From: Aurantimonas endophytica
GTDB lineage: Bacteria; Pseudomonadota; Alphaproteobacteria; Rhizobiales; Rhizobiaceae
DNA: 64,000 bases
Direction of reading: 5' to 3'
Assembly: GCF_014196845.1 (NCBI RefSeq)
Contig: NZ_JACIEM010000007.1
Location: 186,001-250,000, forward strand
The notes beneath the pieces were generated by a model. The model saw only the letters and a program-made list of their open reading frames with translations. It had not been told where the DNA came from and searched no databases. Of this stretch, positions 1-64,000 are shown in pieces (the stretch's first letter is position 1; every line of letters starts with the position of its first letter). Position numbers and translations under genes: made by a program.

Positions 1-45
1 TGCTGAACTGATCGCCGCCTTCCATCCTCGCATAACCGTGGCGAC

Positions 46-1320
46 ATGAACCATTTCGAGATCCGGGACGGCGCCCTCCACGCCGAGGGCGTGCCCGTGG
101 AGCGCATCGCGCACGACGTCGGCACGCCGTTCTACTGCTATTCCTCCGCGACGCTGACGCGCCACTACGAGGTCTTCACCCGGGCTTTCGCCGACATCGA
201 CGCGCTGGTCTGCTACGCGACGAAGGCCAATTCCAACCAGGCGGTGCTGGCGACGCTGGCGCGGCTCGGCGCCGGCGCCGACGTCGTCTCGGGCGGGGAA
301 TTGCTGCGGGCGCTGCGCGCCGGCATCGCGCCGCAGAAGATCATGTTCTCCGGGGTCGGCAAGACCGTCCCGGAGATCGACCTGGCGCTCGCTGCGGGAA
401 TCTTCTGCTTCAACGTCGAATCCGAGCCGGAGCTCGAGGCGATCGCCGCCCGCGCGGTGGCCGCCGGGCTTACCGCGCCGGTGTCGTTCCGGATCAACCC
501 GGATGTCGACGCCCGCACCCACGCGAAGATCTCCACCGGCAAGAAGTCCGACAAGTTCGGCATCGCCTTCGACGACGCCATCGGCATCTACGACCGGGCG
601 CGGGCGCTGCCGGGGATCGCGGTGTGCGGCATCGACATGCATATCGGCAGCCAGATCATCGATCTCGAGCCCTTCGACCAGGCCTTCGGCCGCCTCGCCG
701 GGCTGGTGCGGCAGCTGCGCGAGGCCGGCCACAGCATCTCGCATGTCGATCTCGGCGGCGGGCTCGGCGTGCCCTACAAGCGCGACAACGCGCCGCCGCC
801 GCTGCCCACCGCCTATGCCGAGATCGTCAAGCGCCACGTGCGCGACCTCGACTGCCGGGTGGTGTTCGAGCCGGGCCGGCTGATCGCCGCCAATGCCGGC
901 ATCCTGGTGACCCGCGTGCTCTACGTGAAGGAGGCCGGCGACAAGGTCTTCGTCATCGTCGACGCGGCGATGAACGACCTCGTGCGCCCGACGCTCTACG
1001 ACGCCTGGCACGACATCCACCCGGTGATCGAGCAGCCGGACGGCGCGCGCATGGTCGCCGACGTCGTCGGGCCGGTGTGCGAGAGCGGCGACTTCTTCGC
1101 CAGGGACCGCGACCTGCCGAAGGTCAAGGCGGGCGACCTCGTCTATCTCGCCTCGGCCGGCGCCTACGGGGCGGTGCAGTCGGGCACCTACAATTCCCGG
1201 CCGCTGATCGCCGAGGTGCTGGTCAGGGACGACGATTTCTTCGCGGTGCGGCCGCGCCAGACGATCGACGAGCTGATCGCGCTCGACCGGCTGCCGCCCT
1301 GGCTGGACGAGACGGCGTAG
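46..1320 (+). CDS. lysA: Diaminopimelate decarboxylase
   Basis: Cytoplasmic PLP enzyme that decarboxylates meso-diaminopimelate to L-lysine, the last step of the DAP pathway. The 424-residue product is full length for the family. The N-terminal alanine-racemase-like barrel carries the PLP lysine in YATKANSN (near residue 60), followed by the HIGSQI motif, a glycine-rich GGGLG phosphate-binding segment and the C-terminal CESGDFF motif that supplies the active-site cysteine of the partner subunit. The ATG overlaps by four bases (ATGA) the stop of an open frame entering from the left edge (bases 2-49), so it may be coupled to an upstream gene outside the window; that frame is too short to identify. 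lysC lies 49 kb away. Confidence 0.97.
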   Translation: MNHFEIRDGALHAEGVPVERIAHDVGTPFYCYSSATLTRHYEVFTRAFADIDALVCYATKANSNQAVLATLARLGAGADVVSGGELLRALRAGIAPQKIMFSGVGKTVPEIDLALAAGIFCFNVESEPELEAIAARAVAAGLTAPVSFRINPDVDARTHAKISTGKKSDKFGIAFDDAIGIYDRARALPGIAVCGIDMHIGSQIIDLEPFDQAFGRLAGLVRQLREAGHSISHVDLGGGLGVPYKRDNAPPPLPTAYAEIVKRHVRDLDCRVVFEPGRLIAANAGILVTRVLYVKEAGDKVFVIVDAAMNDLVRPTLYDAWHDIHPVIEQPDGARMVADVVGPVCESGDFFARDRDLPKVKAGDLVYLASAGAYGAVQSGTYNSRPLIAEVLVRDDDFFAVRPRQTIDELIALDRLPPWLDETA

Positions 1321-1415
1321 GCTGCCCGGCGCCGGGTTCACAGATGCGTCACCCGCCTCGTCTTCGCCGTAAAAACGGTTAAGGTTCTCAGGTCTACGAG
1401 GAACGAGAGCTGGCC

Positions 1416-4046
1416 ATGACGCAGGACGACCGGCGCAAGGACTTCCCGCGGCCCGGGCGTCTCGCCCTGACGCGCAGGCTCTCGGCCGCCGCCCTCGTCG
1501 TCGAGCGCGTGTGGCCGCTGGTGGTGGCCTTCGTCTGCCTCGCCGCGCTGTTCCTCACCTTCTCCTGGTTCGGGCTGTTCGCCGCCATGCCGTTCGCCGC
1601 GCGCGTCGCCGTGCTGGCGGTGCTGGCCGGGCTGGCGCTGTTCGCGCTGTGGCGGAACCGCCATGTGCGCTGGCCGGACGATTCGGAGGTCGATGCGCGG
1701 ATCGAGCTGGTCAGCCGGCTGCAGCACCAGCCGCTGCGCACGCAGGACGACCATGCCGCGACCGCCGATCCGTTCGCGCTGGCGCTGTGGCACGAGCACC
1801 AGCGGCGCATGGCGGCGCAACTCCGCAATCTCAGCGGCGGCTCGCCCCGCACCCAGACCGAGCGGCTCGACCCGTTCGGCCTGCGCGCGATGGTGGCGCT
1901 GCTGTTCGTCACCGCCTTCGCCTTCTCCTTCGGGCCGGGCGGCGGCCGGATCGTCGACGCGTTCGGGACGATCGACGTGCCCGGCGCCGTCACGGCGCGG
2001 GTCGATGCCTGGGTGACGCCGCCGACCTATACCGGCCGGGCGCCGATCTTCCTGACCGAGGCGGGGCGCGAGGGCCCGGTGGTCGTGCCGGAGGGCAGCG
2101 TGCTCTCGGTGCGGATCTCCGACGCCACGGCGGCCGACCTCACCTTCACGCCCGCCCGCGAGGGCGCCGAGGCCGTGACGGTCGCGCCGGTGGGGGCGGA
2201 ACTGGACGAGGACGAGGCCGATGTCGCGGAAGCTGCCGACGGCGAGGCCGCCGCGCCGCCGCCGGAGGGCCCCCGCGAATATGTCTTCACGCTGGAGGAA
2301 AGCGGCGACGTGGCGCTCGCCACGGCGTTCTCGACGATGGGGCGCTGGGGCTTCGACGTGACCGAAGACGCCGACCCGCTGATCGCCTTCAAGGAGGATC
2401 CGTCGGTGGCGCAGAACAGCGCGCTGCAGCTCGTCTACACGGTCAGCGACGACTATGGCGCCCGCAAGGGCCAGGCCGAGATCGTCGTCGAGGAGGAGAA
2501 TATCGCCGAGGGCGCCCGGCCGCTGGTCGCCCCGCCGGAGATCAACCTGGCGCTGCCGCGCCGGGCGCGCGAGCCGACCGAGGGGCGGACCAATGCCGAC
2601 CTGACCGAGAGCCCCTATGCGGGCGCGAAGGTGGCGATGACGCTGGTGGTGACCGACGACGCGGCGCAGACCGGCCGTTCCGAGACCAAGCGGCTGACCC
2701 TGCCGGAGCGGCGCTTCAGCAATCCGCTGGCACGGGCGGTGATCGAGCAGCGGCGGCTCCTGGCGCTCGATGCCGATTCGGTCGACCGGGTGGTCGAGAT
2801 GCTCGACGCCGTCACGCTGCGCGGCGAGGAATTCATCGAGAGCCCGACGGACTATCTGGCGCTGATGGCGGCGCGGACGCGGATCGCCACCGCCCACGAC
2901 GATGCGGGGCTGCTGTCGGCGGTCGACTTCATGTGGGAGATCGCGCTCGGCATCGAGGACGGCAACCTGTCGCTGGCCGAGCGCCGGCTGCGCGACGCGC
3001 GCGAGCAGCTTTCCGAGGCGCTGGAGGAGGGCGCGACCGACGCCGAGATCGACGCGCTGATGCAGGAACTGCGCGAGGCCATGCAGGAATACATGCAGGC
3101 GCTCGCCGAGGCGATGCAGAACCAGCCGCCGATGAGCCAGGACCAGATGCAGATGGGCGACGTCCAGGAGATCCGCCCGCAGGACCTGGAGCGGATGATG
3201 GACCGGATCGAGGATCTGGCGAAGTCGGGCTCGAAGGACGCCGCGCAGCAGATGCTCTCCGAGCTGCAGCAGATGATGGATAATCTCCAGGCGATGCGCC
3301 CCGGCCAGCAGCAGGGCGGCGAGCAGAACGCCATGCAGGAGCAGATGAACAAGATGGGCGAGCTGCTGCAGCGCCAGCAGCAGCTGATGGACCAGACCTA
3401 CGATCTCGGCCGCCAGCAGATCCAGCGCCAGCAGCAGCAACAGCAGGGCCAGCAAGGCGAGCAGGGCGAGCCGCAGCAGGGCGGCGAGGGTCAGCAGGGC
3501 GAGCCGATGACCGCCGAACAGATGCAGGAGATGATGAAGCAGCTGCAGGAGCAGCAGGGCCAGCTGCAGGAGGAGCTGCAGGCCATGCAGCAGGAGCTGG
3601 AGGGGATGGGCATGGAGCCCTCCGACGGCTTCGGCGAGGCCGGCGAGGCGATGGGCGAGGCGGAAGGCGCGCTCGGCGAGGGCAATGACGGCGAGGCCGT
3701 CGGCCAGCAGGGCCGGGCCATGGAGGCGATGCGCCGCGGCGCCCAGGACATGATGCAGCAGATGCAGCAGGCGATGCAGCAGGGCCAGCAGGGCCAGCCC
3801 GGTCAGCCGGGGCAGGGCCAGATGGGCCAGGGCTTCAACGGCATGCAGCAGCGCTCGGGGCGCGACCCGCTCGGCCGCCAGCGCCAGACCCAGGGGCCGG
3901 ATTTCGGCCAGGATGTCGGCGTGCCGGACGAGATCGACACGCAGCGGGCGCGCCAGATCCTCGACGCCATCCGCCAGCGCCTCGGCGACAGCCTGTCGCC
4001 GCAGCTGGAGCGGGAATATCTGGAGCGGCTGCTGCAGACGCCCTGA
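1416..4046 (+). CDS. DUF4175 / TIGR02302 family large membrane protein
   Basis: An 876-residue protein of the TIGR02302 (DUF4175) family, known mainly from alphaproteobacteria and of unknown function. Hydrophobic segments lie near residues 30-75 and again near 150-170, followed by a long region with Ig/beta-like composition. From about residue 550 to 825 it becomes extremely rich in Gln, Met, Glu and Gly, with QQQ runs and QG repeats, and probably forms a coiled coil or a disordered tail. The last 40 residues (ARQILDAIRQR...) are ordinary again. The repetitive DNA at about 3300-3850 is in frame, not an insertion. A GAGAG ribosome-binding site precedes the ATG. It follows lysA and converges on cpdR. 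An envelope role is only a guess from the topology. Confidence 0.85.
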   Translation: MTQDDRRKDFPRPGRLALTRRLSAAALVVERVWPLVVAFVCLAALFLTFSWFGLFAAMPFAARVAVLAVLAGLALFALWRNRHVRWPDDSEVDARIELVSRLQHQPLRTQDDHAATADPFALALWHEHQRRMAAQLRNLSGGSPRTQTERLDPFGLRAMVALLFVTAFAFSFGPGGGRIVDAFGTIDVPGAVTARVDAWVTPPTYTGRAPIFLTEAGREGPVVVPEGSVLSVRISDATAADLTFTPAREGAEAVTVAPVGAELDEDEADVAEAADGEAAAPPPEGPREYVFTLEESGDVALATAFSTMGRWGFDVTEDADPLIAFKEDPSVAQNSALQLVYTVSDDYGARKGQAEIVVEEENIAEGARPLVAPPEINLALPRRAREPTEGRTNADLTESPYAGAKVAMTLVVTDDAAQTGRSETKRLTLPERRFSNPLARAVIEQRRLLALDADSVDRVVEMLDAVTLRGEEFIESPTDYLALMAARTRIATAHDDAGLLSAVDFMWEIALGIEDGNLSLAERRLRDAREQLSEALEEGATDAEIDALMQELREAMQEYMQALAEAMQNQPPMSQDQMQMGDVQEIRPQDLERMMDRIEDLAKSGSKDAAQQMLSELQQMMDNLQAMRPGQQQGGEQNAMQEQMNKMGELLQRQQQLMDQTYDLGRQQIQRQQQQQQGQQGEQGEPQQGGEGQQGEPMTAEQMQEMMKQLQEQQGQLQEELQAMQQELEGMGMEPSDGFGEAGEAMGEAEGALGEGNDGEAVGQQGRAMEAMRRGAQDMMQQMQQAMQQGQQGQPGQPGQGQMGQGFNGMQQRSGRDPLGRQRQTQGPDFGQDVGVPDEIDTQRARQILDAIRQRLGDSLSPQLEREYLERLLQTP

Positions 4047-4117
4047 GGCGCCCGCGCCGCCGCGCGTTCAGGCGTGCGGCGGCTCGCGGCGCTGTCTGTT
4101 TCGGAGCGGCAGTCGGG

Positions 4118-4549
4118 TCAGGCGCAGCGGCGGGTGACCGTGGGCGTGGTCTCGTCGAGCTCGGCTGGTGCTCTGCCGGCTTCGCGCTCCGCCAGAATGC
4201 GGCCGACCTCGCTGCGCAATTCGGCGATGCTGAACGGCTTCTCGACGACGCCCTCGATGATCGCGGTGAGGTCGTCGGCGTTTTCCTTCTGCTCGGCATA
4301 GCCGGTCATCAGAAGGATGGGCAGTTCCGGCCAGATCGCGGCGATCTCGTGCGCGAGCTCGATGCCGGTCATGGCCGGCATGCGGATGTCGGACAGCACG
4401 AAATCGAACGCGCCTTCCTCAGCCGCGAGCGTCTCGAGCGCGAGCTCGCCGTCTTCCACCGCGACCACCTGATGGCCTTCGAGGCCAAGCGCCCGCGTCA
4501 CGAGCAGGCGGACGCCCGGATCGTCTTCGGCAACCAGAATTCTCGCCAC
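4118..4549 (-). CDS. cpdR: Response regulator CpdR (single receiver domain)
   Basis: A stand-alone CheY-like receiver of 143 residues with no output domain. The acidic pair is D9-D10, the phosphoacceptor is D54 in LSDIRMP, the switch threonine is T82 and the conserved lysine is K104 in VEKPF. In Caulobacter and rhizobia, unphosphorylated CpdR directs ClpXP to degrade CtrA and other substrates, and its phosphorylation comes from the CckA-ChpT relay; the assignment here rests on similarity and on the usual position near hpt and lysA. The start is GTG, with AGGAG six bases upstream. About 20 extra residues at the C terminus (ending TRRCA) exceed the Caulobacter protein. It lies 87 bases downstream of hpt on the same strand. 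Confidence 0.88.
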   Translation of the reverse strand: MARILVAEDDPGVRLLVTRALGLEGHQVVAVEDGELALETLAAEEGAFDFVLSDIRMPAMTGIELAHEIAAIWPELPILLMTGYAEQKENADDLTAIIEGVVEKPFSIAELRSEVGRILAEREAGRAPAELDETTPTVTRRCA

Positions 4550-4636
4550 GCCAGTCTCCTGCAGGTCGTCATAGCCGTGCGCGCATCTACCACCGGCTTA
4601 GGGCATGGGCCTGACCTGGAGCTTAACGGGCAGGGA

Positions 4637-5173
4637 CTATTCCACCACCTTTCCGACGAAGGGCAGTTCGCGGAAGGCATGGGCGACGTCCATGCCGTAG
4701 CCGACGACGAAATAGTCGGGGCAGTCGAAGCCGACGTAGTCGGCCTCGATGGCGGCCTGGCGGCGCATGCGCTTGTCCAGGAGCACGGCGATCTTCACTT
4801 CCTTGGCGCCGCGCGCCAGCAGCATGTCGCGGGCAAAGCTGATCGTGCGGCCGGACTCCAGGATATCGTCGATCAGAAGGACGGTGCGGCCCTCGACCGG
4901 GCTCTCGACGTCGCGCAGCACGCGGATCTTGCCCGGCTCGGTGCCGGCGCCGTAGCTCGACAGGGTGATGAACTCGACCTCGGGGGCGAGGCCGGTGAGG
5001 TGCATGGCGCGAATCAGGTCGGCGGCGAAGACGAAGGAGCCCTTGAGCACCGAGACGACCAGGAGGTCGGTGGACGGCGTCGCGGCGATCTCCTTGGCGA
5101 CGCGCAGCACTTCGGCCGCTATGCGCCTCTCGTCGAACAGCGTCTCGATGTTCTTGCCGCGTACGGTGATCAC
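4637..5173 (-). CDS. hpt: Hypoxanthine phosphoribosyltransferase
   Basis: Purine salvage enzyme that converts hypoxanthine (and usually guanine) plus PRPP to IMP (or GMP). The product has 178 residues, normal for bacterial Hpt. The PRPP-binding signature VLLIDDILESGRT spans residues 98-110. The flexible-loop region LSSYGAG lies near residue 71, and DYVGFD near 145-150 is the purine-binding region. The ATG overlaps the stop of the upstream membrane-protein gene by four bases (ATGA), so the two are probably translationally coupled. Confidence 0.95.
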   Translation of the reverse strand: MITVRGKNIETLFDERRIAAEVLRVAKEIAATPSTDLLVVSVLKGSFVFAADLIRAMHLTGLAPEVEFITLSSYGAGTEPGKIRVLRDVESPVEGRTVLLIDDILESGRTISFARDMLLARGAKEVKIAVLLDKRMRRQAAIEADYVGFDCPDYFVVGYGMDVAHAFRELPFVGKVVE

Positions 5174-5910
5174 AGGCCGCCCGCCGCGAAGTCCACGGCG
5201 ATGTCGCCTTCGATGCCGGCGGGGACCGCCAGCGCCGAGAGAAACTGCACCGACCGGCCGGCACCGAGCTCGCCGATCCCGGCGCGCAGCGGCTTGACCT
5301 GGCGGCTGCCGTCCGGGCCGTTCATGACGATGTGCATCAGCGGCACGTGCGCAGCCCGGTCCGCGACATTGGCGATGCGACCGGCGACGGTGAGCACTGC
5401 GCCGTCGCCGCGCGGCGCCAGGCTGGTCTCGACCTCGCTGAGGATCACGCCGCCCGTCGGGGAGGCGGCCAGCGGCGCCGCCGCCATCCAGAGAATCAAC
5501 ACCGGCATCGCGAACATGCCGACGATGAACGCCGTGGCGATATAGGCGGCGTCGCGCAGCCGCAGCGAGCGCGCATGGGCGATGATGGCGCGGGCCGCGC
5601 CGCCGGGCATCGGCCTCGCGCCCCGGGGTGGCAGGCTCTGCCAGAGAAGATCGGGAGCGGCCGTGCGGGGTTCGTGGCGCCTCGAGCCTGCCGGATCGAG
5701 CGGCGAGCGCCGTCCGAACATGGGCCGGCTGTCGGCCTCGGCGGGCGCGGCAAGGCTCAGCCGGGCGGCTTCCATCTCGGCGGCGGATTTTTCCCGGCGG
5801 ATGCGCGTCGTCACCTCGGCCGTTCCCTCGATCACCCGTGCAGGGGCGGCGGGACTGGCATGGTGGCGGCTTTCGTCCGATACGGGCGAGGCTCGGCGGA
5901 ACTCGGTCAA
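5170..5910 (-). CDS. DUF3426-like single-pass membrane protein
   Basis: A 246-residue protein with a long, basic, disordered N-terminal half (residues 1-115), one strong transmembrane segment (about 121-148, GMFAMPVLILWM) and a C-terminal beta-rich domain (about 155-243, TVAGRIANVAD...) resembling DUF3426. The position between hpt and ftsE matches a gene that in other Hyphomicrobiales often begins with an MJ0042-type zinc ribbon; no cysteine pairs are present here, so that ribbon is missing. The start is TTG, supported by GGGAGGA four bases upstream, with no better ATG. The function is unknown. It is divergent from ftsE across about 155 bases and coupled to hpt. Confidence 0.72.
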   Translation of the reverse strand: MTEFRRASPVSDESRHHASPAAPARVIEGTAEVTTRIRREKSAAEMEAARLSLAAPAEADSRPMFGRRSPLDPAGSRRHEPRTAAPDLLWQSLPPRGARPMPGGAARAIIAHARSLRLRDAAYIATAFIVGMFAMPVLILWMAAAPLAASPTGGVILSEVETSLAPRGDGAVLTVAGRIANVADRAAHVPLMHIVMNGPDGSRQVKPLRAGIGELGAGRSVQFLSALAVPAGIEGDIAVDFAAGGL

Positions 5911-5951
5911 CGCATCCTCCCGGTCATTCGCTTCAGAAACGGGTAAGGAAA

Positions 5952-5969
5952 CATGCTTAACAAAGCATG
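5952..5969. repeat. Inverted repeat between the DUF3426-like gene and ftsE
   Basis: CATGCTT (5952-5958) and AAGCATG (5963-5969) form a perfect 7-bp dyad with a 4-base centre. It sits in the divergent promoter region, about 97 bases before ftsE and 42 bases before the DUF3426-like gene. It could be an operator. No T-run follows it, so it is not a terminator. The regulator is unknown. Confidence 0.4.
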
Positions 5970-6065
5970 AAGCCGGCCTTGCCGAGAAGCTCGACGCGGC
6001 GGCCTGAAATGAACACAGTCCGGCGCATCCTGACGGCGGTCACAATACGGGGGGAAACATCAAGG

Positions 6066-6725
6066 ATGATTCGGTTCGAAAATGTCGGGCTGCGCTACGA
6101 CATGGGGCCGGAGGTGCTGCGCGATCTCTCCTTCGAGATCCGGCGCCAGTCCTTCCAGTTCCTCACCGGCCCGTCCGGCGCCGGCAAGAGCAGCCTGCTG
6201 CGCATGCTGTTCCTGGCGCTGAAGCCGACGCGCGGCCTGATCACCGTGCTCGGCCGGGACGCCGCGACGCTGTCGCGCGCCGACCTGCCGTCGATAAGGC
6301 GGCGCATCGGCGTGGTGTTCCAGGATTTCCGCCTGCTCGAGCACATGTCTACCTACGAGAACGTCGCCCTGCCGCTGAGGGTGCGCGGCAAGGACGAGTC
6401 CAGCTACCGCCAGGACGTGATCGACCTGATCAAATGGGTCGGGCTCGGCGAGCGGCTCAACGCCTCGCCGGTGGTGCTCTCGGGCGGCGAGAAGCAGCGC
6501 GCCGCCATCGCCAGGGCACTGATCGACCAGCCCGACATCCTGCTCGCGGACGAGCCGACGGGCAATGTCGATCCGCCGCTGGCGCGGCGCCTGCTCCGCC
6601 TCTTCCTCGAACTCAACCGCACCGGTACCGCGGTGGTTATCGCCACCCACGATCTCGCCCTGATGGAACAGGTCGACGCCCGCCGCATGGTCCTCGCGGA
6701 TGGCAGACTGGAAATCTATGACTGA
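6066..6725 (+). CDS. ftsE: Cell division ATP-binding protein FtsE
   Basis: ABC-type ATPase that works with FtsX at the division septum to activate periplasmic peptidoglycan hydrolysis. The product has exactly the usual 219 residues. The Walker A motif GPSGAGKS is at 35-42, the Q-loop is in VVFQDFRLL near 86, the signature LSGGEKQR is at 138-145, Walker B ILLADEP is at 158-164, and the switch histidine is H195. The ATG at 6066 is preceded by AAGG; an upstream in-frame extension is not family-like. It overlaps ftsX by eight bases. Confidence 0.96.
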   Translation: MIRFENVGLRYDMGPEVLRDLSFEIRRQSFQFLTGPSGAGKSSLLRMLFLALKPTRGLITVLGRDAATLSRADLPSIRRRIGVVFQDFRLLEHMSTYENVALPLRVRGKDESSYRQDVIDLIKWVGLGERLNASPVVLSGGEKQRAAIARALIDQPDILLADEPTGNVDPPLARRLLRLFLELNRTGTAVVIATHDLALMEQVDARRMVLADGRLEIYD

Positions 6726-7707
6726 TCTCGCCGAACGGTGGCTGGACCTGCGCGAATTCGTCGAGCGCACGACGGGGATCACCCGTCGCGAGCGCCCGGC
6801 GCCGATCGTGCCGCCGGCCAACGTCGCCGGCCGCGCGCTGATGACCGTGATCGCCATCATGACCTTCCTCGCCAGCCTGACCGTCGGCGCGGTGACGCTG
6901 GTCTCCGACACGGCCGCGCAGTGGCAGAGCGACATCTCCCGCGAGATCACCGTGCAGGTGATGCCGGACGACGGCGTCGACATGGCGGCGGCGCTGCGGA
7001 CGGTGCAGAGCATCGCCGGCGAAACGCCGGGCATCACCGGAACGTCGGTGCTCGACGACGCCGCCACCGGCCGGCTGCTGCAGCCCTGGCTCGGGACCGG
7101 CCTCGATCTCGACGAGCTGCCGGTGCCGCGCCTGGTGATCATCGCGATCGACGCGGATTCGCCGCCGGACTTCGCCGCCTTCGCCGCGCGGCTCAACGAG
7201 GCCGTGCCGTCAGCGGCGCTCGACGACCACCGTGCGTGGGTCTCGCGGCTGGTCACCATGGCGCGGGCCATGGTCATCGCCGGCCTGGCGGTGCTGACGC
7301 TGGTGCTGGTCGCCACCGTCCTCACGGTGATCTTCGCGACGCGCGGGGCGATGGCCGGCAACCGCCAGATCATCGAGGTGCTGCATTTCGTCGGGGCCCG
7401 CTCGGCCTTCATCGCGGGGGAGTTCCAGGGCCATTTCCTGCGACTCGGCCTGTTCGGCGCGCTGGGTGGCGGCGTCGCCGCCCTGTTTCTCTTCGCGCTG
7501 ATGGGGCTGTGGACGCGCAGCAACCAGGCGACGCCCGAAGCCGACCAGATCAGCGCCCTGTTCGGCTCGTTCGCCATCGGCTGGACCGGCTATTTCGGCG
7601 TCGTGGTCCTGATCGCAACCATTGGCGGGCTGACGGCGTTCACCTCAAGGATCACTGTCATGCGGCAATTGGCGGCAATCGACATGATTTCTCCGGTGGA
7701 AGGGTAA
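6718..7707 (+). CDS. ftsX: Cell division protein FtsX (permease)
   Basis: A 329-residue membrane partner of FtsE. There is an N-terminal cytoplasmic segment, a first transmembrane helix near residues 40-65 (LMTVIAIMTFLASLTV), a large periplasmic domain (about 70-180) that recruits hydrolase regulators in other bacteria, then three more hydrophobic segments (AMVIAGLAVLTLVLVATVL, LFGALGGGVAALFLF, GYFGVVVLIATIGGL). The start is the ATG inside the last codons of ftsE, giving an 8-base overlap. A start 18 bases further upstream is open but would add only six residues. Confidence 0.94.
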   Translation: MTDLAERWLDLREFVERTTGITRRERPAPIVPPANVAGRALMTVIAIMTFLASLTVGAVTLVSDTAAQWQSDISREITVQVMPDDGVDMAAALRTVQSIAGETPGITGTSVLDDAATGRLLQPWLGTGLDLDELPVPRLVIIAIDADSPPDFAAFAARLNEAVPSAALDDHRAWVSRLVTMARAMVIAGLAVLTLVLVATVLTVIFATRGAMAGNRQIIEVLHFVGARSAFIAGEFQGHFLRLGLFGALGGGVAALFLFALMGLWTRSNQATPEADQISALFGSFAIGWTGYFGVVVLIATIGGLTAFTSRITVMRQLAAIDMISPVEG

Positions 7708-7797
7708 TATTCCATTAACCCTGAGCGCCCAGAGTCGGGCGGACGGCAAGACGGGCGGCTTCACCACTCCGCCGCAATCGCGGGAATAGACTGTCGA

Positions 7798-8505
7798 ATG
7801 ACGATTTTCGCGCCGACTTCGGAGAGCCACGAGCAGGAGGCGCCGCCGGCTGGCCGCCCGCGTCGGCGTCGCCGTCTCGGCATCGGCCCGTTCGTCGTGC
7901 TCGCCTTCGTCGCCCTGTGCGGCTACCTCGTCGGCGGGTTCCTGCGCTTCACCGAGGAGGTCAATCTCCTCGCGCGGCCGACCGCATTCGCTGCCGCCGA
8001 CGGCATCGTCGTGCTGACCGGTGGCGCCTGGCGCATCGATCACGCCATCAACCTCCTGAAGGAAGGGCGGGGGCGCAGGCTGCTGATCAGCGGCGTCAAT
8101 CCCGACACCAGCGTCGATGCGCTGGCGAAGCTCACCGATACCGACCGCACATGGTTCGACTGTTGCGTGGACATCGACTATGCGGCGCTCAACACGGTCG
8201 GCAATGCCGAGATCGCCGGTCGCTGGGCCCGCGAGCAAGGCTTTCGCGACCTGATCCTGGTGACCAGCGACTACCACATGCCGCGCTCGCTCATCGAGTT
8301 CGACCGGGTCGGCAACATCCGCTCGGTCACCCCCTACGCCGTCCGGCGGGACGATCTGTGGCGGAACGAGCAGATGCCTTCGGCGCCCGGCCTGCGGGTC
8401 CTGGCGAGCGAATACGTCAAGCTCATCGCGGCGCGCTTCCTGTCGACGGTCGGGATCGTCGGCAAGGAAAGCGTCTCGACCCGCGTCGCCCATCTCGCGC
8501 ACTGA
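7798..8505 (+). CDS. YdcF/SanA-family DUF218 membrane-anchored protein
   Basis: A 235-residue DUF218 protein. The basic N terminus (PRRRRRLG) is followed by one transmembrane helix near residues 30-50, which places the DUF218 domain in the periplasm. Family landmarks are visible: IVVLTGG near 70, LISGV near 98 and LVTSDYHMPRS near 158, where the YHMPR motif is typical of YdcF/ElyC/SanA proteins. Relatives act in envelope integrity and vancomycin tolerance, but no reaction is proved. It lies 90 bases after ftsX; that gap includes TAATATTCCATTAACC, a weak CtrA-like half site. Confidence 0.88.
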   Translation: MTIFAPTSESHEQEAPPAGRPRRRRRLGIGPFVVLAFVALCGYLVGGFLRFTEEVNLLARPTAFAAADGIVVLTGGAWRIDHAINLLKEGRGRRLLISGVNPDTSVDALAKLTDTDRTWFDCCVDIDYAALNTVGNAEIAGRWAREQGFRDLILVTSDYHMPRSLIEFDRVGNIRSVTPYAVRRDDLWRNEQMPSAPGLRVLASEYVKLIAARFLSTVGIVGKESVSTRVAHLAH

Positions 8506-8631
8506 CGCGTGCCGACTGCGCGCCTGGCCCTCGATTTTCCGTCCGCGCCAGCGTAGACCCTGCAGCAACCGCTGGCGGGAGACAGGCTCCCGCATGGCCC
8601 CGATGACCGCCGCGGGAGCGATCCCTTGATC

Positions 8632-9414
8632 ATGTTTCTTCGCTCGCTGGCCTTCAACGGCCTGTTCTATCTCAATCTCGTCGCCCAGCTTTTGTTCTAT
8701 TCGCCGGTGTTCTTCTTCGTCTCCGAGGCGACCGGCTGGTGGATCGTGAAGAACTGGGCGCGCTCGAATCTCTGGCTGCTCGAGCATGTCGCCGGCATTC
8801 GCGCCGACATTCGCGGCAAGGAGAACCTGCCTGCCGGCCCGGCGATCATCGCCGCCAAGCACCAGTCGGTCTGGGACGTGTTCGCCTTCCTGCCGGATCT
8901 CGACCGCCCGACCTTCATCCTCAAGAAGGAGCTGATGGCGATCCCGTTCTTCGGCTGGTACGCGCGGCGCATGGGGATGATCCCGGTCGACCGGGCGCGC
9001 CGGGGCGGCGCCGTCGCCTCGATGATCGAAGGTGCCGAGAAGGCGGTAGCGGAGGGACGCCAGATCGTCATCTTCCCGGAAGGCACACGCACGGCGCCCG
9101 GCGCGGCGCCCGACTACCGGCAGGGCGTGTTCCGCCTCTACGAGGCCCTGGGACTGCCGGTCGTGCCGGTGGCGTTGAACTCCGGCCTGTACTGGCCGCG
9201 GCGCAAGTTTGTCCGCCGGCCGGGTACGATCCGCGCCGACATCCTGGCGCCGGTGCCGCCGCATCTGCCGCGCGGCGAATTTCTCGACCGGCTGCGCGGC
9301 GGGATCGAGGAGCGTTCCACCGACCTTCTGGCGGAGGCCTCCGCGCGCGACGGCTACGTTCCGGCCGTCGACGCCGGCGAGCCGGACCCTTACGGGGGCC
9401 CGGCGCGTCATTGA
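8632..9414 (+). CDS. plsC: 1-acyl-sn-glycerol-3-phosphate acyltransferase (PlsC family)
   Basis: Inner-membrane acyltransferase that makes phosphatidic acid from lysophosphatidic acid. The product has 260 residues with a hydrophobic N terminus. The catalytic HX4D motif is in KHQSVWD, followed by FILKKEL, the substrate-binding MGMIPVDR block, and FPEGTR, which binds glycerol phosphate. The start is uncertain by two codons: a TTG six bases upstream (8626) sits better spaced from GGGAG (8614-8618) than the ATG at 8632. The gene converges on the ChaC-like gene with only three bases between the stops. Confidence 0.92.
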   Translation: MFLRSLAFNGLFYLNLVAQLLFYSPVFFFVSEATGWWIVKNWARSNLWLLEHVAGIRADIRGKENLPAGPAIIAAKHQSVWDVFAFLPDLDRPTFILKKELMAIPFFGWYARRMGMIPVDRARRGGAVASMIEGAEKAVAEGRQIVIFPEGTRTAPGAAPDYRQGVFRLYEALGLPVVPVALNSGLYWPRRKFVRRPGTIRADILAPVPPHLPRGEFLDRLRGGIEERSTDLLAEASARDGYVPAVDAGEPDPYGGPARH

Positions 9415-9417
9415 GGC

Positions 9418-9930
9418 TTACAGCCGGGCGACGACCTCCGACAGCCAGCGGTCCTTCAGGCCCAGCTCGGTGATGTGCGCGAGCGCGCTGGTGACGTAGT
9501 CGACATTCGGGCCTGACTGGCCATGCGCGCCACGCACGATGACGGCCGCCTCCGCCGGCGTCATGCGGCCGGCATACTGGCTGTGGCCACGGTCGACGAC
9601 GTAGGTGAGGGCGCGGACGCTCTCCCCGTCATGCAGCCGTACCGGCAGGTGCGACTCGCGATAGACGTTGGTGACCAGCTCGCGCTCGCGCAGATACGCC
9701 ACCACCGATTCCGCGTCGGTGGCCGCGACGCGGAACGCCATGCCGACGCAGGATCCGCCGCGGTCGAGCCCGAACACCAGTCCCGGCCGCTGCGGCGTGC
9801 CGCGATGGACATGCGAATGGATGCAGAGCGCGCGGTGATAGCCGGCGAGCCGCGCCGGCTGGCGGTCGAGGAAAGCAAAACCCGGCCGCCAGATCAGCGA
9901 GCCGTAGCCAAACACCCATAAATCGTCCAT
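9418..9930 (-). CDS. Gamma-glutamylcyclotransferase (ChaC family)
   Basis: A 170-residue ChaC-type enzyme, expected to cleave glutathione or gamma-glutamyl peptides to 5-oxoproline. The family signature FGYGSLIW is at residues 6-13, followed by RALCIHSHVHRGTP and LVFGLDRGGSC, which line the substrate pocket. The ATG at 9930 puts YGSL at the usual place; an in-frame TTG nine bases upstream is also possible. Its neighbour on the far side is divergent. Confidence 0.9.
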   Translation of the reverse strand: MDDLWVFGYGSLIWRPGFAFLDRQPARLAGYHRALCIHSHVHRGTPQRPGLVFGLDRGGSCVGMAFRVAATDAESVVAYLRERELVTNVYRESHLPVRLHDGESVRALTYVVDRGHSQYAGRMTPAEAAVIVRGAHGQSGPNVDYVTSALAHITELGLKDRWLSEVVARL

Positions 9931-9991
9931 TGCCCTCAAATCGCCCCGTCGGTCGGCTCAGCCCGGCCGGGTGCTCACAAAGGATAAGGCG

Positions 9992-10999
9992 ATGGCGGCG
10001 TCAAGCGGCTCGGCCCGGAAGGCCTATCTCTGGATCATCGTCGTGGCGGTGGCGCTGTTTCTCGCGCTGAGCGCCGCCTGGTACTATCTGGCGGCGCAGC
10101 TCGACGCCCGCGCCGAGGCGACGATCGCGGCAGCTGCCGCCGATGGCGTGGAGATCGGCTGCCCCAATCGAACGGTCGTCGGCTATCCGTTCCGGCTCGG
10201 GCTGCGCTGCGACGCGGTGACGATCGACCCGCGCGGCGAAGGGCTGCGGCTGACCGCCGGCGCGTTGCGGACGGCGGCGCAGATCTACCAGCCGAACCGC
10301 GTCGTCTCCGAGCTCGATTCGCCGCTGATCGTCGATGCGCCGGAAGCGCCGCCGCTGGACATTCGCTGGCAGCTCGCCCAGGCGAGCGCCAGCTTCTGGA
10401 CCGAAGGGCTCGACCGCTTCTCGCTAGTCGCCGAGGCGCCGGACGTGGCCCTGGCGCAGCCCGCGGCCAGCCGGCTGCCGCTGGTCGCCTCCGAGCATCT
10501 GGAACTGCATGTGCGTCGCCGCGAGGCGGACCTCGATCTCGCTCTTTCCAATCGCGGCATCCGCGTCGTTGCCCCCGACGTGCCATCGCTGCCGGTCTTC
10601 GACGCCTCGCTCGATACCACGATCGCCGGCGCGGCGGACTGGCTGAACGGCTATGCCGGCGGCACGGCGCGCGAGGCGATGGCCGGGCGCGAGGCGACGC
10701 TGCGGGCGCTGACGATCGATCTCGGCGAAGCCGGCGCCGATCTGTCCGGGGCATTCCGCTTCGACGACGAGGGGCGGCTGTCGGGTGACTTCGAGCTGGC
10801 GGTGACCGATCCGCAGCGGATCGCGGCGCTGGTGGCCGAGGCGCTGCCGCAGCTCGCCTCGGTGGCGAACTCGATCGCCGCCGCGGTCGGCTTCATCGGC
10901 CGGCAGGAGAACGGCCGGACGGTGATCGGGCTGAATGTCCGCGACGGCGACGTGTCGGCCGGGGTCATCCCGCTCGGGGAGATCCCGCCGCTGGAGTAG
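9992..10999 (+). CDS. DUF2125 family membrane-anchored protein
   Basis: A 335-residue DUF2125 protein, a family of unknown function common in alphaproteobacteria. An N-terminal transmembrane helix (about residues 9-30, WIIVVAVALFLALSAAWYYL) anchors it, with the remainder presumably periplasmic. Short hydrophobic/acidic repeats suggest a beta-rich lipid-binding-like fold. The ATG at 9992 follows AGGATAAGGCG, a good ribosome-binding site; the longer GTG frame from 9971 overlaps this site and is rejected. It ends nine bases before the convergent tyrC stop. Confidence 0.85.
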   Translation: MAASSGSARKAYLWIIVVAVALFLALSAAWYYLAAQLDARAEATIAAAAADGVEIGCPNRTVVGYPFRLGLRCDAVTIDPRGEGLRLTAGALRTAAQIYQPNRVVSELDSPLIVDAPEAPPLDIRWQLAQASASFWTEGLDRFSLVAEAPDVALAQPAASRLPLVASEHLELHVRRREADLDLALSNRGIRVVAPDVPSLPVFDASLDTTIAGAADWLNGYAGGTAREAMAGREATLRALTIDLGEAGADLSGAFRFDDEGRLSGDFELAVTDPQRIAALVAEALPQLASVANSIAAAVGFIGRQENGRTVIGLNVRDGDVSAGVIPLGEIPPLE

Positions 11000-11008
11000 C
11001 GTCGGCGC

Positions 11009-11947
11009 CTATGCCTCGTCCTTCGGGCCGCGGCCGTGCTCGCGGCCGAAGTCCGGTGCGGCGGTGTCCTGGCCGGCCTCGACGATGCCGCGGCGGATCG
11101 CCCTGGTGCGGGTGAACAGCTCGAACAGCGTGTCGCCGTCGCCCCAGCGGATCGCCCGCTGCAGCGTCGCCAAGTCTTCCGAAAAGCGCGCCAGCATCTC
11201 CAGCACCGCCTCGCGGTTGTGCAGGAAGACGTCGCGCCACATGGTCGGGTCGGAGGCGGCGATGCGGGTGAAGTCGCGGAAGCCGGAGGCGGAGAATTTC
11301 ACCACTTCCGACTGCGTCACGGTCTCGAGGTCGGCGGCGGTGCCGACGATGTTGTAGGCGATCAGATGCGGCACGTGGCTGACGATGGCCAGCACCAGGT
11401 CGTGATGCTCGGCGGTCATCACCTCGACATCCGAGCCGCATGCCTCCCAGAAGCCCCGGAGCCGCTCGACGGCCTGCGGATCGGTGCCCTCGACCGGCGT
11501 CAGGATGCACCAGCGGTTCTCGAACAGCTCAAGGAAGCCGGCGTCGGGGCCCGACTGCTCGGTGCCGGCGATCGGGTGGGCGGGGACGAAATGGACGTTC
11601 GCCGGCAGGTTCGGCTGCATCTGCTGGATGACCGAGGCCTTGACCGAGCCGACGTCGGAGACGATCGCGCCGGGCTCGAGCGCCGCGGCGATCTCCTTCG
11701 ACACCGCGCCGCAGGAGCCGACCGGCACGCAGAGGATCACCAAATCGGCGCCGCGGACGGCTTCCGCGGCGTCGAGATGGTAGCTGTCGCCGAGGCCGAG
11801 TTCTGCCGCCCGCGCAAGGGTCTCGGCGCGGCGGGTGGTGATGGCGATGTGGTCCGCCAGCCTGTGGGCGCGGATGTTGTGGGCGAGCGACGAGCCGATC
11901 AGGCCGATGCCGATCAGCGCGACGCGCGCAAAGGGGGCTTCACTCAT
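11009..11947 (-). CDS. tyrC: Prephenate/arogenate dehydrogenase
   Basis: NAD(P)-dependent oxidative decarboxylation of prephenate (or arogenate) in tyrosine synthesis. The product has 312 residues. The Rossmann motif [10 protein letters not shown] starts near residue 12. [18 protein letters not shown] and [13 protein letters not shown] are family blocks, with HPIAGTE holding the catalytic histidine. The ATG at 11947 overlaps the hisC stop by four bases; the much longer open frame upstream in the same phase is the shadow of hisC. No ACT or chorismate-mutase domain is fused. Confidence 0.93.
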
Positions 11948-13041
11948 GCGGGAGCCTTGCCGAGAAATTCCGCAAGACTCGCGACGACGCCGCGATTGGC
12001 CTCCTCGGTGCCGATCGACAGGCGCAGCGCGTCCGGCAGGCCGTAGCCGGCGACCCGGCGCAGGATGTAGCCCCGCCGGGTGAGGAAGTCGTCGGCGTCG
12101 GCGGCGGTGTGGCCGGGCTCGGCCGGGAAGTGGACGAGGATGAAATTGCCGACGCTGGGGGTGACCGCGAGGCCGAGATCGGTCAGCGCCTTCGTCGTCC
12201 ATTCCAGCCAGTGGCTGTTGTGCTCGACCGCCGTCTCGAGGAATCCGCGGTCGCGGATTGCCGCGGCGCCGGCCGCGATCGCCAAAGCGTTGAGGTTGAA
12301 CGGACCGCGCACGCGGTCGAGCGCGTCGACCACCGCCTCCGGCCCGTAGAGCCAACCGATGCGCAGCGCGGCGAGGCCGTAGATCTTCGAGAAGGTCCGG
12401 GTCATGACGACGTTGTCGGCCGAGGAGACCAGCTCGATGCCGGCGCCGTAGTCGTTGCGCCGGACATATTCGGCATAGGCCGCGTCGAGGACCAGGATGA
12501 CGTGGCCCGGCAGGCCGGCATGCAGGCGCCGCACCTCGTCGAACGGCAGATAGGTGCCGGTCGGGTTGTTCGGGTTGGCGAGGAAGACCAGCTTCGTGCG
12601 TTCGGTGACGCGCGACAGGATCGCGTCGACGTCGGCGGTCGCGTCCTTCTCCGGCGCGACGACGGGGGTCGCGCCGCGGGCGAGGATCTGGATCTTGTAG
12701 ACGAGGAAGCCGTGCTCGCTGTGGATCGCCTCGTCGCCGGGCTCGAGATAGCACTGGCAGATGAGGCCGAGCAGTTCGTCCGAGCCGTTGCCGCACAGGA
12801 GGGCGCGCGGGTTCAGTCCGTGCACCTCGGCGATCGCCTGCTTCAGTTCCGCGGACTGGCCGTCGGGATAGGACTCCAGATGCGTCAGGGCAGCGGCGGC
12901 AGCCTCGAGCGCCGCCGGCGAGGCGCCGAGCGGGCTCTCGTTGGAGGAGAGCTTGTGGAGACGGACGCCTTCCGGCGCCTTGCTCTTGCCGGGCACGTAG
13001 GCCTCGATGTCCAGGATACCCCTGTTCGGAACGGGTCGCAT
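11944..13041 (-). CDS. hisC: Histidinol-phosphate aminotransferase (HisC family)
   Basis: A fold-type I PLP aminotransferase of 365 residues. ANPNNPTG (about 155-162), DAAYAEY (about 186-192) and the PLP lysine K219 in [17 protein letters not shown] identify the HisC group. Because it is coupled to the tyrosine-branch dehydrogenase, it probably also, or mainly, transaminates aromatic 2-oxo acids in vivo, as other HisC2/aromatic aminotransferases do; that is an inference from context. The ATG at 13041 was chosen because upstream residues are arginine-rich and not family-like. Confidence 0.92.
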
Positions 13042-13271
13042 CGTCCTGATCTTTCGCTTGCGGATGGCCCGGAAGCTGCCTTCGGGGCAGGCCGGACAGG
13101 CGCGGAATAACTGCCGGCCGGGCCGATGTCGAGGGCGAGTGCCATGGCCGATGTGCCGGCCGGGGCGCGACATCATTGCCGGGGCTGCCGCAAATGCGTA
13201 TCTGAGACCACCATTTGAAGCGAAGGGGAGGCCGGTCCGGGCAGAGACGCACGGGAAGGCCGCCGATCAAC

Positions 13272-14462
13272 ATGCCGATGACCATCGCCGATACCGCCCG
13301 CCAGGACCTGGAGCACGCCGCCGGCAACCGCGAGGTGTACGAGCCGTCGAGCCCGGTGGCGCATTTCGGCGAGGACGAGCCGCTGCTGCTCGACGCCGGC
13401 CGGGCGCTGTCGCCCTTCCAGATCGCCTACAACACCTACGGCACGCTGAACGACGACAAGTCCAACGCGGTGCTCGTCTGCCACGCGCTGACCGGCGACC
13501 ACTACGCCGCCAGCCAGTCGCCGGTGACCGGCAAGCCGGGCTGGTGGTCGTCGATCATCGGCCCGGGCAAGCCGATCGACACGGACCGGTTCTTCGTCAT
13601 CTGCTCCAACGTTATCGGCGGCTGCATGGGCTCGACCGGGCCGGCCTCGATCGATCCGGCGACGGGCGAGCCGTACGGGCTCGACCTGCCGGTGATCACC
13701 ATCCGCGACATGGTGCGGGCGCAGGCGATGCTGGTCGAGCGGCTCGGCATCGACACGCTGTTCGCCGTCATCGGCGGCTCGATGGGTGGCATGCAGGTGC
13801 TGCAGTGGACGGTGAGCTATCCGGACAAGGTGTTCGCGGCTTTGCCGATCGCCACCGGCGCGCGGCATTCCTCGCAGAACATCGCCTTCCACGAGGTCGG
13901 CCGGCAGGCGGTGATGGCCGATCCCGACTGGCATGGCGGGCGCTATTTCGCCGTCGGCAAGCGGCCGCGCAAGGGGCTGGCCGTCGCGCGGATGGCCGCG
14001 CACGTCACCTATCTGTCGGAGATGGCGCTGCACCGGAAGTTCGGCCGCAACCTGCAGGACCGCGAGACGCTGGGCTTCGGCTTCGACGCCGACTTCCAGA
14101 TCGAGAGCTATCTGCGGCACCAGGGCATGACGTTCGTCGACCGGTTCGACGCCAATTCCTATCTCTACATGACCCGGGCGATGGACTATTTCGACATCGC
14201 CGGCGATTTCGGCGGAAGGCTCGCCAACGCGTTCCTGGGCGCGAAGACGCGCTTCTGCCTGGTCTCCTTCTCCTCCGACTGGCTGTTCCCGACCGAGGAG
14301 AATCGCGCCGTGGTCCACGCGCTGAACGCGGCCGCCGCCTCGGTGTCCTTCGTCGAGATCGAGACCGATCGCGGCCACGACGCCTTCCTCCTGGACGAGC
14401 CGCATTTCTTCGCTGCGATCGACGGGTTCGTCTCGTCGGCGGCGCGGGCACGGGGGCTTTGA
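13272..14462 (+). CDS. metX: Homoserine O-acetyltransferase
   Basis: Alpha/beta-hydrolase enzyme that acylates L-homoserine, the first committed step of methionine synthesis. The product has 396 residues. The nucleophile is in IGGSMGGMQ, preceded by the substrate-binding [12 protein letters not shown] block, and the catalytic histidine is in DRGHDAFL near the C terminus. Two bases separate it from metW, the standard metXW pair. The 230-base divergent region towards hisC contains no SAM-II riboswitch core that I can recognise, although such switches often precede this gene in alphaproteobacteria. Confidence 0.95.
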
Positions 14463-14464
14463 CG

Positions 14465-15115
14465 ATGGCCGTGGCCGAACTGAACGCCGATGCGGCGCGG
14501 ACCGGGGCGCCCGCAACGGCCCGCGTCGACCTGCAGCTGATCGCCGATCTCGTCACCCGCGGCAGCCGCGTGCTCGACGTCGGCTGCGGCGACGGGCTGC
14601 TCCTGTCGCTCCTCCAGGAGCGGCGGGGCGTCGACGGCCGCGGCATCGAGCTCAGCCAGGAGGGCGTCAACGAATGCGTGGCGCGCGGCCTGTCGGTGAT
14701 CCAGGGCGACGCCGACCGCGACCTCGTCCACTACCCGGACGACGCCTTCGACTACGTGATCCTCTCCCAGACCATCCAGGCGACCCGCAATCCGAAGACG
14801 GTGCTGGCGGAACTGCTGCGGATCGGCGAGCGGGCGATCGTGTCGTTCCCGAATTTCGGCCACTGGTCGATCCGTCTTTCGCTGCTGGCGCGCGGCCGGA
14901 TGCCGGTGACCGCGAACCTCCAGCACGCCTGGTACGAGACCCCGAACATCCATTTCTGCACCATCCGGGATTTCGTCGGGCTCGCCGAAGAACTGGGGGC
15001 GACGGTGGAGAACGCCATGGCGATCAATGCCACGGGCCAGAAGATGGGGATGCAAATGCCCTGGGCGTTCTGGAACCTGTTCGGCCAGCAGGCGGTGTTC
15101 GTCCTGCGGCGCTGA
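14465..15115 (+). CDS. metW: MetW, methyltransferase-like partner of MetX
   Basis: A 216-residue SAM-fold protein with motif I VLDVGCGDG at about residues 36-44, then GIELSQEGV and the family-specific FPNFGHW segment. MetW is needed with MetX for methionine synthesis in several proteobacteria and is thought to support MetX activity. It starts two bases after the metX stop and is certainly co-transcribed with it. Confidence 0.94.
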   Translation: MAVAELNADAARTGAPATARVDLQLIADLVTRGSRVLDVGCGDGLLLSLLQERRGVDGRGIELSQEGVNECVARGLSVIQGDADRDLVHYPDDAFDYVILSQTIQATRNPKTVLAELLRIGERAIVSFPNFGHWSIRLSLLARGRMPVTANLQHAWYETPNIHFCTIRDFVGLAEELGATVENAMAINATGQKMGMQMPWAFWNLFGQQAVFVLRR

Positions 15116-15143
15116 GCGGCCGCATCCAGCCGGAGACGCGATC

Positions 15144-15797
15144 ATGCAACTCTATGCGCATCCGTTCTCGTCCTACTGCCAGAAGGCGCTGATCGCCCTC
15201 TACGAGAAGGACATCCCCTTCGACTACCGGGTGGTCGGCGGCGAGGACGGCGTCGTCGACGCGGAACTCGCAGCGCTCTGGCCGCTGAAGCGCTTTCCGG
15301 TTCTGGTGGACGAGGACCGGACGCTGTTCGAGGCTAGCATCATCATCGAATATCTGGACCAGCTTCGGCCGGGCGCGGTGCCGCTGATCCCGCGCGATCC
15401 GGCTGCCGCGCTGGAGGTGCGGATGCTGGACCGCTTCTTCGACAACTATGTCTCGACGCCGCAGCAGAAGATCGTCTTCGACAGCATGCGGGCGCCGGCC
15501 GACCACGACCCGTATGGCGTCGGCGAGGCGCGCGCCATGCTGGAGCGGGCCTATGGATGGCTGGACGAGCGGATGGCGGGACGGCAATGGGCCGTCGGCG
15601 AGACCTTCAGCCTGGCCGATTGCGCGGCGGCGCCGTTCCTCTTCTACGCCGACTGGACGCATCCGATCGACAAGCGACATGGCCATGTGCATGCCTATCG
15701 GCAGCGGCTGCTGGCGCGCCCGTCCTTCGCCCGCGCGGTCGACGAGGCGCGGCCGTTCCGGCAGTACTTCCCGCTCGGGGCGCCGGACCGCGATTAG
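15144..15797 (+). CDS. Glutathione S-transferase family protein
   Basis: A 217-residue cytosolic GST with an N-terminal thioredoxin-like domain (residues 1-80) and an all-helical C-terminal domain. The start MQLYAHPFSSYCQKA carries the serine/cysteine position that contacts glutathione, and FEASIIIEYLDQ near 65 is the cis-Pro/ES(S/A) glutathione-binding region. The substrate cannot be deduced. It follows metW by 28 bases and may be read from the same transcript. It converges on the carboxypeptidase gene. Confidence 0.9.
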   Translation: MQLYAHPFSSYCQKALIALYEKDIPFDYRVVGGEDGVVDAELAALWPLKRFPVLVDEDRTLFEASIIIEYLDQLRPGAVPLIPRDPAAALEVRMLDRFFDNYVSTPQQKIVFDSMRAPADHDPYGVGEARAMLERAYGWLDERMAGRQWAVGETFSLADCAAAPFLFYADWTHPIDKRHGHVHAYRQRLLARPSFARAVDEARPFRQYFPLGAPDRD

Positions 15798-15819
15798 GCG
15801 GGCCCGTCTAGCCCGGCCG

Positions 15820-17013
15820 CTACAGTCCGCGCTCGATCATCTCCAGCAGCTCGAAGCGGAGCTGGCCGCCGCCCTCTTTCAGCGAGATCACGAAGCGCGC
15901 GTCGCCGTGGTCGGTGGTCCGGGCGTAGCCCGTCAGCGTCCTGACGCCGGAGAAGGTGCCGGTCTTGTAGCGCGAACCGCGCCGGCTCTCGGTCAGCAGT
16001 TCGGCGTGTGGCGCGAAGCTGTCGAGAACGGCGGCGAGACCGTGGGCCGTGAAGCGGTTGTCGCGGCTGATGCCCGAGCCTTCCACCAGCTGGATTTCAT
16101 CGGCGATCCCAAGTTCCGCCAGCATCTCGCGTGCGACCTCGAGCGACTTCTCGAGGCTGACCGGCGGGCCGAGGCGGCGGGCGCCGACTTCCAGGAAGAC
16201 CTGGTTGGCCATGTAGTTGTTCGAGCCGATCAGCATCAGCCGAATGATTTCCTCAAGGTCGCGCGACTGGCGGTGGACATGGACCGGCTCCAGCCCGTCC
16301 GGGACGGCGCCAGTCGATATCTCGCCGGCGACGCTGCCGCCGGCGCGCTCGATGAAGGCGGCGATGAGTTCGCCGGCATAGCGCACGCCGACGCTCGGGT
16401 CCTCCTGTGTCAGGCTGATCCGGCCCCTGCCGTTCGGGCCCCGCGCGCGGAATTCGCTGATCGCCAGCGGGGTGATCGGGGTCTGCGCCTCGGCGGAGCG
16501 GACGCTCTTTCCGTCGCGCACGGCGGCGATTGTGTTGAAGTTGACCGCCAGCGCCGCGTTCAGCGCGTCATAGGCCTCGTCGGTGACCTCGATGCCGGGA
16601 ATGCGGAGCTCGGCGGGATAGTAGCTGGCGTCGAGGACGATACGGTCGAACGGCTCCTTCCCGGTTGCGGCGAGAAGCTTGGGCGCGAGTATGGCCAGTT
16701 CCTCAGAGACCAGGAACGGGTCGCCGCCGCCGCGCACATAGAGGACCCTGTCGTCGTCCAGGTAGAAGCGCGTCTCGAAGCGGTAGTCGCCGCCGAGGAC
16801 CTCCATGGCGAGCCACGCCGTGACGATCTTCGCCACGGACGCCGGAACGAAGGGTTCGTCGGCATTCTGCGCGACCAGCTCGTTGCCGTCCGCGTCCAGC
16901 ACGAGCACCATCCCCGACGGCGCGAGCGCCGCGATCCGGCTCTTAACGTCGGACGCGGCAGGGGCAGTCAGCAGCAGCATTGCCAGGGCGGCGGCAAACG
17001 GGCGAAACGACAT
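15820..17013 (-). CDS. dacB: D-alanyl-D-alanine carboxypeptidase/endopeptidase (PBP4, peptidase S13)
   Basis: A periplasmic peptidoglycan hydrolase of 397 residues. A signal peptide (residues 1-20, MSFRPFAAALAMLLLTAPAA) is followed by the SxxK active-site motif SVAK (S59, K62). SNN in LIGSNNYMANQVF provides the SxN motif, and KTG in RYKTGTFSG is the third penicillin-binding motif. The family trims or cleaves peptide stems and cross-links. The start is the ATG at 17013, just before the hydrophobic core; an upstream in-frame start would bury the signal sequence. Confidence 0.93.
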   Translation of the reverse strand: MSFRPFAAALAMLLLTAPAASDVKSRIAALAPSGMVLVLDADGNELVAQNADEPFVPASVAKIVTAWLAMEVLGGDYRFETRFYLDDDRVLYVRGGGDPFLVSEELAILAPKLLAATGKEPFDRIVLDASYYPAELRIPGIEVTDEAYDALNAALAVNFNTIAAVRDGKSVRSAEAQTPITPLAISEFRARGPNGRGRISLTQEDPSVGVRYAGELIAAFIERAGGSVAGEISTGAVPDGLEPVHVHRQSRDLEEIIRLMLIGSNNYMANQVFLEVGARRLGPPVSLEKSLEVAREMLAELGIADEIQLVEGSGISRDNRFTAHGLAAVLDSFAPHAELLTESRRGSRYKTGTFSGVRTLTGYARTTDHGDARFVISLKEGGGQLRFELLEMIERGL

Positions 17014-17137
17014 GGCATCTCCAGCGCCGGCCAACGTCGGCTCGACCTGCCCTACGGTAACGGCGTACGGGCGTCAGGCAAGCCCGATCGGTGCCGATAC
17101 GTTCGAGGTCCGGGCCGGACGGGCGCCGGGCTCGCGT

Positions 17138-17908
17138 TCAGGCGCCGTTATCTCGGCAGGTCCGGGCGCCCGCGCCGGCACCGGCGGGCACCAGCACCGG
17201 CTTGATCGCCCGGCGGCGCTCCCGCGCCGTCGAGGCGACCGGCAGGCCGCGATAGAGCTGCTTGGTCGCCTCGATGATGACGACGCCGGCGAAGACCGGC
17301 CAGAAGTCCCGTCCGAGCCGCTCCAGCGGCCCCGCCAGGCCGAGCAGCGGGCGCTTGCGGAAGGGCGGGAACAAGAGCGCCTCCGACCACGAGCTCGGCG
17401 TGAACATGGCGTCGCGCAGGAGCCGCGTCAGCTGGCCGCGCGACCACGGCCGGCCCGACCCCCAGGGCGTGTGCTCGAAGCGCGCCCAGACGCCGCGCCG
17501 GTGCGGCACGAGGATGACGATGCGCCCGCCGGGGGCCAGCACCCGCCAGGCCTCGGCCATCATGAGTTCCGGGCTCTCGGCGAATTCCAGCGAATGCACC
17601 ATCAGGATGCGGTCGATGGAGGAATCGCCGAGCGGCAGATCTTCCGAGCCGACCAGCACGGTCCGGGAGGCGGCGAAGGGCGGCCAGTTCTGCGCGCCCT
17701 GGGCGGCCGGCATGAAGGCCAGCGCCCGCTCGGCGTCGGCGGCGAAACGGTCGATATAGGGCACCGCATAGCCGAGCCCGACCAGCCGCTCGTCCGGGAT
17801 GTGGCGCCAGACCGGCGTCAGCGCGAGCGACACGGCGCGCGCGGCGGCCTGGCCGAGCGGCGAGGCGTAGAACGCGATCAGGTCGTTGATGTCGGCATTG
17901 GTGGTCAG
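17138..17908 (-). CDS. Class I SAM-dependent methyltransferase with probable CTG start
   Basis: A methyltransferase-fold protein usually found beside gloB in Hyphomicrobiales; its substrate is unknown. Motifs include RILMVHSLEFAESPELMMAEAWRV in two parts (post-I and post-II) and GGRIVILVPHRRGVW. The conventional start (GTG, 17833) leaves 231 residues and has no ribosome-binding site. In-frame sequence upstream encodes DINDLIAFYASPLGQ, which matches the conserved N terminus of the family. The only well-placed initiator is CTG at 17906-17908, with GAGGGA seven bases before it, giving 256 residues. No in-frame ATG, GTG or TTG precedes it. It is divergent from gloB across 168 bases. Confidence 0.8.
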   Translation of the reverse strand: MTTNADINDLIAFYASPLGQAAARAVSLALTPVWRHIPDERLVGLGYAVPYIDRFAADAERALAFMPAAQGAQNWPPFAASRTVLVGSEDLPLGDSSIDRILMVHSLEFAESPELMMAEAWRVLAPGGRIVILVPHRRGVWARFEHTPWGSGRPWSRGQLTRLLRDAMFTPSSWSEALLFPPFRKRPLLGLAGPLERLGRDFWPVFAGVVIIEATKQLYRGLPVASTARERRRAIKPVLVPAGAGAGARTCRDNGA

Positions 17909-18076
17909 CTGCGGGTCCCTCGGGCGGTCGCGGTTCGGCCGGCCATCATAGACCGGTCCGCATAGAACAGCAGCAAGCTGGCCCGAAACTCCAGTGCCGC
18001 GCCGCGGCCGATGCTGACAGGAACGCCCGGCGCCCTAACTCGACCTGTCCAAGGGGCCAACAGCGAGTCGTATCCC

Positions 18077-18847
18077 ATGCCTTCGATCGAGATCCGGCAG
18101 TTCGGCTGCCGAACCGACAATTTCGGCGTCCTCGTCCACAACAAGGACAGCGGCGCCACGATTTCCATCGATGCGCCGGAGGAGGCGCCGATCCTCGCCG
18201 CGCTCGAGGAGAACGGCTGGACGCTGACCCATATCCTGACCACGCATCATCACGGCGACCACGTGGCGGCCAACGAGGCACTGAAGCAGCGTTTCGGCGT
18301 CGAGATCGTCGGCCCTGTCAAGGAGCGCGACCGGATCCCGGGGATCGACCGGACGGTGACCGGCGGCGACAAGTTCGAATTGGGCGGTATCGCGATCGAG
18401 GCGATCGACACGCCGGGGCACACGCTGGGCGAGATCTCCTATTACCTGCCCGAGGCGAAGGCCCTGTTCGCCGCCGACGCGCTGTTCTCGCTCGGCTGCG
18501 GCCGGTTGTTCGAGGGCGACGCGGCGATGATGTGGGAATCGCTGAAGCGGCTGCGGGCGCTGCCTGACGAGACGATGCTGTATTGCGGGCACGAATATAC
18601 CGCGACCAACGCCAAATGCGCGATCGCCGTCGATCCGGACAATATTCAGCTGCGGGAACGGGTGAGGGAGGTCGAGACGCTGCGGATCGCCGGCAAGCCG
18701 ACGCTGCCGGTCAAGCTCGGGCAGGAGAAGGCGACCAATCCTTTCCTGCGCGCCGACGACCCGGAACTGGCAGAGGACATGGGGCTCGCGGGCGCCGAGC
18801 CGGCCGCCGTCTTCGCCGCGATCCGCAAGAAGAGGGACCAGTACTGA
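18077..18847 (+). CDS. gloB: Hydroxyacylglutathione hydrolase (glyoxalase II)
   Basis: Metallo-beta-lactamase-fold thioesterase that splits S-lactoylglutathione to lactate and glutathione, the second step of methylglyoxal detoxification. The product has 256 residues. The binuclear metal motif THHHGDH is at 56-62, DTPGHTLGEI follows, then the metal-bridging aspartate in FAADALFSLGCGRLFEG, CGHEYT, and the glutathione-binding Arg/Lys-rich C terminus (NPFLRADDPEL). The stop overlaps the next start by one base (TGATG). Confidence 0.96.
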   Translation: MPSIEIRQFGCRTDNFGVLVHNKDSGATISIDAPEEAPILAALEENGWTLTHILTTHHHGDHVAANEALKQRFGVEIVGPVKERDRIPGIDRTVTGGDKFELGGIAIEAIDTPGHTLGEISYYLPEAKALFAADALFSLGCGRLFEGDAAMMWESLKRLRALPDETMLYCGHEYTATNAKCAIAVDPDNIQLRERVREVETLRIAGKPTLPVKLGQEKATNPFLRADDPELAEDMGLAGAEPAAVFAAIRKKRDQY

Positions 18848-19299
18848 TGAGCTCCGCCGCACTTCGCATCGTCCGCACGCTCGGCCTCAAGCCGCATCCG
18901 GAAGGCGGCTGGTATCGCGAGACGTTCCGCGACGAGGCCGTCGACTCGACGGGCCGGGCCCGCTCGACCTCGATCTACTATTTGCTGGAGGCGGGCGAGA
19001 CGTCGGAATGGCACCGGGTGCGGGACGCCGCCGAGGTCTGGCACTGGTATGCCGGCGCGCCGATGGTCATCACCGTGTCAGAGGACGGCCACGACGCTTC
19101 GGCGCATCGGCTCGGGCCCGATATCGGCGAGCACGAGGCGCCGCAGTTCGTGGTGCCGGCGGGCTGGTGGCAGACGGCGACGAGCCTCGGCGAATACACG
19201 CTGGTCGGCTGCACCGTGGCGCCGGGCTTCGACTTCGCGGCTTTCGAGATGGCGCCGCCGGACTGGCGGCCGACGCCGCGCGAGGCAGGCCGGAAGTAG
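18847..19299 (+). CDS. Cupin domain protein (DUF985)
   Basis: A 150-residue cupin of the DUF985 group. The start LGLKPHPEGGWYRETFR is the family signature; SIYYLLEAGETSEWHRV and VGCTVAPGFDFAAFEM form the two cupin halves. The group's reaction is not established. It overlaps gloB by one base and so is translationally coupled to it. It converges on the EamA transporter with six bases between. Confidence 0.9.
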   Translation: MSSAALRIVRTLGLKPHPEGGWYRETFRDEAVDSTGRARSTSIYYLLEAGETSEWHRVRDAAEVWHWYAGAPMVITVSEDGHDASAHRLGPDIGEHEAPQFVVPAGWWQTATSLGEYTLVGCTVAPGFDFAAFEMAPPDWRPTPREAGRK

Positions 19300-19305
19300 C
19301 GAAGA

Positions 19306-20199
19306 TCAAGCGTCTCGCCGCGCGAGGCGCAAGAACAGCGGCAGCGCGGCGAGCCCGGCGCCGCCGGTGATGAGGATCGCCGCGGCGACGACGCCGAGGC
19401 TCATCGCGGCTTCGCCGGCCGCGATGAGGATCAGCGTCGACAAAAGCGGCGCGGCATAGCTGGCGGCGCCGATGACCTGGATGTCGCCGCGCTTGACCGC
19501 GTAGTCCCAGACATAGAACGCCGCGCCGACCGGCATCAGGCCGAGCAGCAGTACGGCGAGCCATTCGCCGCTGGTGGCGGGCAGGACGGTCGTCTCGAAG
19601 GCGAGATGCGCGGCGAGCGACAGGAGCGCGGTGGCGGCGCAGAAGCCGGTGACGACGTCGGTCGGCACGTCGCCGAAGCGCCGCGACAGCAGCGAGTAGG
19701 CGGACCAGGTGAGGGCGCAGAGCCCGGCAAGGGCGTAGCCCAGAGTGTTGTCGGCCGACAGCGACAGGCCCTCGCCGCCGGTGACGATGATCGCGGCGCC
19801 GGCGAGGCCGAGCAGGGCGCCCAGCGCGTGGAACCAGCGCAGCCGCTCGCCGGGCAGCGTCGCCGAGCCGAGGACGATCAGCAGCGGCCAGAGATAGGCG
19901 ATGAGGCTCGCCTGGGCGGCGGGCGCGTTGCGCAGCGCTGCGAAATACAGCGCGTGATAGCCAAACAGGCCGGCAACGCCGACGAGCCAGACGACCGGCG
20001 GCTGGCGGAACACATGCCACGGCGCGCCGCGCGCGAAGAACACGGCGACGCCGATCAGCGTGGCGATGGAAAAGGTGAGGGCGGCGAGCAGGAAGGGCGG
20101 CACGCTGCCGCTCCGCGCCGTCAGGAGCGCCAGCAGCGACCACATCAGCACCGCGGCAAATCCGAGCAATGTCCCCAAGGCCGCGTCCCCGTCCGGCAA
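19306..20199 (-). CDS. EamA/DMT-family transporter
   Basis: An inner-membrane drug/metabolite-type exporter of about 297 residues with roughly ten hydrophobic helices in two EamA repeats; GYHALYFAALRNAPAAQASLIAYLWPLL in the first repeat and GAAFYVWDYAVKRGDIQVIGAASY in the second are typical. The substrate is unknown. The start is uncertain: the family-like N terminus ALGTLLGFAAVLMWSL is preceded by TTG codons at 20199 and 20235, neither with a clear ribosome-binding site. Other starts within the first helix are possible. Confidence 0.83.
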   Translation of the reverse strand: MPDGDAALGTLLGFAAVLMWSLLALLTARSGSVPPFLLAALTFSIATLIGVAVFFARGAPWHVFRQPPVVWLVGVAGLFGYHALYFAALRNAPAAQASLIAYLWPLLIVLGSATLPGERLRWFHALGALLGLAGAAIIVTGGEGLSLSADNTLGYALAGLCALTWSAYSLLSRRFGDVPTDVVTGFCAATALLSLAAHLAFETTVLPATSGEWLAVLLLGLMPVGAAFYVWDYAVKRGDIQVIGAASYAAPLLSTLILIAAGEAAMSLGVVAAAILITGGAGLAALPLFLRLARRDA

Positions 20200-20285
20200 T
20201 GCGGCGGGTCTAGCGAGCGGCCATGGCGGGGTCAATGCGCGCGACGGCCGGTCGTGTGGTGGCTGCCGGCGAGCCGGTTCGGCGG

Positions 20286-21062
20286 TTACTTCACCGCAAC
20301 GGAGAGGGCGCTCAGCGTCAGCGGCCCGACCTGCGTCGGAATGCGGGCATAGACCGGAACGTAGGTGTCCGGCTGGGCGATCGGGGCGAACCACACCTGG
20401 ATCGTCTGGTCCTTGAGGAACTTCAGCCCCTTGGAGGATTTGTCGTAGCCGCTGACCGGCCGGATGCGGGCGTTGCAGACCACGGCCTCGCCGGAATAGC
20501 CGGTCATCGAATAGGTGTTGGTGCCGCCGGAGGACAGGACGAGATCGAGCCGCGACCAGCCGTCATAGAGCGGCAGGGTGCGCTTGCAGACGGAAGCGGC
20601 GTCGCCGGTGCGGATCATCAGGCCGCTGAGCGGATCGACGACTGAGGAAAGCTGCGACTTCGCCACCGGCACGTAGCTCGGCTTCGGCTTGTCGCGCTTC
20701 GGGCTGACGGCGCTTGAGGTGACCCGGCCGCCGGAGAAGGCGACGTCGCTCGACCAGCGCTTGCGGTCGCTGGAATAGTCGAGCGCATAGCGTTCGGCGG
20801 CGAAGCCGCGGCGCGAGACGGTGCCGGAGACCTTGCTGGTGCCGCCGGTATCGGAGACGAGGCTGCCGAGCCCGCTGGAGGAGAGCTGTCCCTCGACGCT
20901 GAAGCGGCCGCCCTCGATCACCGTGTCGAAGGACGCCTTGCCGATCGGCAGGCCGATGACCGCCATGCCGTAGCTGGTGGTGATCCGGGCCGTCTCGGCG
21001 GCGGCGCCCGACGCACCGACGAGGGCGAGGCCGATGGCGCCGAAAAGGAATCGCTTGCGCAT
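20286..21062 (-). CDS. DUF3108 family exported protein
   Basis: A 258-residue DUF3108 protein. A signal peptide (MRKRFLFGAIGLALVGASGAAA, cut near residue 22) is followed by a beta-rich domain with ITTSYGMAVIGLPIGKASFDT, where the family's YxvyigGlpiGk pattern is visible. It probably sits in the periplasm; the function is unknown. The ATG at 21062 puts the basic residues directly before the hydrophobic core; an in-frame ATG 15 bases upstream (21077) is an alternative. It is divergent from rpmB and shares that promoter region. Confidence 0.85.
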   Translation of the reverse strand: MRKRFLFGAIGLALVGASGAAAETARITTSYGMAVIGLPIGKASFDTVIEGGRFSVEGQLSSSGLGSLVSDTGGTSKVSGTVSRRGFAAERYALDYSSDRKRWSSDVAFSGGRVTSSAVSPKRDKPKPSYVPVAKSQLSSVVDPLSGLMIRTGDAASVCKRTLPLYDGWSRLDLVLSSGGTNTYSMTGYSGEAVVCNARIRPVSGYDKSSKGLKFLKDQTIQVWFAPIAQPDTYVPVYARIPTQVGPLTLSALSVAVK

Positions 21063-21165
21063 TACTGGTCTATCCATAAAAGCGGGAGGCACGTTGCGAC
21101 CGTCTGAGCGCAGGAACGGCGCGCTTTTGTGGCCGCCGGGGCTGATCCCGCAAAGTTGTAGCGGC

Positions 21166-21194
21166 TTGACGCTCCGGTTCTCAGGGCTTATAGA
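21166..21194 (+). promoter_or_regulatory. Sigma-70 type promoter for rpmB
   Basis: TTGACG (21166-21171) and TATAGA (21189-21194) are separated by exactly 17 bases, five of six matches to each consensus hexamer. Transcription would begin near 21202, giving rpmB a 5' untranslated leader of about 90 bases. This is the clearest housekeeping promoter in the window, as expected for a ribosomal protein gene. Confidence 0.75.
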
Positions 21195-21216
21195 GCCGTT
21201 CGAATTTCCGATCATG

Positions 21217-21264
21217 CCCGACAGCGATGATCGCGCCGTTTTGCGGCGGCGTGTCCCTGTCGGG
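21217..21264 (+). promoter_or_regulatory. Structured leader of rpmB
   Basis: CCCGACAG (21217-21224) pairs perfectly with CTGTCGGG (21257-21264). Inside it CGCCG (21234-21238) pairs with CGGCG (21244-21248) around a TTTTG loop. The structure lies in the predicted rpmB leader and ends 27 bases before the start codon. It may be a regulatory fold, possibly an L28 autocontrol site; that role is inference only. Confidence 0.5.
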
Positions 21265-21291
21265 TTCTAGGTTAAGCTGAAAGGTGATCTG

Positions 21292-21582
21292 ATGTCACGC
21301 GCCTGCGAACTGACCGGCAAGGCTGTCCAGTCCGGCAACAATGTGAGCCACGCGAACAACCGTACGCGTCGCCGCTTCCTGCCGAATCTGTGCAACGTGT
21401 CGCTGATTTCCGACGCGCTCGGCCAGCGCTTCCGGCTCCGCGTTTCGGCCTACGCGCTGCGTTCGGTCGAGCATCGCGGCGGTCTCGACGCGTTCCTGAT
21501 CAAGGCCGACGAGGCGGAGCTGTCGCAGCGCGCCCGCCTGCTCAAGCGCCAGATCGTCAAGAAGGTCGCCACCGCAGCCTGA
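21292..21582 (+). CDS. rpmB: 50S ribosomal protein L28
   Basis: Large-subunit ribosomal protein bL28, 96 residues, the usual length in alphaproteobacteria. [33 protein letters not shown] is the conserved start in overlapping pieces; the C-terminal helix is basic. AAGG lies eight bases before the ATG. The next gene, a queuosine-precursor transporter, follows after 77 bases on the same strand and may share the transcript. Confidence 0.98.
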
Positions 21583-21633
21583 TCCGGCTCCGGCGCCTTT
21601 CCGACCCTATCTGCCGGGCCCTCGGGCTCGGCA

Positions 21634-21662
21634 CTGGTTCCATCACCCAGGCTAAAAAAATG
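21634..21662 (+). promoter_or_regulatory. preQ1-I riboswitch overlapping the yhhQ start codon
   Basis: CTGG (21634-21637) pairs with CCAG (21647-21650) as stem P1. The loop reads TTCCATCA, then ACCC with the expected ligand-pairing cytosine at 21646. After GCT comes a run of six A (21654-21659). The next three bases ATG (21660-21662) are complementary to CAT in the loop (21641-21643), forming P2 of an H-type pseudoknot. Aligned by hand to the Bacillus subtilis queC aptamer, the stem, the GGTTC, the ACCC, the T before the A-run, the six A and the P2 position fall in the same register; loop L2 is shorter. Both the weak AGG ribosome-binding site and the AUG are inside the fold, so preQ1 should repress translation. 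Confidence 0.85.
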
Positions 21663-22355
21663 ACATCCCTGCGCAGCTATATCCTGCCCGTGGCAGCGAT
21701 GACGGCTATCGTCCTCGCGTCCAATGTTGCCGTGCAGTTTCCGGTGTTTGCCGAGATCGGCGGGCTGCAGCTCGCCGACCTTCTGACCTTCGGCGCCTTC
21801 ACCTATCCCTTCGCGTTTCTCGTCACCGACCTGACCAACCGTCGCTATGGCCCGGCCGTGGCGCGCCGCGTGGTCATGGCGGGCTTCGCGGCAGCGGTTC
21901 TCTGCTCGATCGTCGTGCCGCCGGTCCTCTACGATCTCGGCCTGCTCGAATATGCGACCGCCGCCGACCGCCTGCTGCGCATCGCACTCGCCTCCGGCGG
22001 CGCATTCCTCGCGGCGCAGCTCCTCGACATCGCGGTGTTCAACCGGCTGCGGCAGGATAGCTGGTGGCGGGCTCCGGCGGCTTCGTCGGTGAGCGGATCG
22101 GTGGTCGACACCTTCCTCTTCTTCACCATCGCGTTCGCGCCGGTCTTCGCCTTCGTCGGGCCGAACGACGGCTTCGCGCTGGAGGCAGCGCCGTTGCTGG
22201 GCGTGTTCGCCACCGAGGCGCCGCGCTGGGTCTCATGGGCGATCGGCGATTTCGGCATGAAGCTGGCGATCGCCGTGCTGGCGCTGGTCCCCTACCGGAT
22301 CATCATGCAGCAATTCGTGCCGTACCGTCCGGTCGACGCCCGCACAGCCGCCTGA
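21660..22355 (+). CDS. yhhQ: Queuosine precursor transporter (YhhQ/VUT family)
   Basis: A 231-residue inner-membrane protein with six or so hydrophobic helices, of the YhhQ (DUF165) family, which imports the queuosine precursors preQ0 or preQ1. FPVFAEIGGLQLADLLTFGAFTYPFAFLVTDLTNRRYG (in overlapping parts) is the family core, and SSVSGSVVDTFLFFTIAF is the second conserved block. The ATG directly follows seven A in the upstream riboswitch and has no free ribosome-binding site. The preQ1 aptamer agrees with the transport assignment. It converges on cobT. Confidence 0.93.
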   Translation: MTSLRSYILPVAAMTAIVLASNVAVQFPVFAEIGGLQLADLLTFGAFTYPFAFLVTDLTNRRYGPAVARRVVMAGFAAAVLCSIVVPPVLYDLGLLEYATAADRLLRIALASGGAFLAAQLLDIAVFNRLRQDSWWRAPAASSVSGSVVDTFLFFTIAFAPVFAFVGPNDGFALEAAPLLGVFATEAPRWVSWAIGDFGMKLAIAVLALVPYRIIMQQFVPYRPVDARTAA

Positions 22356-22400
22356 TCCTGTTTTGCTGATCTCGACGTCCGGTGCGCCTCAGCGCGCCGG

Positions 22401-24317
22401 TCAGCGACGCCCGCCCATGGCGGCGCGGCGACGGGCGCCGTGGCCGGTGCGCGGCGCGCCTTCCTGCTCGAACAGATCGGCCAGCTGCTCGGTCATCGCG
22501 CCGGCCAGTTCCTCCGCGTCGACGATGGTGACGGCGCGGCGATAATAGCGCGTGACGTCGTGGCCGATGCCGATGGCGAGCAGCTCGATCGGCGATCTTG
22601 TCTCGATCTCCTCGATGACGGCGCGCAGATGCCGCTCGAGATAGTTGCCGGGATTCACCGACAGGGTGGAATCGTCGACCGGCGCGCCATCCGAGATCAT
22701 CATCAGGATGCGGCGCTGCTCCGGGCGGGCGAGCAGGCGGTTATGCGCCCAGATCAGCGCCTCGCCGTCGATGTTCTCCTTGAGCAGGCCCTCGCGCATC
22801 ATCAGACCGAGATTGCGCCGGGCCCGCCGCCAGGGCGCGTCGGCGGACTTGTAGACGATGTGGCGGAGATCGTTGAGCCGGCCGGGCTTCTGGGGCTTGC
22901 CGGCCTTCAGCCAGGCCTCGCGCGACTGGCCGCCCTTCCAGGCCCGCGTCGTGAAGCCGAGCACCTCGACCTTGACGCCGCAGCGCTCCAGCGTGCGGGC
23001 AAGAATGTCGGCGCAGGTCGCGGCGACGGTGATCGGCCGGCCGCGCATCGAGCCGGAATTGTCGATCAGCAGCGTCACGATCGTGTCGCGGAAATCGGTG
23101 TCGCGCTCCATCTTGTAGGAGAGCGGCTGCATCGGGTCGATCACCAGCCGCACCAGCCGCGCTGGGTCGAGATAACCTTCCTCTAGGTCGAAGTCCCAGG
23201 AGCGGCTCTGCTGCGCCATCAGGCGGCGCTGGAGGCGGTTGGCGAGGCGTCCGACGACGCCCTGGAGCGAGGCCAGCTGCTTGTCGAGAAACGCGCGCAG
23301 GCGGTCGAGCTCGGCCTCGTCGCAGAGTTCCTCGGCGCCGACCATCTCGTCGAATGCCTTGGTGAAGACCTGGTAGTCGGAGTCCAGCAGCTGGTTGGAC
23401 AAAGGTTGGTGCGGCCGGCGCGTCTCGCCGGGTGTCTCGCTGTCCTGGCTGTCGTCGTCGGCGGGATCGTCGGCCGTGACCTCGGAGGATTCCGGCTCGG
23501 CCGTCTCCTGGTTCTCGCCTTCGGTCTCGCTTTCCTGCGGCATCGCCTCGTCGCTGCCGCTCTCCTTCTCGGAGCCGCCTTCCTCGTCGTCGCGGGTCTG
23601 GTTGTCGCCGGACTCCTCGTCGTCGTCGCTGCCCTCGCTGTCGTCCGAATCGCCGAGCTCCTCGGCCATTTCCAGCGAGACGAGCATATCGCGCAGCGCG
23701 CGTGCGAAGGATTGCTGGTCCTCGACGGTTTCCGACAGGCGCTCGAACTTGGCCCCTGCCTTGTCCTCGATGAAGTCCCGCCAGACATCGACCAGCGCCT
23801 GGGCGCTCGGCGGCACCGGCCGGCCGGTCAGCCGCTCGCGCACCATCAGCGCGACGGCGTCCTCGATCGGCGCCTCGGCCCGGTCGGTGACGTCGGAGAG
23901 GTTGGAGCGGAAATACTTGTCCTCGAGCATCGCGCCGAGATTGTCGCCGACACCTTCCATGGCGTTGGCGCCGATCGCCTCGCAGCGCGCCTGCTCCACC
24001 GCGTCGTAGACGGCGCGCGCGCCCTTGCTGTCGGGCGCCAGGCTCGCATGCATCCGCGAGTCGTGGCGCGCCTTGCGCAGCGCCATGGCGTCGGCGAGGC
24101 CGCGGGTGACGGCGAGATCGTTGCGGGTGGGCCGCTTGGTCAGCTCCGGCAGCCTGGCGCGGCTGCCGGACAGGCCGGGCCGCTCGGAGCCGAAGCTGAT
24201 CTCGAGATCAGCCTCTCCGGCGATCGCCCGCAGGCAGCCCGCCACAGCGCGACGGAACGGCTCGCGGTCTGCCGGCGGAGAGCCGGGGGGACGCTGGTTG
24301 TCGCCGATGCGGGCCAC
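22401..24317 (-). CDS. cobT: Cobaltochelatase subunit CobT
   Basis: VWA-domain subunit of the aerobic cobaltochelatase CobNST, which inserts cobalt into hydrogenobyrinic acid a,c-diamide during cobalamin synthesis. The product has 638 residues. The N-terminal half is followed by a very acidic Asp/Glu/Ser linker (about 215-300). The C-terminal von Willebrand A domain carries the MIDAS motif DNSGSMRG (near 420). The tail is basic ([16 protein letters not shown]). It starts nine bases after the cobS stop. cobN is not in the window, as is usual where cobST stand apart from the main cluster. Confidence 0.95.
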
Positions 24318-24326
24318 GGTCGTGCG

Positions 24327-25313
24327 TCAGTCCAGAACGAGGTTCGCCGCCGATTCCGGCAGCTCCTCGCCAAAGGCGCGCTGGTAGAACTCGGCCACGA
24401 GCGGCCGCTCCAGATCGTCGCATTTGTTGAGGAAGGTCAGGCGGAAGGCCATGCCGAGATCGCCGAAGATCTCGGCATTCTCCGCCCAGGTGATGACGGT
24501 ACGTGGGCTCATGACGGTCGACAGGTCGCCGTTGACGAAGGCCGAGCGGGTGAGATCGGCGACGCGGACCATCTTGGAGATGGTCTGACGGCCTTCCTTG
24601 GTGTCGTAGGTCCGCGCCTTGGCGGCGACGATCGACACTTCGGTATCGTGCGGCAGATAGTTCAGCACGGTGACGATCGACCAGCGATCCATCTGCGCCT
24701 GGTTGATCTGCTGGGTGCCGTGATAGAGGCCGGTCGTGTCGCCGAGGCCGACCGTGTTGGCGGTGGCGAACAGGCGGAAGGCCGGGTGCGGGCGCACCAC
24801 GCGGCTCTGGTCGAGCAGCGTCAGGCGGCCGGAGGATTCCAGCACGCGCTGGATGACGAACATCACGTCGGGCCGGCCGGCGTCGTATTCGTCGAACACC
24901 AGGGCGACGTTGCGCTGGTAGGCCCAGGGCAGGATGCCATCGCGGAACTCGGTGACCTGCATGCCGTCGCGCACGACGATCGCGTCCTTGCCGACGAGGT
25001 CGATGCGGCTGACATGGCTGTCGAGATTGATGCGCACGCAGGGCCAGTTGAGGCGCGCGGCGACCTGCTCGATATGGGTCGACTTGCCGGTGCCGTGATA
25101 GCCGGAAACCATGACGCGCCGGTTCTTGGCGAAGCCGGCGAGGATCGCCAGCGTCGTCGGCTTGTCGAAGATGTAGTCGGGGTCCAGCTCGGGAACGTGC
25201 GGGTCGGTCTTCGAAAAGGCCGGGACGGTCAGGTCGCTATCGAAACCGAAGGTTTCGCGGACGGAGATCGTGGCGTCCGGGAGGGGGGCCACTTCCAGTT
25301 CCGCTGCACTCAT
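24327..25313 (-). CDS. cobS: Cobaltochelatase subunit CobS
   Basis: AAA+ ATPase of 328 residues (MoxR/CobS group) that forms a ring with CobT and powers cobalt insertion by CobN. Walker [10 protein letters not shown] is at 71-79, Walker B is in [14 protein letters not shown], and sensor residues are in LFATANTVG. Two ATG codons stand in tandem behind GGAGGT; the second (25313) has the workable spacing. It is the first gene of a cobS-cobT operon. Confidence 0.95.
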
Positions 25314-25458
25314 CATACCTCCAGAGGCCCGGTGCCCTGTCAGGGCCAGCCGGGCCATGTCCATTCTCTGATGTTGCCCGCCATCGAACGAGAGCGGGGT
25401 TGCCTGGTCGCGTCGCGGCCGATGGCGATCGGGCAGGCCCGAAGCGGTCAGTCAGCGA

Positions 25459-26079
25459 TTAGCAAAAACCCGACTGCTTCAAAAGCTTGTAGGCCTGGAT
25501 CACTTCGCGCAGCTTGTCCTCGGTGCTGCGGTCGCCGCCATTGGCGTCGGGGTGCAACTGCTTGACCAGGTTCTTATAGCGCCCGCGTATGGCTTCGCCA
25601 GTCGCGTCGCGCTCGAGGTCGAGCGTTTCGAGCGCCTTCACTTCCAGGGAGCGCAGCTTCGGCCGCCGGGCCGCCGTCTTGCGGGCGGCCGCGGCTTCCG
25701 CGCCGAACAGGCCGAACGGATCGCGCGCGCGGCCGTTCCAGCGCCGCGTTCGGGCCGCGGTCGCGGCGCGGGCGGCGTCGCCGGCCGTGCCATTATGCCC
25801 CATAGTCCAGGTCGGCCGGTTGCCGGTCAGGCTGTCCTTCAGGTGACGCTGGATGTCCTTGTCGTTCATGCCGGAGAAATAATTGTACGACTTGTTGTAC
25901 TGCCGGACGTGGTCGACGCAGAAATTCAGGTACTGCCCCTCGTGGTCGCGGCCCATCGGCGCCTTGTAGATACCGGCCTGGTCGCAGCCTTCCCAGGCGC
26001 ATTCGGGCGCGCGCGGAGGCTCGGCCGAGCGTTTGCCTTTGACGCGGATCCCGTCGAAATATTTGGAGTCGAGTTTCAT
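25459..26079 (-). CDS. J-domain (DnaJ-like) protein
   Basis: A 206-residue protein with an N-terminal conserved region rich in aromatic residues (CAWEGCDQAGIYKAP, NFCVDHVRQYNKSYNYF; the cysteines could bind a metal) and a C-terminal J domain (about 150-205) with the HPD motif in KQLHPDANGG. It presumably stimulates a DnaK-type chaperone; the client is unknown. The start is the ATG at 26079, one codon after an in-frame GTG. It is transcribed towards cobS and is divergent from the BolA gene. Confidence 0.88.
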   Translation of the reverse strand: MKLDSKYFDGIRVKGKRSAEPPRAPECAWEGCDQAGIYKAPMGRDHEGQYLNFCVDHVRQYNKSYNYFSGMNDKDIQRHLKDSLTGNRPTWTMGHNGTAGDAARAATAARTRRWNGRARDPFGLFGAEAAAARKTAARRPKLRSLEVKALETLDLERDATGEAIRGRYKNLVKQLHPDANGGDRSTEDKLREVIQAYKLLKQSGFC

Positions 26080-26233
26080 CACCGGCGATTATGGTGCCGC
26101 AGCATCGGCCGAACAAGAATTGACAGATCGGAAAAAGCCGGAAATTCAAGGCCTCCGGCTGTTTCGCGCAAGTTTCGGCGCGGCGGGACGAGGCGGCACA
26201 GGCCGGCAACGGCAGCGCGAGGAGAGCCACAAG

Positions 26234-26536
26234 ATGAGTACCCGGGCAACGATCGAGGCGAAGCTCACCGGCGCTTTCGCCCCCGAGTCACTGGCGGTGA
26301 TCGATGAGAGCCATCTTCATGCCGGCCATCATCACGGGGGCAGCGACCACCACGCCGGCTTCGACGGCTCCGGCGAGACGCATTTCCGGGTGCGGCTGGT
26401 CAGCGACGCATTTGCCGGCAAGAGCCGGATCGAGCGGCATCGGGCGATCAACGCCGTGCTCAGCGACGAGCTGGCGGCGGGCGTCCATGCGCTGGCGATC
26501 GAGGCGGCCGCGCCGGGCGAGCCGACGCGGCGCTAG
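26234..26536 (+). CDS. bolA: BolA family protein
   Basis: A 100-residue BolA protein. LAVIDESHLHAGHHHG, a histidine-rich loop, then THFRVRLVSDAFAGKSRIERHRAINAVLSDEL (in parts) are the diagnostic blocks. BolA proteins pair with monothiol glutaredoxins in Fe-S cluster handling and iron regulation. The ATG follows GGAGAGCCACAAG. It is divergent from the J-domain gene by about 154 bases, a pairing seen in related genomes. Confidence 0.93.
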   Translation: MSTRATIEAKLTGAFAPESLAVIDESHLHAGHHHGGSDHHAGFDGSGETHFRVRLVSDAFAGKSRIERHRAINAVLSDELAAGVHALAIEAAAPGEPTRR

Positions 26537-26582
26537 CCGGGAAGCCCCGCGTCGCGGCAGGCAGATCATCTTTGAGACCTCA

Positions 26583-26610
26583 TTGATGATGTTCTATGCA
26601 TGACTATAGG
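26583..26610 (+). promoter_or_regulatory. Candidate promoter for the XRE-SulP pair
   Basis: TTGATG (26583-26588) and TATAGG (26605-26610) are 16 bases apart in a short AT-richer patch, about 42 bases before the small regulator gene. The sequence around it is the only low-GC spot nearby. Spacing is one base short of optimal. Confidence 0.4.
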
Positions 26611-26652
26611 GATGTGGTAGCCTAGTCCGATCATAATCAGACAGGCTTGCCC

Positions 26653-26925
26653 ATGATCACCTCCGCCCAGATGCGTGCCGGCCGGGCGCTGCTCGGCATC
26701 GACCAGCGCCAGCTGGCGGCGCTGTCCGGCGTCTCGCTGCCGACGATCCAGCGGATGGAGGCGAGCGAGGGCACGGTGCGCGGCGTCGTCGACACGCTGG
26801 AGAAGGTGGTCGCGGCCTTCGATGCCGCCGGCGTGGAGTTGCTTTCCGAGCATGTGCCGAGCCGCGGCAGCGGGCGCGGGGTGCGGCTGAAGCAGGCCGC
26901 CAATCCCGAGGCGGGGCTGGTCTGA
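26653..26925 (+). CDS. Small XRE-type helix-turn-helix regulator
   Basis: A 90-residue DNA-binding protein. The HTH is RALLGIDQRQLAALSGVSLPTIQRMEA (in parts, residues 10-38). The C-terminal half (TLEKVVAAFDAAGVELL) is typical of the short Cro/CI-like regulators of Hyphomicrobiales. The ATG at 26653 was chosen; an in-frame TTG six bases upstream is possible. It ends four bases before the SulP gene, so it probably regulates that operon, perhaps itself included. Confidence 0.85.
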   Translation: MITSAQMRAGRALLGIDQRQLAALSGVSLPTIQRMEASEGTVRGVVDTLEKVVAAFDAAGVELLSEHVPSRGSGRGVRLKQAANPEAGLV

Positions 26926-26929
26926 CTTC

Positions 26930-28705
26930 ATGGCGACGATTCCGATAATGCCGGGGCAGGAGAGCGACGACGGCAAAGCGCCGGATTTCGCCGCGGCGGC
27001 GCCGATCAGCGCCCTGGAAATGTTCACGCCAAAACTCGTCACCGCCTTCCGGGAGGGCTACGACCTGTCGGCGTTCAAGGCGGATGCCGTGGCGGGCCTC
27101 ACGGTCGCGATCGTCGCCCTGCCGCTGTCGATGGCGATCGCCATCGCCTCCGGCGTGTCGCCGGACCGGGGACTGACCACGGCGATCGTCGGCGGGTTCC
27201 TGGTGTCGCTGTTCGGCGGCAGCCGCTTCCAGATCGGCGGGCCGGCCGGCGCCTTCATCCTGCTCGTCGCCGCGACGGTCGCCGCGCACGGGATCGAGGG
27301 GCTGATCCTCGCGACGTTTCTCTCCGGACTGATGCTCGCCGCGCTCGGCGCCCTGCGGCTCGGCACGTTCATCAAGTACATTCCCTATCCGGTGACCGTC
27401 GGCTTCACCGCCGGCATCGCCGTGGTCATCGCCGCGACGCAGCTGAAGGAATTCTTCGGCCTGACGCTCGGCGGTCCCGAACCGGGCGAGCTGGTCGAAA
27501 AGCTCGGCGCGCTGGCGAAGGCGGCGCCGACGCTGGACCCGCCGACGCTCGTCATCGCGCTCCTGACGCTGGCGCTCATCATCCTGGTGCGACATTTCCG
27601 GCCACACTGGCCATCGCTGCTGATCGCCGTCGCCGTCGGCTCGATCGCGGCGACGGCGGCCGGGCTCGACATCGCCACGATCGGCAGCCGCTTCGGCGGC
27701 ATCCCGTCGTCGCTGCCGATGCCGCGCCTGCCGGTCTTCTCACTCGAGCTGGTGGTGGCGGTGCTGCCGGCCGCGGTTTCGTTCGCGCTATTGGGGGCGA
27801 TCGAGAGCCTGCTTTCCGCCGTCGTAGCCGATTCCATGAGCGGCCGGCGCCATCGCTCGAACTGCGAACTGGTGGCGCAGGGCATCGCCAATGTCGGAGC
27901 ATCGCTGTTCGGCGGCTTCTGCGTCACCGGTACCATCGCGCGGACCGCGACGAACGTGCGGGCCGGCGCGCGCAGTCCGGTCGCCGGCATGCTGCACGCG
28001 CTGTTCCTGCTGGTCTTCGTGCTGGTCGCGGCGCCGCTCGCCGCCTATGTGCCGCTGGCCGCGCTGGCGGCGGTGCTGCTGTTCGTCGCCTGGAACATGG
28101 CGGAGCGGCACGAGGTGTTCAGCCTGCTGCGCAGCTCGCGCGGCGACGCGCTGGTGCTGAGCGTCACCTTCCTGCTGGTGATCTTCCGCGACCTGACGAC
28201 CGGGATCGTCGTCGGCTTCTCGCTCGGCGCGCTCTTGTTCCTGCACCGGATGGCCGGCGCGGTGACGGTCGAGGGCGGGCACGCGCCGCTGGTGGAGGCC
28301 GACCGCGCCGACCGCGATCGCGACCCGGGGGAGGATCCCTACGACGAGAGGCTGGTCCGCGATCCGGACATCTTCGTCTGCCGGATTTCCGGGGCGTTCT
28401 TCTTCGCAGCCGCCGGCAGTGTCGGTGCGGTGCTCGACCGGATCGCCGAGCGGCCGCGGGCCTTCGTGCTGGACGTGGCCGAGGTGCCGTTCCTCGACAG
28501 TTCCGCCGCGGCGACCATCGTCGCCTTCGCCCGCAAGGCACGGCGCGACGGAGCGCTGCTGCTGATCGCCGGAGCGGGCGAGCCGGCGCAGCGCCTGCTC
28601 GACGTGCAGCAGGAGAAGGCGGCGCCGCCGCTGCGGTTCACCGCGACGGTCGCGGAGGCCGTGGCGATCGCGCGGGCGGAGCTCGACGCCGCGCCGGCGG
28701 CCTAG
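26930..28705 (+). CDS. SulP family inorganic anion transporter
   Basis: A 591-residue SLC26/SulP protein. A short cytoplasmic N terminus precedes 10-12 hydrophobic helices (from about residue 55 to 435; LTVAIVALPLSMAIAIASG is the conserved entry). The C-terminal STAS domain (about 480-585) is recognised by DVAEVPFLDSSAAATI. Family substrates include sulfate, bicarbonate and dicarboxylates; nothing here singles one out. The absence of a fused carbonic anhydrase is noted. It directly follows the XRE regulator. Confidence 0.93.
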   Translation: MATIPIMPGQESDDGKAPDFAAAAPISALEMFTPKLVTAFREGYDLSAFKADAVAGLTVAIVALPLSMAIAIASGVSPDRGLTTAIVGGFLVSLFGGSRFQIGGPAGAFILLVAATVAAHGIEGLILATFLSGLMLAALGALRLGTFIKYIPYPVTVGFTAGIAVVIAATQLKEFFGLTLGGPEPGELVEKLGALAKAAPTLDPPTLVIALLTLALIILVRHFRPHWPSLLIAVAVGSIAATAAGLDIATIGSRFGGIPSSLPMPRLPVFSLELVVAVLPAAVSFALLGAIESLLSAVVADSMSGRRHRSNCELVAQGIANVGASLFGGFCVTGTIARTATNVRAGARSPVAGMLHALFLLVFVLVAAPLAAYVPLAALAAVLLFVAWNMAERHEVFSLLRSSRGDALVLSVTFLLVIFRDLTTGIVVGFSLGALLFLHRMAGAVTVEGGHAPLVEADRADRDRDPGEDPYDERLVRDPDIFVCRISGAFFFAAAGSVGAVLDRIAERPRAFVLDVAEVPFLDSSAAATIVAFARKARRDGALLLIAGAGEPAQRLLDVQQEKAAPPLRFTATVAEAVAIARAELDAAPAA

Positions 28706-28741
28706 TCGAAGAGCGGCCGCGCCGGCCGCATCCGCCGCCGG

Positions 28742-30268
28742 TCAGTCCGGCTTCCTGTCGTCGGCCGGCGGCTCGTCCCAGGCAGGCGCCACCGTTTCGT
28801 CCGCCGGCAGGGGTTCCTCGTCGCGCGCCTCGCGGTCACCCATCTCGTCCAGTATCGGGGCCTCGTCGGCGGTCGTGGCCTCGTCGTTCATCTCGACCAG
28901 ATCGTCGTAGCCCTCGTCATAGAGATCGCCGTCGGTGGCTTCCGCCACGGCGACGGCCGCTGCGCCGGGCGACTGGGTGCCGAGCTTCTTGGGCGGCACG
29001 AGAATGGTGGCGGGCCGGATGCGCAGCTTGGCGATGCGGTTCTTCTCGCGCTTCAGGACGGTGAAGCGCTTCTGGAAGAAGGTGAAGGCCTGCCGCTCTT
29101 CCGGAATGGTCTGGGTCTCATGGATGACGAGGCCGGCGATGGTCACCGCCTCGTCGTCCGGCAGGTTCCAGTCGAGGGCGCGGTTGAGGTCGCGGATCGG
29201 CACCTGGCCGTCGACCACGACCGAGCCGTCGGCCTCGGTGGTAACGCCCTGCATGTCGAGATCGTGCTCGTCGGCGATGTTGCCGACGATCTCCTCGAGG
29301 ATGTCCTCGAGCGTGATCAGGCCTTCGACCTCGCCATATTCGTCGACGACGATGGCGAAATGGCCCTTGCGGCGCAGGAAGGCGTTGAGCTGGTCCTGCA
29401 GCGTGGTGGTCTCCGGCACGAACCACGGCGGGTTGCAGATCTTCAGGATGTTGATCTTCGAGGGGTCGTTGTCGACCTCGTGCAGGGCGCGCAGCAGGTC
29501 CTTGGCATGCACGACCCCGACGATGTTGTCGTAGTCGTTCCGCCAGATCGGCATGCGCGTATAGGGGCTTTCGAGGATCTGGCGAACCACGTCGGCGGGC
29601 GCGTCGTCGCCGTTGACCTGCCGCATCGAGGTGCGGTGGACCATCACGTCCGAGACTTCCAGCTCGTGCAGGTCAAGCAGGCCGCCGAGCCGGTTGCGGT
29701 CGGCGTTGACCAGCGAGCCTTCCCGATGCAGCACCTCGACCGCGCCACGCAGCTCTTCATGGGCCGTGAGCAGCGAGGCGCCGGATTCGAGGCTGACGCC
29801 GAACATCGCCAGGATGCGCCGGACGATCCAGTTGATCACCCCGGTTAGCGGGCCGAACAGCGTGACGATGATGCTGACCGGGCGGGCGATGGCGAGCGCG
29901 AAGGTATCGGGCCGGGCGATCGCCGCCGATTTCGGCAGGACCTCGCCGAAGATGACGACGATGATCGTCATCGCGATGGTCGCGTAGACGACGCCCGACT
30001 GGCCGAACAGGCCGAGAAAGGCGGTGGTCGCCAGCGACGAGGCGAGGATGTTGACGAGGTTGTTGCCGATCAGCAGCGCGCCGATCAGCCGGTCCTTCTT
30101 CTCGATCAGCGTCTGGACGAGGTTCGCGCGGGAATCGCCGTTCTTGGCGTGGCTCATCAGCCGGGCGCGCGAGGCCGCCGTCAGCGCGGTTTCCGAGCCC
30201 GAGAAGAAGCCGGAGATGCAGACCAGGACCACGACGATGGCGAGCATGATCCAGAGCGTGGCGGTCAT
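28742..30268 (-). CDS. CNNM/CorC-HlyC family membrane protein with CBS domains
   Basis: A 508-residue protein: an N-terminal DUF21/CNNM transmembrane domain (residues 5-190; SGFFSGSETALTAASRARL is the signature), two CBS domains (about 210-340; VDEYGEVEGLITLEDILEEIVG), a CorC/HlyC C-terminal domain (to about 430) and an acidic disordered tail. Relatives export or control magnesium or cobalt. The ATG overlaps the aroB stop by four bases, placing it third in an aroK-aroB-CorC operon, an arrangement common in related bacteria without an obvious metabolic reason. Confidence 0.93.
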   Translation of the reverse strand: MTATLWIMLAIVVVLVCISGFFSGSETALTAASRARLMSHAKNGDSRANLVQTLIEKKDRLIGALLIGNNLVNILASSLATTAFLGLFGQSGVVYATIAMTIIVVIFGEVLPKSAAIARPDTFALAIARPVSIIVTLFGPLTGVINWIVRRILAMFGVSLESGASLLTAHEELRGAVEVLHREGSLVNADRNRLGGLLDLHELEVSDVMVHRTSMRQVNGDDAPADVVRQILESPYTRMPIWRNDYDNIVGVVHAKDLLRALHEVDNDPSKINILKICNPPWFVPETTTLQDQLNAFLRRKGHFAIVVDEYGEVEGLITLEDILEEIVGNIADEHDLDMQGVTTEADGSVVVDGQVPIRDLNRALDWNLPDDEAVTIAGLVIHETQTIPEERQAFTFFQKRFTVLKREKNRIAKLRIRPATILVPPKKLGTQSPGAAAVAVAEATDGDLYDEGYDDLVEMNDEATTADEAPILDEMGDREARDEEPLPADETVAPAWDEPPADDRKPD

Positions 30269-31419
30269 CGGGCAAGTTCCTTGGCGAGAAAGGCTTCGAC
30301 GGCGGCGGGATCGACGTCGGGGGCGACAAAAGCCCGGCCGATGCCGCGCGTCAGGATGAAGGTGAGGCGGCCCTTCTCGACCTTCTTGTCCTGGGCGATG
30401 CCGCGCATCAGCTCGGCGACCGTGAGCGGCGCGCCGGGAATGGCGCCGATCCGCACGGGCAGGCCGGCGGCGGAAAGATGTGCGGCGACACGGTCGGCGT
30501 CCGCCTGCGGGCAGAAGCCGAGTTCGGCGGAGAAGCGGTGGGCGAGGACCATGCCGATGGCGACGCCCTCGCCATGGACAAGCCGGGACGCGTCATAGCC
30601 GACGGCGGCCTCCAGCGCGTGGCCGAATGTGTGGCCGAGATTGAGCAGCGCCCGGCTGCCATGCTCCTCCTCGTCGGCCGCGACGACCGCGGCCTTGGCC
30701 TCGCAGCTGACGCGGATGGCCTCGCCGCGCTCGGCGCCGCCGCCGAACACGGCGCCGAGGTCGTTCTCCAGCATCTCGAAGAATGCCGGCCGGTCGATCA
30801 GGCCGTATTTGACCATCTCGGCATAGCCCGCCGCGAACTCGCGCGGGGTCAGCGTGTCGAGCAGCGCCGTATCGGCGAGGACTAAGGACGGCTGGTGGAA
30901 GGCGCCGACGAGGTTCTTGCCGCGCGGCGAGTTGATGCCGGTCTTGCCGCCGACGGAGGAATCCACCTGCGCCAGCAGCGTCGTCGGGACCTGCACGAAG
31001 CGCATGCCGCGCCGAACGATGGCGCTGGCAAAGCCGGCAAGGTCGCCGATCACGCCGCCGCCGAGCGCGATGACCGCGTCGCCGCGCTCCAGCCGGGCGG
31101 CGAGGATTTCGTCGACCACATGGGTGAGATGCTCGAAGGACTTGGTCTTCTCGCCGGCGGGCAGGACGATCTCGACGTGCTCGATGCCGGCGGCGCGCAG
31201 TGCGACGGAGAGGCGCGTCAGATAGAGCCGGCCCACCGTCTCGTCGGTGACGACGGCTGCGCGGATGCCCGGCAGCCGGGCGGCGATCTCCGCGCCCGCC
31301 GCGTCGATCAGGCCCGGGCCGATGAGGATGTCGTAGGACCGGGCGCCGAGATCGACGACGACACGGCGACGCGGGGTCGTGCCCTTGGGCTCGGCTCCGT
31401 AGGCGGCCTCTCGTTTCAT
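30265..31419 (-). CDS. aroB: 3-dehydroquinate synthase
   Basis: NAD-dependent cyclisation of DAHP to 3-dehydroquinate, the second shikimate step. The product has 384 residues. [30 protein letters not shown] (in parts) holds the nucleotide-binding glycines; [25 protein letters not shown] and the metal-binding [12 protein letters not shown] are conserved. ATGA overlaps at both ends join it to aroK and the CorC gene. The upstream in-frame extension to 31503 lies inside aroK and is rejected. Confidence 0.96.
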
Positions 31420-31997
31420 CGTGCGACTTCCTTCTCGAGATAATGGTGCAGGGCCTCGACGATCTCGGCGGCGATCACCTCCCGCTTGACGTTGCGGGTG
31501 CACACGGTGATGTCGGCAGTAGCATAGACGGGGTAGCGAACCGCCATCAGGTCGCGCATCACCGCCTCGGGGTCCGGCGCCTGCAGCAGCGGCCTGCCGG
31601 GCCGCTTGCCGACGCGCTCCATCAGCGTCTCGAGGTCGGCCTTCAGCCAGACCGTCACGGCCTTCTCCGCCAGGATCGCACGGGTCTCCTCCCGCATGAA
31701 GGCGCCGCCCCCCGTCGCCAGCACCTGTGGCCCCTCCGCCGCGAGCCGGGCGATGACGCGCGCCTCGAGGGCGCGGAATTCCGGTTCGCCATAGGCTTCG
31801 AACAGTTCCGGCACGCTCATGCGCGAGACGGTCTCGATCTCCGCGTCGCTGTCGCGGAAGGGCACGGACAGATAGTTCGCGAGCTTGCGGCCGACCGTCG
31901 TCTTGCCGGCCCCCATCAGCCCGATCAGGGTCACCGAACGGCTACCGAGTAGGGGAAGGACTGCCGTCTCCGCGTCCGTAGGCTGGTGCCTGCTCAT
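31416..31997 (-). CDS. aroK: Shikimate kinase
   Basis: ATP-dependent phosphorylation of shikimate at O3. The product has 193 residues. Walker A GAGKTT follows LIGLM near residue 29; DSDAEIE contacts shikimate and metal; TGGGAF is the second substrate motif; and KRPGRPLL forms the LID. The ATG at 31997 is preferred over one 36 bases upstream since only the shorter form has a family-like N terminus. It is the first gene of the aroK-aroB-CorC operon and divergent from the xerD side. Confidence 0.95.
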
Positions 31998-32162
31998 CGT
32001 GCCTTTCGCCGCATCCGCATCCCCGACGGGCACGGGATCGGCATCCCGCGTCGCCGCTCCTCCGGCCCGCCATCGACGTCGGCCCGCTTGCGTTGCCGCT
32101 CATTCCCACTAGAAGCGACGGGTCATAAGCGACATCATCCAGAGCGAGTGCGCCAGACCGCG

Positions 32163-32339
32163 ATGCCGACCCTCGTCCGCCTCCTGACGACGCTCCTGAT
32201 CGTTGCCGGCATCATCTACGGCATCATGGCGGCGCTCGTCTACTTCGTCGAACCGACCCGGCGGGAGATGATCGTCGACGTGCCGCTGCCGCGGATCGAG
32301 CCGGCGCCCGTGCCAGATACCGGGGAGCTGCGGCCGTGA
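32163..32339 (+). CDS. Small single-pass membrane protein upstream of xerD
   Basis: A 58-residue protein with one clear transmembrane helix (residues 6-28, [23 protein letters not shown]) and a short proline-rich tail ([16 protein letters not shown]). Its stop overlaps the xerD GTG start (GTGA), so expression of xerD is probably coupled to it. I do not recognise a named family, though a small hydrophobic gene at this place recurs in Hyphomicrobiales. The function is unknown. Confidence 0.72.
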
Positions 32340-33295
32340 GCACTGCCGGGGCCGTCGCGGGGCGGGACGCCGCCGACATCGAATCGTTTCTCGAGATGAT
32401 GGCCGTCGAGCGCGGCGCCGCGGAGAACACCGTCGCGGCCTATCGCCGGGATCTGGAGGACGTGGCCGGCTTCCTGTCCGGGCGGGGCGCGACGCTGCAC
32501 GAGGCCTCCACCGACGCGCTGCGTGCCTATGTGGCCCGCATGGCGGCGCGCGGCTTCGCCGAATCGAGCCGCTCGCGCCGGCTGTCGGCGCTGCGGCAGT
32601 TCTATCGCTTCCTGTTTACCGAGGGCGGGCGCCGGGACGATCCGACCGGGCCGATCGAAGGCGCGCGCAAGAAGCGGCCGCTGCCGAAGATCATGAGCGA
32701 GGACGAGGTCGACGCGCTGCTCGACCTCGCGGCGGCCGATGCCGCCGATCCGGCGCTGGCGCCGGGCAAGGCCGTCCGGGCAGCGCGGCTGCATGCGCTG
32801 GTCGAGCTGCTCTATGCCACCGGCATGCGGGTGTCGGAACTGGTCAGCCTGCCGCGCTCCGTGCTGCGCTCGAAGAACCGGATGATCGTCGTGCGCGGCA
32901 AGGGCGACAAGGAGCGCATGGTGCCGGTCGGCGAGGCCGCACGGGAAGCGCTGCAGCTTCTGGCGGACGCGATGCGCGTCGCCGGTGTCGGCGAAGGTCC
33001 CTGGCTGTTCCCGGCGCTGTCGGAAAGCGGCCACCTGACCCGCCAGGCCTTCGCGCGCGACCTCAAGGCCCTGGCCGCGCGGGCCGGCGTCCCGGCGGCG
33101 CGAATCTCGCCGCACGTGCTGCGCCATGCCTTCGCCAGCCACCTGCTCAAGCATGGCGCCGATCTTCGCTCGGTCCAGGAGCTGCTCGGCCACGCCGACA
33201 TCTCGACGACGCAGATCTATACTCATGTCCTGGAGGAACGGCTGATCCGCCTCGTCACCGACCATCACCCGCTGTCGGCGGAGAGTCGCGATTGA
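32336..33295 (+). CDS. xerD: Tyrosine recombinase XerD
   Basis: Site-specific recombinase that with XerC resolves chromosome dimers at dif. The product has 319 residues: an N-terminal SAM-like core-binding domain (to about 115), then the catalytic domain. The catalytic set is visible: Arg in [10 protein letters not shown], Lys in [11 protein letters not shown], HxxR in [12 protein letters not shown], His in LGHADIS and the nucleophilic Tyr in TTQIYTHV. It starts at GTG within the stop of the small membrane gene. XerD rather than XerC is assigned from neighbours (aroK, accA) and the [11 protein letters not shown] segment. Confidence 0.93.
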
Positions 33296-33477
33296 CGCCA
33301 AGCCCCAAGGGTTTTCTTGACAAGGGTGCCCCCGGTCGCCAGTTTCCGCCGCGAAGCAGATCTCCAAGCAGAGCGCCAGGCAAGCGCGGCCCACAGGGCC
33401 GGACAGGCCCGCTATGCAAACCGGCCGGCTGCCGCCTCCGGTCGACAATCCAAAGGACGGCCAAAGCCGCGTAACGG

Positions 33478-34431
33478 ATGCACAATTATCTGGATTTCGA
33501 GAAGCCGGTCGCCGATCTAGAGGGCCAGATCCTCGAGCTGAAGAAGATCGAGTCGAGCGAGAACGCCGTCGACGTCACCGAAGAGATCGAGCGGCTGGAG
33601 AAGCGGTCGCGCGACGCGCTCGCCGACCTCTACCGCAAGCTGACGCCCTGGCAGAAGACCCAGGTCGCACGGCATGCCGACCGGCCGCATTGCCTCGACT
33701 ACCTGCAGCGGCTGATCACCGATTTCGTGCCCCTGGCGGGTGACCGGTTCTTTGCCGAGGATTACGCCGTCATCGCCGGCTTCGGCCGCTTCGATGGCCG
33801 CTCGGTCGCCGTGATCGGCCAGGAGAAGGGCAACGACACCCAGACCCGGCTGAAGCACAATTTCGGCATGGCGCGGCCCGAGGGCTATCGCAAGGCGGTC
33901 CGGATCATGGAGCTGGCGGAGCGGTTCGACATTCCGGTCCTGACGCTGGTCGACACGGCCGGCGCCTATCCGGGGATCGGCGCGGAGGAGCGCGGCCAGG
34001 CCGAGGCGATCGCCCGTTCCACCGAGGCGTGCCTCAATCTCAAGGTGCCGCTGGTCTCGGTGATCATCGGCGAGGGCGGCTCCGGCGGCGCCATCGCCAT
34101 CGCCACGGCGAACAAGGTGCTCATGCTCGAGCACGCGATCTATTCGGTGATCTCGCCGGAAGCCGGCGCCTCGATCCTCTGGCGCGACTCGACGCGGGCC
34201 CGCGACGTCGCCCAGGCGATGAAGATCACCGCCCAGGACCTGAAGGAATTCGGGGTCATCGACGAGATCCTTCCGGAGCCGCTGGGCGGCGCCCACCGCG
34301 CTCCCGACGAGGCGATCGACACCGCCGCGGCCCATATCCGGACGGCCTTTGCCGAGCTCTCGACGCTCGACGGTGAGTCATTGCGGCGACATCGGCGGGA
34401 AAAGTTCCTCGCGATCGGACGTAATCTCTGA
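33478..34431 (+). CDS. accA: Acetyl-CoA carboxylase carboxyltransferase subunit alpha
   Basis: The alpha subunit of the carboxyltransferase that makes malonyl-CoA from carboxybiotin-BCCP and acetyl-CoA. The product has 317 residues. YLDFEKPVADLEGQI at the start, GRFDGRSVAVIGQEKG, DTAGAYPGIGAEERGQ and GEGGSGGAIAI, whose glycines form the oxyanion holes, are all intact. It begins 182 bases after xerD; TTGACA at 33317 is a possible -35 but lacks a good -10. Confidence 0.97.
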   Translation: MHNYLDFEKPVADLEGQILELKKIESSENAVDVTEEIERLEKRSRDALADLYRKLTPWQKTQVARHADRPHCLDYLQRLITDFVPLAGDRFFAEDYAVIAGFGRFDGRSVAVIGQEKGNDTQTRLKHNFGMARPEGYRKAVRIMELAERFDIPVLTLVDTAGAYPGIGAEERGQAEAIARSTEACLNLKVPLVSVIIGEGGSGGAIAIATANKVLMLEHAIYSVISPEAGASILWRDSTRARDVAQAMKITAQDLKEFGVIDEILPEPLGGAHRAPDEAIDTAAAHIRTAFAELSTLDGESLRRHRREKFLAIGRNL

Positions 34432-34537
34432 GCCTGTTGCCCGCCGGCCACGGACTTCCCTTCCGGCATTTGCCAAAATGAAGCCACGCTCGGGGTTCAG
34501 GAGAATGGGGTCCTGGACTGCCGGGGGGTGATTTGGC

Positions 34538-34552
34538 TTAACGGCTTCTTAA
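34538..34552 (+). promoter_or_regulatory. CtrA-type box upstream of the L,D-transpeptidase gene
   Basis: TTAA (34538-34541), seven bases, TTAA (34549-34552) is an exact match to the CtrA consensus TTAA-N7-TTAA known from Caulobacter and rhizobia. It lies about 150 bases before the lipoprotein start, in the 270-base gap after accA. Exact boxes are rare in GC-rich DNA. Binding is inferred. Confidence 0.5.
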
Positions 34553-34580
34553 TCCGGCAGTACCAATGTCGAGGGAAGTC

Positions 34581-34619
34581 GCGATGGAAACTTCGGCCTG
34601 GCCGGAGTGTCGCCATCGC
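34581..34619 (+). promoter_or_regulatory. Nested hairpin in the leader of the L,D-transpeptidase gene
   Basis: GCGATGG (34581-34587) pairs with CCATCGC (34613-34619), and inside it CTTCGGC pairs with GCCGGAG around CTG. The gap between accA and the lipoprotein gene (34432-34701) holds this fold and the CtrA-type box, but no gene that I can see. No T-run follows, so it is not an intrinsic terminator of accA. Confidence 0.4.
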
Positions 34620-34701
34620 AAGGATCCGGACCGTGCGGGGTGCGCACCGGATCGAGAGGGGACGGCGTCGGTTGAACGCCGTGCGATAGGGGACTGAGGG
34701 G

Positions 34702-35721
34702 ATGTTTATCCGACGCCTCGTGACTGCGGCCGCGCTTGCCGCAAGCCTGTTTGCGCTGTCTGCCTGCAAGTACGAAGACCTGGTGCCGGCCAATGCGCCG
34801 CTGCCTGCCGAACTCGTCCGGGCGATCAAGGCGCAGGGCATGGGGGTGAACTCGCCCGTTCTCGTCCGGCTCTACAAGGAAGAGTCCGAACTCGAGATCT
34901 GGAAGCAGAAGACCGACGGCACCTACGCCCTCCTGAAGACCTACGAGATCTGCGCCTGGTCGGGAAAGCTCGGCCCGAAGAAGAAGGAAGGCGACCGTCA
35001 GGCGCCCGAGGGCTTCTACACGGTGACGCCGGCGCAGCTGAACCCCAATTCGAACTACCATCTGGCGATCAACATGGGCTACCCGAACGCCTATGACCGC
35101 GCCAACGACCGCACCGGCAGCCATCTGATGATCCACGGCTCGTGCAACTCGTCCGGCTGCTACGCCATGGACGACGTGCAGGTGCAGGAGATCTACACGC
35201 TGGCCCGCGATTCCTTCCAAGGCGGGCAGCGGGCGTTCCAGATCCAGGCCTATCCGTTCCGGATGACGCCGAAGAATCTCGCCCGTCACCGCAAGTCCGA
35301 GCACTACGCCTTCTGGAAGATGCTCAAGATGGGCTCGGATCATTTCGAGATCACCAAGCGTCCGCCGAATGTCGGCGTCTGCGAGGGCCGCTACATCTTC
35401 GACCAGAGCGCCGAGACCGTCGCCGGTCTGTCGCCGACCGGGCCGTGCCCGGTGTTCCAGACGCCGGCCGAGATCGCCGCCAAGGCCGCCGCCGACGCAG
35501 CGCAGGAAGAGCAGATCGCCGCGCGGCTGAAGCCCAGCGAGTTCGCCGTCACGTCGAGCTTCACCTACCGCACCGGCGACCCGATCACCGCCGATGCCTA
35601 CGCGCAGGAACAGAACCGCCGCAAGGGCTACGACCGCGACGGCAACCGCATCGGTGGCAGCCGGTCCGGCTCATCGTCGTCGAGCAGCGGCGGGTCGATC
35701 TTTTCGAGCTTCCTGAACTGA
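34702..35721 (+). CDS. L,D-transpeptidase (YkuD family) lipoprotein
   Basis: A 339-residue envelope protein. The signal peptide ends in the lipobox LSAC (residues 19-22), so C22 should be lipidated. The YkuD catalytic domain holds H145 and C153 in HGSCNSSGC, fitting the HGxx(S/N)SxGC motif of enzymes that form 3-3 peptidoglycan cross-links or attach proteins to the wall. The C-terminal third is alanine-rich and then serine/glycine-rich (SGSSSSSSGGS). A CtrA-type box and a structured leader lie upstream, which suggests cell-cycle timing. Confidence 0.88.
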   Translation: MFIRRLVTAAALAASLFALSACKYEDLVPANAPLPAELVRAIKAQGMGVNSPVLVRLYKEESELEIWKQKTDGTYALLKTYEICAWSGKLGPKKKEGDRQAPEGFYTVTPAQLNPNSNYHLAINMGYPNAYDRANDRTGSHLMIHGSCNSSGCYAMDDVQVQEIYTLARDSFQGGQRAFQIQAYPFRMTPKNLARHRKSEHYAFWKMLKMGSDHFEITKRPPNVGVCEGRYIFDQSAETVAGLSPTGPCPVFQTPAEIAAKAAADAAQEEQIAARLKPSEFAVTSSFTYRTGDPITADAYAQEQNRRKGYDRDGNRIGGSRSGSSSSSSGGSIFSSFLN

Positions 35722-35841
35722 GGTCGACGGCGAGGGCGGCTGTAACCGTCCTCGCCGGCTCAGCCGGATAGCTCACGCCTGTCAGGGCGGAATGCTTCGG
35801 CCGCGAGCCGGCCAGGCGCCCGTTCCGAGCAAGGGAACGCC

Positions 35842-36126
35842 GTGATGTCCCAGACCTTCCATCAGCCCGACGCCGCCCTGCCCGGTGGCCATCCCTTATC
35901 GGAGGCCGTCGCTTTCGACGACTATCTGACGGCCCCGCCGAGCAGAGAAGCGCTGGCCGAAATCCTGCGAATGATGGGTGCAAGGCCCCGCGACATCCTG
36001 CGCCGCTGGGGAACTCCCTATGTCGAGCTCGGTCTCGACGACCCGGCGCTCAGCGACGAGGAACTGCTCGAGGCGATGATCGCCAATCCGGTCCTGATCG
36101 CTCGCCCGCTTGGCCTGGCAAGCTGA
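35842..36126 (+). CDS. ArsC/YffB-family protein lacking the N-terminal catalytic segment
   Basis: A 94-residue protein whose residues 31-90 (APPSREALAEILRMMGA, RDILRRWGTPYVELGLDD, LSDEELLEAMIANPVLIARP) line up with the middle and later part of glutaredoxin-type arsenate reductases (compare PPSRDEL, LLRKNVEPYEQLGL and QHPILINRP of E. coli ArsC). The normal N-terminal thioredoxin strand with its catalytic cysteine is replaced by an unrelated stretch, the protein contains no cysteine, and the usual C-terminal TPxGxRLCRP segment is missing. It may be a decayed gene or a repurposed non-catalytic domain. No remnant of the missing half is seen in the 120 bases upstream. Confidence 0.6.
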   Translation: MMSQTFHQPDAALPGGHPLSEAVAFDDYLTAPPSREALAEILRMMGARPRDILRRWGTPYVELGLDDPALSDEELLEAMIANPVLIARPLGLAS

Positions 36127-36221
36127 AACGGGTCAGCCGACAGCTTCATAACCGCGCGGCCTAGGGACGACATCGGCCGACACGCCGTTCGGGCGTGCCG
36201 GCAAATCGGTCCGACGTGTCT

Positions 36222-38951
<2,730 letters not shown>

Positions 38952-39241
38952 GAAGGGACCTTCCAGAGTGTCTTGAGCTACCGACGCCATCTCCCGCGCC
39001 GCCGGTCGCGGCCGCTGGTTCCGGTCGATCCCCTGCGCTTGCGGGGCCTTCAAACTTTGCGGAAGGCGGCTGGACTTTCGGATCGCGCGAGAGATAAGAG
39101 GGGGCCAAACCGTTGTCAACGGCGCCCCGCCCGCCGGGGCCGCCGCATTCCGGGGCCACTGGAGCGTTGCCCGAGAGGCGCGCGGACACGCGAAACTGGA
39201 TGCCCCATCCTCCCATCGAACCGCAAAGGATGCTCTTTGCC
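38952..39241. other. Divergent intergenic region between secA and the parvulin gene
   Basis: 290 bases with no convincing gene. It must carry the promoters of both genes. Open frames that cross it are extensions of the flanking genes, with arginine- and proline-rich translations typical of noncoding GC-rich DNA. I see no strong promoter hexamers or long hairpin. Confidence 0.6.
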
Positions 39242-40123
39242 ATGACCATCGTTCTTCGCCTGACGCTCGCCGCGAGCGCGATCGTCCTGACCTTCCTTGC
39301 CGGCCCCGTTCGCGCTGCCGACACCGACGTCGTCGCCAAGGTTGGCGCGTCCGAGATCACCGAGGGCGATCTCAGCGCCGCGCAGAACGAGATCGGCGCG
39401 CAGTTCCAGCAGCTTCCGGAGGAGCAGCGCCGGCTTGCCGTGCTTTCCGCGCTGATCGACATCCAGGCGCTGGCGCAGGAAGCCGAGAAGGCAAAGCTGC
39501 AGGACGAGCCGGCGGTCGCCAGCGAGATCGAGTTTCAGCGCGACCGCGCGCTGCACAACGCGTTCTTCGCCAAGAACGGCGTCGCGACGGTGACCGAGGA
39601 CCAGATGAAGGCCCGCTACGATGCCGAGATCGGCGCGATGCCGGCCACCGAGGAAGTGCACGCGCGCCACATCCTGGTAAAGACCAAGGAAGAGGCCGAG
39701 GCGGCGATCAAGCGGCTCGACGAGGGGGCGGACTTCGCCACCGTCGCGCAGGAAATGTCGACCGGACCCTCGGGGCCGGAAGGCGGCGATCTCGGCTTCT
39801 TCAGCGCCGGCCAGATGGTGCCGGCCTTCGAGACGGCCGCCTTCGCCCTGGAGCCGGGACAGTACACCAAGGATCCGGTCGAGACGCAGTTCGGCTGGCA
39901 CGTGATCCGGGTCGAGGAAAAGCGCCAGGCCGAGCCGCCGAGCTACGACCAGGTGAAGGAGCAGGTCCGCCAGGTCGTGCTGCGCGAGAAATACATGGAA
40001 CTGGTGCGCGACGCCCGGGCCGAACTCACCGTCGAATATGTCGACCCCGCGCTCAAGCAGCAGATCGAGGCGATCGAAGGCGCGATGGAGCCGGCGCCGG
40101 CCGAGGCTCCGCCGGCCGAGTAG
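39242..40123 (+). CDS. Exported parvulin-type peptidylprolyl isomerase
   Basis: A 293-residue periplasmic foldase of the PpiC/SurA/PrsA type. The signal peptide (residues 1-25, [25 protein letters not shown]) is followed by an N-terminal chaperone-like helix region, then the parvulin domain (about 133-235) with [34 protein letters not shown] and [12 protein letters not shown] in conserved places. It is divergent from secA, so export and periplasmic folding genes are adjacent. The ATG at 39242 was chosen since AAAGGA precedes it at a workable distance and it opens a compact signal peptide. Confidence 0.93.
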
Positions 40124-40218
40124 CGGATCCGGCGGTGCGCCTGCGGGCGCGCCGGTTCGCCGCTACCGTTCCGACGATCGGCGCGGCCGACGCCCATTTC
40201 CAGCCGTCGAAGGATTCC

Positions 40219-41460
40219 ATGACGACGCCCGTCTCACCTCTGGCTCCGGCCAACATCCCCGAACTTCCGCCGATCGACGGCGTTCGCATCGCCACGGCGG
40301 CGGCCGGCATCAAGTACAAGGGGCGCACCGACGTCCTGGTGATGGTGCTGGACGCGCCGACGAGCGTCGCCGGCGTCTTCACCACCTCGAAATGTCCCTC
40401 GGCGCCGGTGGATTTCTGTCGTGAAAGCCTGAAGGGCGGCCAGGCGCGGGCGCTGGTGGTCAATTCCGGCAACGCCAACGCCTTCACCGGCAGGCGCGGC
40501 CGCGAGGCGACGGCGCTGACGGCCGAGGCGGCCGCGGCGGCGCTCGGCTGCGCAACCGACGCGGTCTTCCTCGCCTCCACCGGGGTGATCGGCGAGCCGC
40601 TCGACGCCGGCAAGTTCGCGGGGCTGCTCGCCGGCCTGACCAACGCGGCGCGTCCGGACGGCTGGCGGGAAGCCGCCGAGGCGATCATGACCACCGATAC
40701 CTATCCCAAGCTCGCGACACGTCAGGTCGAGATCGGCGGAGCGAGCGTGACGATCAACGGCATCGCCAAGGGCGCCGGGATGATCGCGCCCGACATGGCG
40801 ACCATGCTCTCCTTCGTTGCGACCGACGCGGCGATCGCCGCACCGGCGCTGCAGGCCATGCTGGCCGAGGGTGTCGGCCCGAGCTTCAACTCGGTGACGG
40901 TCGACAGCGACACCTCGACCTCCGACACGCTGCTGCTGTTTGCGACCGGCAGCGCGGCGGCGCGCGGCTGCCCCCAGATTACCGAAGCAAGCGACCCGGC
41001 GGCCGCCGGCTTCCGGGCCGCGCTCGACGACCTGCTGCTCGATCTCGCCCGGCAGGTGGCGCGGGACGGGGAGGGCGCCCGCAAGGAGATCCAGGTCACC
41101 GTCGAAGGGGCGACCAGCGACGCGGCCGCCAAGCGGATCGCCCTGTCGATCGCCAATTCGCCGCTGGTCAAGACCGCGGTCGCCGGCGAGGACGCCAATT
41201 GGGGCCGGGTGGTCATGGCCGTCGGCAAGGCCGGCGAGACCGCCGACCGCGATCGCCTCGCCATTCATTTCGGCGAGGTCCGCGTCGCTGTCGACGGCGA
41301 GCGCGATCCGGCCTATTCCGAAGCCGCGGCTTCGGCGGTGATGCAGCGCCCCGAGGTCCCGATCCGGGTGGAACTCGGCCTCGGAACCGGAAGCTGGACG
41401 GTCTACAGCTGCGATCTCACCAAGGAATATGTCGCGATCAATGGCGATTACCGAAGCTGA
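40219..41460 (+). CDS. argJ: Bifunctional glutamate N-acetyltransferase / amino-acid acetyltransferase
   Basis: Arginine biosynthesis enzyme that recycles the acetyl group from N-acetylornithine to glutamate and can also use acetyl-CoA. The product has 413 residues. The precursor cleaves itself before the nucleophilic threonine, here between A194 and T195 in [20 protein letters not shown] and CPSAPV are conserved N-terminal blocks, and [13 protein letters not shown] lies in the beta chain. The stop lies 20 bases inside the following acetyltransferase gene. Confidence 0.95.
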
Positions 41461-42229
41461 GAGGCTGCGACAGCTGGCCGTGGTGCGCCGGCTCGAGGCG
41501 GCGGGTTTCCGCGCATGGCCGGCGTCGTCGACGGCGTTCGACGGCACGTGGGCCGTGCGGCTGACCAAGTCGTTTCCGGCCAAGCGGCTCAACTCCGTCA
41601 ATCCGCTCGACCCGTCGGACAATGCCGACATTCCCGAGCGGATCGAGCGGGCGCGGCGGACCTTCCTCGACTATGGCCGTTCGATCATCGTGCGGCAGTC
41701 GCCGCTGGCGCCGCCGGAACTCGTCAGCCATCTCGACCAGGACGGCTGGAGCCGGTTCGGCGAATCCGTGGTGATGACGGCGGACCTGACGAAGCTCTCC
41801 TTCGAGAGCGCCCTCGACCGGATCCCGATCCGCGACACCGCCCGCTATATCGAGGCGAGCCTGATCGTCCACGAGCGTCCTGCGGAACTGCGCGCCGGGC
41901 TGACCGAGATCATCGAGGCGATCCGCCCGCCCACCGGCATGTTCGTCCAGGAAGACAAAGGCGGCGCGCCCGTCGCGGTGGCGCTGGCCATCCACGACAA
42001 CGACCTGACCGGCCTGCTCGACGTTGCTGTAGCGCCGAGCCAGCGGCGCCAGGGGACGGGCCGCGACCTTGTCGCCACGGCGCTCCGCTACACGGTCCGC
42101 AAGGGCGCCAAGACGGCATGGGTCCAGGTCGAGGCGGACAACGCGGCGGGCCTGTCGCTCTACCGCTCGCTCGGCTTCAAGCCGGCCTATCGCTACGTCT
42201 ATCGCGCGCCGCCGGGTGAGCCGACGTGA
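41441..42229 (+). CDS. GNAT family N-acetyltransferase
   Basis: A 262-residue protein with an N-terminal region of unknown fold (to about 125) and a C-terminal GNAT domain; the acetyl-CoA motif is QRRQGTG, followed by [20 protein letters not shown]. It overlaps argJ by 20 bases and mutT by four (GTGA), so all three are one translational unit. This gene commonly stands between argJ and mutT in Hyphomicrobiales; its acceptor is not known. Confidence 0.88.
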
Positions 42230-42636
42230 GCGGCGAGCGTGCGCTCCTCGTCGTCGTCGCCTGCGCCCTGATCGATGCCGACAGCCGCATCCTGCTTTCC
42301 GAGCGCCCGACGGGCAAGGCGCTGGCCGGGCTCTGGGAGTTCCCGGGCGGCAAGCTCGACCAAGGCGAGACGCCCGAGGTGGCGCTGATACGGGAACTGC
42401 GCGAGGAACTGGGGATCGAGACGCAGGCGGCGTGCCTGGCGCCGCTGACCTTCGCCAGCCATTCCTACGACGGCTTCCACCTTCTGATGCCTCTCTATGT
42501 CTGCCGCCGCTACCAGGGAATCCCCACGGGCCGCGAGGGGCAGCGGCTGAAATGGGTGCGGGCGTCGCAGCTGCGGGACTATCCCATGCCGCCGGCCGAC
42601 GAGCCGCTGATCGCCCATCTGGTCGATCTGCTTTGA
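42226..42636 (+). CDS. mutT: 8-oxo-dGTP diphosphatase MutT
   Basis: Nudix hydrolase of 136 residues that clears oxidised dGTP from the nucleotide pool and so prevents A:T to C:G mutation. The full Nudix box runs from G42 to I64 (GKLDQGE, then RELREELGI) with all metal-binding glutamates. WEFPGGK just before it is typical of MutT. It starts at GTG in the stop of the GNAT gene. Confidence 0.93.
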   Translation: MSGERALLVVVACALIDADSRILLSERPTGKALAGLWEFPGGKLDQGETPEVALIRELREELGIETQAACLAPLTFASHSYDGFHLLMPLYVCRRYQGIPTGREGQRLKWVRASQLRDYPMPPADEPLIAHLVDLL

Positions 42637-42668
42637 GCGGAACGCCACCCGGGCAAAACCGGCGAACA

Positions 42669-42683
42669 TTAAGTTTTGATTCA
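42669..42683 (+). promoter_or_regulatory. Degenerate CtrA-like box / AT-rich element before the pilin pair
   Basis: TTAA (42669-42672), seven bases, then TTCA (42680-42683) is one base from a full CtrA box, and GATTC inside it is a GANTC site (the CcrM methylation target). The same stretch can also be read as a weak terminator of mutT: AACATT (42665-42670) pairs with AATGTT (42683-42688) before a T-run. Either reading is possible. Confidence 0.35.
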
Positions 42684-42740
42684 ATGTTTTTTTATCGTTG
42701 TCCGCCATCCTGAGCCGGTTGGTGAGGTTGCGAGGCGACG

Positions 42741-43040
42741 ATGCGCGAATTCCAGGACGAGCTGAACGATTTTCGTCTCCAGGCTTCCATTCGCGAGCTG
42801 CGCACCGCCCTGCTTCGCGCGACGCTGCTGTTCGGGGCGATCACGATCGGCCTGGCGCTGGTCGTCGTCCCGGCGGCCCGCAAGAGTGTCGACTATGTCG
42901 CCAGCAGCCCGCAACTCGACACGATGACCACCGGTTCGATCGGCGCCAATCGCTACACGGTCCATCGCAGCGTGCTGCAGGCACCCGGCGCCGCTCCCTG
43001 CATCGTCCATGCCAGCGGCGGGAGAACGGGCGCATGCTGA
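42741..43040 (+). CDS. Small membrane protein preceding the Flp pilin
   Basis: A 99-residue protein with a charged N-terminal helix (residues 1-25, RE- and L-rich, amphipathic), one transmembrane segment (about 27-47, LLFGAITIGLALVVVPAA) and a short exported tail with two cysteines. I do not recognise the family. Its last codons overlap the pilin start by seven bases, so the two are expected to be made together; it could be an accessory or anchor for the pilin. This is inference from position only. Confidence 0.68.
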   Translation: MREFQDELNDFRLQASIRELRTALLRATLLFGAITIGLALVVVPAARKSVDYVASSPQLDTMTTGSIGANRYTVHRSVLQAPGAAPCIVHASGGRTGAC

Positions 43041-43213
43041 CCCGCCAGCGCATCGCCGCCCGCCTTGGCGCCTTTCGCCGCGACCGCAGCGGTGGCGTCG
43101 CCGTCGAGTATACGCTCGTCGCCGCGATAATCGGGACCGCCCTCGTCACCAGCTTCCAGCCACTGACCGAGGCCTTCGTGGCGACGTTCGAGGCGATCGC
43201 CTCGGCTTTCTGA
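43034..43213 (+). CDS. Flp/Fap-type IVb pilin
   Basis: A 59-residue prepilin. A basic leader (MLTRQRIAARLGAFRRDRSG) is followed by the prepilin-peptidase site G/GVAVEY with the invariant Glu-Tyr pair, then a hydrophobic helix and a short C-terminal segment (FVATFEAIASAF). Flp pilins form the fibre of Tad pili, which mediate surface attachment. No cpa/tad secretion genes are in the window, so this is an orphan pilin that must use machinery encoded elsewhere. Confidence 0.85.
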   Translation: MLTRQRIAARLGAFRRDRSGGVAVEYTLVAAIIGTALVTSFQPLTEAFVATFEAIASAF

Positions 43214-43229
43214 GCACCTTCCGCCCGGA

Positions 43230-44126
43230 TCAGGGCGTTTCCGAGCGATCCTTCAGCGCGGCGGCGAGGCTCGCCTTGGCGCTGCCCGGACGCAGCGGCT
43301 TCTGCTGGCTCTCGTGCGGCGCCCAGCCCGACATGTAGATGACGTCGAATGTCGCGCGGATCCTGCCGTCCGGATCGGCGTAGCGCTCGGCATAGATCTC
43401 GGCCGCGCGCAGGAACAGGCGCCGCGAGGATGGGCGACGGGAGCGCTCGACCAGCATGTTCGCCATGCCCATGGCGCGCAGGTCCTGCATCAGCTGGAAC
43501 AGATTGTCGTAGCGGACCGTCAGCCGGTCCTGGTCGGTGACGGGCAGGGCGAAGCCGGCCCGCTGCAGCAGGGCGCCGGCGTCCCTGATGTCGGCGAAGG
43601 GGGCGACGCGGGGGGAGACGCCGCCCATCAGCTCTGCCTCCGCCGCGAAAAGGGAAGCGCGCAGCTCGCTCAGCGTGTCGCCGCCGAGGAAGCCGCAGAG
43701 GAACAGCCCGTCCGGCCGCAGCGCGCGGCGGCACTGGACCAGCACGCCGGGCGTGTCGTTGGTCAGATGCAGCGACAGGGTCGAGGCGATGAGGTCGACG
43801 CTTGCCTCGGCCAGCGGCAGCGCTTCCTCGTCGCCCACGGCGGCCAGGGGAGAGCCCGCGAGCAGCGCTCCGAGCCGCTCGATCCGGACGATGCGGTCCG
43901 CCTGTCCCCCGGCGAGGATATGGGCCGCCATCTCGCCGGTATGGCCGGCCAGATCCACGGCCACCTCGAACCGGCGCTCGACCAGCGACAGGCGTTCGGC
44001 GAGCTCGTCCGCGACCGCCCGCAGCAGGAACCGGACGGCGGGTGTCGCCCCGGCGCCCAGCCAGCGACGGCGGCGCCGGTCGAGAAGATGCCGGTCGAAG
44101 ACACGGTGTCCGGGGGCGTCCGGCAT
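43230..44126 (-). CDS. SAM-dependent methyltransferase-fold protein (BioC/NDUFAF5-like)
   Basis: A 298-residue protein resembling the BioC and NDUFAF5 group. The start FDRHLLDRRRRRWL and the sequence LTVRYDNLFQLMQDLRAMGMANML, shown by its parts, are characteristic of this group, whose mitochondrial member hydroxylates an arginine of complex I subunit NDUFS7. Motif I (VAVDLAGHTGEMA) is atypical for a methyltransferase. The bacterial role is unknown. It is divergent from comF across 154 bases, a conserved pairing. Confidence 0.85.
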   Translation of the reverse strand: MPDAPGHRVFDRHLLDRRRRRWLGAGATPAVRFLLRAVADELAERLSLVERRFEVAVDLAGHTGEMAAHILAGGQADRIVRIERLGALLAGSPLAAVGDEEALPLAEASVDLIASTLSLHLTNDTPGVLVQCRRALRPDGLFLCGFLGGDTLSELRASLFAAEAELMGGVSPRVAPFADIRDAGALLQRAGFALPVTDQDRLTVRYDNLFQLMQDLRAMGMANMLVERSRRPSSRRLFLRAAEIYAERYADPDGRIRATFDVIYMSGWAPHESQQKPLRPGSAKASLAAALKDRSETP

Positions 44127-44280
44127 GGGGCTTGTCTCTGCTAGATGTGGCGTCGAGAGCGCTTGTAGCTGACCGCAGCAGGAGTATCGTCAAGGGTCGA
44201 AGCGGCGCTTCGGCCAAACGTGCCGGCACAGGCAGGGCGCCGGGCGCGATGCATGCGGCGCGCCAGGGGCGGGAGGAGCG

Positions 44281-45030
44281 ATGAACATCATCAGGCGCGG
44301 GACGATGGCGATCGGCGGGTCGATCGGGCGGCTGCTGTTCCCGCCCGTCTGCCCAGGCTGCCAGGCGGCCCTGACGGGCGCCGGGACCGTCTGTCCGCAA
44401 TGCTGGCCGAAGCTGCGCTACATCGAGCGACCGTTCTGCGAGGTGCTCGGCCTGCCGTTCTCCTACGATCTCGGCAAGGGCTTCCTTTCCGCCGAGGCGA
44501 TCGCCGAGCCGCCGCCCTTCGCGCGACTGCGCGCGGCGGTGCTGTACGAGGACCTTGCCGCCCGGCTGGTCGGAGCGCTGAAATACAGCGACCGCACCGA
44601 TCTCGTGCCGTTGATGGCGGGCTGGATGCGGCGGGCGGGGGCAGAGCTCCTGGCCGACGCCGACATCGTCGTACCGGTGCCGCTGCACACCGGCCGGCTG
44701 TGGCGGCGCCGGTTCAACCAGTCCGCCGAGCTCGCACGGCGGATCGCCCGCGAGACGGGCACGACCTATTCCGCGCTGGCGCTCAGGCGGGTCAAGCCGA
44801 CCCGCAGCCAGGTCGGGCTCGGCGCCAGCCAGCGCCAGGAGAATGTCCGAGGCGCGTTCAAGGTGGTCGATCCGCGGCGTTCGGAGATCCAGGGGCGCCG
44901 GGTGCTCCTGGTCGACGACGTCTATACGACGGGTGCCACCACCGCGAGCGCCACGCGGGCGCTGAAGCGGGCCGGGGCCAGGGACGTCGACGTGCTCGTC
45001 TTTGCAAGGGTTGCGGGGGGCACGGAGTGA
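44281..45030 (+). CDS. comF: ComF family protein (double zinc ribbon and phosphoribosyltransferase fold)
   Basis: A 249-residue ComF-like protein. The N-terminal zinc ribbon has CPGCQ and CPQC pairs; the C-terminal half has the PRPP-type loop VLLVDDVYTTGATT. Relatives are needed for DNA uptake in naturally competent bacteria, but they also occur widely in non-competent species. GGGAGGAGCG precedes the ATG, a strong ribosome-binding site. grxC follows after 39 bases. Confidence 0.93.
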   Translation: MNIIRRGTMAIGGSIGRLLFPPVCPGCQAALTGAGTVCPQCWPKLRYIERPFCEVLGLPFSYDLGKGFLSAEAIAEPPPFARLRAAVLYEDLAARLVGALKYSDRTDLVPLMAGWMRRAGAELLADADIVVPVPLHTGRLWRRRFNQSAELARRIARETGTTYSALALRRVKPTRSQVGLGASQRQENVRGAFKVVDPRRSEIQGRRVLLVDDVYTTGATTASATRALKRAGARDVDVLVFARVAGGTE

Positions 45031-45069
45031 AGCCATATGCTTTCCGAACCGAATTCTGACAGGAATCTC

Positions 45070-45327
45070 ATGCCGGACGTCGTCATCTATACCCGCCAGC
45101 TCTGTGGCTACTGCACGCGGGCCAAGCGCCTGCTCGAAGAGAAGGGCGTCGCCTTCGAGGAGAAGGACGCCAGCGCTTCGCCGCAGCTGCGCCAGGAAAT
45201 GTACCAGCGCGCCAAGGGCGCCGCGACCTTCCCGCAGATCTTCGTCGGCGACACGCATGTCGGCGGCTGCGATGAACTCTACGCACTGGACCGCGCCGGC
45301 AAGCTCGATCCGCTGCTGGCTGCCTGA
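45070..45327 (+). CDS. grxC: Glutaredoxin 3
   Basis: An 85-residue dithiol glutaredoxin. The active site is CGYC (C12, C15), followed by the TFPQIFVGDTHVGGCDEL glutathione-binding face. It reduces disulfides and glutathione mixed disulfides. The ATG at 45070 gives the usual length and follows AGGAATCTC; a longer frame from 45037 adds 11 residues outside the fold. Confidence 0.95.
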   Translation: MPDVVIYTRQLCGYCTRAKRLLEEKGVAFEEKDASASPQLRQEMYQRAKGAATFPQIFVGDTHVGGCDELYALDRAGKLDPLLAA

Positions 45328-45348
45328 ACCGACGAACGGAGTGCCGCG

Positions 45349-46227
45349 ATGACCGCCTTTACCGCCGCCGTGCTGCAGATGCGCTCGGGCCTCGAGCCGG
45401 AGGCGAATGTCGCGGCGCTGGAAGCACTCGTCGCGGAAGCCGTCGTTTCGGGCGCGAACTACCTGCAGTCGCCGGAAATGACCGGCATGGTGCAGCGCGA
45501 CCGCGCCGAACTGATGCAGCGGCTGCGCGGCGAGGACGACGATCTGGTGCTGGCGGCGGCGGCCCGGCTGGCGCGCCAGCATCGCGTCTACCTGCATGTC
45601 GGCTCGACGGCGATCGCGCTCGATGACGGCAAGGTCGCCAACCGCGCGGTGCTTTACGCGCCGGACGGCACGCTCAAGGCGCGCTACGACAAGATCCACA
45701 TGTTCGACGTCGATCTCGACAATGGCGAAAGCTGGCGGGAATCGCGCACCTACCGGCCCGGCGAATGCGCGGCGCTCGCCGATCTGCAATTTGCCGACGG
45801 CTCGGCGCGGCTCGGATTTGCCGTCTGCTACGACATGCGGTTTCCGCAGCTGTTCCGCGAGGAGGCTTTGGCCGGAGCCGAGATCCTCACCGCACCGGCG
45901 GCCTTCACCCGCCAGACCGGCGAGGCGCACTGGCACGTGCTCTTGCGGGCGCGGGCGATCGAGAACGGTGCCTACGTCATCGCGGCGGCGCAGGGCGGCG
46001 TCCACGAGGACGGCCGCGAGACCTACGGCCATTCGCTGATCGTCGACCCCTGGGGCCGGATCGTCGCGGAAGTGGACGGCGACAGTCCCGGCGTCGCGAT
46101 GGCGCGCATCGACACGGCCGAGGTGGCGGCGGCGCGGGCCAAGATCCCCAATCTGAAGAATGCCCGGCCCTTCCGCGTCGGCGCGGTCGGTGAAGACGCC
46201 GCGGGCGCGTCCGAGGCGGCCGAGTGA
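45349..46227 (+). CDS. Carbon-nitrogen hydrolase (Nit1/omega-amidase-like)
   Basis: A 292-residue nitrilase-superfamily amidase. The catalytic triad is Glu43 (SPEMTG), Lys115 (YDKIHMFDV) and Cys160 (VCYDMRFP). It most resembles the Nit1 group, whose members deaminate glutathione made in error (deaminated glutathione amidase), which fits its place right after glutaredoxin 3; this substrate is inferred. The stop overlaps the DUF1178 GTG start. Confidence 0.92.
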   Translation: MTAFTAAVLQMRSGLEPEANVAALEALVAEAVVSGANYLQSPEMTGMVQRDRAELMQRLRGEDDDLVLAAAARLARQHRVYLHVGSTAIALDDGKVANRAVLYAPDGTLKARYDKIHMFDVDLDNGESWRESRTYRPGECAALADLQFADGSARLGFAVCYDMRFPQLFREEALAGAEILTAPAAFTRQTGEAHWHVLLRARAIENGAYVIAAAQGGVHEDGRETYGHSLIVDPWGRIVAEVDGDSPGVAMARIDTAEVAAARAKIPNLKNARPFRVGAVGEDAAGASEAAE

Positions 46228-46685
46228 TCAGCTTTGCGCTCCGGTGCGAACCGCATGGCCACGGCTTCGACGGCTGGTTCCGCTCCGGCGAGGATTTCGA
46301 CGCACAGGCCGAACGCAGGCTGGTGGAATGTCCGGTCTGCGGATCGACGGATGTCGCCAAGGCGCTGATGCGGCCGGCGCTCGGCAAGGGCGGAAAGGCG
46401 TCCGTCGCCGGCGATCAGGCGCAAACGGCCATGGCGCCGGGCGGCGGCTACGTCAACGCCGAGGCGGCCAAGGTGTTCGCGAAGCTGCAGGAAATGGCGC
46501 GGGAACTGCGCGCCAAGGCGGACTATGTCGGCCCGCGCTTTGCCGAAGAGGCGCGGCGCATCCATTATGGCGAGACCGAAGCCCGGCAGATCTACGGCGA
46601 GGCCTCGCCCGCCGAGGTCAAGGGCCTCGGCGAGGAGGGCATCGCCGCCCTGCCGCTGCCGCCGCTGCCGGAAGACAAGAACTAG
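46224..46685 (+). CDS. DUF1178 family protein
   Basis: A 153-residue DUF1178 protein. The start MISFALRCEPHGHGFDGWF and the CPVCG pair near residue 38 give a rubredoxin-like zinc-binding look. A long linker leads to a C-terminal helix pair ending EARQIYGEASPAEVKGLGEEGI. The function is unknown. The GTG start overlaps the amidase stop by four bases; comF-grxC-amidase-DUF1178 reads as one operon. Confidence 0.9.
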   Translation: MISFALRCEPHGHGFDGWFRSGEDFDAQAERRLVECPVCGSTDVAKALMRPALGKGGKASVAGDQAQTAMAPGGGYVNAEAAKVFAKLQEMARELRAKADYVGPRFAEEARRIHYGETEARQIYGEASPAEVKGLGEEGIAALPLPPLPEDKN

Positions 46686-46851
46686 CCATTCCGCAGGGGC
46701 TCCACGCCTGCCGCCGAGGTCTTGCCGCTCCGTGGATGAAGTCCGGGTTGGCTCTTCGAAAAAAATCGTCACGCGCTGTCGATTTCGCCAAGCTTCGCTC
46801 GTCGTATGGGCAGGGCGGTCAAAACGACCCCCCGGCAAGGGAGACAGAACG

Positions 46852-47274
46852 ATGCGCGTAATGGTGATGGTGAAGGCGACGGACGACTCCGAGGCGGGGT
46901 TCATGCCCTCGACCGAGTTGTTCGAGGCCATGGGGAAATTCAACGAGGAGCTGGTCAATGCCGGCATCATGCTTACCGGCGACGGGCTGAAGCCGTCGAA
47001 GGAGGGCAAGCGGATCGCCTTCGACGGCCCGGGCCGGACGGTCATCGACGGGCCGTTTGCCGAGACCCGCGAACTGGTCGCGGGCTTCTGGATCTGGGAG
47101 GTCCGGGACATGGCGGAGGCGGTCGAATGGGCCAAGCGCTGCCCCAACCCCATGCCCGGACCGAGCGAGCTCGAGATCCGGCCATTCTACGAGCTCGCCG
47201 ACTTCGGCGATGCCGTGACGCCGGCGGTCAAGGAGCATGAAGAGCGGTTGCGGGCCAAGCTCGAGGCGCGCTGA
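46852..47274 (+). CDS. YciI-like (DGPF/YCII) domain protein
   Basis: A 140-residue YCII-family protein. MVMVKATDDSEAG at the start and TVIDGPFAETRELVAGFWIWEV in parts contain the DGPF motif for which the group is named. Such genes are regularly found beside ECF sigma factors of group ECF42, as here 70 bases downstream. A role as a stress-linked partner or target of that sigma factor is likely but not established. AAGGGAGA precedes the ATG. Confidence 0.9.
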   Translation: MRVMVMVKATDDSEAGFMPSTELFEAMGKFNEELVNAGIMLTGDGLKPSKEGKRIAFDGPGRTVIDGPFAETRELVAGFWIWEVRDMAEAVEWAKRCPNPMPGPSELEIRPFYELADFGDAVTPAVKEHEERLRAKLEAR

Positions 47275-47344
47275 CGCCGGACGTCCCGAGGACCACTTGC
47301 GCCGGGGCTTGGCCGATGCCGGGCCCCGCGCCTAGATTGCCGGC

Positions 47345-48604
47345 GTGGCAGCGACTGACACCCATCAGGCGATCGAGACGGTCTTCCGGATCGAACAGGC
47401 CCGGCTGATCGCCGGCCTCACCCGCTTGGTGCGGGATGTGGGGCTAGCCGAGGAACTGGCGCAGGACGCCCTCGTCGCGGCACTCGCCGAGTGGCCGAGG
47501 ACCGGCGTGCCCAATCGTCCCGGCGCCTGGCTCATGGCGACGGCCAAGCGCCGCGCCATCGACCAGTTCCGGCATGAGCGGATGCGGGCGGAAAAGCACG
47601 CCGAGATCGGCCGCGACCTCGTGGCCGGGACCGGCGGACCCGAGGCGATCGAGGCGGCGCTCGACGATGAGGTCGGCGACGAACTGCTCGGCCTGATCTT
47701 CGTCGCCTGCCATCCGGTGCTGTCGCGCGAGGCCCGCGCGGCGCTGACGCTGCGGCTGATCGGCGGACTGACCACCGGCGAGATCGGTCGGGCCTTCCTC
47801 ACCCCCGAGCCGACAATCGCCCAGCGCATCGTGCGGGCGAAGAAGACGCTGGGAAAGTCCGGCCTCGCCTACGAGGTGCCGCGCGGCGAGGCACGGCAGG
47901 AGCGGCTCGGCTCTGTGCTGGAGGTGATCTACCTGATCTTCAACGAGGGCTATGCGGCGACGGCCGGCGAGGATTTGATCCGGCCGGCGCTCTGCACCGA
48001 GGCGCGGCGCCTCGGTGCCATCCTCGCCGGTCTCGCGCCGGAGGAACCGGAGGTGTTCGGCCTCGTCGCGCTGATGGACATCCAGGCCTCGCGCTTCGCC
48101 GCTCGTGTGGCAGCGGACGGATCGCTGGTCCCGCTCACCCTGCAGAATCGCGCCAGCTGGGACCGGCTGCTGATCCGGCGGGGTCTCGCCGCGCTGGACC
48201 GTGCCGAGGCGCTGGGCGGCGCCGGCGGGCCTTATGCGCTGCAGGCGGCCCTGGCGGCGTGCCACGCGCGGGCGCCGCGGGCCGAGGATACCGACTGGCG
48301 TCGCATCGCCGGGCTCTACGAGACGCTCCGGAAGGTGATGCCGTCGCCGGTGGTCGACCTCAACCGGGCGATCGCCCACAGCATGGCCTTCGGACCGGAA
48401 GCCGGCCTGGCGCTGCTGCCGGCGCTGGAAGCGGTGGGGACGCTGCGCGATTACGCGCCGCTTTGGGCGGCCAAGGGCGACTTCCTGTTCCGGGCGGGGC
48501 GCATGCCGGAGGCGAAGGCTGCCTTCGAGCAGGCTGCCAACCTGTCACGGAATGAACCGGAGAAGGCGTTCCTGCTGGGGCGGGCGGATAGTTGTGGCGA
48601 TTGA
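47345..48604 (+). CDS. ECF42-type RNA polymerase sigma factor with C-terminal TPR-like extension
   Basis: A 419-residue sigma factor. Region 2 (about 20-85: EELAQDALVAALAEWP, RPGAWLMATAKRRAIDQFRH) binds the -10 element and core polymerase; region 4 (about 130-180: GLTTGEIGRAFLTPEPTIAQRIVRAKK) binds the -35. The C-terminal 220 residues are helical with a TPR flavour (AIAHSMAFGPEAGL, APLWAAKGDFLFRAGRMPEAKAAFEQA) and include DLNRAIA. In this group the extension replaces a classic anti-sigma factor. It starts at GTG. No anti-sigma gene is adjacent. Confidence 0.92.
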   Translation: MAATDTHQAIETVFRIEQARLIAGLTRLVRDVGLAEELAQDALVAALAEWPRTGVPNRPGAWLMATAKRRAIDQFRHERMRAEKHAEIGRDLVAGTGGPEAIEAALDDEVGDELLGLIFVACHPVLSREARAALTLRLIGGLTTGEIGRAFLTPEPTIAQRIVRAKKTLGKSGLAYEVPRGEARQERLGSVLEVIYLIFNEGYAATAGEDLIRPALCTEARRLGAILAGLAPEEPEVFGLVALMDIQASRFAARVAADGSLVPLTLQNRASWDRLLIRRGLAALDRAEALGGAGGPYALQAALAACHARAPRAEDTDWRRIAGLYETLRKVMPSPVVDLNRAIAHSMAFGPEAGLALLPALEAVGTLRDYAPLWAAKGDFLFRAGRMPEAKAAFEQAANLSRNEPEKAFLLGRADSCGD

Positions 48605-48618
48605 CCGGAGACGGCCGA

Positions 48619-48966
48619 TCAGCCGCGGGCGGATTTCGCCAGCGTCACGCCCTTCTTGCGGGGACCGGGGCCGCCGTCCTCGAACAGGCCCTGCTCGGTG
48701 GCCTGCTGGAAGAGCAAATCGCCCTTGATCCCGGCGATCACCCGCAGGTCGCGCAACTCGCAGAGCCCGGCGATGCGGAAGGCCAGCGGGCGAAGGTGCA
48801 CGCGGTTGTAGCAGAAGAAGGCGAGGCGGGCCCGGGCCTCCGGGTCGATCTCCCGGATCAGCGCCACCCGTGTCCGCTCATCCGAACGCAGCAGCAGTGC
48901 CAGGACCTCCAGGGGGACCGGACAGGTCGCTTCGTTCGGAACCGAGTCTCTGTTCGCCGCCACCAT
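48619..48966 (-). CDS. Uncharacterised 115-residue protein
   Basis: I do not recognise this protein. With the start at the ATG at 48966 it has 115 residues, is mostly helical and neutral (PLEVLALLLRSDERTRVALIREIDPEARARLAFFCYNRV) and ends in a basic tail (GPRKKGVTLAKSARG). This start has GAGG five bases upstream; an upstream ATG (49050) has none. It is convergent with the sigma-factor gene (14 bases between stops) and transcribed in the same direction as ubiG. No signal peptide or membrane segment is seen. Confidence 0.62.
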   Translation of the reverse strand: MVAANRDSVPNEATCPVPLEVLALLLRSDERTRVALIREIDPEARARLAFFCYNRVHLRPLAFRIAGLCELRDLRVIAGIKGDLLFQQATEQGLFEDGGPGPRKKGVTLAKSARG

Positions 48967-49138
48967 CTCACCCTCGGGGTCGTTGTCTGTTCGTGCCGGT
49001 TTTTCAGTGCCCGCCTTGACGCGGCGCAATTCCCGCCGCTGGGCCACCATCGGCGCCTGGGCTTGCCCAAACCTTACGGGTAGGCGGCTAACGGCCTGAA
49101 GCTGCAGGATGTCCCCAGGATTCTCGGCCGGTGTGCCC

Positions 49139-49888
49139 TCAGACCGAAGGACGGCGGGCGAGGACCATGTAGTTGACGTCGGTGTCGCGGGACTGCCGCC
49201 AGGCGTCGGCGAGCGGGTGATAGACGACGCCGATCTCGTCGATCATCGACAGGCCCTGCCGTTCGACCGGACCGGCGATCTCCTCGGGACGGACCAGCTT
49301 GGAAAACTGGTGCGTGCCCTTGGGCAGCCAGCCGAGGACGTATTCGGCGCCGACGATGGCGAAGGTGTAGGCCTTCAGCGTCCGGTTGATCGTCGCGACA
49401 AAGAGCAGGCCGCCCGGCTTCACCATCGCGGCGCAGGAGGTGAGGAAGAGGTCGACGTCGGCGACATGCTCGACGATTTCGAGGGCGAGGACCACGTCGA
49501 ATTTCTCGCCGCCGGCGGCGATCGCCTCGGCCGTGGTGGCGCGGTAGTCGATCGACAGGCCACTCTCGGCCGCGTGCAGGCGCGCGACCTCGATATTCGT
49601 CTCCGACGCGTCGGCCCCGACGACATGGGCGCCGAGCCGCGCCATGGGCTCGCAGATCAGGCCGCCGCCGCAGCCGATATCGAGCAGCGACAGTCCCTCG
49701 AACGGCTTGCCGCGCGTGAGGTCGCTGGCGAAGTTCATCGCCAGCTGGGCACGGATATATTCCAGCCGCACCGGATTGAACTTGTGCAGCGGCTTGAACT
49801 TGCCCGCCGGGTTCCACCATTCCTGCGCCAGGCGCGAAAACCGCTCGACCTCGCCGGCATCGATCGTGGTGCCCTCGCTTGCGTTCAT
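49139..49888 (-). CDS. ubiG: Ubiquinone biosynthesis O-methyltransferase
   Basis: Performs both O-methylations in ubiquinone synthesis (on the 2-polyprenyl-6-hydroxyphenol and the later demethylubiquinol). The product has 249 residues. [19 protein letters not shown] is the conserved N terminus; motif [10 protein letters not shown] is at 68-76; [13 protein letters not shown] and [26 protein letters not shown] are UbiG-specific and shown here in parts. The ATG at 49888 follows AAGGAGCGAGACGACG. It is divergent from lysC. Confidence 0.95.
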
Positions 49889-50111
49889 CGTCGTCTCGCT
49901 CCTTGTTGTTCCTCCGCGCATGTTCCGCCGCGGGCCGCGAAGTCAAGCGGCCGCGACCATCGGCAGCGCTGCAGCGGCCGGCGGATTGCGGATCGGGGCC
50001 GCATCGGTTACGGAACGGCCGCTCGGCGCCGGGGGTGGCGGGCACTCGCCTCGTGCCCGTTTCCCGCAGCCGGACACCGTTCCGCACCTCATACGACACC
50101 GATCCGCTTTC

Positions 50112-51365
50112 ATGGCCCGCATCGTTCTCAAATTCGGCGGCACGTCCGTCGCCGACATCGACCGCATCAAAAACGTCGCGCGGCACGTCAAACGCGAGGT
50201 CGATGCCGGCCACGACGTGGCCGTGGTGGTGTCGGCGATGTCCGGCAAGACCAACGAGCTCGTCGGCTGGTGCCGGGCGGCCTCGCCGATCCACGACGCG
50301 CGGGAATACGACGCCGTCGTCGCCAGCGGCGAGCAGGTGACGGCCGGGCTGCTGGCGATCACGCTGCAGGCGATGGGCGTCAACGCGCGCTCCTGGCAGG
50401 GCTGGCAGATCGCCATCAAGACGGACGGGGCGCATGGCGCGGCGCGGATCCAGGAGATCGACGCCGCCGAGATCGTACGGCGCTTCGCCGACAATCAGGT
50501 GGCGGTCATCGCCGGCTTCCAGGGCATCGCGCCGGACAATCGGATCGCGACGCTCGGGCGCGGCGGCTCCGACACCAGCGCGGTCGCGGTGGCCGCGGCC
50601 ATCAAGGCCGATCGCTGCGACATCTATACCGACGTCGACGGGGTCTACACGACCGACCCGCGCATCGAGCCGAAGGCGCGCCGCATGAGCCGCATCTCGT
50701 TCGAGGAGATGCTGGAGATGGCCTCGCTCGGCGCCAAGGTGCTGCAGGTCCGATCCGTCGAACTCGCCATGGTGCATAAGGTGCGCATGTTCGTGCGCTC
50801 GTCATTCGAGGATCCGGACGCGCCCGGCATGGGAGACTTCGACAACCCGCCGGGAACTCTCATTTGCGACGAGGATGAAATCGTGGAACAGCAGGTCGTC
50901 ACAGGGATCGCCTATGCCAGGGACGAGGCGCAGATCTCGCTGCGCCGGGTCGAGGACCAGCCGGGCGTCGCCGCCGCGATCTTCGGGCCGCTCGCCGAAG
51001 CCGGCGTCAATGTCGACATGATCGTCCAGAACATCTCCGAATCGGGCGCCACGACCGACATGACCTTCACGGTGCCCGCGGGCGACCTGCAAAAGGCCAC
51101 CGCGGTGCTGGAGACGGCGAAATCGGCGATGCGCTACGAGGCCATCCAGAGCGAGCAGGGCCTGACCAAGGTCTCGGTCATCGGCGTCGGCATGCGCAGC
51201 CACACCGGCGTCGCGGCCACCGCCTTCAAGGCGCTGGCCAGCCGCGGCATCAACATCCGCGCCATCACCACCTCCGAAATCAAGATCTCGATCCTGATCG
51301 ACGGAGAGTACACCGAGCTGGCGGTCCGGGCGCTGCACTCTGTCTACGGCCTCGACAAGCCGTGA
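50112..51365 (+). CDS. lysC: Aspartate kinase
   Basis: Phosphorylates aspartate, the entry to lysine, threonine and methionine synthesis. The product has 417 residues, the monofunctional alpha-type length. KFGGTSVAD at the start, GRGGSDTSAVAVAAA and the YTDVDGVYTTDPR block make the kinase domain; two C-terminal ACT domains (from about 265: ISLRRVEDQPGVAAAIFGPLAEAGVNVDMIVQN, in pieces) give feedback control by lysine and/or threonine. An internal start for a beta subunit, as in Bacillus, is conceivable at an ATG near residue 250 but is not evident. Confidence 0.96.
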   Translation: MARIVLKFGGTSVADIDRIKNVARHVKREVDAGHDVAVVVSAMSGKTNELVGWCRAASPIHDAREYDAVVASGEQVTAGLLAITLQAMGVNARSWQGWQIAIKTDGAHGAARIQEIDAAEIVRRFADNQVAVIAGFQGIAPDNRIATLGRGGSDTSAVAVAAAIKADRCDIYTDVDGVYTTDPRIEPKARRMSRISFEEMLEMASLGAKVLQVRSVELAMVHKVRMFVRSSFEDPDAPGMGDFDNPPGTLICDEDEIVEQQVVTGIAYARDEAQISLRRVEDQPGVAAAIFGPLAEAGVNVDMIVQNISESGATTDMTFTVPAGDLQKATAVLETAKSAMRYEAIQSEQGLTKVSVIGVGMRSHTGVAATAFKALASRGINIRAITTSEIKISILIDGEYTELAVRALHSVYGLDKP

Positions 51366-51565
51366 CCCGGCGGGTTGAAGCCTGCGGTTGCGCTGGGTAA
51401 GACGCGGACGGAGCGGGTTGTCCGCAGGGGATCGGGGAGCATCCGTCATTCGGTTGTCTCCGGGGCACGGAAGTGTGATCTGATAGAACGAGAGTCGAAC
51501 CGCACCGGGCCCCGGGCGCGGCCGGCCGTCGCCGAAAACGAGAGATTGCGTTGATCAGGAGCGAC

Positions 51566-53818
51566 ATGTCAGGTCCGCGCGTCCTCATGCGCCGCATCCG
51601 GGAGCTCATGGCCGAGCCGCTCGACCCACAGGCGCGTCTCGACCAGATCGTTCGGCAGATCGCCCAGAACATGGTGGCCGAGGTCTGCTCGCTCTACGTC
51701 CTGCGGGCCGATGCGGTGCTGGAACTCTACGCCACCGAGGGCCTCAACCCGGGCTCCGTCCACCTTGCCCAGCTGAAACTCGGCGAGGGCCTCGTCGGCA
51801 CGATTGCTGCCACGGCCCGGCCGCTGAACCTTTCCGAAGCGCAGAAGCACCCCGCCTTCACCTACCTGCCGGAGACCGGCGAGGAGATCTACAACTCCTT
51901 CCTCGGCGTGCCGATCCTGCGGGCCGGCCGGACGCTCGGCGTGCTGGTCGTCCAGAACAAGTCGGCGCGGCTCTACCGCGACGAGGAGTCCGAGGCGCTG
52001 GAGACGGTGGCGATGGTCGTCGCCGAGATGATCGCGGCCGGCAGCCTGGAAGGCCTGTCGCGGCCGGGCGTCGCCCTCGACCTGTCGCGGCCGGTGAGCT
52101 TCGACGGCGAGGCGCTGTCCGACGGGATCGGCATCGGCCACGTGATCCTCCACGAGCCGCGCGTCGTGGTGACCAACCTCTTCAACGAGGACGTCGAGGC
52201 GGAGGTCGACCGGCTGAGCAGGGCGCTCGGCATATTGCGGGTCTCGATCGAGGACATGCTGGCGCGACGCGACGTCGCCGCCGAGGGCGAGCACCGGGCG
52301 GTGCTCGAGGCCTACCGGATGTTCGCGCATGATCGCGGCTGGGTGCGCCGGCTGGAGGAGGCGGTCCGCAACGGGCTGACCGCCGAGGCGGCGGTCGAGA
52401 AGGTGCAGTCGGACATGCGGGCGCGCATGATGCACATGACCGACCCCTATATCCGCGAGCGGCTGCACGATTTCGACGATCTCGCGAACCGACTGCTGCG
52501 CCAGCTGATCGGCCGCGACGGCCATCCCGAGGATTCCGCCGAGGGCGACGCGGTCATCGTCGCGCGCTCGATGGGTGCGGCGGAGCTGCTCGACTACCGG
52601 CGGGAGATGATCCGCGGCCTGGTGCTGGAAGAGGGCGCGGCGACGAGCCACGTCGTCATCGTCGCCCGCGCGCTCGGCATCCCGGTCGTCGGGCAGGTGA
52701 AGGGCGCGGTCTCCATGTCGGAGAACCGCGACCTCATCATCGTCGACGGCGAGGATGGCGGGGTGCATCTGCGACCGCCGGCCGAACTCGCGGCGCTGTT
52801 TTCCGACAAGGCGCGGTTCCGCGAGCGGCGCCAGGAGCGCTATCGCTCGCTCCGCGACGTGCCGTCGTGCACCAAGGACGGCGTCGCGATCGACCTGGAG
52901 ATGAATGCCGGCCTGCTCGTCGACCTGCCGCAGCTGGAGGAATCGGGCGCGGCCGGGATCGGCCTGTTCCGCACCGAGCTGCAGTTCATGGTCGCCTCGA
53001 CGATGCCGCGCGCCAGCGACCAGGAGCGGCTCTACGCGGCGGTGCTCAACGCAGCAGGGGATCGGCCCGTCACCTTCCGGACGCTTGACGTCGGGGGCGA
53101 CAAGGTGCTGCCCTATATCAGCCAGTCGCCGGAGGAGAACCCGGCGCTCGGCTACCGGGCGCTGCGGCTGGCGCTCGACCGGCCGGGGCTGATGCGCACC
53201 CAGCTGAGGGCGCTGCTGAAGGCCGCCGCTGGCCGCGAGCTGCGGGTGATGTTCCCGATGGTGACCGACGTCGGCGAGGTGCAGCAGGCCCGGGCGCTGA
53301 TCGACCGGGAGCTGAAGCACCTCACCCGGTTCGGCCATCCGATGCCCGCCGAGCTCAAGATCGGCGCGATGATCGAAGTGCCGTCGACGCTTTTCCAGCT
53401 CGACGAGCTGATGGCGGTACTCGACTTCGTTTCGGTCGGCTCGAACGATCTGTTCCAGTTCTTCGCCGCCGTCGACCGGGGCAATGCCAGGGTCGCCGGC
53501 CGCTTCGACGATCTGTCGGTGCCGTTCCTCAGGGCCCTGCGGACCATCGTCGAGGCCGGGAACCGGCACGGCGTACCGGTGACGCTGTGCGGCGAAATGG
53601 CCGGGCGCCCGCTCAGCGCGATGGCGTTGATCGGCCTCGGCTTCCGCTCCATATCCATGGCGCCGCCATCAATCGGGCCGGTGAAGGCGATGATCGTCGA
53701 AATGAGCGTCGGCGATCTGGAAGTGGCGATGCGCGCGAAGCTGGACGAGGCGCACGGAGCGGACGGCATGCGCGAGATGCTCGTCGAATACGCCAGGGCG
53801 CATTCGATTCCCCATTAG
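51566..53818 (+). CDS. ptsP: Phosphoenolpyruvate-protein phosphotransferase, nitrogen type (EI-Ntr)
   Basis: First enzyme of the PTS-Ntr regulatory chain, passing phosphate from PEP to NPr. The 750-residue product has an N-terminal GAF domain (about 15-165), a linker, the phosphohistidine domain with the active His near 362 ([19 protein letters not shown]), and the PEP-binding TIM barrel with [12 protein letters not shown] and [10 protein letters not shown]. The ATG at 51566 was chosen over an in-frame TTG at 51551 because AGGAG lies four bases before it. GAF sensing of glutamine is known in relatives and is expected here. Confidence 0.95.
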
Positions 53819-53910
53819 CGAGCCGGCGGGCAGGTGCCTTCCGCCGCCCTCTGCCTGCGACGGCGGTCGCCGGCGCGCTGTCTTTCAAGCTTCGGACATT
53901 TCAGGATCCC

Positions 53911-54990
53911 ATGGCAAATTTGCCGAGCGCCAAACTCAACGAAATCCTGTCGCGGTTCGGCTATCTCGAGAACGAGATGGCCAAGAGCCCGGAACACGGC
54001 GTCTATGCCGGGCTGGCGGCGGAATATGCCGGGCTCGAGCCGGTCGTTGCCGCGATCCGTTCGTATCGCAGGGTCGAGGAGGAGCTGGCCGGTTCGCTGG
54101 CGCTGCGCGACGATCCTTCCGCCGATCGCGAGATGCGCGAGCTCGCGGAGATGGAGATCGACAGCCTGCGGGAGGAACTCGAACGGCTGAGCGGCGAGAT
54201 CCGGATCCTGCTGCTGCCCCGGGACGCGGCCGACGAGAAGGGCGCGATCCTCGAAATCCGCGCCGGCACCGGCGGCTCGGAGGCGGGGCTCTTCGCCGGC
54301 GACCTGTTCCGCATGTATCAGCGCTATGCCGAGCTCCACGGCTGGAAGGTGGACGTGTTGTCGGCCAGCGAAGGCGAGGTCGGCGGCTACAAGGAAGTCA
54401 TCGCGGCGATCAAGGGCGCCGGCGTCTTCTCGCGGATGAAGTTCGAATCGGGCGTGCACCGCGTGCAGCGCGTGCCGGAGACCGAATCGGGGGGCCGGAT
54501 CCATACTTCCGCCGCCACCGTCGCGGTGCTGCCGGAGGCCGAGGACATCGACGTCGAGGTGCGCCCCGAGGACATCCGCATCGACACGATGCGGGCATCG
54601 GGCGCCGGCGGCCAGCACGTCAACACCACCGATTCCGCCGTGCGGATCACCCATATCCCGAGCGGTATCGTCGTGACCTCGTCGGAGAAGTCGCAGCACC
54701 AGAACCGCGCAAGGGCGATGCAGGTGCTGAAGGCGCGGCTGTTCGACATGGAACGACAGCGGGCCGACGACGAGCGATCGGCCGCCCGCAAGAGCCAGGT
54801 CGGCAGCGGCGATCGCTCCGAGCGCATCCGCACCTACAATTTTCCGCAGGGAAGGGTCACCGACCACCGGATCAACCTGACGCTCTACAAGCTGGACCGG
54901 GTCATCGAGGGCGAGATGGACGAGCTGGTCGAGGCGCTGGTCGCCGATCACCAGGCGCAGCTCCTGGCGGCCGTCGGCGCCGATGCCTGA
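53911..54990 (+). CDS. prfA: Peptide chain release factor 1
   Basis: Reads UAA and UAG and triggers peptide release. The product has 359 residues, full length. The catalytic GGQ is at 233-235 ([14 protein letters not shown]); the codon-recognition PxT loop is in the region near 180-190 (VQRVPETES); and the family segment [18 protein letters not shown] is intact. The Gln of GGQ is methylated by PrmC, whose gene overlaps the end of this one by eight bases. Confidence 0.97.
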
Positions 54991-55864
54991 GAGCGGCAGC
55001 GCCCGGGCGGAGGACATGCTCCGGCCGGCGGCAGAGCGGCTGCGGGCCGGCGGGGCGGCAACGCCGGATCTCGACGCCCGCCTGCTGCTGGCCGAGGCTG
55101 CCGGGCTGCCGGCGAGTGAAATGCACCGTCATGCGAGGCTGCCATCCTCGCCGGACGTGGCCGAGAGCTTCGAGCGGTTCCTTCAGCGGCGCCTGGCGGG
55201 GGAGCCGGTGCACCGGATCCTCGGCCGCCGGGCGTTCTACGCCCACGATTTCCTGCTTTCACCCGATACGCTGGAGCCGCGGCCGGACACGGAGATCCTC
55301 GTCGACGAGGCATCGGAGGCGGTGGCGGCCTCGATCGAGGCAACGGGGCGCTGCGTCTTCGCCGATATCGGGACCGGCACTGGGGCGATTGCGGTCTCGC
55401 TGTTGGCCCTGCACCCGGCAGCGGTGGCGGTCGCCACCGACATCAGCGAGGCGGCGTTGGCCACCGCCCGGCGCAATGCCGAGGCTGCGGGCGTGGCGCA
55501 TCGCATGCTGCCGGTGCGGATGGATTATCTGGCGGGGCTGGCAGGACCTCTTGATCTCCTGGTATCGAACCCCCCATATGTTCCCCACCACGACATTGCG
55601 TCACTGGCGCGCGAGGTGCGCGAACACGACCCGCTGAGGGCCCTCGACGGCGGAGCGGACGGGCTGGACGCCTACCATGCGATCGCGCGATCCGCTGCTA
55701 GTGTGGTTCGTGCCGGTGGCGAGGTGATCGTCGAGTTCGGGATCGGCCAGGGGGCGTCGATCGAAGAGATTTTCGGCAACGAGGGCCTGGTGTTTCTCAG
55801 GACGGCTAAGGATCTTGGCGGCAAGGACCGGGTGCTGCGGTTCCGGTCCCCAGGTCGCGGTTAA
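54983..55864 (+). CDS. prmC: Peptide chain release factor N5-glutamine methyltransferase
   Basis: Methylates the GGQ glutamine of release factors. The product has 293 residues. A helical N-terminal domain (to about 90) precedes the SAM domain with [11 protein letters not shown] (motif I) and the substrate-amide motif NPPY at 196-199 ([11 protein letters not shown]). The ATG lies within the last codons of prfA. A 338-base region without a gene follows. Confidence 0.96.
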
Positions 55865-55980
55865 ACCGCAAAGCCATGGAAGAAGAGCTTGCGAGACCGG
55901 TGCAAACCCTTCTTCAAGTAGCGAGAAAGCACTTGTGGCTGGACGTTTTCCCTTCTAGGGTCCTGCGTATAGCCGAGCAT

Positions 55981-56032
55981 TCGAGGGGGACATCCCGATC
56001 GATGCCGCAGCGATGCGGCCCGGGATGCTCGA
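55981..56032 (+). promoter_or_regulatory. Long nested hairpin with a GNRA tetraloop
   Basis: Three stacked helices: TCGAG (55981-55985) with CTCGA (56028-56032); CATCCCG (55991-55997) with CGGGATG (56021-56027); and GCCGCA (56004-56009) with TGCGGC (56014-56019), closed by the loop GCGA (56010-56013), a GNRA tetraloop. All 18 base pairs are perfect. The bulges lie mainly on the 5' side. No T-run follows, so it is not a terminator of prmC; a structured RNA is more likely. Confidence 0.5.
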
Positions 56033-56130
56033 GATGACCAATGGGTCGTCCGTGCCGGCATTGGGTGTCGCCAGGCGCAAACACTTAAAACTCTTTGAGG
56101 CGGCTGTGCAGCTGCGCGGTCGATGAGCAT

Positions 56131-56149
56131 GAACACGCTTGGCGTGTTC
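56131..56149 (+). promoter_or_regulatory. Perfect 8-bp hairpin before the DUF4167 gene
   Basis: GAACACGC (56131-56138) and GCGTGTTC (56142-56149) pair perfectly around TTG. It ends 53 bases before the start codon, with no T-run after it. It could be part of the leader or an operator dyad. Confidence 0.4.
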
Positions 56150-56202
56150 GCAGGCAAGGGGCCAGACCGGCGGGGCCGGCACATCCAGAAGACGGGAAGA
56201 GC

Positions 56203-57345
56203 ATGAGGCCAGGACAGCAGCAGCAGCAGCAGAAGAACCGTATGCGCGGTCGGGGACGGAAAGGTCCCAACCCGCTCTCGCGCAGTTACGAGTCGAACGG
56301 TCCGGACGTGAAGATCAGGGGCAACGCGCAGCACATCGCCGAGAAATACGGCATGCTGGCGCGCGACGCCTCCGGCGCCGGCGACCGGGTCATGGCCGAG
56401 AACTATCTGCAGCACGCCGAGCATTACAACCGCATCGTTGCCGCGGCGCAGGGCCAGTTCCAGCCGCAGCGCGACGACCGCGACATGCGGGACGGCGACG
56501 AGGACGACGACGATTCGCAGGACTCGCAGGAGTTCCGCAACGACGAGCGGCCGGCTTCCAACGGTGCCCGCGAATCCGACCGCGACGGTTTCCGCGATCG
56601 CGATTCCAACCGGGACCGCGACGGCAATCGGGACGGCAACAGGGATCGCGAGCAGAACCGCAACCGCGACAGCAGCCGCGACCGGGACGGCAACCGCGAC
56701 GGTAATCGTGACCGGGACGGTAATCGCGATCGCGATGGCAATCGGAACCGGGACAACAACCGGGATCGCGACAATAACCGCGACAACCGCCGTGATCGCA
56801 TCCAGCCGCAGGGCACCGGGCCGCAGCCGATCATCGCCCATGACGCGCCGCGCGGCGGAGACGGCCAGCGCGACGATCGCGCGCCGCGAGCGGAGGCCGA
56901 CGGCCGCCGCGACCGCGAGGAAGCTGTTCACGCCGGCAATGGTGGCGGGCAGCCGCAGCGCGACGAGCATGCGCCGCGGCGCGAGGCCGACAGAAGCGGC
57001 GAGAGCGCGGAAGCCGTGAACGCGGCACCAAACGGCGCGACTGCATCCACCGACGAGCAGGCACCGCAGCCGCGGCGCCGTGGCCGTCCGCGTCGCAACC
57101 GCGACGGCGAGGAGGCCGTTTCGAACGAGACGGCGGCCCCGGCGTCGGCGGCTCAGGCGGCGACCGGCACCGGCGAAGCGACCGAAACCCGGCCCGCAGT
57201 GCAGGCCGATGCGCCGGAGGGCGAGGCGCCGGTCAAGCGCCGTCCGGGCCGGCCGCGCAAGAAGAAGCCCGAGGAAGGTTCGGGCGGGGCCAGCGACGGC
57301 GAGGGCAACGAGCTGCCCTCCTTCTTGCTGGCATCCAACGGCTGA
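56203..57345 (+). CDS. DUF4167 domain protein with Arg-Asp/Asn-rich repeats
   Basis: A 380-residue, largely disordered protein. The conserved DUF4167 domain is near residues 10-85 (KNRMRGRGRKGPNPLSRSYESNGPD, NAQHIAEKYGMLARDASGAGDRVMAENYLQHAEHY, shown as parts). Residues about 125-200 are tandem repeats of short Arg, Asp, Asn and Gly units (NRDRDGNRDGN and the like). The C-terminal part is Ala/Glu-rich and ends with two AT-hook-like basic elements (RRRGRPRRNRDGE and KRRPGRPRKKKPEE). These RGRP motifs suggest nucleic-acid binding. The repeat tract keeps its frame, with varied codons. The ATG at 56203 follows GGGAAGAGC. Confidence 0.85.
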   Translation: MRPGQQQQQQKNRMRGRGRKGPNPLSRSYESNGPDVKIRGNAQHIAEKYGMLARDASGAGDRVMAENYLQHAEHYNRIVAAAQGQFQPQRDDRDMRDGDEDDDDSQDSQEFRNDERPASNGARESDRDGFRDRDSNRDRDGNRDGNRDREQNRNRDSSRDRDGNRDGNRDRDGNRDRDGNRNRDNNRDRDNNRDNRRDRIQPQGTGPQPIIAHDAPRGGDGQRDDRAPRAEADGRRDREEAVHAGNGGGQPQRDEHAPRREADRSGESAEAVNAAPNGATASTDEQAPQPRRRGRPRRNRDGEEAVSNETAAPASAAQAATGTGEATETRPAVQADAPEGEAPVKRRPGRPRKKKPEEGSGGASDGEGNELPSFLLASNG

Positions 57346-57380
57346 CCAGCCGCCTGCGGGCGGTTCGGCTGCAGGAATAT

Positions 57381-57418
57381 GAATGGCGTCGCGGTCTCCG
57401 CGGCGCCATTCGTCGTTT
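57381..57418 (+). terminator. Probable intrinsic terminator after the DUF4167 gene
   Basis: GAATGGCG (57381-57388) pairs with CGCCATTC (57404-57411) and an inner CGCGG with CCGCG, leaving a TCT loop: 13 Watson-Crick pairs plus one T-G. The tail CGTTT is short, so termination may be partial. It lies 36 bases after the stop codon. Confidence 0.55.
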
Positions 57419-57501
57419 GGGGGGCATGGCGATTCCCAGATTGCCCTGACATAGCGCAATGACAGGACGTGCAATTCTGCAACAGTCGCGCGTCGGGCCC
57501 C

Positions 57502-57530
57502 TTCCGGCGGCGATGCGCTTTCCCCATATG
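57502..57530 (+). promoter_or_regulatory. Candidate RpoH (sigma-32) promoter for clpB
   Basis: CCCCATAT (57523-57530) matches the heat-shock -10 consensus CCCCATnT exactly. CTTCCGG (57502-57508), 14 bases upstream, is a weaker match to the -35 CTTGAAA. It lies 95 bases before clpB, a classical member of the heat-shock regulon. The -35 is poor, so the call is tentative. Confidence 0.45.
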
Positions 57531-57624
57531 TCCGGTGGGCGGCTCGCCGGAACGGGGGCCGGACTCCAGGAACACACGGGCCTTGCCTCTGCAGTGAGGG
57601 AGGCTCGCGGCAGGAGAGCGATAA

Positions 57625-60249
<2,625 letters not shown>

Positions 60250-60310
60250 GCGGGACTAACGGGGCGACGGCGGGAAGCCGCTGCCGCCGCGCACGGACCG
60301 TAAGGTCGAT

Positions 60311-60356
60311 ACAAGACGGCCGCCGGGGAGGGATCCCCGGCGGCCGTCTTGTTTTT
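60311..60356 (+). terminator. Strong intrinsic terminator of clpB
   Basis: A perfect 18-bp stem, 60311-60328 with 60335-60352, starting ACAAGACGGCC and ending GGCCGTCTTGT, with a six-base loop AGGGAT and a run of five T (60352-60356). It is the best terminator in the window. It also lies just beyond the 3' end of the convergent PRC-barrel gene. Confidence 0.9.
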
Positions 60357-60378
60357 CAGCAGCGTTGCAGGCTGCCGG

Positions 60379-60777
60379 TCAAAGATAGGCGGGCCGATAG
60401 TAGTCGTCGATCCGGCGCCCGTATTCGGGGTCCCAATCGGGAGCGGCGTCGGCGGCGTAGCGCGGCGCTTCCCGCAGCTGGTCGGCGGTGATGCCGACGA
60501 CGTAGCCGCCCTGACGCTCGTCGTATTTCAGCGTTTCCCAGGGCAGGGGATGATATTCCTCGCCAATGCCGAGGAACCCGCCGAACGACATGATCGCGTA
60601 TTTGACTTTTCCGTCGCGCTTGCCGAGCACCAGATCGTGGATGTGCCCGAGATGATCGCCTTCGGTGTTGTAGACGGCGGTTCCGGAAACCCGGCTCGCC
60701 TCGATATTGTCGACACCGACACCGCCACCTGCAAGGTCGTCCGTGCCCATGATGGTCTGTCCTTCAGTCGATGACAT
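60379..60777 (-). CDS. PRC-barrel domain protein
   Basis: A 132-residue protein with one PRC-barrel (about 30-100). [56 protein letters not shown], given by its pieces, is typical. Such soluble PRC-barrel proteins are frequent in soil and marine alphaproteobacteria, often near stress genes; the function is unknown. The ATG at 60777 is preceded by GGAGAAG at five bases. It is divergent from the aldo/keto reductase. Confidence 0.85.
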
Positions 60778-60883
60778 GACGTCTTCTCCTTCGTGGATTT
60801 CCTCTTTCCTGCAACGCCTTGGAGACATGCCCGTTCCGCTCACAGGCCGCGCCGTGAACGGCGAGCGACTGATGGAGAGAGCG

Positions 60884-61717
60884 ATGCGACAGACACAGCT
60901 TCCCGACGGCACGTCGGTGCCGGTGCTCGGCCAGGGCACCTGGATGATGGGCGACGAGCCGGGCCGCCGCGATGCCGAGATCGCCGCCCTGCGCGAGGGC
61001 ATCGAACTCGGGATGACGCTTCTCGACACGGCGGAGATCTACGGCAATGGCCGCTCCGAACAGCTGGTGGCGGAAGCGATCGATGGGCGCCGCGACGAAA
61101 TCTTCCTGGTGTCGAAGGTCGCGCCGGGCAATGCTTCGCGACAAGGCACCATCCGCGCCTGCGAGGCATCGCTGCGGCGGCTCGGCACCGATCGGCTCGA
61201 CCTCTATCTGCTGCACTGGCGCGGCAGCGTGCCGCTGGCGGAGACGGTCGCCGCACTGGAGACGCTGAAGGAGTCCGGCAAGATCCTGCGCTGGGGCGTG
61301 TCGAATTTCGACGTGGACGACATGGAGGAGCTGGCAGCGGCCGGCGGAGCGGCGGTGCAGACCGACCAGGTGCTCTACAATCCGAGCGAGCGTGGCATCG
61401 AGTATGACCTCCTGCCGATGCTCACGGAGCAGGGAGTCCCGGTGATGGCCTATTCACCGATCGGACAGGGCGGAGACCTGCTCGAGGATGCCGCGCTGAC
61501 GCGTATCGCCGAACGACACCACGCGACACCGGCCCGCGTCGCACTGGCCTTCGTGCTGCGCCAGCCCGGCGTTATCGCCATCCCGAAGGCCAGCAGCGTG
61601 GACCATGTCCGCGACAACGCCGCGGCGCTCGAGCTGACGCTCGATGCGAAGGATATGGCCGAACTTAACGCTGCCTTCCCGCCGCCGCGCGGCAAGCAGC
61701 CGCTGGCGATCATCTGA
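60884..61717 (+). CDS. Aldo/keto reductase
   Basis: A 277-residue NADPH-dependent reductase. The catalytic tetrad is D48, Y53, K78 and H111 ([24 protein letters not shown]). LRWGVSNFD and [17 protein letters not shown] bind the cofactor. The substrate is unknown. The ATG at 60884 is preferred, with GGAGAGAGCG just upstream. Its stop abuts directly the stop of the convergent AraC-type gene with no spacer. Confidence 0.92.
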
Positions 61718-62668
61718 TCAGGGGTGCTCAAGGAGCGCAGGCAAGAGATTCTCTAGCGGTTCAAGTGCGGGCGCCGGCGCCGCCGCCCACCACGATGCAC
61801 CGCCGTCCCGTTGCTGCCGCCGGTAACGCCCCGGGGCGGCGCCGTAGAATTCGCGGAACGTGCGGCTGGCATGGCTTTCGGTGGCGAATCCGGCTGCGTA
61901 GGCAAGGGCGGCGACGCTGCGCGTCTCGTTCGGGGCGCAAAGGAGGTCGCGCAGCCGCGACGCCCGCCGCTCCCGGATGTAGCGCGAGACGCCCCCCAGC
62001 GGCTTGAACAGATCGTAAAGGCGCGAGCGGGAAACCCCCATTTCCGCTGCCAGAAGGCCCGGCCCGAGACTGCCGGACGCCAGGTGACGTTCCACCAAGG
62101 CCCGAGCCCGCAGCAGCCGCGCCCGGTCATGAGCAGGGTTGATCTGGTTCTGTGTCAATCCTCCCGCCCGGAAGCTGATCGTCAGCATCTCAGCAAAGGC
62201 CCGGACGGCGCGCTCGGCGTCCTCGGCGAGGATCAGCGGCGCATGGCGCAGCAAGGATTGCATCGTGTCGGCGAGCAAAGCGGAGCAGGGCGCCCGCAGG
62301 ACCGCGCCATGGAGAAGATGGCTTCCCGGACAGGCGGCTTCCAGACATTGCCGCCCGATCTCGAAGCTAATCGCCAGAACCTGTCTCGCATGAGTGTGCC
62401 GCGTCCGCTTCATGTCAAAGAGCACGATTTCCCCGGGCCCGACCTCACGGACGGCGCCGGACGCATGGACAGTGAGGCTGCCGGACAGGACGAGTTGCAC
62501 GATGAGGTCGTCGCGCCCGTGCCGTCGGATACTGCCCGCCGGCCGCAGGTCGATACCTTCCTGCAGGCAGGGGCCGGATAGCAGGAGGCGGCCAAGCCGT
62601 CGTGCTTGACCATCGGGGCTCTCCACCCGCTGGCACATAGGCCCCTCGACAAGCCCTTCCTGCAACAT
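61718..62668 (-). CDS. AraC family transcriptional regulator
   Basis: A 316-residue regulator. The N-terminal part is a cupin-like effector domain (SGSLTVHASGAVREVGPGEIVLFDM); the C-terminal 100 residues carry the double HTH (LLAAEMGVSRSRLYDLFKPLGGVSRYIRERRASRLRDLL, then VAALAYAAGFATESHASRTFREFYGAAPGRYR, both given in parts). The effector is unknown. The ATG at 62668 was chosen with GGGAG upstream; a longer open frame to 62833 lacks support. A 20-bp palindrome lies 101 bases upstream. Confidence 0.9.
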   Translation of the reverse strand: MLQEGLVEGPMCQRVESPDGQARRLGRLLLSGPCLQEGIDLRPAGSIRRHGRDDLIVQLVLSGSLTVHASGAVREVGPGEIVLFDMKRTRHTHARQVLAISFEIGRQCLEAACPGSHLLHGAVLRAPCSALLADTMQSLLRHAPLILAEDAERAVRAFAEMLTISFRAGGLTQNQINPAHDRARLLRARALVERHLASGSLGPGLLAAEMGVSRSRLYDLFKPLGGVSRYIRERRASRLRDLLCAPNETRSVAALAYAAGFATESHASRTFREFYGAAPGRYRRQQRDGGASWWAAAPAPALEPLENLLPALLEHP

Positions 62669-63048
62669 TCCCCGCTCCCTGGACTGCACGGGGAGAGGCG
62701 CGGTTGCCCCTGCAACGGTCAGTCGTTGCCACCCTAAGCAGTAATCTCGCGTGCCCGCCAGAGCCGCGCACCCCGGGTGCACCCGGGGTAGAGACTGATG
62801 GACAAGAATTCGGGACGGCGGGACATTCAGCACCCGCGCGGCGCAAGCTAAAGCTCAGCAGATGCCCGAGGCCGTTTCGGCCAGAGGCAGGTGCCGATAC
62901 CGCTCGCCGGGAAATTCTCGCGAGGCTGCCAAGGATCGTATTCTACCGGAAGCGACGGGGCGGCCGGGCGGAGTGCTTCACGGCGAGGCGCATGACGACC
63001 CCGCCCGGGCGGCTCCCCGGGGCTCTACAGACGTTCAAGGAACGACCT
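62669..63048. other. Divergent region between the AraC regulator and a small exported protein
   Basis: 380 bases with no convincing gene. Open frames here are arginine-rich and lack ribosome-binding sites. It contains the 20-bp palindrome at 62769-62788 and should hold the promoters of both flanking genes. I see no clear -35/-10 pair. Confidence 0.6.
62769..62788. repeat. Perfect 20-bp palindrome upstream of the AraC gene
   Basis: The half-site ACCCCGGGTG (62769-62778) is followed directly by its exact reverse complement (62779-62788). This has the form of an operator for a dimeric regulator. It lies 101 bases before the AraC start and 261 bases before the divergent exported protein. No T-run follows, so it is not a terminator. 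Confidence 0.55.
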
Positions 63049-63384
63049 ATGCTGCGTACCCACCTGACCACTCTGCTGGCCGTCTCGCTCGGCGCCTGTC
63101 TCGCCGCCGGTTCGGCATCGGCCCAGAACCGCGACGTCACCATCGTCAACAGCACCAGCACGGCGATGATCGAGTTCTACGCCTCGAACACGGGCACGCG
63201 TGACTGGCAGGAGGACATTCTGGGCGTCGACGTGCTGGAAGTCGGGGAGTCCGTCGATGTCACCGTGGACGACGGCACCGGTGCCTGCATGTACGACTTC
63301 ATGGCGACCTTCAGCGACGGCGCGACAGCCCAGAAGGGCGGGATCAATGTCTGCGAGATCTCGCAGTTCGACTTCACCGACTGA
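63049..63384 (+). CDS. Small exported protein with two cysteines
   Basis: A 111-residue protein. A signal peptide (residues 1-25, ending GSASA-QN) is followed by an approximately 85-residue beta-rich domain: VTIVNSTSTAMIEFYAS, RDWQEDILGVDVLEVGESVDVTVDD, CMYDFMATFSDG and GINVCEI. The W-x-x-D-x-L-G-x-D-x-L pattern and two cysteines (C80 and C103), likely disulfide-bonded, recur in small periplasmic proteins of rhizobia that are sometimes misnamed. The function is unknown. AAGGAACGACCT precedes the ATG. Confidence 0.8.
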   Translation: MLRTHLTTLLAVSLGACLAAGSASAQNRDVTIVNSTSTAMIEFYASNTGTRDWQEDILGVDVLEVGESVDVTVDDGTGACMYDFMATFSDGATAQKGGINVCEISQFDFTD

Positions 63385-63440
63385 TTAAAACCACCGGTCG
63401 GGTCGAGCCGGCCGCCCCCCCTTCAGCTGAGGAACTACCG

Positions 63441-63797
63441 ATGCACAAGCAGTGGCTTGGACCAATCGCGGCCGCGGCGATGTCAATCGTCACATTTCCG
63501 GCTCTGGCAGATTCTTCCGGAACCTATGATATCGACGGAATGAACCCGGACGGCTCTACCTACCAGGCGAGCGTTCTGGTCTCGAAGGTCGGCGACACGT
63601 TCTCCGTGACTTACTCGCTCGATGATCGGAAAGTGATGGGGACCGCCATCGGCGACGACGACGTGCTGGCGATCGGCTACGGTGAGGCCGACGACAGCGG
63701 TGTCGCGCTGATGTACCGGGACGGCAAGCGCTGGCAGGGTGTCTGGAGCTATCTCGGCGCCAAGCAGCTGGGCACCGAGGAGTGGCAGCCCCGCTGA
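63441..63797 (+). CDS. Small exported beta-rich protein
   Basis: A 118-residue protein. The signal peptide is residues 1-23 (MHKQWLGPIAAAAMSIVTFPALA). The mature part SSGTYDIDGMNPDGSTYQASVLVS, IGYGEADDSGVALMYRDGKRWQGVWSYLG (in parts) looks like a lipocalin-like or small beta-barrel domain common in exported hypothetical proteins of this order. The function is unknown. GAGGAACTACCG precedes the ATG. It follows the previous exported-protein gene by 56 bases and is probably co-transcribed. Confidence 0.8.
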   Translation: MHKQWLGPIAAAAMSIVTFPALADSSGTYDIDGMNPDGSTYQASVLVSKVGDTFSVTYSLDDRKVMGTAIGDDDVLAIGYGEADDSGVALMYRDGKRWQGVWSYLGAKQLGTEEWQPR

Positions 63798-63815
63798 ACC
63801 AAGAGGTTCGACAAA

Positions 63816-63850
63816 GGCAGGTCGCCCGCCCGGGCGGCCTGCCCTCCGCT
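63816..63850 (+). terminator. Probable terminator after the small exported protein genes
   Basis: GGCAGG (63816-63821) and CCTGCC (63838-63843) flank CGCCCG and CGGGCG, giving 12 Watson-Crick pairs and one T-G with a very small centre. The T-run is weak (CTTT). It lies 18 bases after the stop codon. Confidence 0.45.
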
Positions 63851-63948
63851 TTGAGAGCGGCAACTGCACCTGCTGCCTAACCACCCAAGCTTATCGTCGG
63901 ACGGCTCGCCTATCTTCCAGCGGCAGCACCTGCCGAGCACGAACGGCA

Positions 63949-64000
63949 TCAATCTTCCTTGAAGAAGACCTCGACCGGGCCCTTCAGCTTGATCGTCAAG
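63949..64000 (-). CDS. Partial gene, C terminus of a DUF3297-like protein
   Basis: Only the last 16 codons are inside the window, reading LTIKLKGPVEVFFKED before the stop. This ending closely resembles the C terminus of DUF3297 proteins (typically TIKLKGxVExxF). The rest lies beyond the right edge, so the call rests on a short motif. It is convergent with the exported-protein gene. Confidence 0.5.
   Translation of the reverse strand, partial: LTIKLKGPVEVFFKED

Follow-up and report, generated by a model that had tools for sequence, protein, structure and literature searches.

A putative preQ1-I riboswitch predicted to use the yhhQ start codon as a pseudoknot strand in Aurantimonas endophytica and its family

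The translation start of the queuosine-precursor transporter gene yhhQ in Aurantimonas endophytica raises the question of whether the AUG itself might serve as one strand of a ligand-binding RNA. In the present study, this question was addressed in a window of 64,000 nucleotides, the whole stretch of DNA that was analysed (contig NZ_JACIEM010000007.1, positions 186,001 to 250,000), and all positions below refer to this window. Positions 21634-21662, directly 5' of yhhQ and reaching into it, read CTGGTTCCATCACCCAGGCTAAAAAAATG, in order CTGG, TTC, CAT, CAC, CCAG, GCT, AAAAAA and ATG (Table 1). The initial annotation had described CTGG/CCAG, TTC, CAT, the A-run and the AUG as parts of a preQ1-I aptamer; direct reading of the sequence found each of these parts in its place, and this observation is confirmed to the base. 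A run of seven A occupies 21654-21660, with its last A forming the A of the start codon, and the element occurs as a single copy in its own genome. The encoded protein scored above the curated cut-off of TIGR00697 and below that of NF008406; its closest named relatives belong to Aurantimonas, Jiella and Fulvimarina (75-89% identity), with Mesorhizobium, Agrobacterium and Rhizobium among the others. The hairpin abutting the aptamer on its 5' side probably does not belong to the switch but marks the end of the rpmB unit, because the sequence there is not conserved among relatives, as indicated by the low-information flank columns described below.

Table 1. Features at the yhhQ translation start, with positions in the window
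Feature	Position	Strand	Evidence or remark
rpmB (L28), upstream neighbour	21292-21582	+	Profile match
GC-rich 9-bp hairpin abutting the aptamer	21612-21633	+	RNA fold of 21612-21680
P1 5' strand, CTGG	21634-21637	+	Pairs with 21647-21650 in minimum-energy folds of window stretches
L1 loop, TTC	21638-21640	+	U6, U7 and C8 in E. coli crystal numbering, by register with the E. coli leader
P2 5' strand, CAT, start-codon complement	21641-21643	+	E. coli equivalent C9 C10 U11 (CCU)
L2, CAC	21644-21646	+	C21646 corresponds to specificity base C14 and A21645 to A13 (proposed gatekeeper), by register and the roles described in PMC10622847
P1 3' strand, CCAG	21647-21650	+	Family block and RNA fold
Putative Shine-Dalgarno AGG (AGGA in most relatives)	21649-21651	+	8 nt before ATG, AG within P1; first linker base G in 130/134
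A-rich L3	21654-21659	+	A21659 corresponds to E. coli A27, described as the preQ1-contacting base
yhhQ start codon ATG, putative P2 3' strand	21660-21662	+	Occupies the place of E. coli A28 G29 G30
yhhQ (Vut_1/YhhQ), queuosine-precursor (preQ0/preQ1) transporter	21660-22355	+	PF02592, E 2.4e-27

The simplest explanation for these 29 bases would be that a hairpin arose by chance at an ordinary A-rich translation start and that no riboswitch is present, as might be suggested by two results obtained from single sequences. First, the stability of the fold was not exceptional (z of -1.07, -1.18, 0.22 and -1.14), and the program, which yields P1 for stretches of the window, cannot predict knots. Second, no match was found in the window with Rfam 15 at the gathering score; the in-register match of RF00522 at 21628-21667 reached 10.7 bits (E 8.6 on 161 bases), far under the cut-off of 39 bits. 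The Rfam check proposed in the initial annotation thus returned a match in the expected register, and this match remained below the gathering score. The annotation had also regarded the lack of a covariance-model hit as a refutation, and this test proved invalid: the E. coli yhhQ leader has been crystallised with preQ1 as a class I type III switch (PMC10622847), and RF00522 found nothing in this proven leader (231 bases) up to E 10. RF00522 leaves type III uncovered, and its low score is uninformative for the window because it misses the E. coli switch too. In addition, RF00522 gave no match over the genome of A. endophytica at E 10, while the control of this search responded in all 14 genomes and exceeded the cut-off in one. 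No PreQ1 match was obtained with Rfam on 15 loci, a run that was insensitive, since the leader of the window itself was included and its 10.7-bit match did not appear.

The comparison of relatives gave a much clearer result. Leaders of yhhQ were collected from the family (Rhizobiaceae in GTDB), with a match in 143 of the 151 genomes searched, and the expression CTGG-TNN-CAT-N(1-3)-CCCAG-N(1-7)-A(5-9)-TG was present in 134 of these 143. When L1, the P2 strand and the first base of the start codon were freed, the same 134 leaders matched, and every one of them read CAT. The alignment of homologous yhhQ starts suggested in the initial annotation therefore keeps the CAT complement, the A-run and the ATG together, and leaders retaining the A-run and the AUG yet losing the CAU complement are not the picture among the matching family leaders. 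A looser pattern, with a free third base in CAN and a free first base in NTG, matched 265 of 297 family genomes, with CAT facing ATG in every match listed; the reversed control appeared in one genome (G095) among the matches listed. Across the block, most columns of the 122 standard-length elements carried 1.8-2 bits and five variable columns 0.8-1.4 bits, values that are inflated at the positions fixed by the search expression. The flanks of these elements have diverged, with 0.1-0.6 bits in the eight adjacent columns and 0-0.2 bits in the 22 columns further upstream. The top P1 pair G21637-C21647 and C21646 were invariant, although the expression itself demanded these bases, and the equivalent of A13 was a base other than A in 12 of the 122 elements. 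The family-wide block is far beyond chance, and against the 265 matching genomes and the conserved block within diverged flanks, a chance hairpin has a negligible probability.

The element was absent from nine of the 143 leaders (L009, L109, L149, L155, L188, L197, L200, L201 and L202), although L200 retains a decayed copy. Four of these leaders (L197, L200, L201 and L202) come from genomes of 1.1-1.5 Mb, in which the element before yhhQ is decayed (L200) or absent; L184, from a genome of 1.9 Mb, retains it. Two copies were observed on contigs C30 and C32 of genome G1267, the only genome with two matches among those listed, which could reflect a duplicated yhhQ or a mixed assembly.

Outside the family, the element was hardly ever seen. 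The search at the level of the order matched 19 of 21 family genomes and one of 376 others, and this single match (L072 in G316) was rejected, as it is followed by a frame of 20 codons that is not yhhQ. At the level of the phylum, a pattern of the TTC form was present in 11 of 17 family genomes and in none of 381 others, and a loose form of the block was found in none of 20 order and class leaders outside the family. Under stricter filters, a covariance model of the element returned three matches in 385 genomes of the class, namely the window and two further loci (L207 and L208) that share GGATAAAAAAATG only and were discarded as chance.

Reportedly, the three types of preQ1-I switch were defined by McCown in 2014. 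The E. coli K-12 yhhQ leader reads TTGGG TTC CCT CAC CCCAA TGGTTAATC AAAA AGG TACAAT ATG, and the window loop falls into base-for-base register with it, as listed in Table 1. Both elements precede a gene of the yhhQ family and share an H-type layout, L1 UUC, L2 CAC with the specificity C, an A-run as L3, a U-A ceiling pair and a P2 of three nucleotides. Five differences were observed. First, the 3' strand of P2 is AUG in the window, whereas in E. coli it is the AGG of the Shine-Dalgarno sequence. CCT/AGG and CAT/ATG differ by one compensated pair, as the middle P2 pair is C-G in E. coli and A-U in the window, so that P2 of the window has three pairs with only one G-C and is weaker. The E. coli ATG lies 6 nt after the knot and the window ATG inside it. 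Second, the Shine-Dalgarno sequence of the window is at the P1/L3 junction, with a linker of 3 nt compared with 8 in E. coli. Third, P1 of the window has U-A for one G-C: at the second P1 position, the E. coli-like set (27 rows) has G-C and the family of the window (129 rows) has U-A, where the contrast between the pairs, not the row count, is the evidence, because the expressions fixed those letters. Fourth, the AUG form is confined to the family of the window within the searches made. Fifth, 65 of the 134 family members carry a UGN L1 together with a putative fourth P2 pair into codon 2.

The E. coli-like form, GGGTTCCCT..CCC..AAAGG, was found in 27 of 30 loci outside the class of the window, which are the best-scoring matches of the search rather than a random sample, and in 29 of 32 when E. 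coli K-12 and L272 are included; among 39 distinct further leaders, it was seen in L272 only. The outer P1 pair, free in the expression, is paired in 20 of the 27 rows as T-A, A-T or C-G. Type III, described as nearly confined to gamma-proteobacteria (PMC10622847), is characterised by UU flanking the P1 5' strand and AC before the P1 3' strand, both present in the window, and by AAGG as the P2 3' strand. Here, this strand reads AAUG, with its complement CAT in all matching family leaders. Because the AAGG strand of the type is replaced, the element appears from its sequence to be a start-codon-masking sister variant of type III and not a canonical type III switch. The general features of preQ1-I, that is P1, a pyrimidine loop and an A-rich L3 leading to P2, were recovered in the register, the table of pairs and the P1 fold of the window, with the knot being predicted, and the loop is less pyrimidine-rich in the TGN members of the family.

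Other known switches are less similar. The preQ1-I type II elements of B. subtilis and T. tengcongensis, with which type I is grouped here, share the H-type knot, the A-rich L3 and the AC before the P1 3' strand. In types I and II, unlike the window element, P2 buries the first bases of the Shine-Dalgarno sequence or favours a terminator, and type I binds two ligands (PMC11625349); their loops are also described as larger (PMC10622847). SAM-II of Alphaproteobacteria is likewise an H-type knot, in which P2 interferes with translation initiation (PMC9373788), but its aptamer and ligand are different and its knot takes the Shine-Dalgarno sequence, not the AUG. Taken together, the loop register and the compensated P2 pair support the preQ1-I class proposed in the initial annotation, and the placement is refined in that the closest relative seems to be type III rather than preQ1-I in general.

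Conservation of this kind might also be expected for a protein-binding RNA operator or a ribosome standby signal that has nothing to do with preQ1, such as one tied to rpmB. The sequence is extremely conserved and shows few structural substitutions within the family, and rpmB lies 5' of the element in all 79 loci tested (some of them duplicates). This explanation is very unlikely, given that the block reproduces the loop and geometry of a crystallised preQ1 switch of the same gene family with compensated differences, and that its spacing from rpmB is not fixed, at 30-178 nt in 76 loci and 494-549 nt in three. A shared transcript of rpmB and yhhQ is likely, because simple scans of 21200-21700 found no sigma-70-type or terminator-like site. 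In four relatives (L191, L192, L193 and L194), a terminator-like hairpin with a T-run was seen by eye 0-5 nt 5' of the element; it leaves no promoter room, so that yhhQ in these relatives would need read-through or a promoter further up.

The metabolic background of the host is consistent with preQ1 as the ligand. The A. endophytica genome (97.85% complete) encodes Tgt (470 bits) and QueF (110.5 bits), and no QueC over the cut-off was found in it, the weak matches reaching 31.5 compared with a cut-off of 150.3. Because Tgt and QueF are present and QueC is under the cut-off, this organism probably imports preQ0 and then reduces it, and precursor import is the expected source of preQ1. Therefore, preQ1 would be a sensible feedback signal for the importer.

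If the aptamer and the pseudoknot are real, the question remains which part of the initiation region is the target. Regulation might act mainly through the Shine-Dalgarno sequence or a general blockage of the 30S subunit, with the AUG pairing being incidental. The AG of AGG lies within P1, and the type I Can switch is described as regulating without strong Shine-Dalgarno burial (PMC11625349). We consider this explanation unlikely, although it is the most serious of the alternatives. CAT was retained in every matching leader even when the strand was left free in the search, and the bases facing the Shine-Dalgarno sequence point the same way. In 130 of 134 elements, G follows CCAG, and the base opposite, 5' of CTGG, is C in only one of these 130, at a C content of 35% in the flank; in the remaining four, the base after CCAG is C and the facing base is G in all four. 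The statement that AGG is mostly inside P1 thus applies to AG of AGG(A), while the next G is outside and almost never has a C opposite. Because the base facing this G avoids pairing, P1 seems to be limited to four pairs where AGG is used, as if the hairpin were tuned against further burial of the site.

The four elements without AGG (L012, L029, L101, which shares a contig with L048, and L187) all keep CAT and ATG, which again argues against a Shine-Dalgarno-centred mechanism. The ATG is in frame with yhhQ in 130 of 130 elements with AGG, and out of frame in three of the four without it, where an in-frame ATG follows at a distance of 13 nt and lies 8 nt beyond the GGA of AUGGA. In these three elements, AUGGA could be the Shine-Dalgarno sequence of the later start, in which case P2 would again cover a Shine-Dalgarno sequence. 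L187 has a further in-frame ATG at +7, and in L012 the ATG is in frame with a GTG at +15. For S. meliloti metA, the AUG beside the SAM-II switch turned out not to be the start that is used (PMC9373788).

The pairing also appears to extend beyond the start codon. Three types of L1 were observed in the 134 elements, namely TTC (69), TGG (53) and TGC (12). The loop TGC is accompanied by G at +4 in 12 of 12 elements and TGG by C in 53 of 53 (Fisher 2.5e-13, kinship ignored). With TTC, the first base of codon 2 is A, C or T and never G (0/69, where 15% is usual; Fisher about 1e-5, kinship ignored). These patterns suggest a fourth P2 pair into codon 2 that exists in two mirror forms if the second loop base is G and is avoided if it is U, and such covariation is not expected if the AUG pairing is incidental. 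Likewise, AGG is never followed by G in the E. coli-like set (0/29), and the avoidance of +4 G with TTC fits the E. coli structure, because C8 is engaged there in a triple with A28-U11 (PMC10622847). Three Jiella leaders outside the 143 (L032-L034) are counter-cases, with TTC and +4 G. In a quick tree of YhhQ (106 rows, leaving out L281, L009 and L057, which have no long protein, and the out-of-frame L029 and L048), the best tree requires at least 12 changes of loop type, but well-supported branches force only three changes of TTC versus the rest. The sign test on independent pairs was not significant (median p 0.25 over three pairs, none opposed to the expected direction). Together with the CAT complement and the A-U replacing C-G in the middle pair, this covariation supports the proposal in the initial annotation that the AUG would be a strand of P2.

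The UGN members deserve separate consideration. The equivalent of U7 is G in these 65 leaders (e.g. L058-L062), and in E. coli A27 contacts preQ1 while U7 locks and positions A27 (PMC10622847). Because U7 is replaced, the UGN members may bind differently or prefer another ligand. For L058, a TGG member, the folding program favoured a hairpin shifted in register, with L1 paired to L2, over the P1 of the model; this hairpin may be a ligand-free form or a warning about the TGG branch. It is conceivable, although we hold this view only tentatively, that the family carries a preQ1-I subtype with A(-1) in contact with the ligand and the A(+1)-U pair as the ceiling of the pocket; this subtype could flip to a Shine-Dalgarno form, and among the UGN members its pocket would be rebuilt, maybe for another precursor.

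Herein, we propose a translational OFF switch that belongs to the preQ1-I class, has type III as its nearest known type and would lock the AUG upon ligand binding, and we assign this reading a probability of roughly 0.86. The ligand, the direction of regulation and the exclusion of the ribosome are proposed by analogy with the E. coli switch. Without ligand, only the weak P1 hairpin of 4 bp would form, leaving the ribosome free to use AGG(A) and the yhhQ AUG. When the precursor is plentiful, the RNA sensor very probably folds around the start codon: preQ1 would dock between P1 and the loop, the A-run would lie in the P1 groove, and CAU would pair with AUG, stacked directly above the ligand. 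The aptamer would then hold the start codon, and the importer would no longer be translated, with the upstream rpmB remaining untouched. One compensated P2 pair, C-G to A-U, would thus separate a Shine-Dalgarno mask from a start-codon mask.

A second type of leader was also noticed. Rhodobacteraceae-type yhhQ leaders (L064, L065, L066 and L070; L248, L249, L251, L257 and L258) share another block just 5' of the ATG, with the approximate sequence AAG-U..-CCG-CNAC-CUU-..AAAA-CGG; by eye, a second H-type knot resembling preQ1-I can be drawn from it, with P1 AAG/CUU, P2 CCG/CGG, AC before the P1 3' strand and an A-run. No PreQ1 match was found in these leaders in an Rfam run that is insensitive to weak matches.

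Start codons hidden in ligand-dependent hairpins are known, for example in the add switch (PMC10907184). For preQ1 switches, a 2024 review tabulates Shine-Dalgarno occlusion, transcription termination and domain docking as platforms (PMC11625349, Table 1), and a word search of its main text found neither "start codon" nor "AUG". Among the matches listed for literature on rhizobial or alphaproteobacterial preQ1 switches and on start-codon masking, titles and abstract openings did not describe a pseudoknot in which an AUG strand closes the ligand pocket, and an earlier mention in McCown 2014 or 2017 is possible. If the proposed mechanism is true, ligand read-out and start-codon masking would be one act, and the target of the expression platform would have changed between the ribosome-binding site and the start codon through a single compensated pair within one riboswitch class. 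A compact switch of this kind, unreported by Rfam in the window, would be present in 265 of the 297 sampled family genomes, with natural variants of both masking kinds within one family, and would make it possible to test cleanly whether initiation is blocked when only the AUG is hidden.
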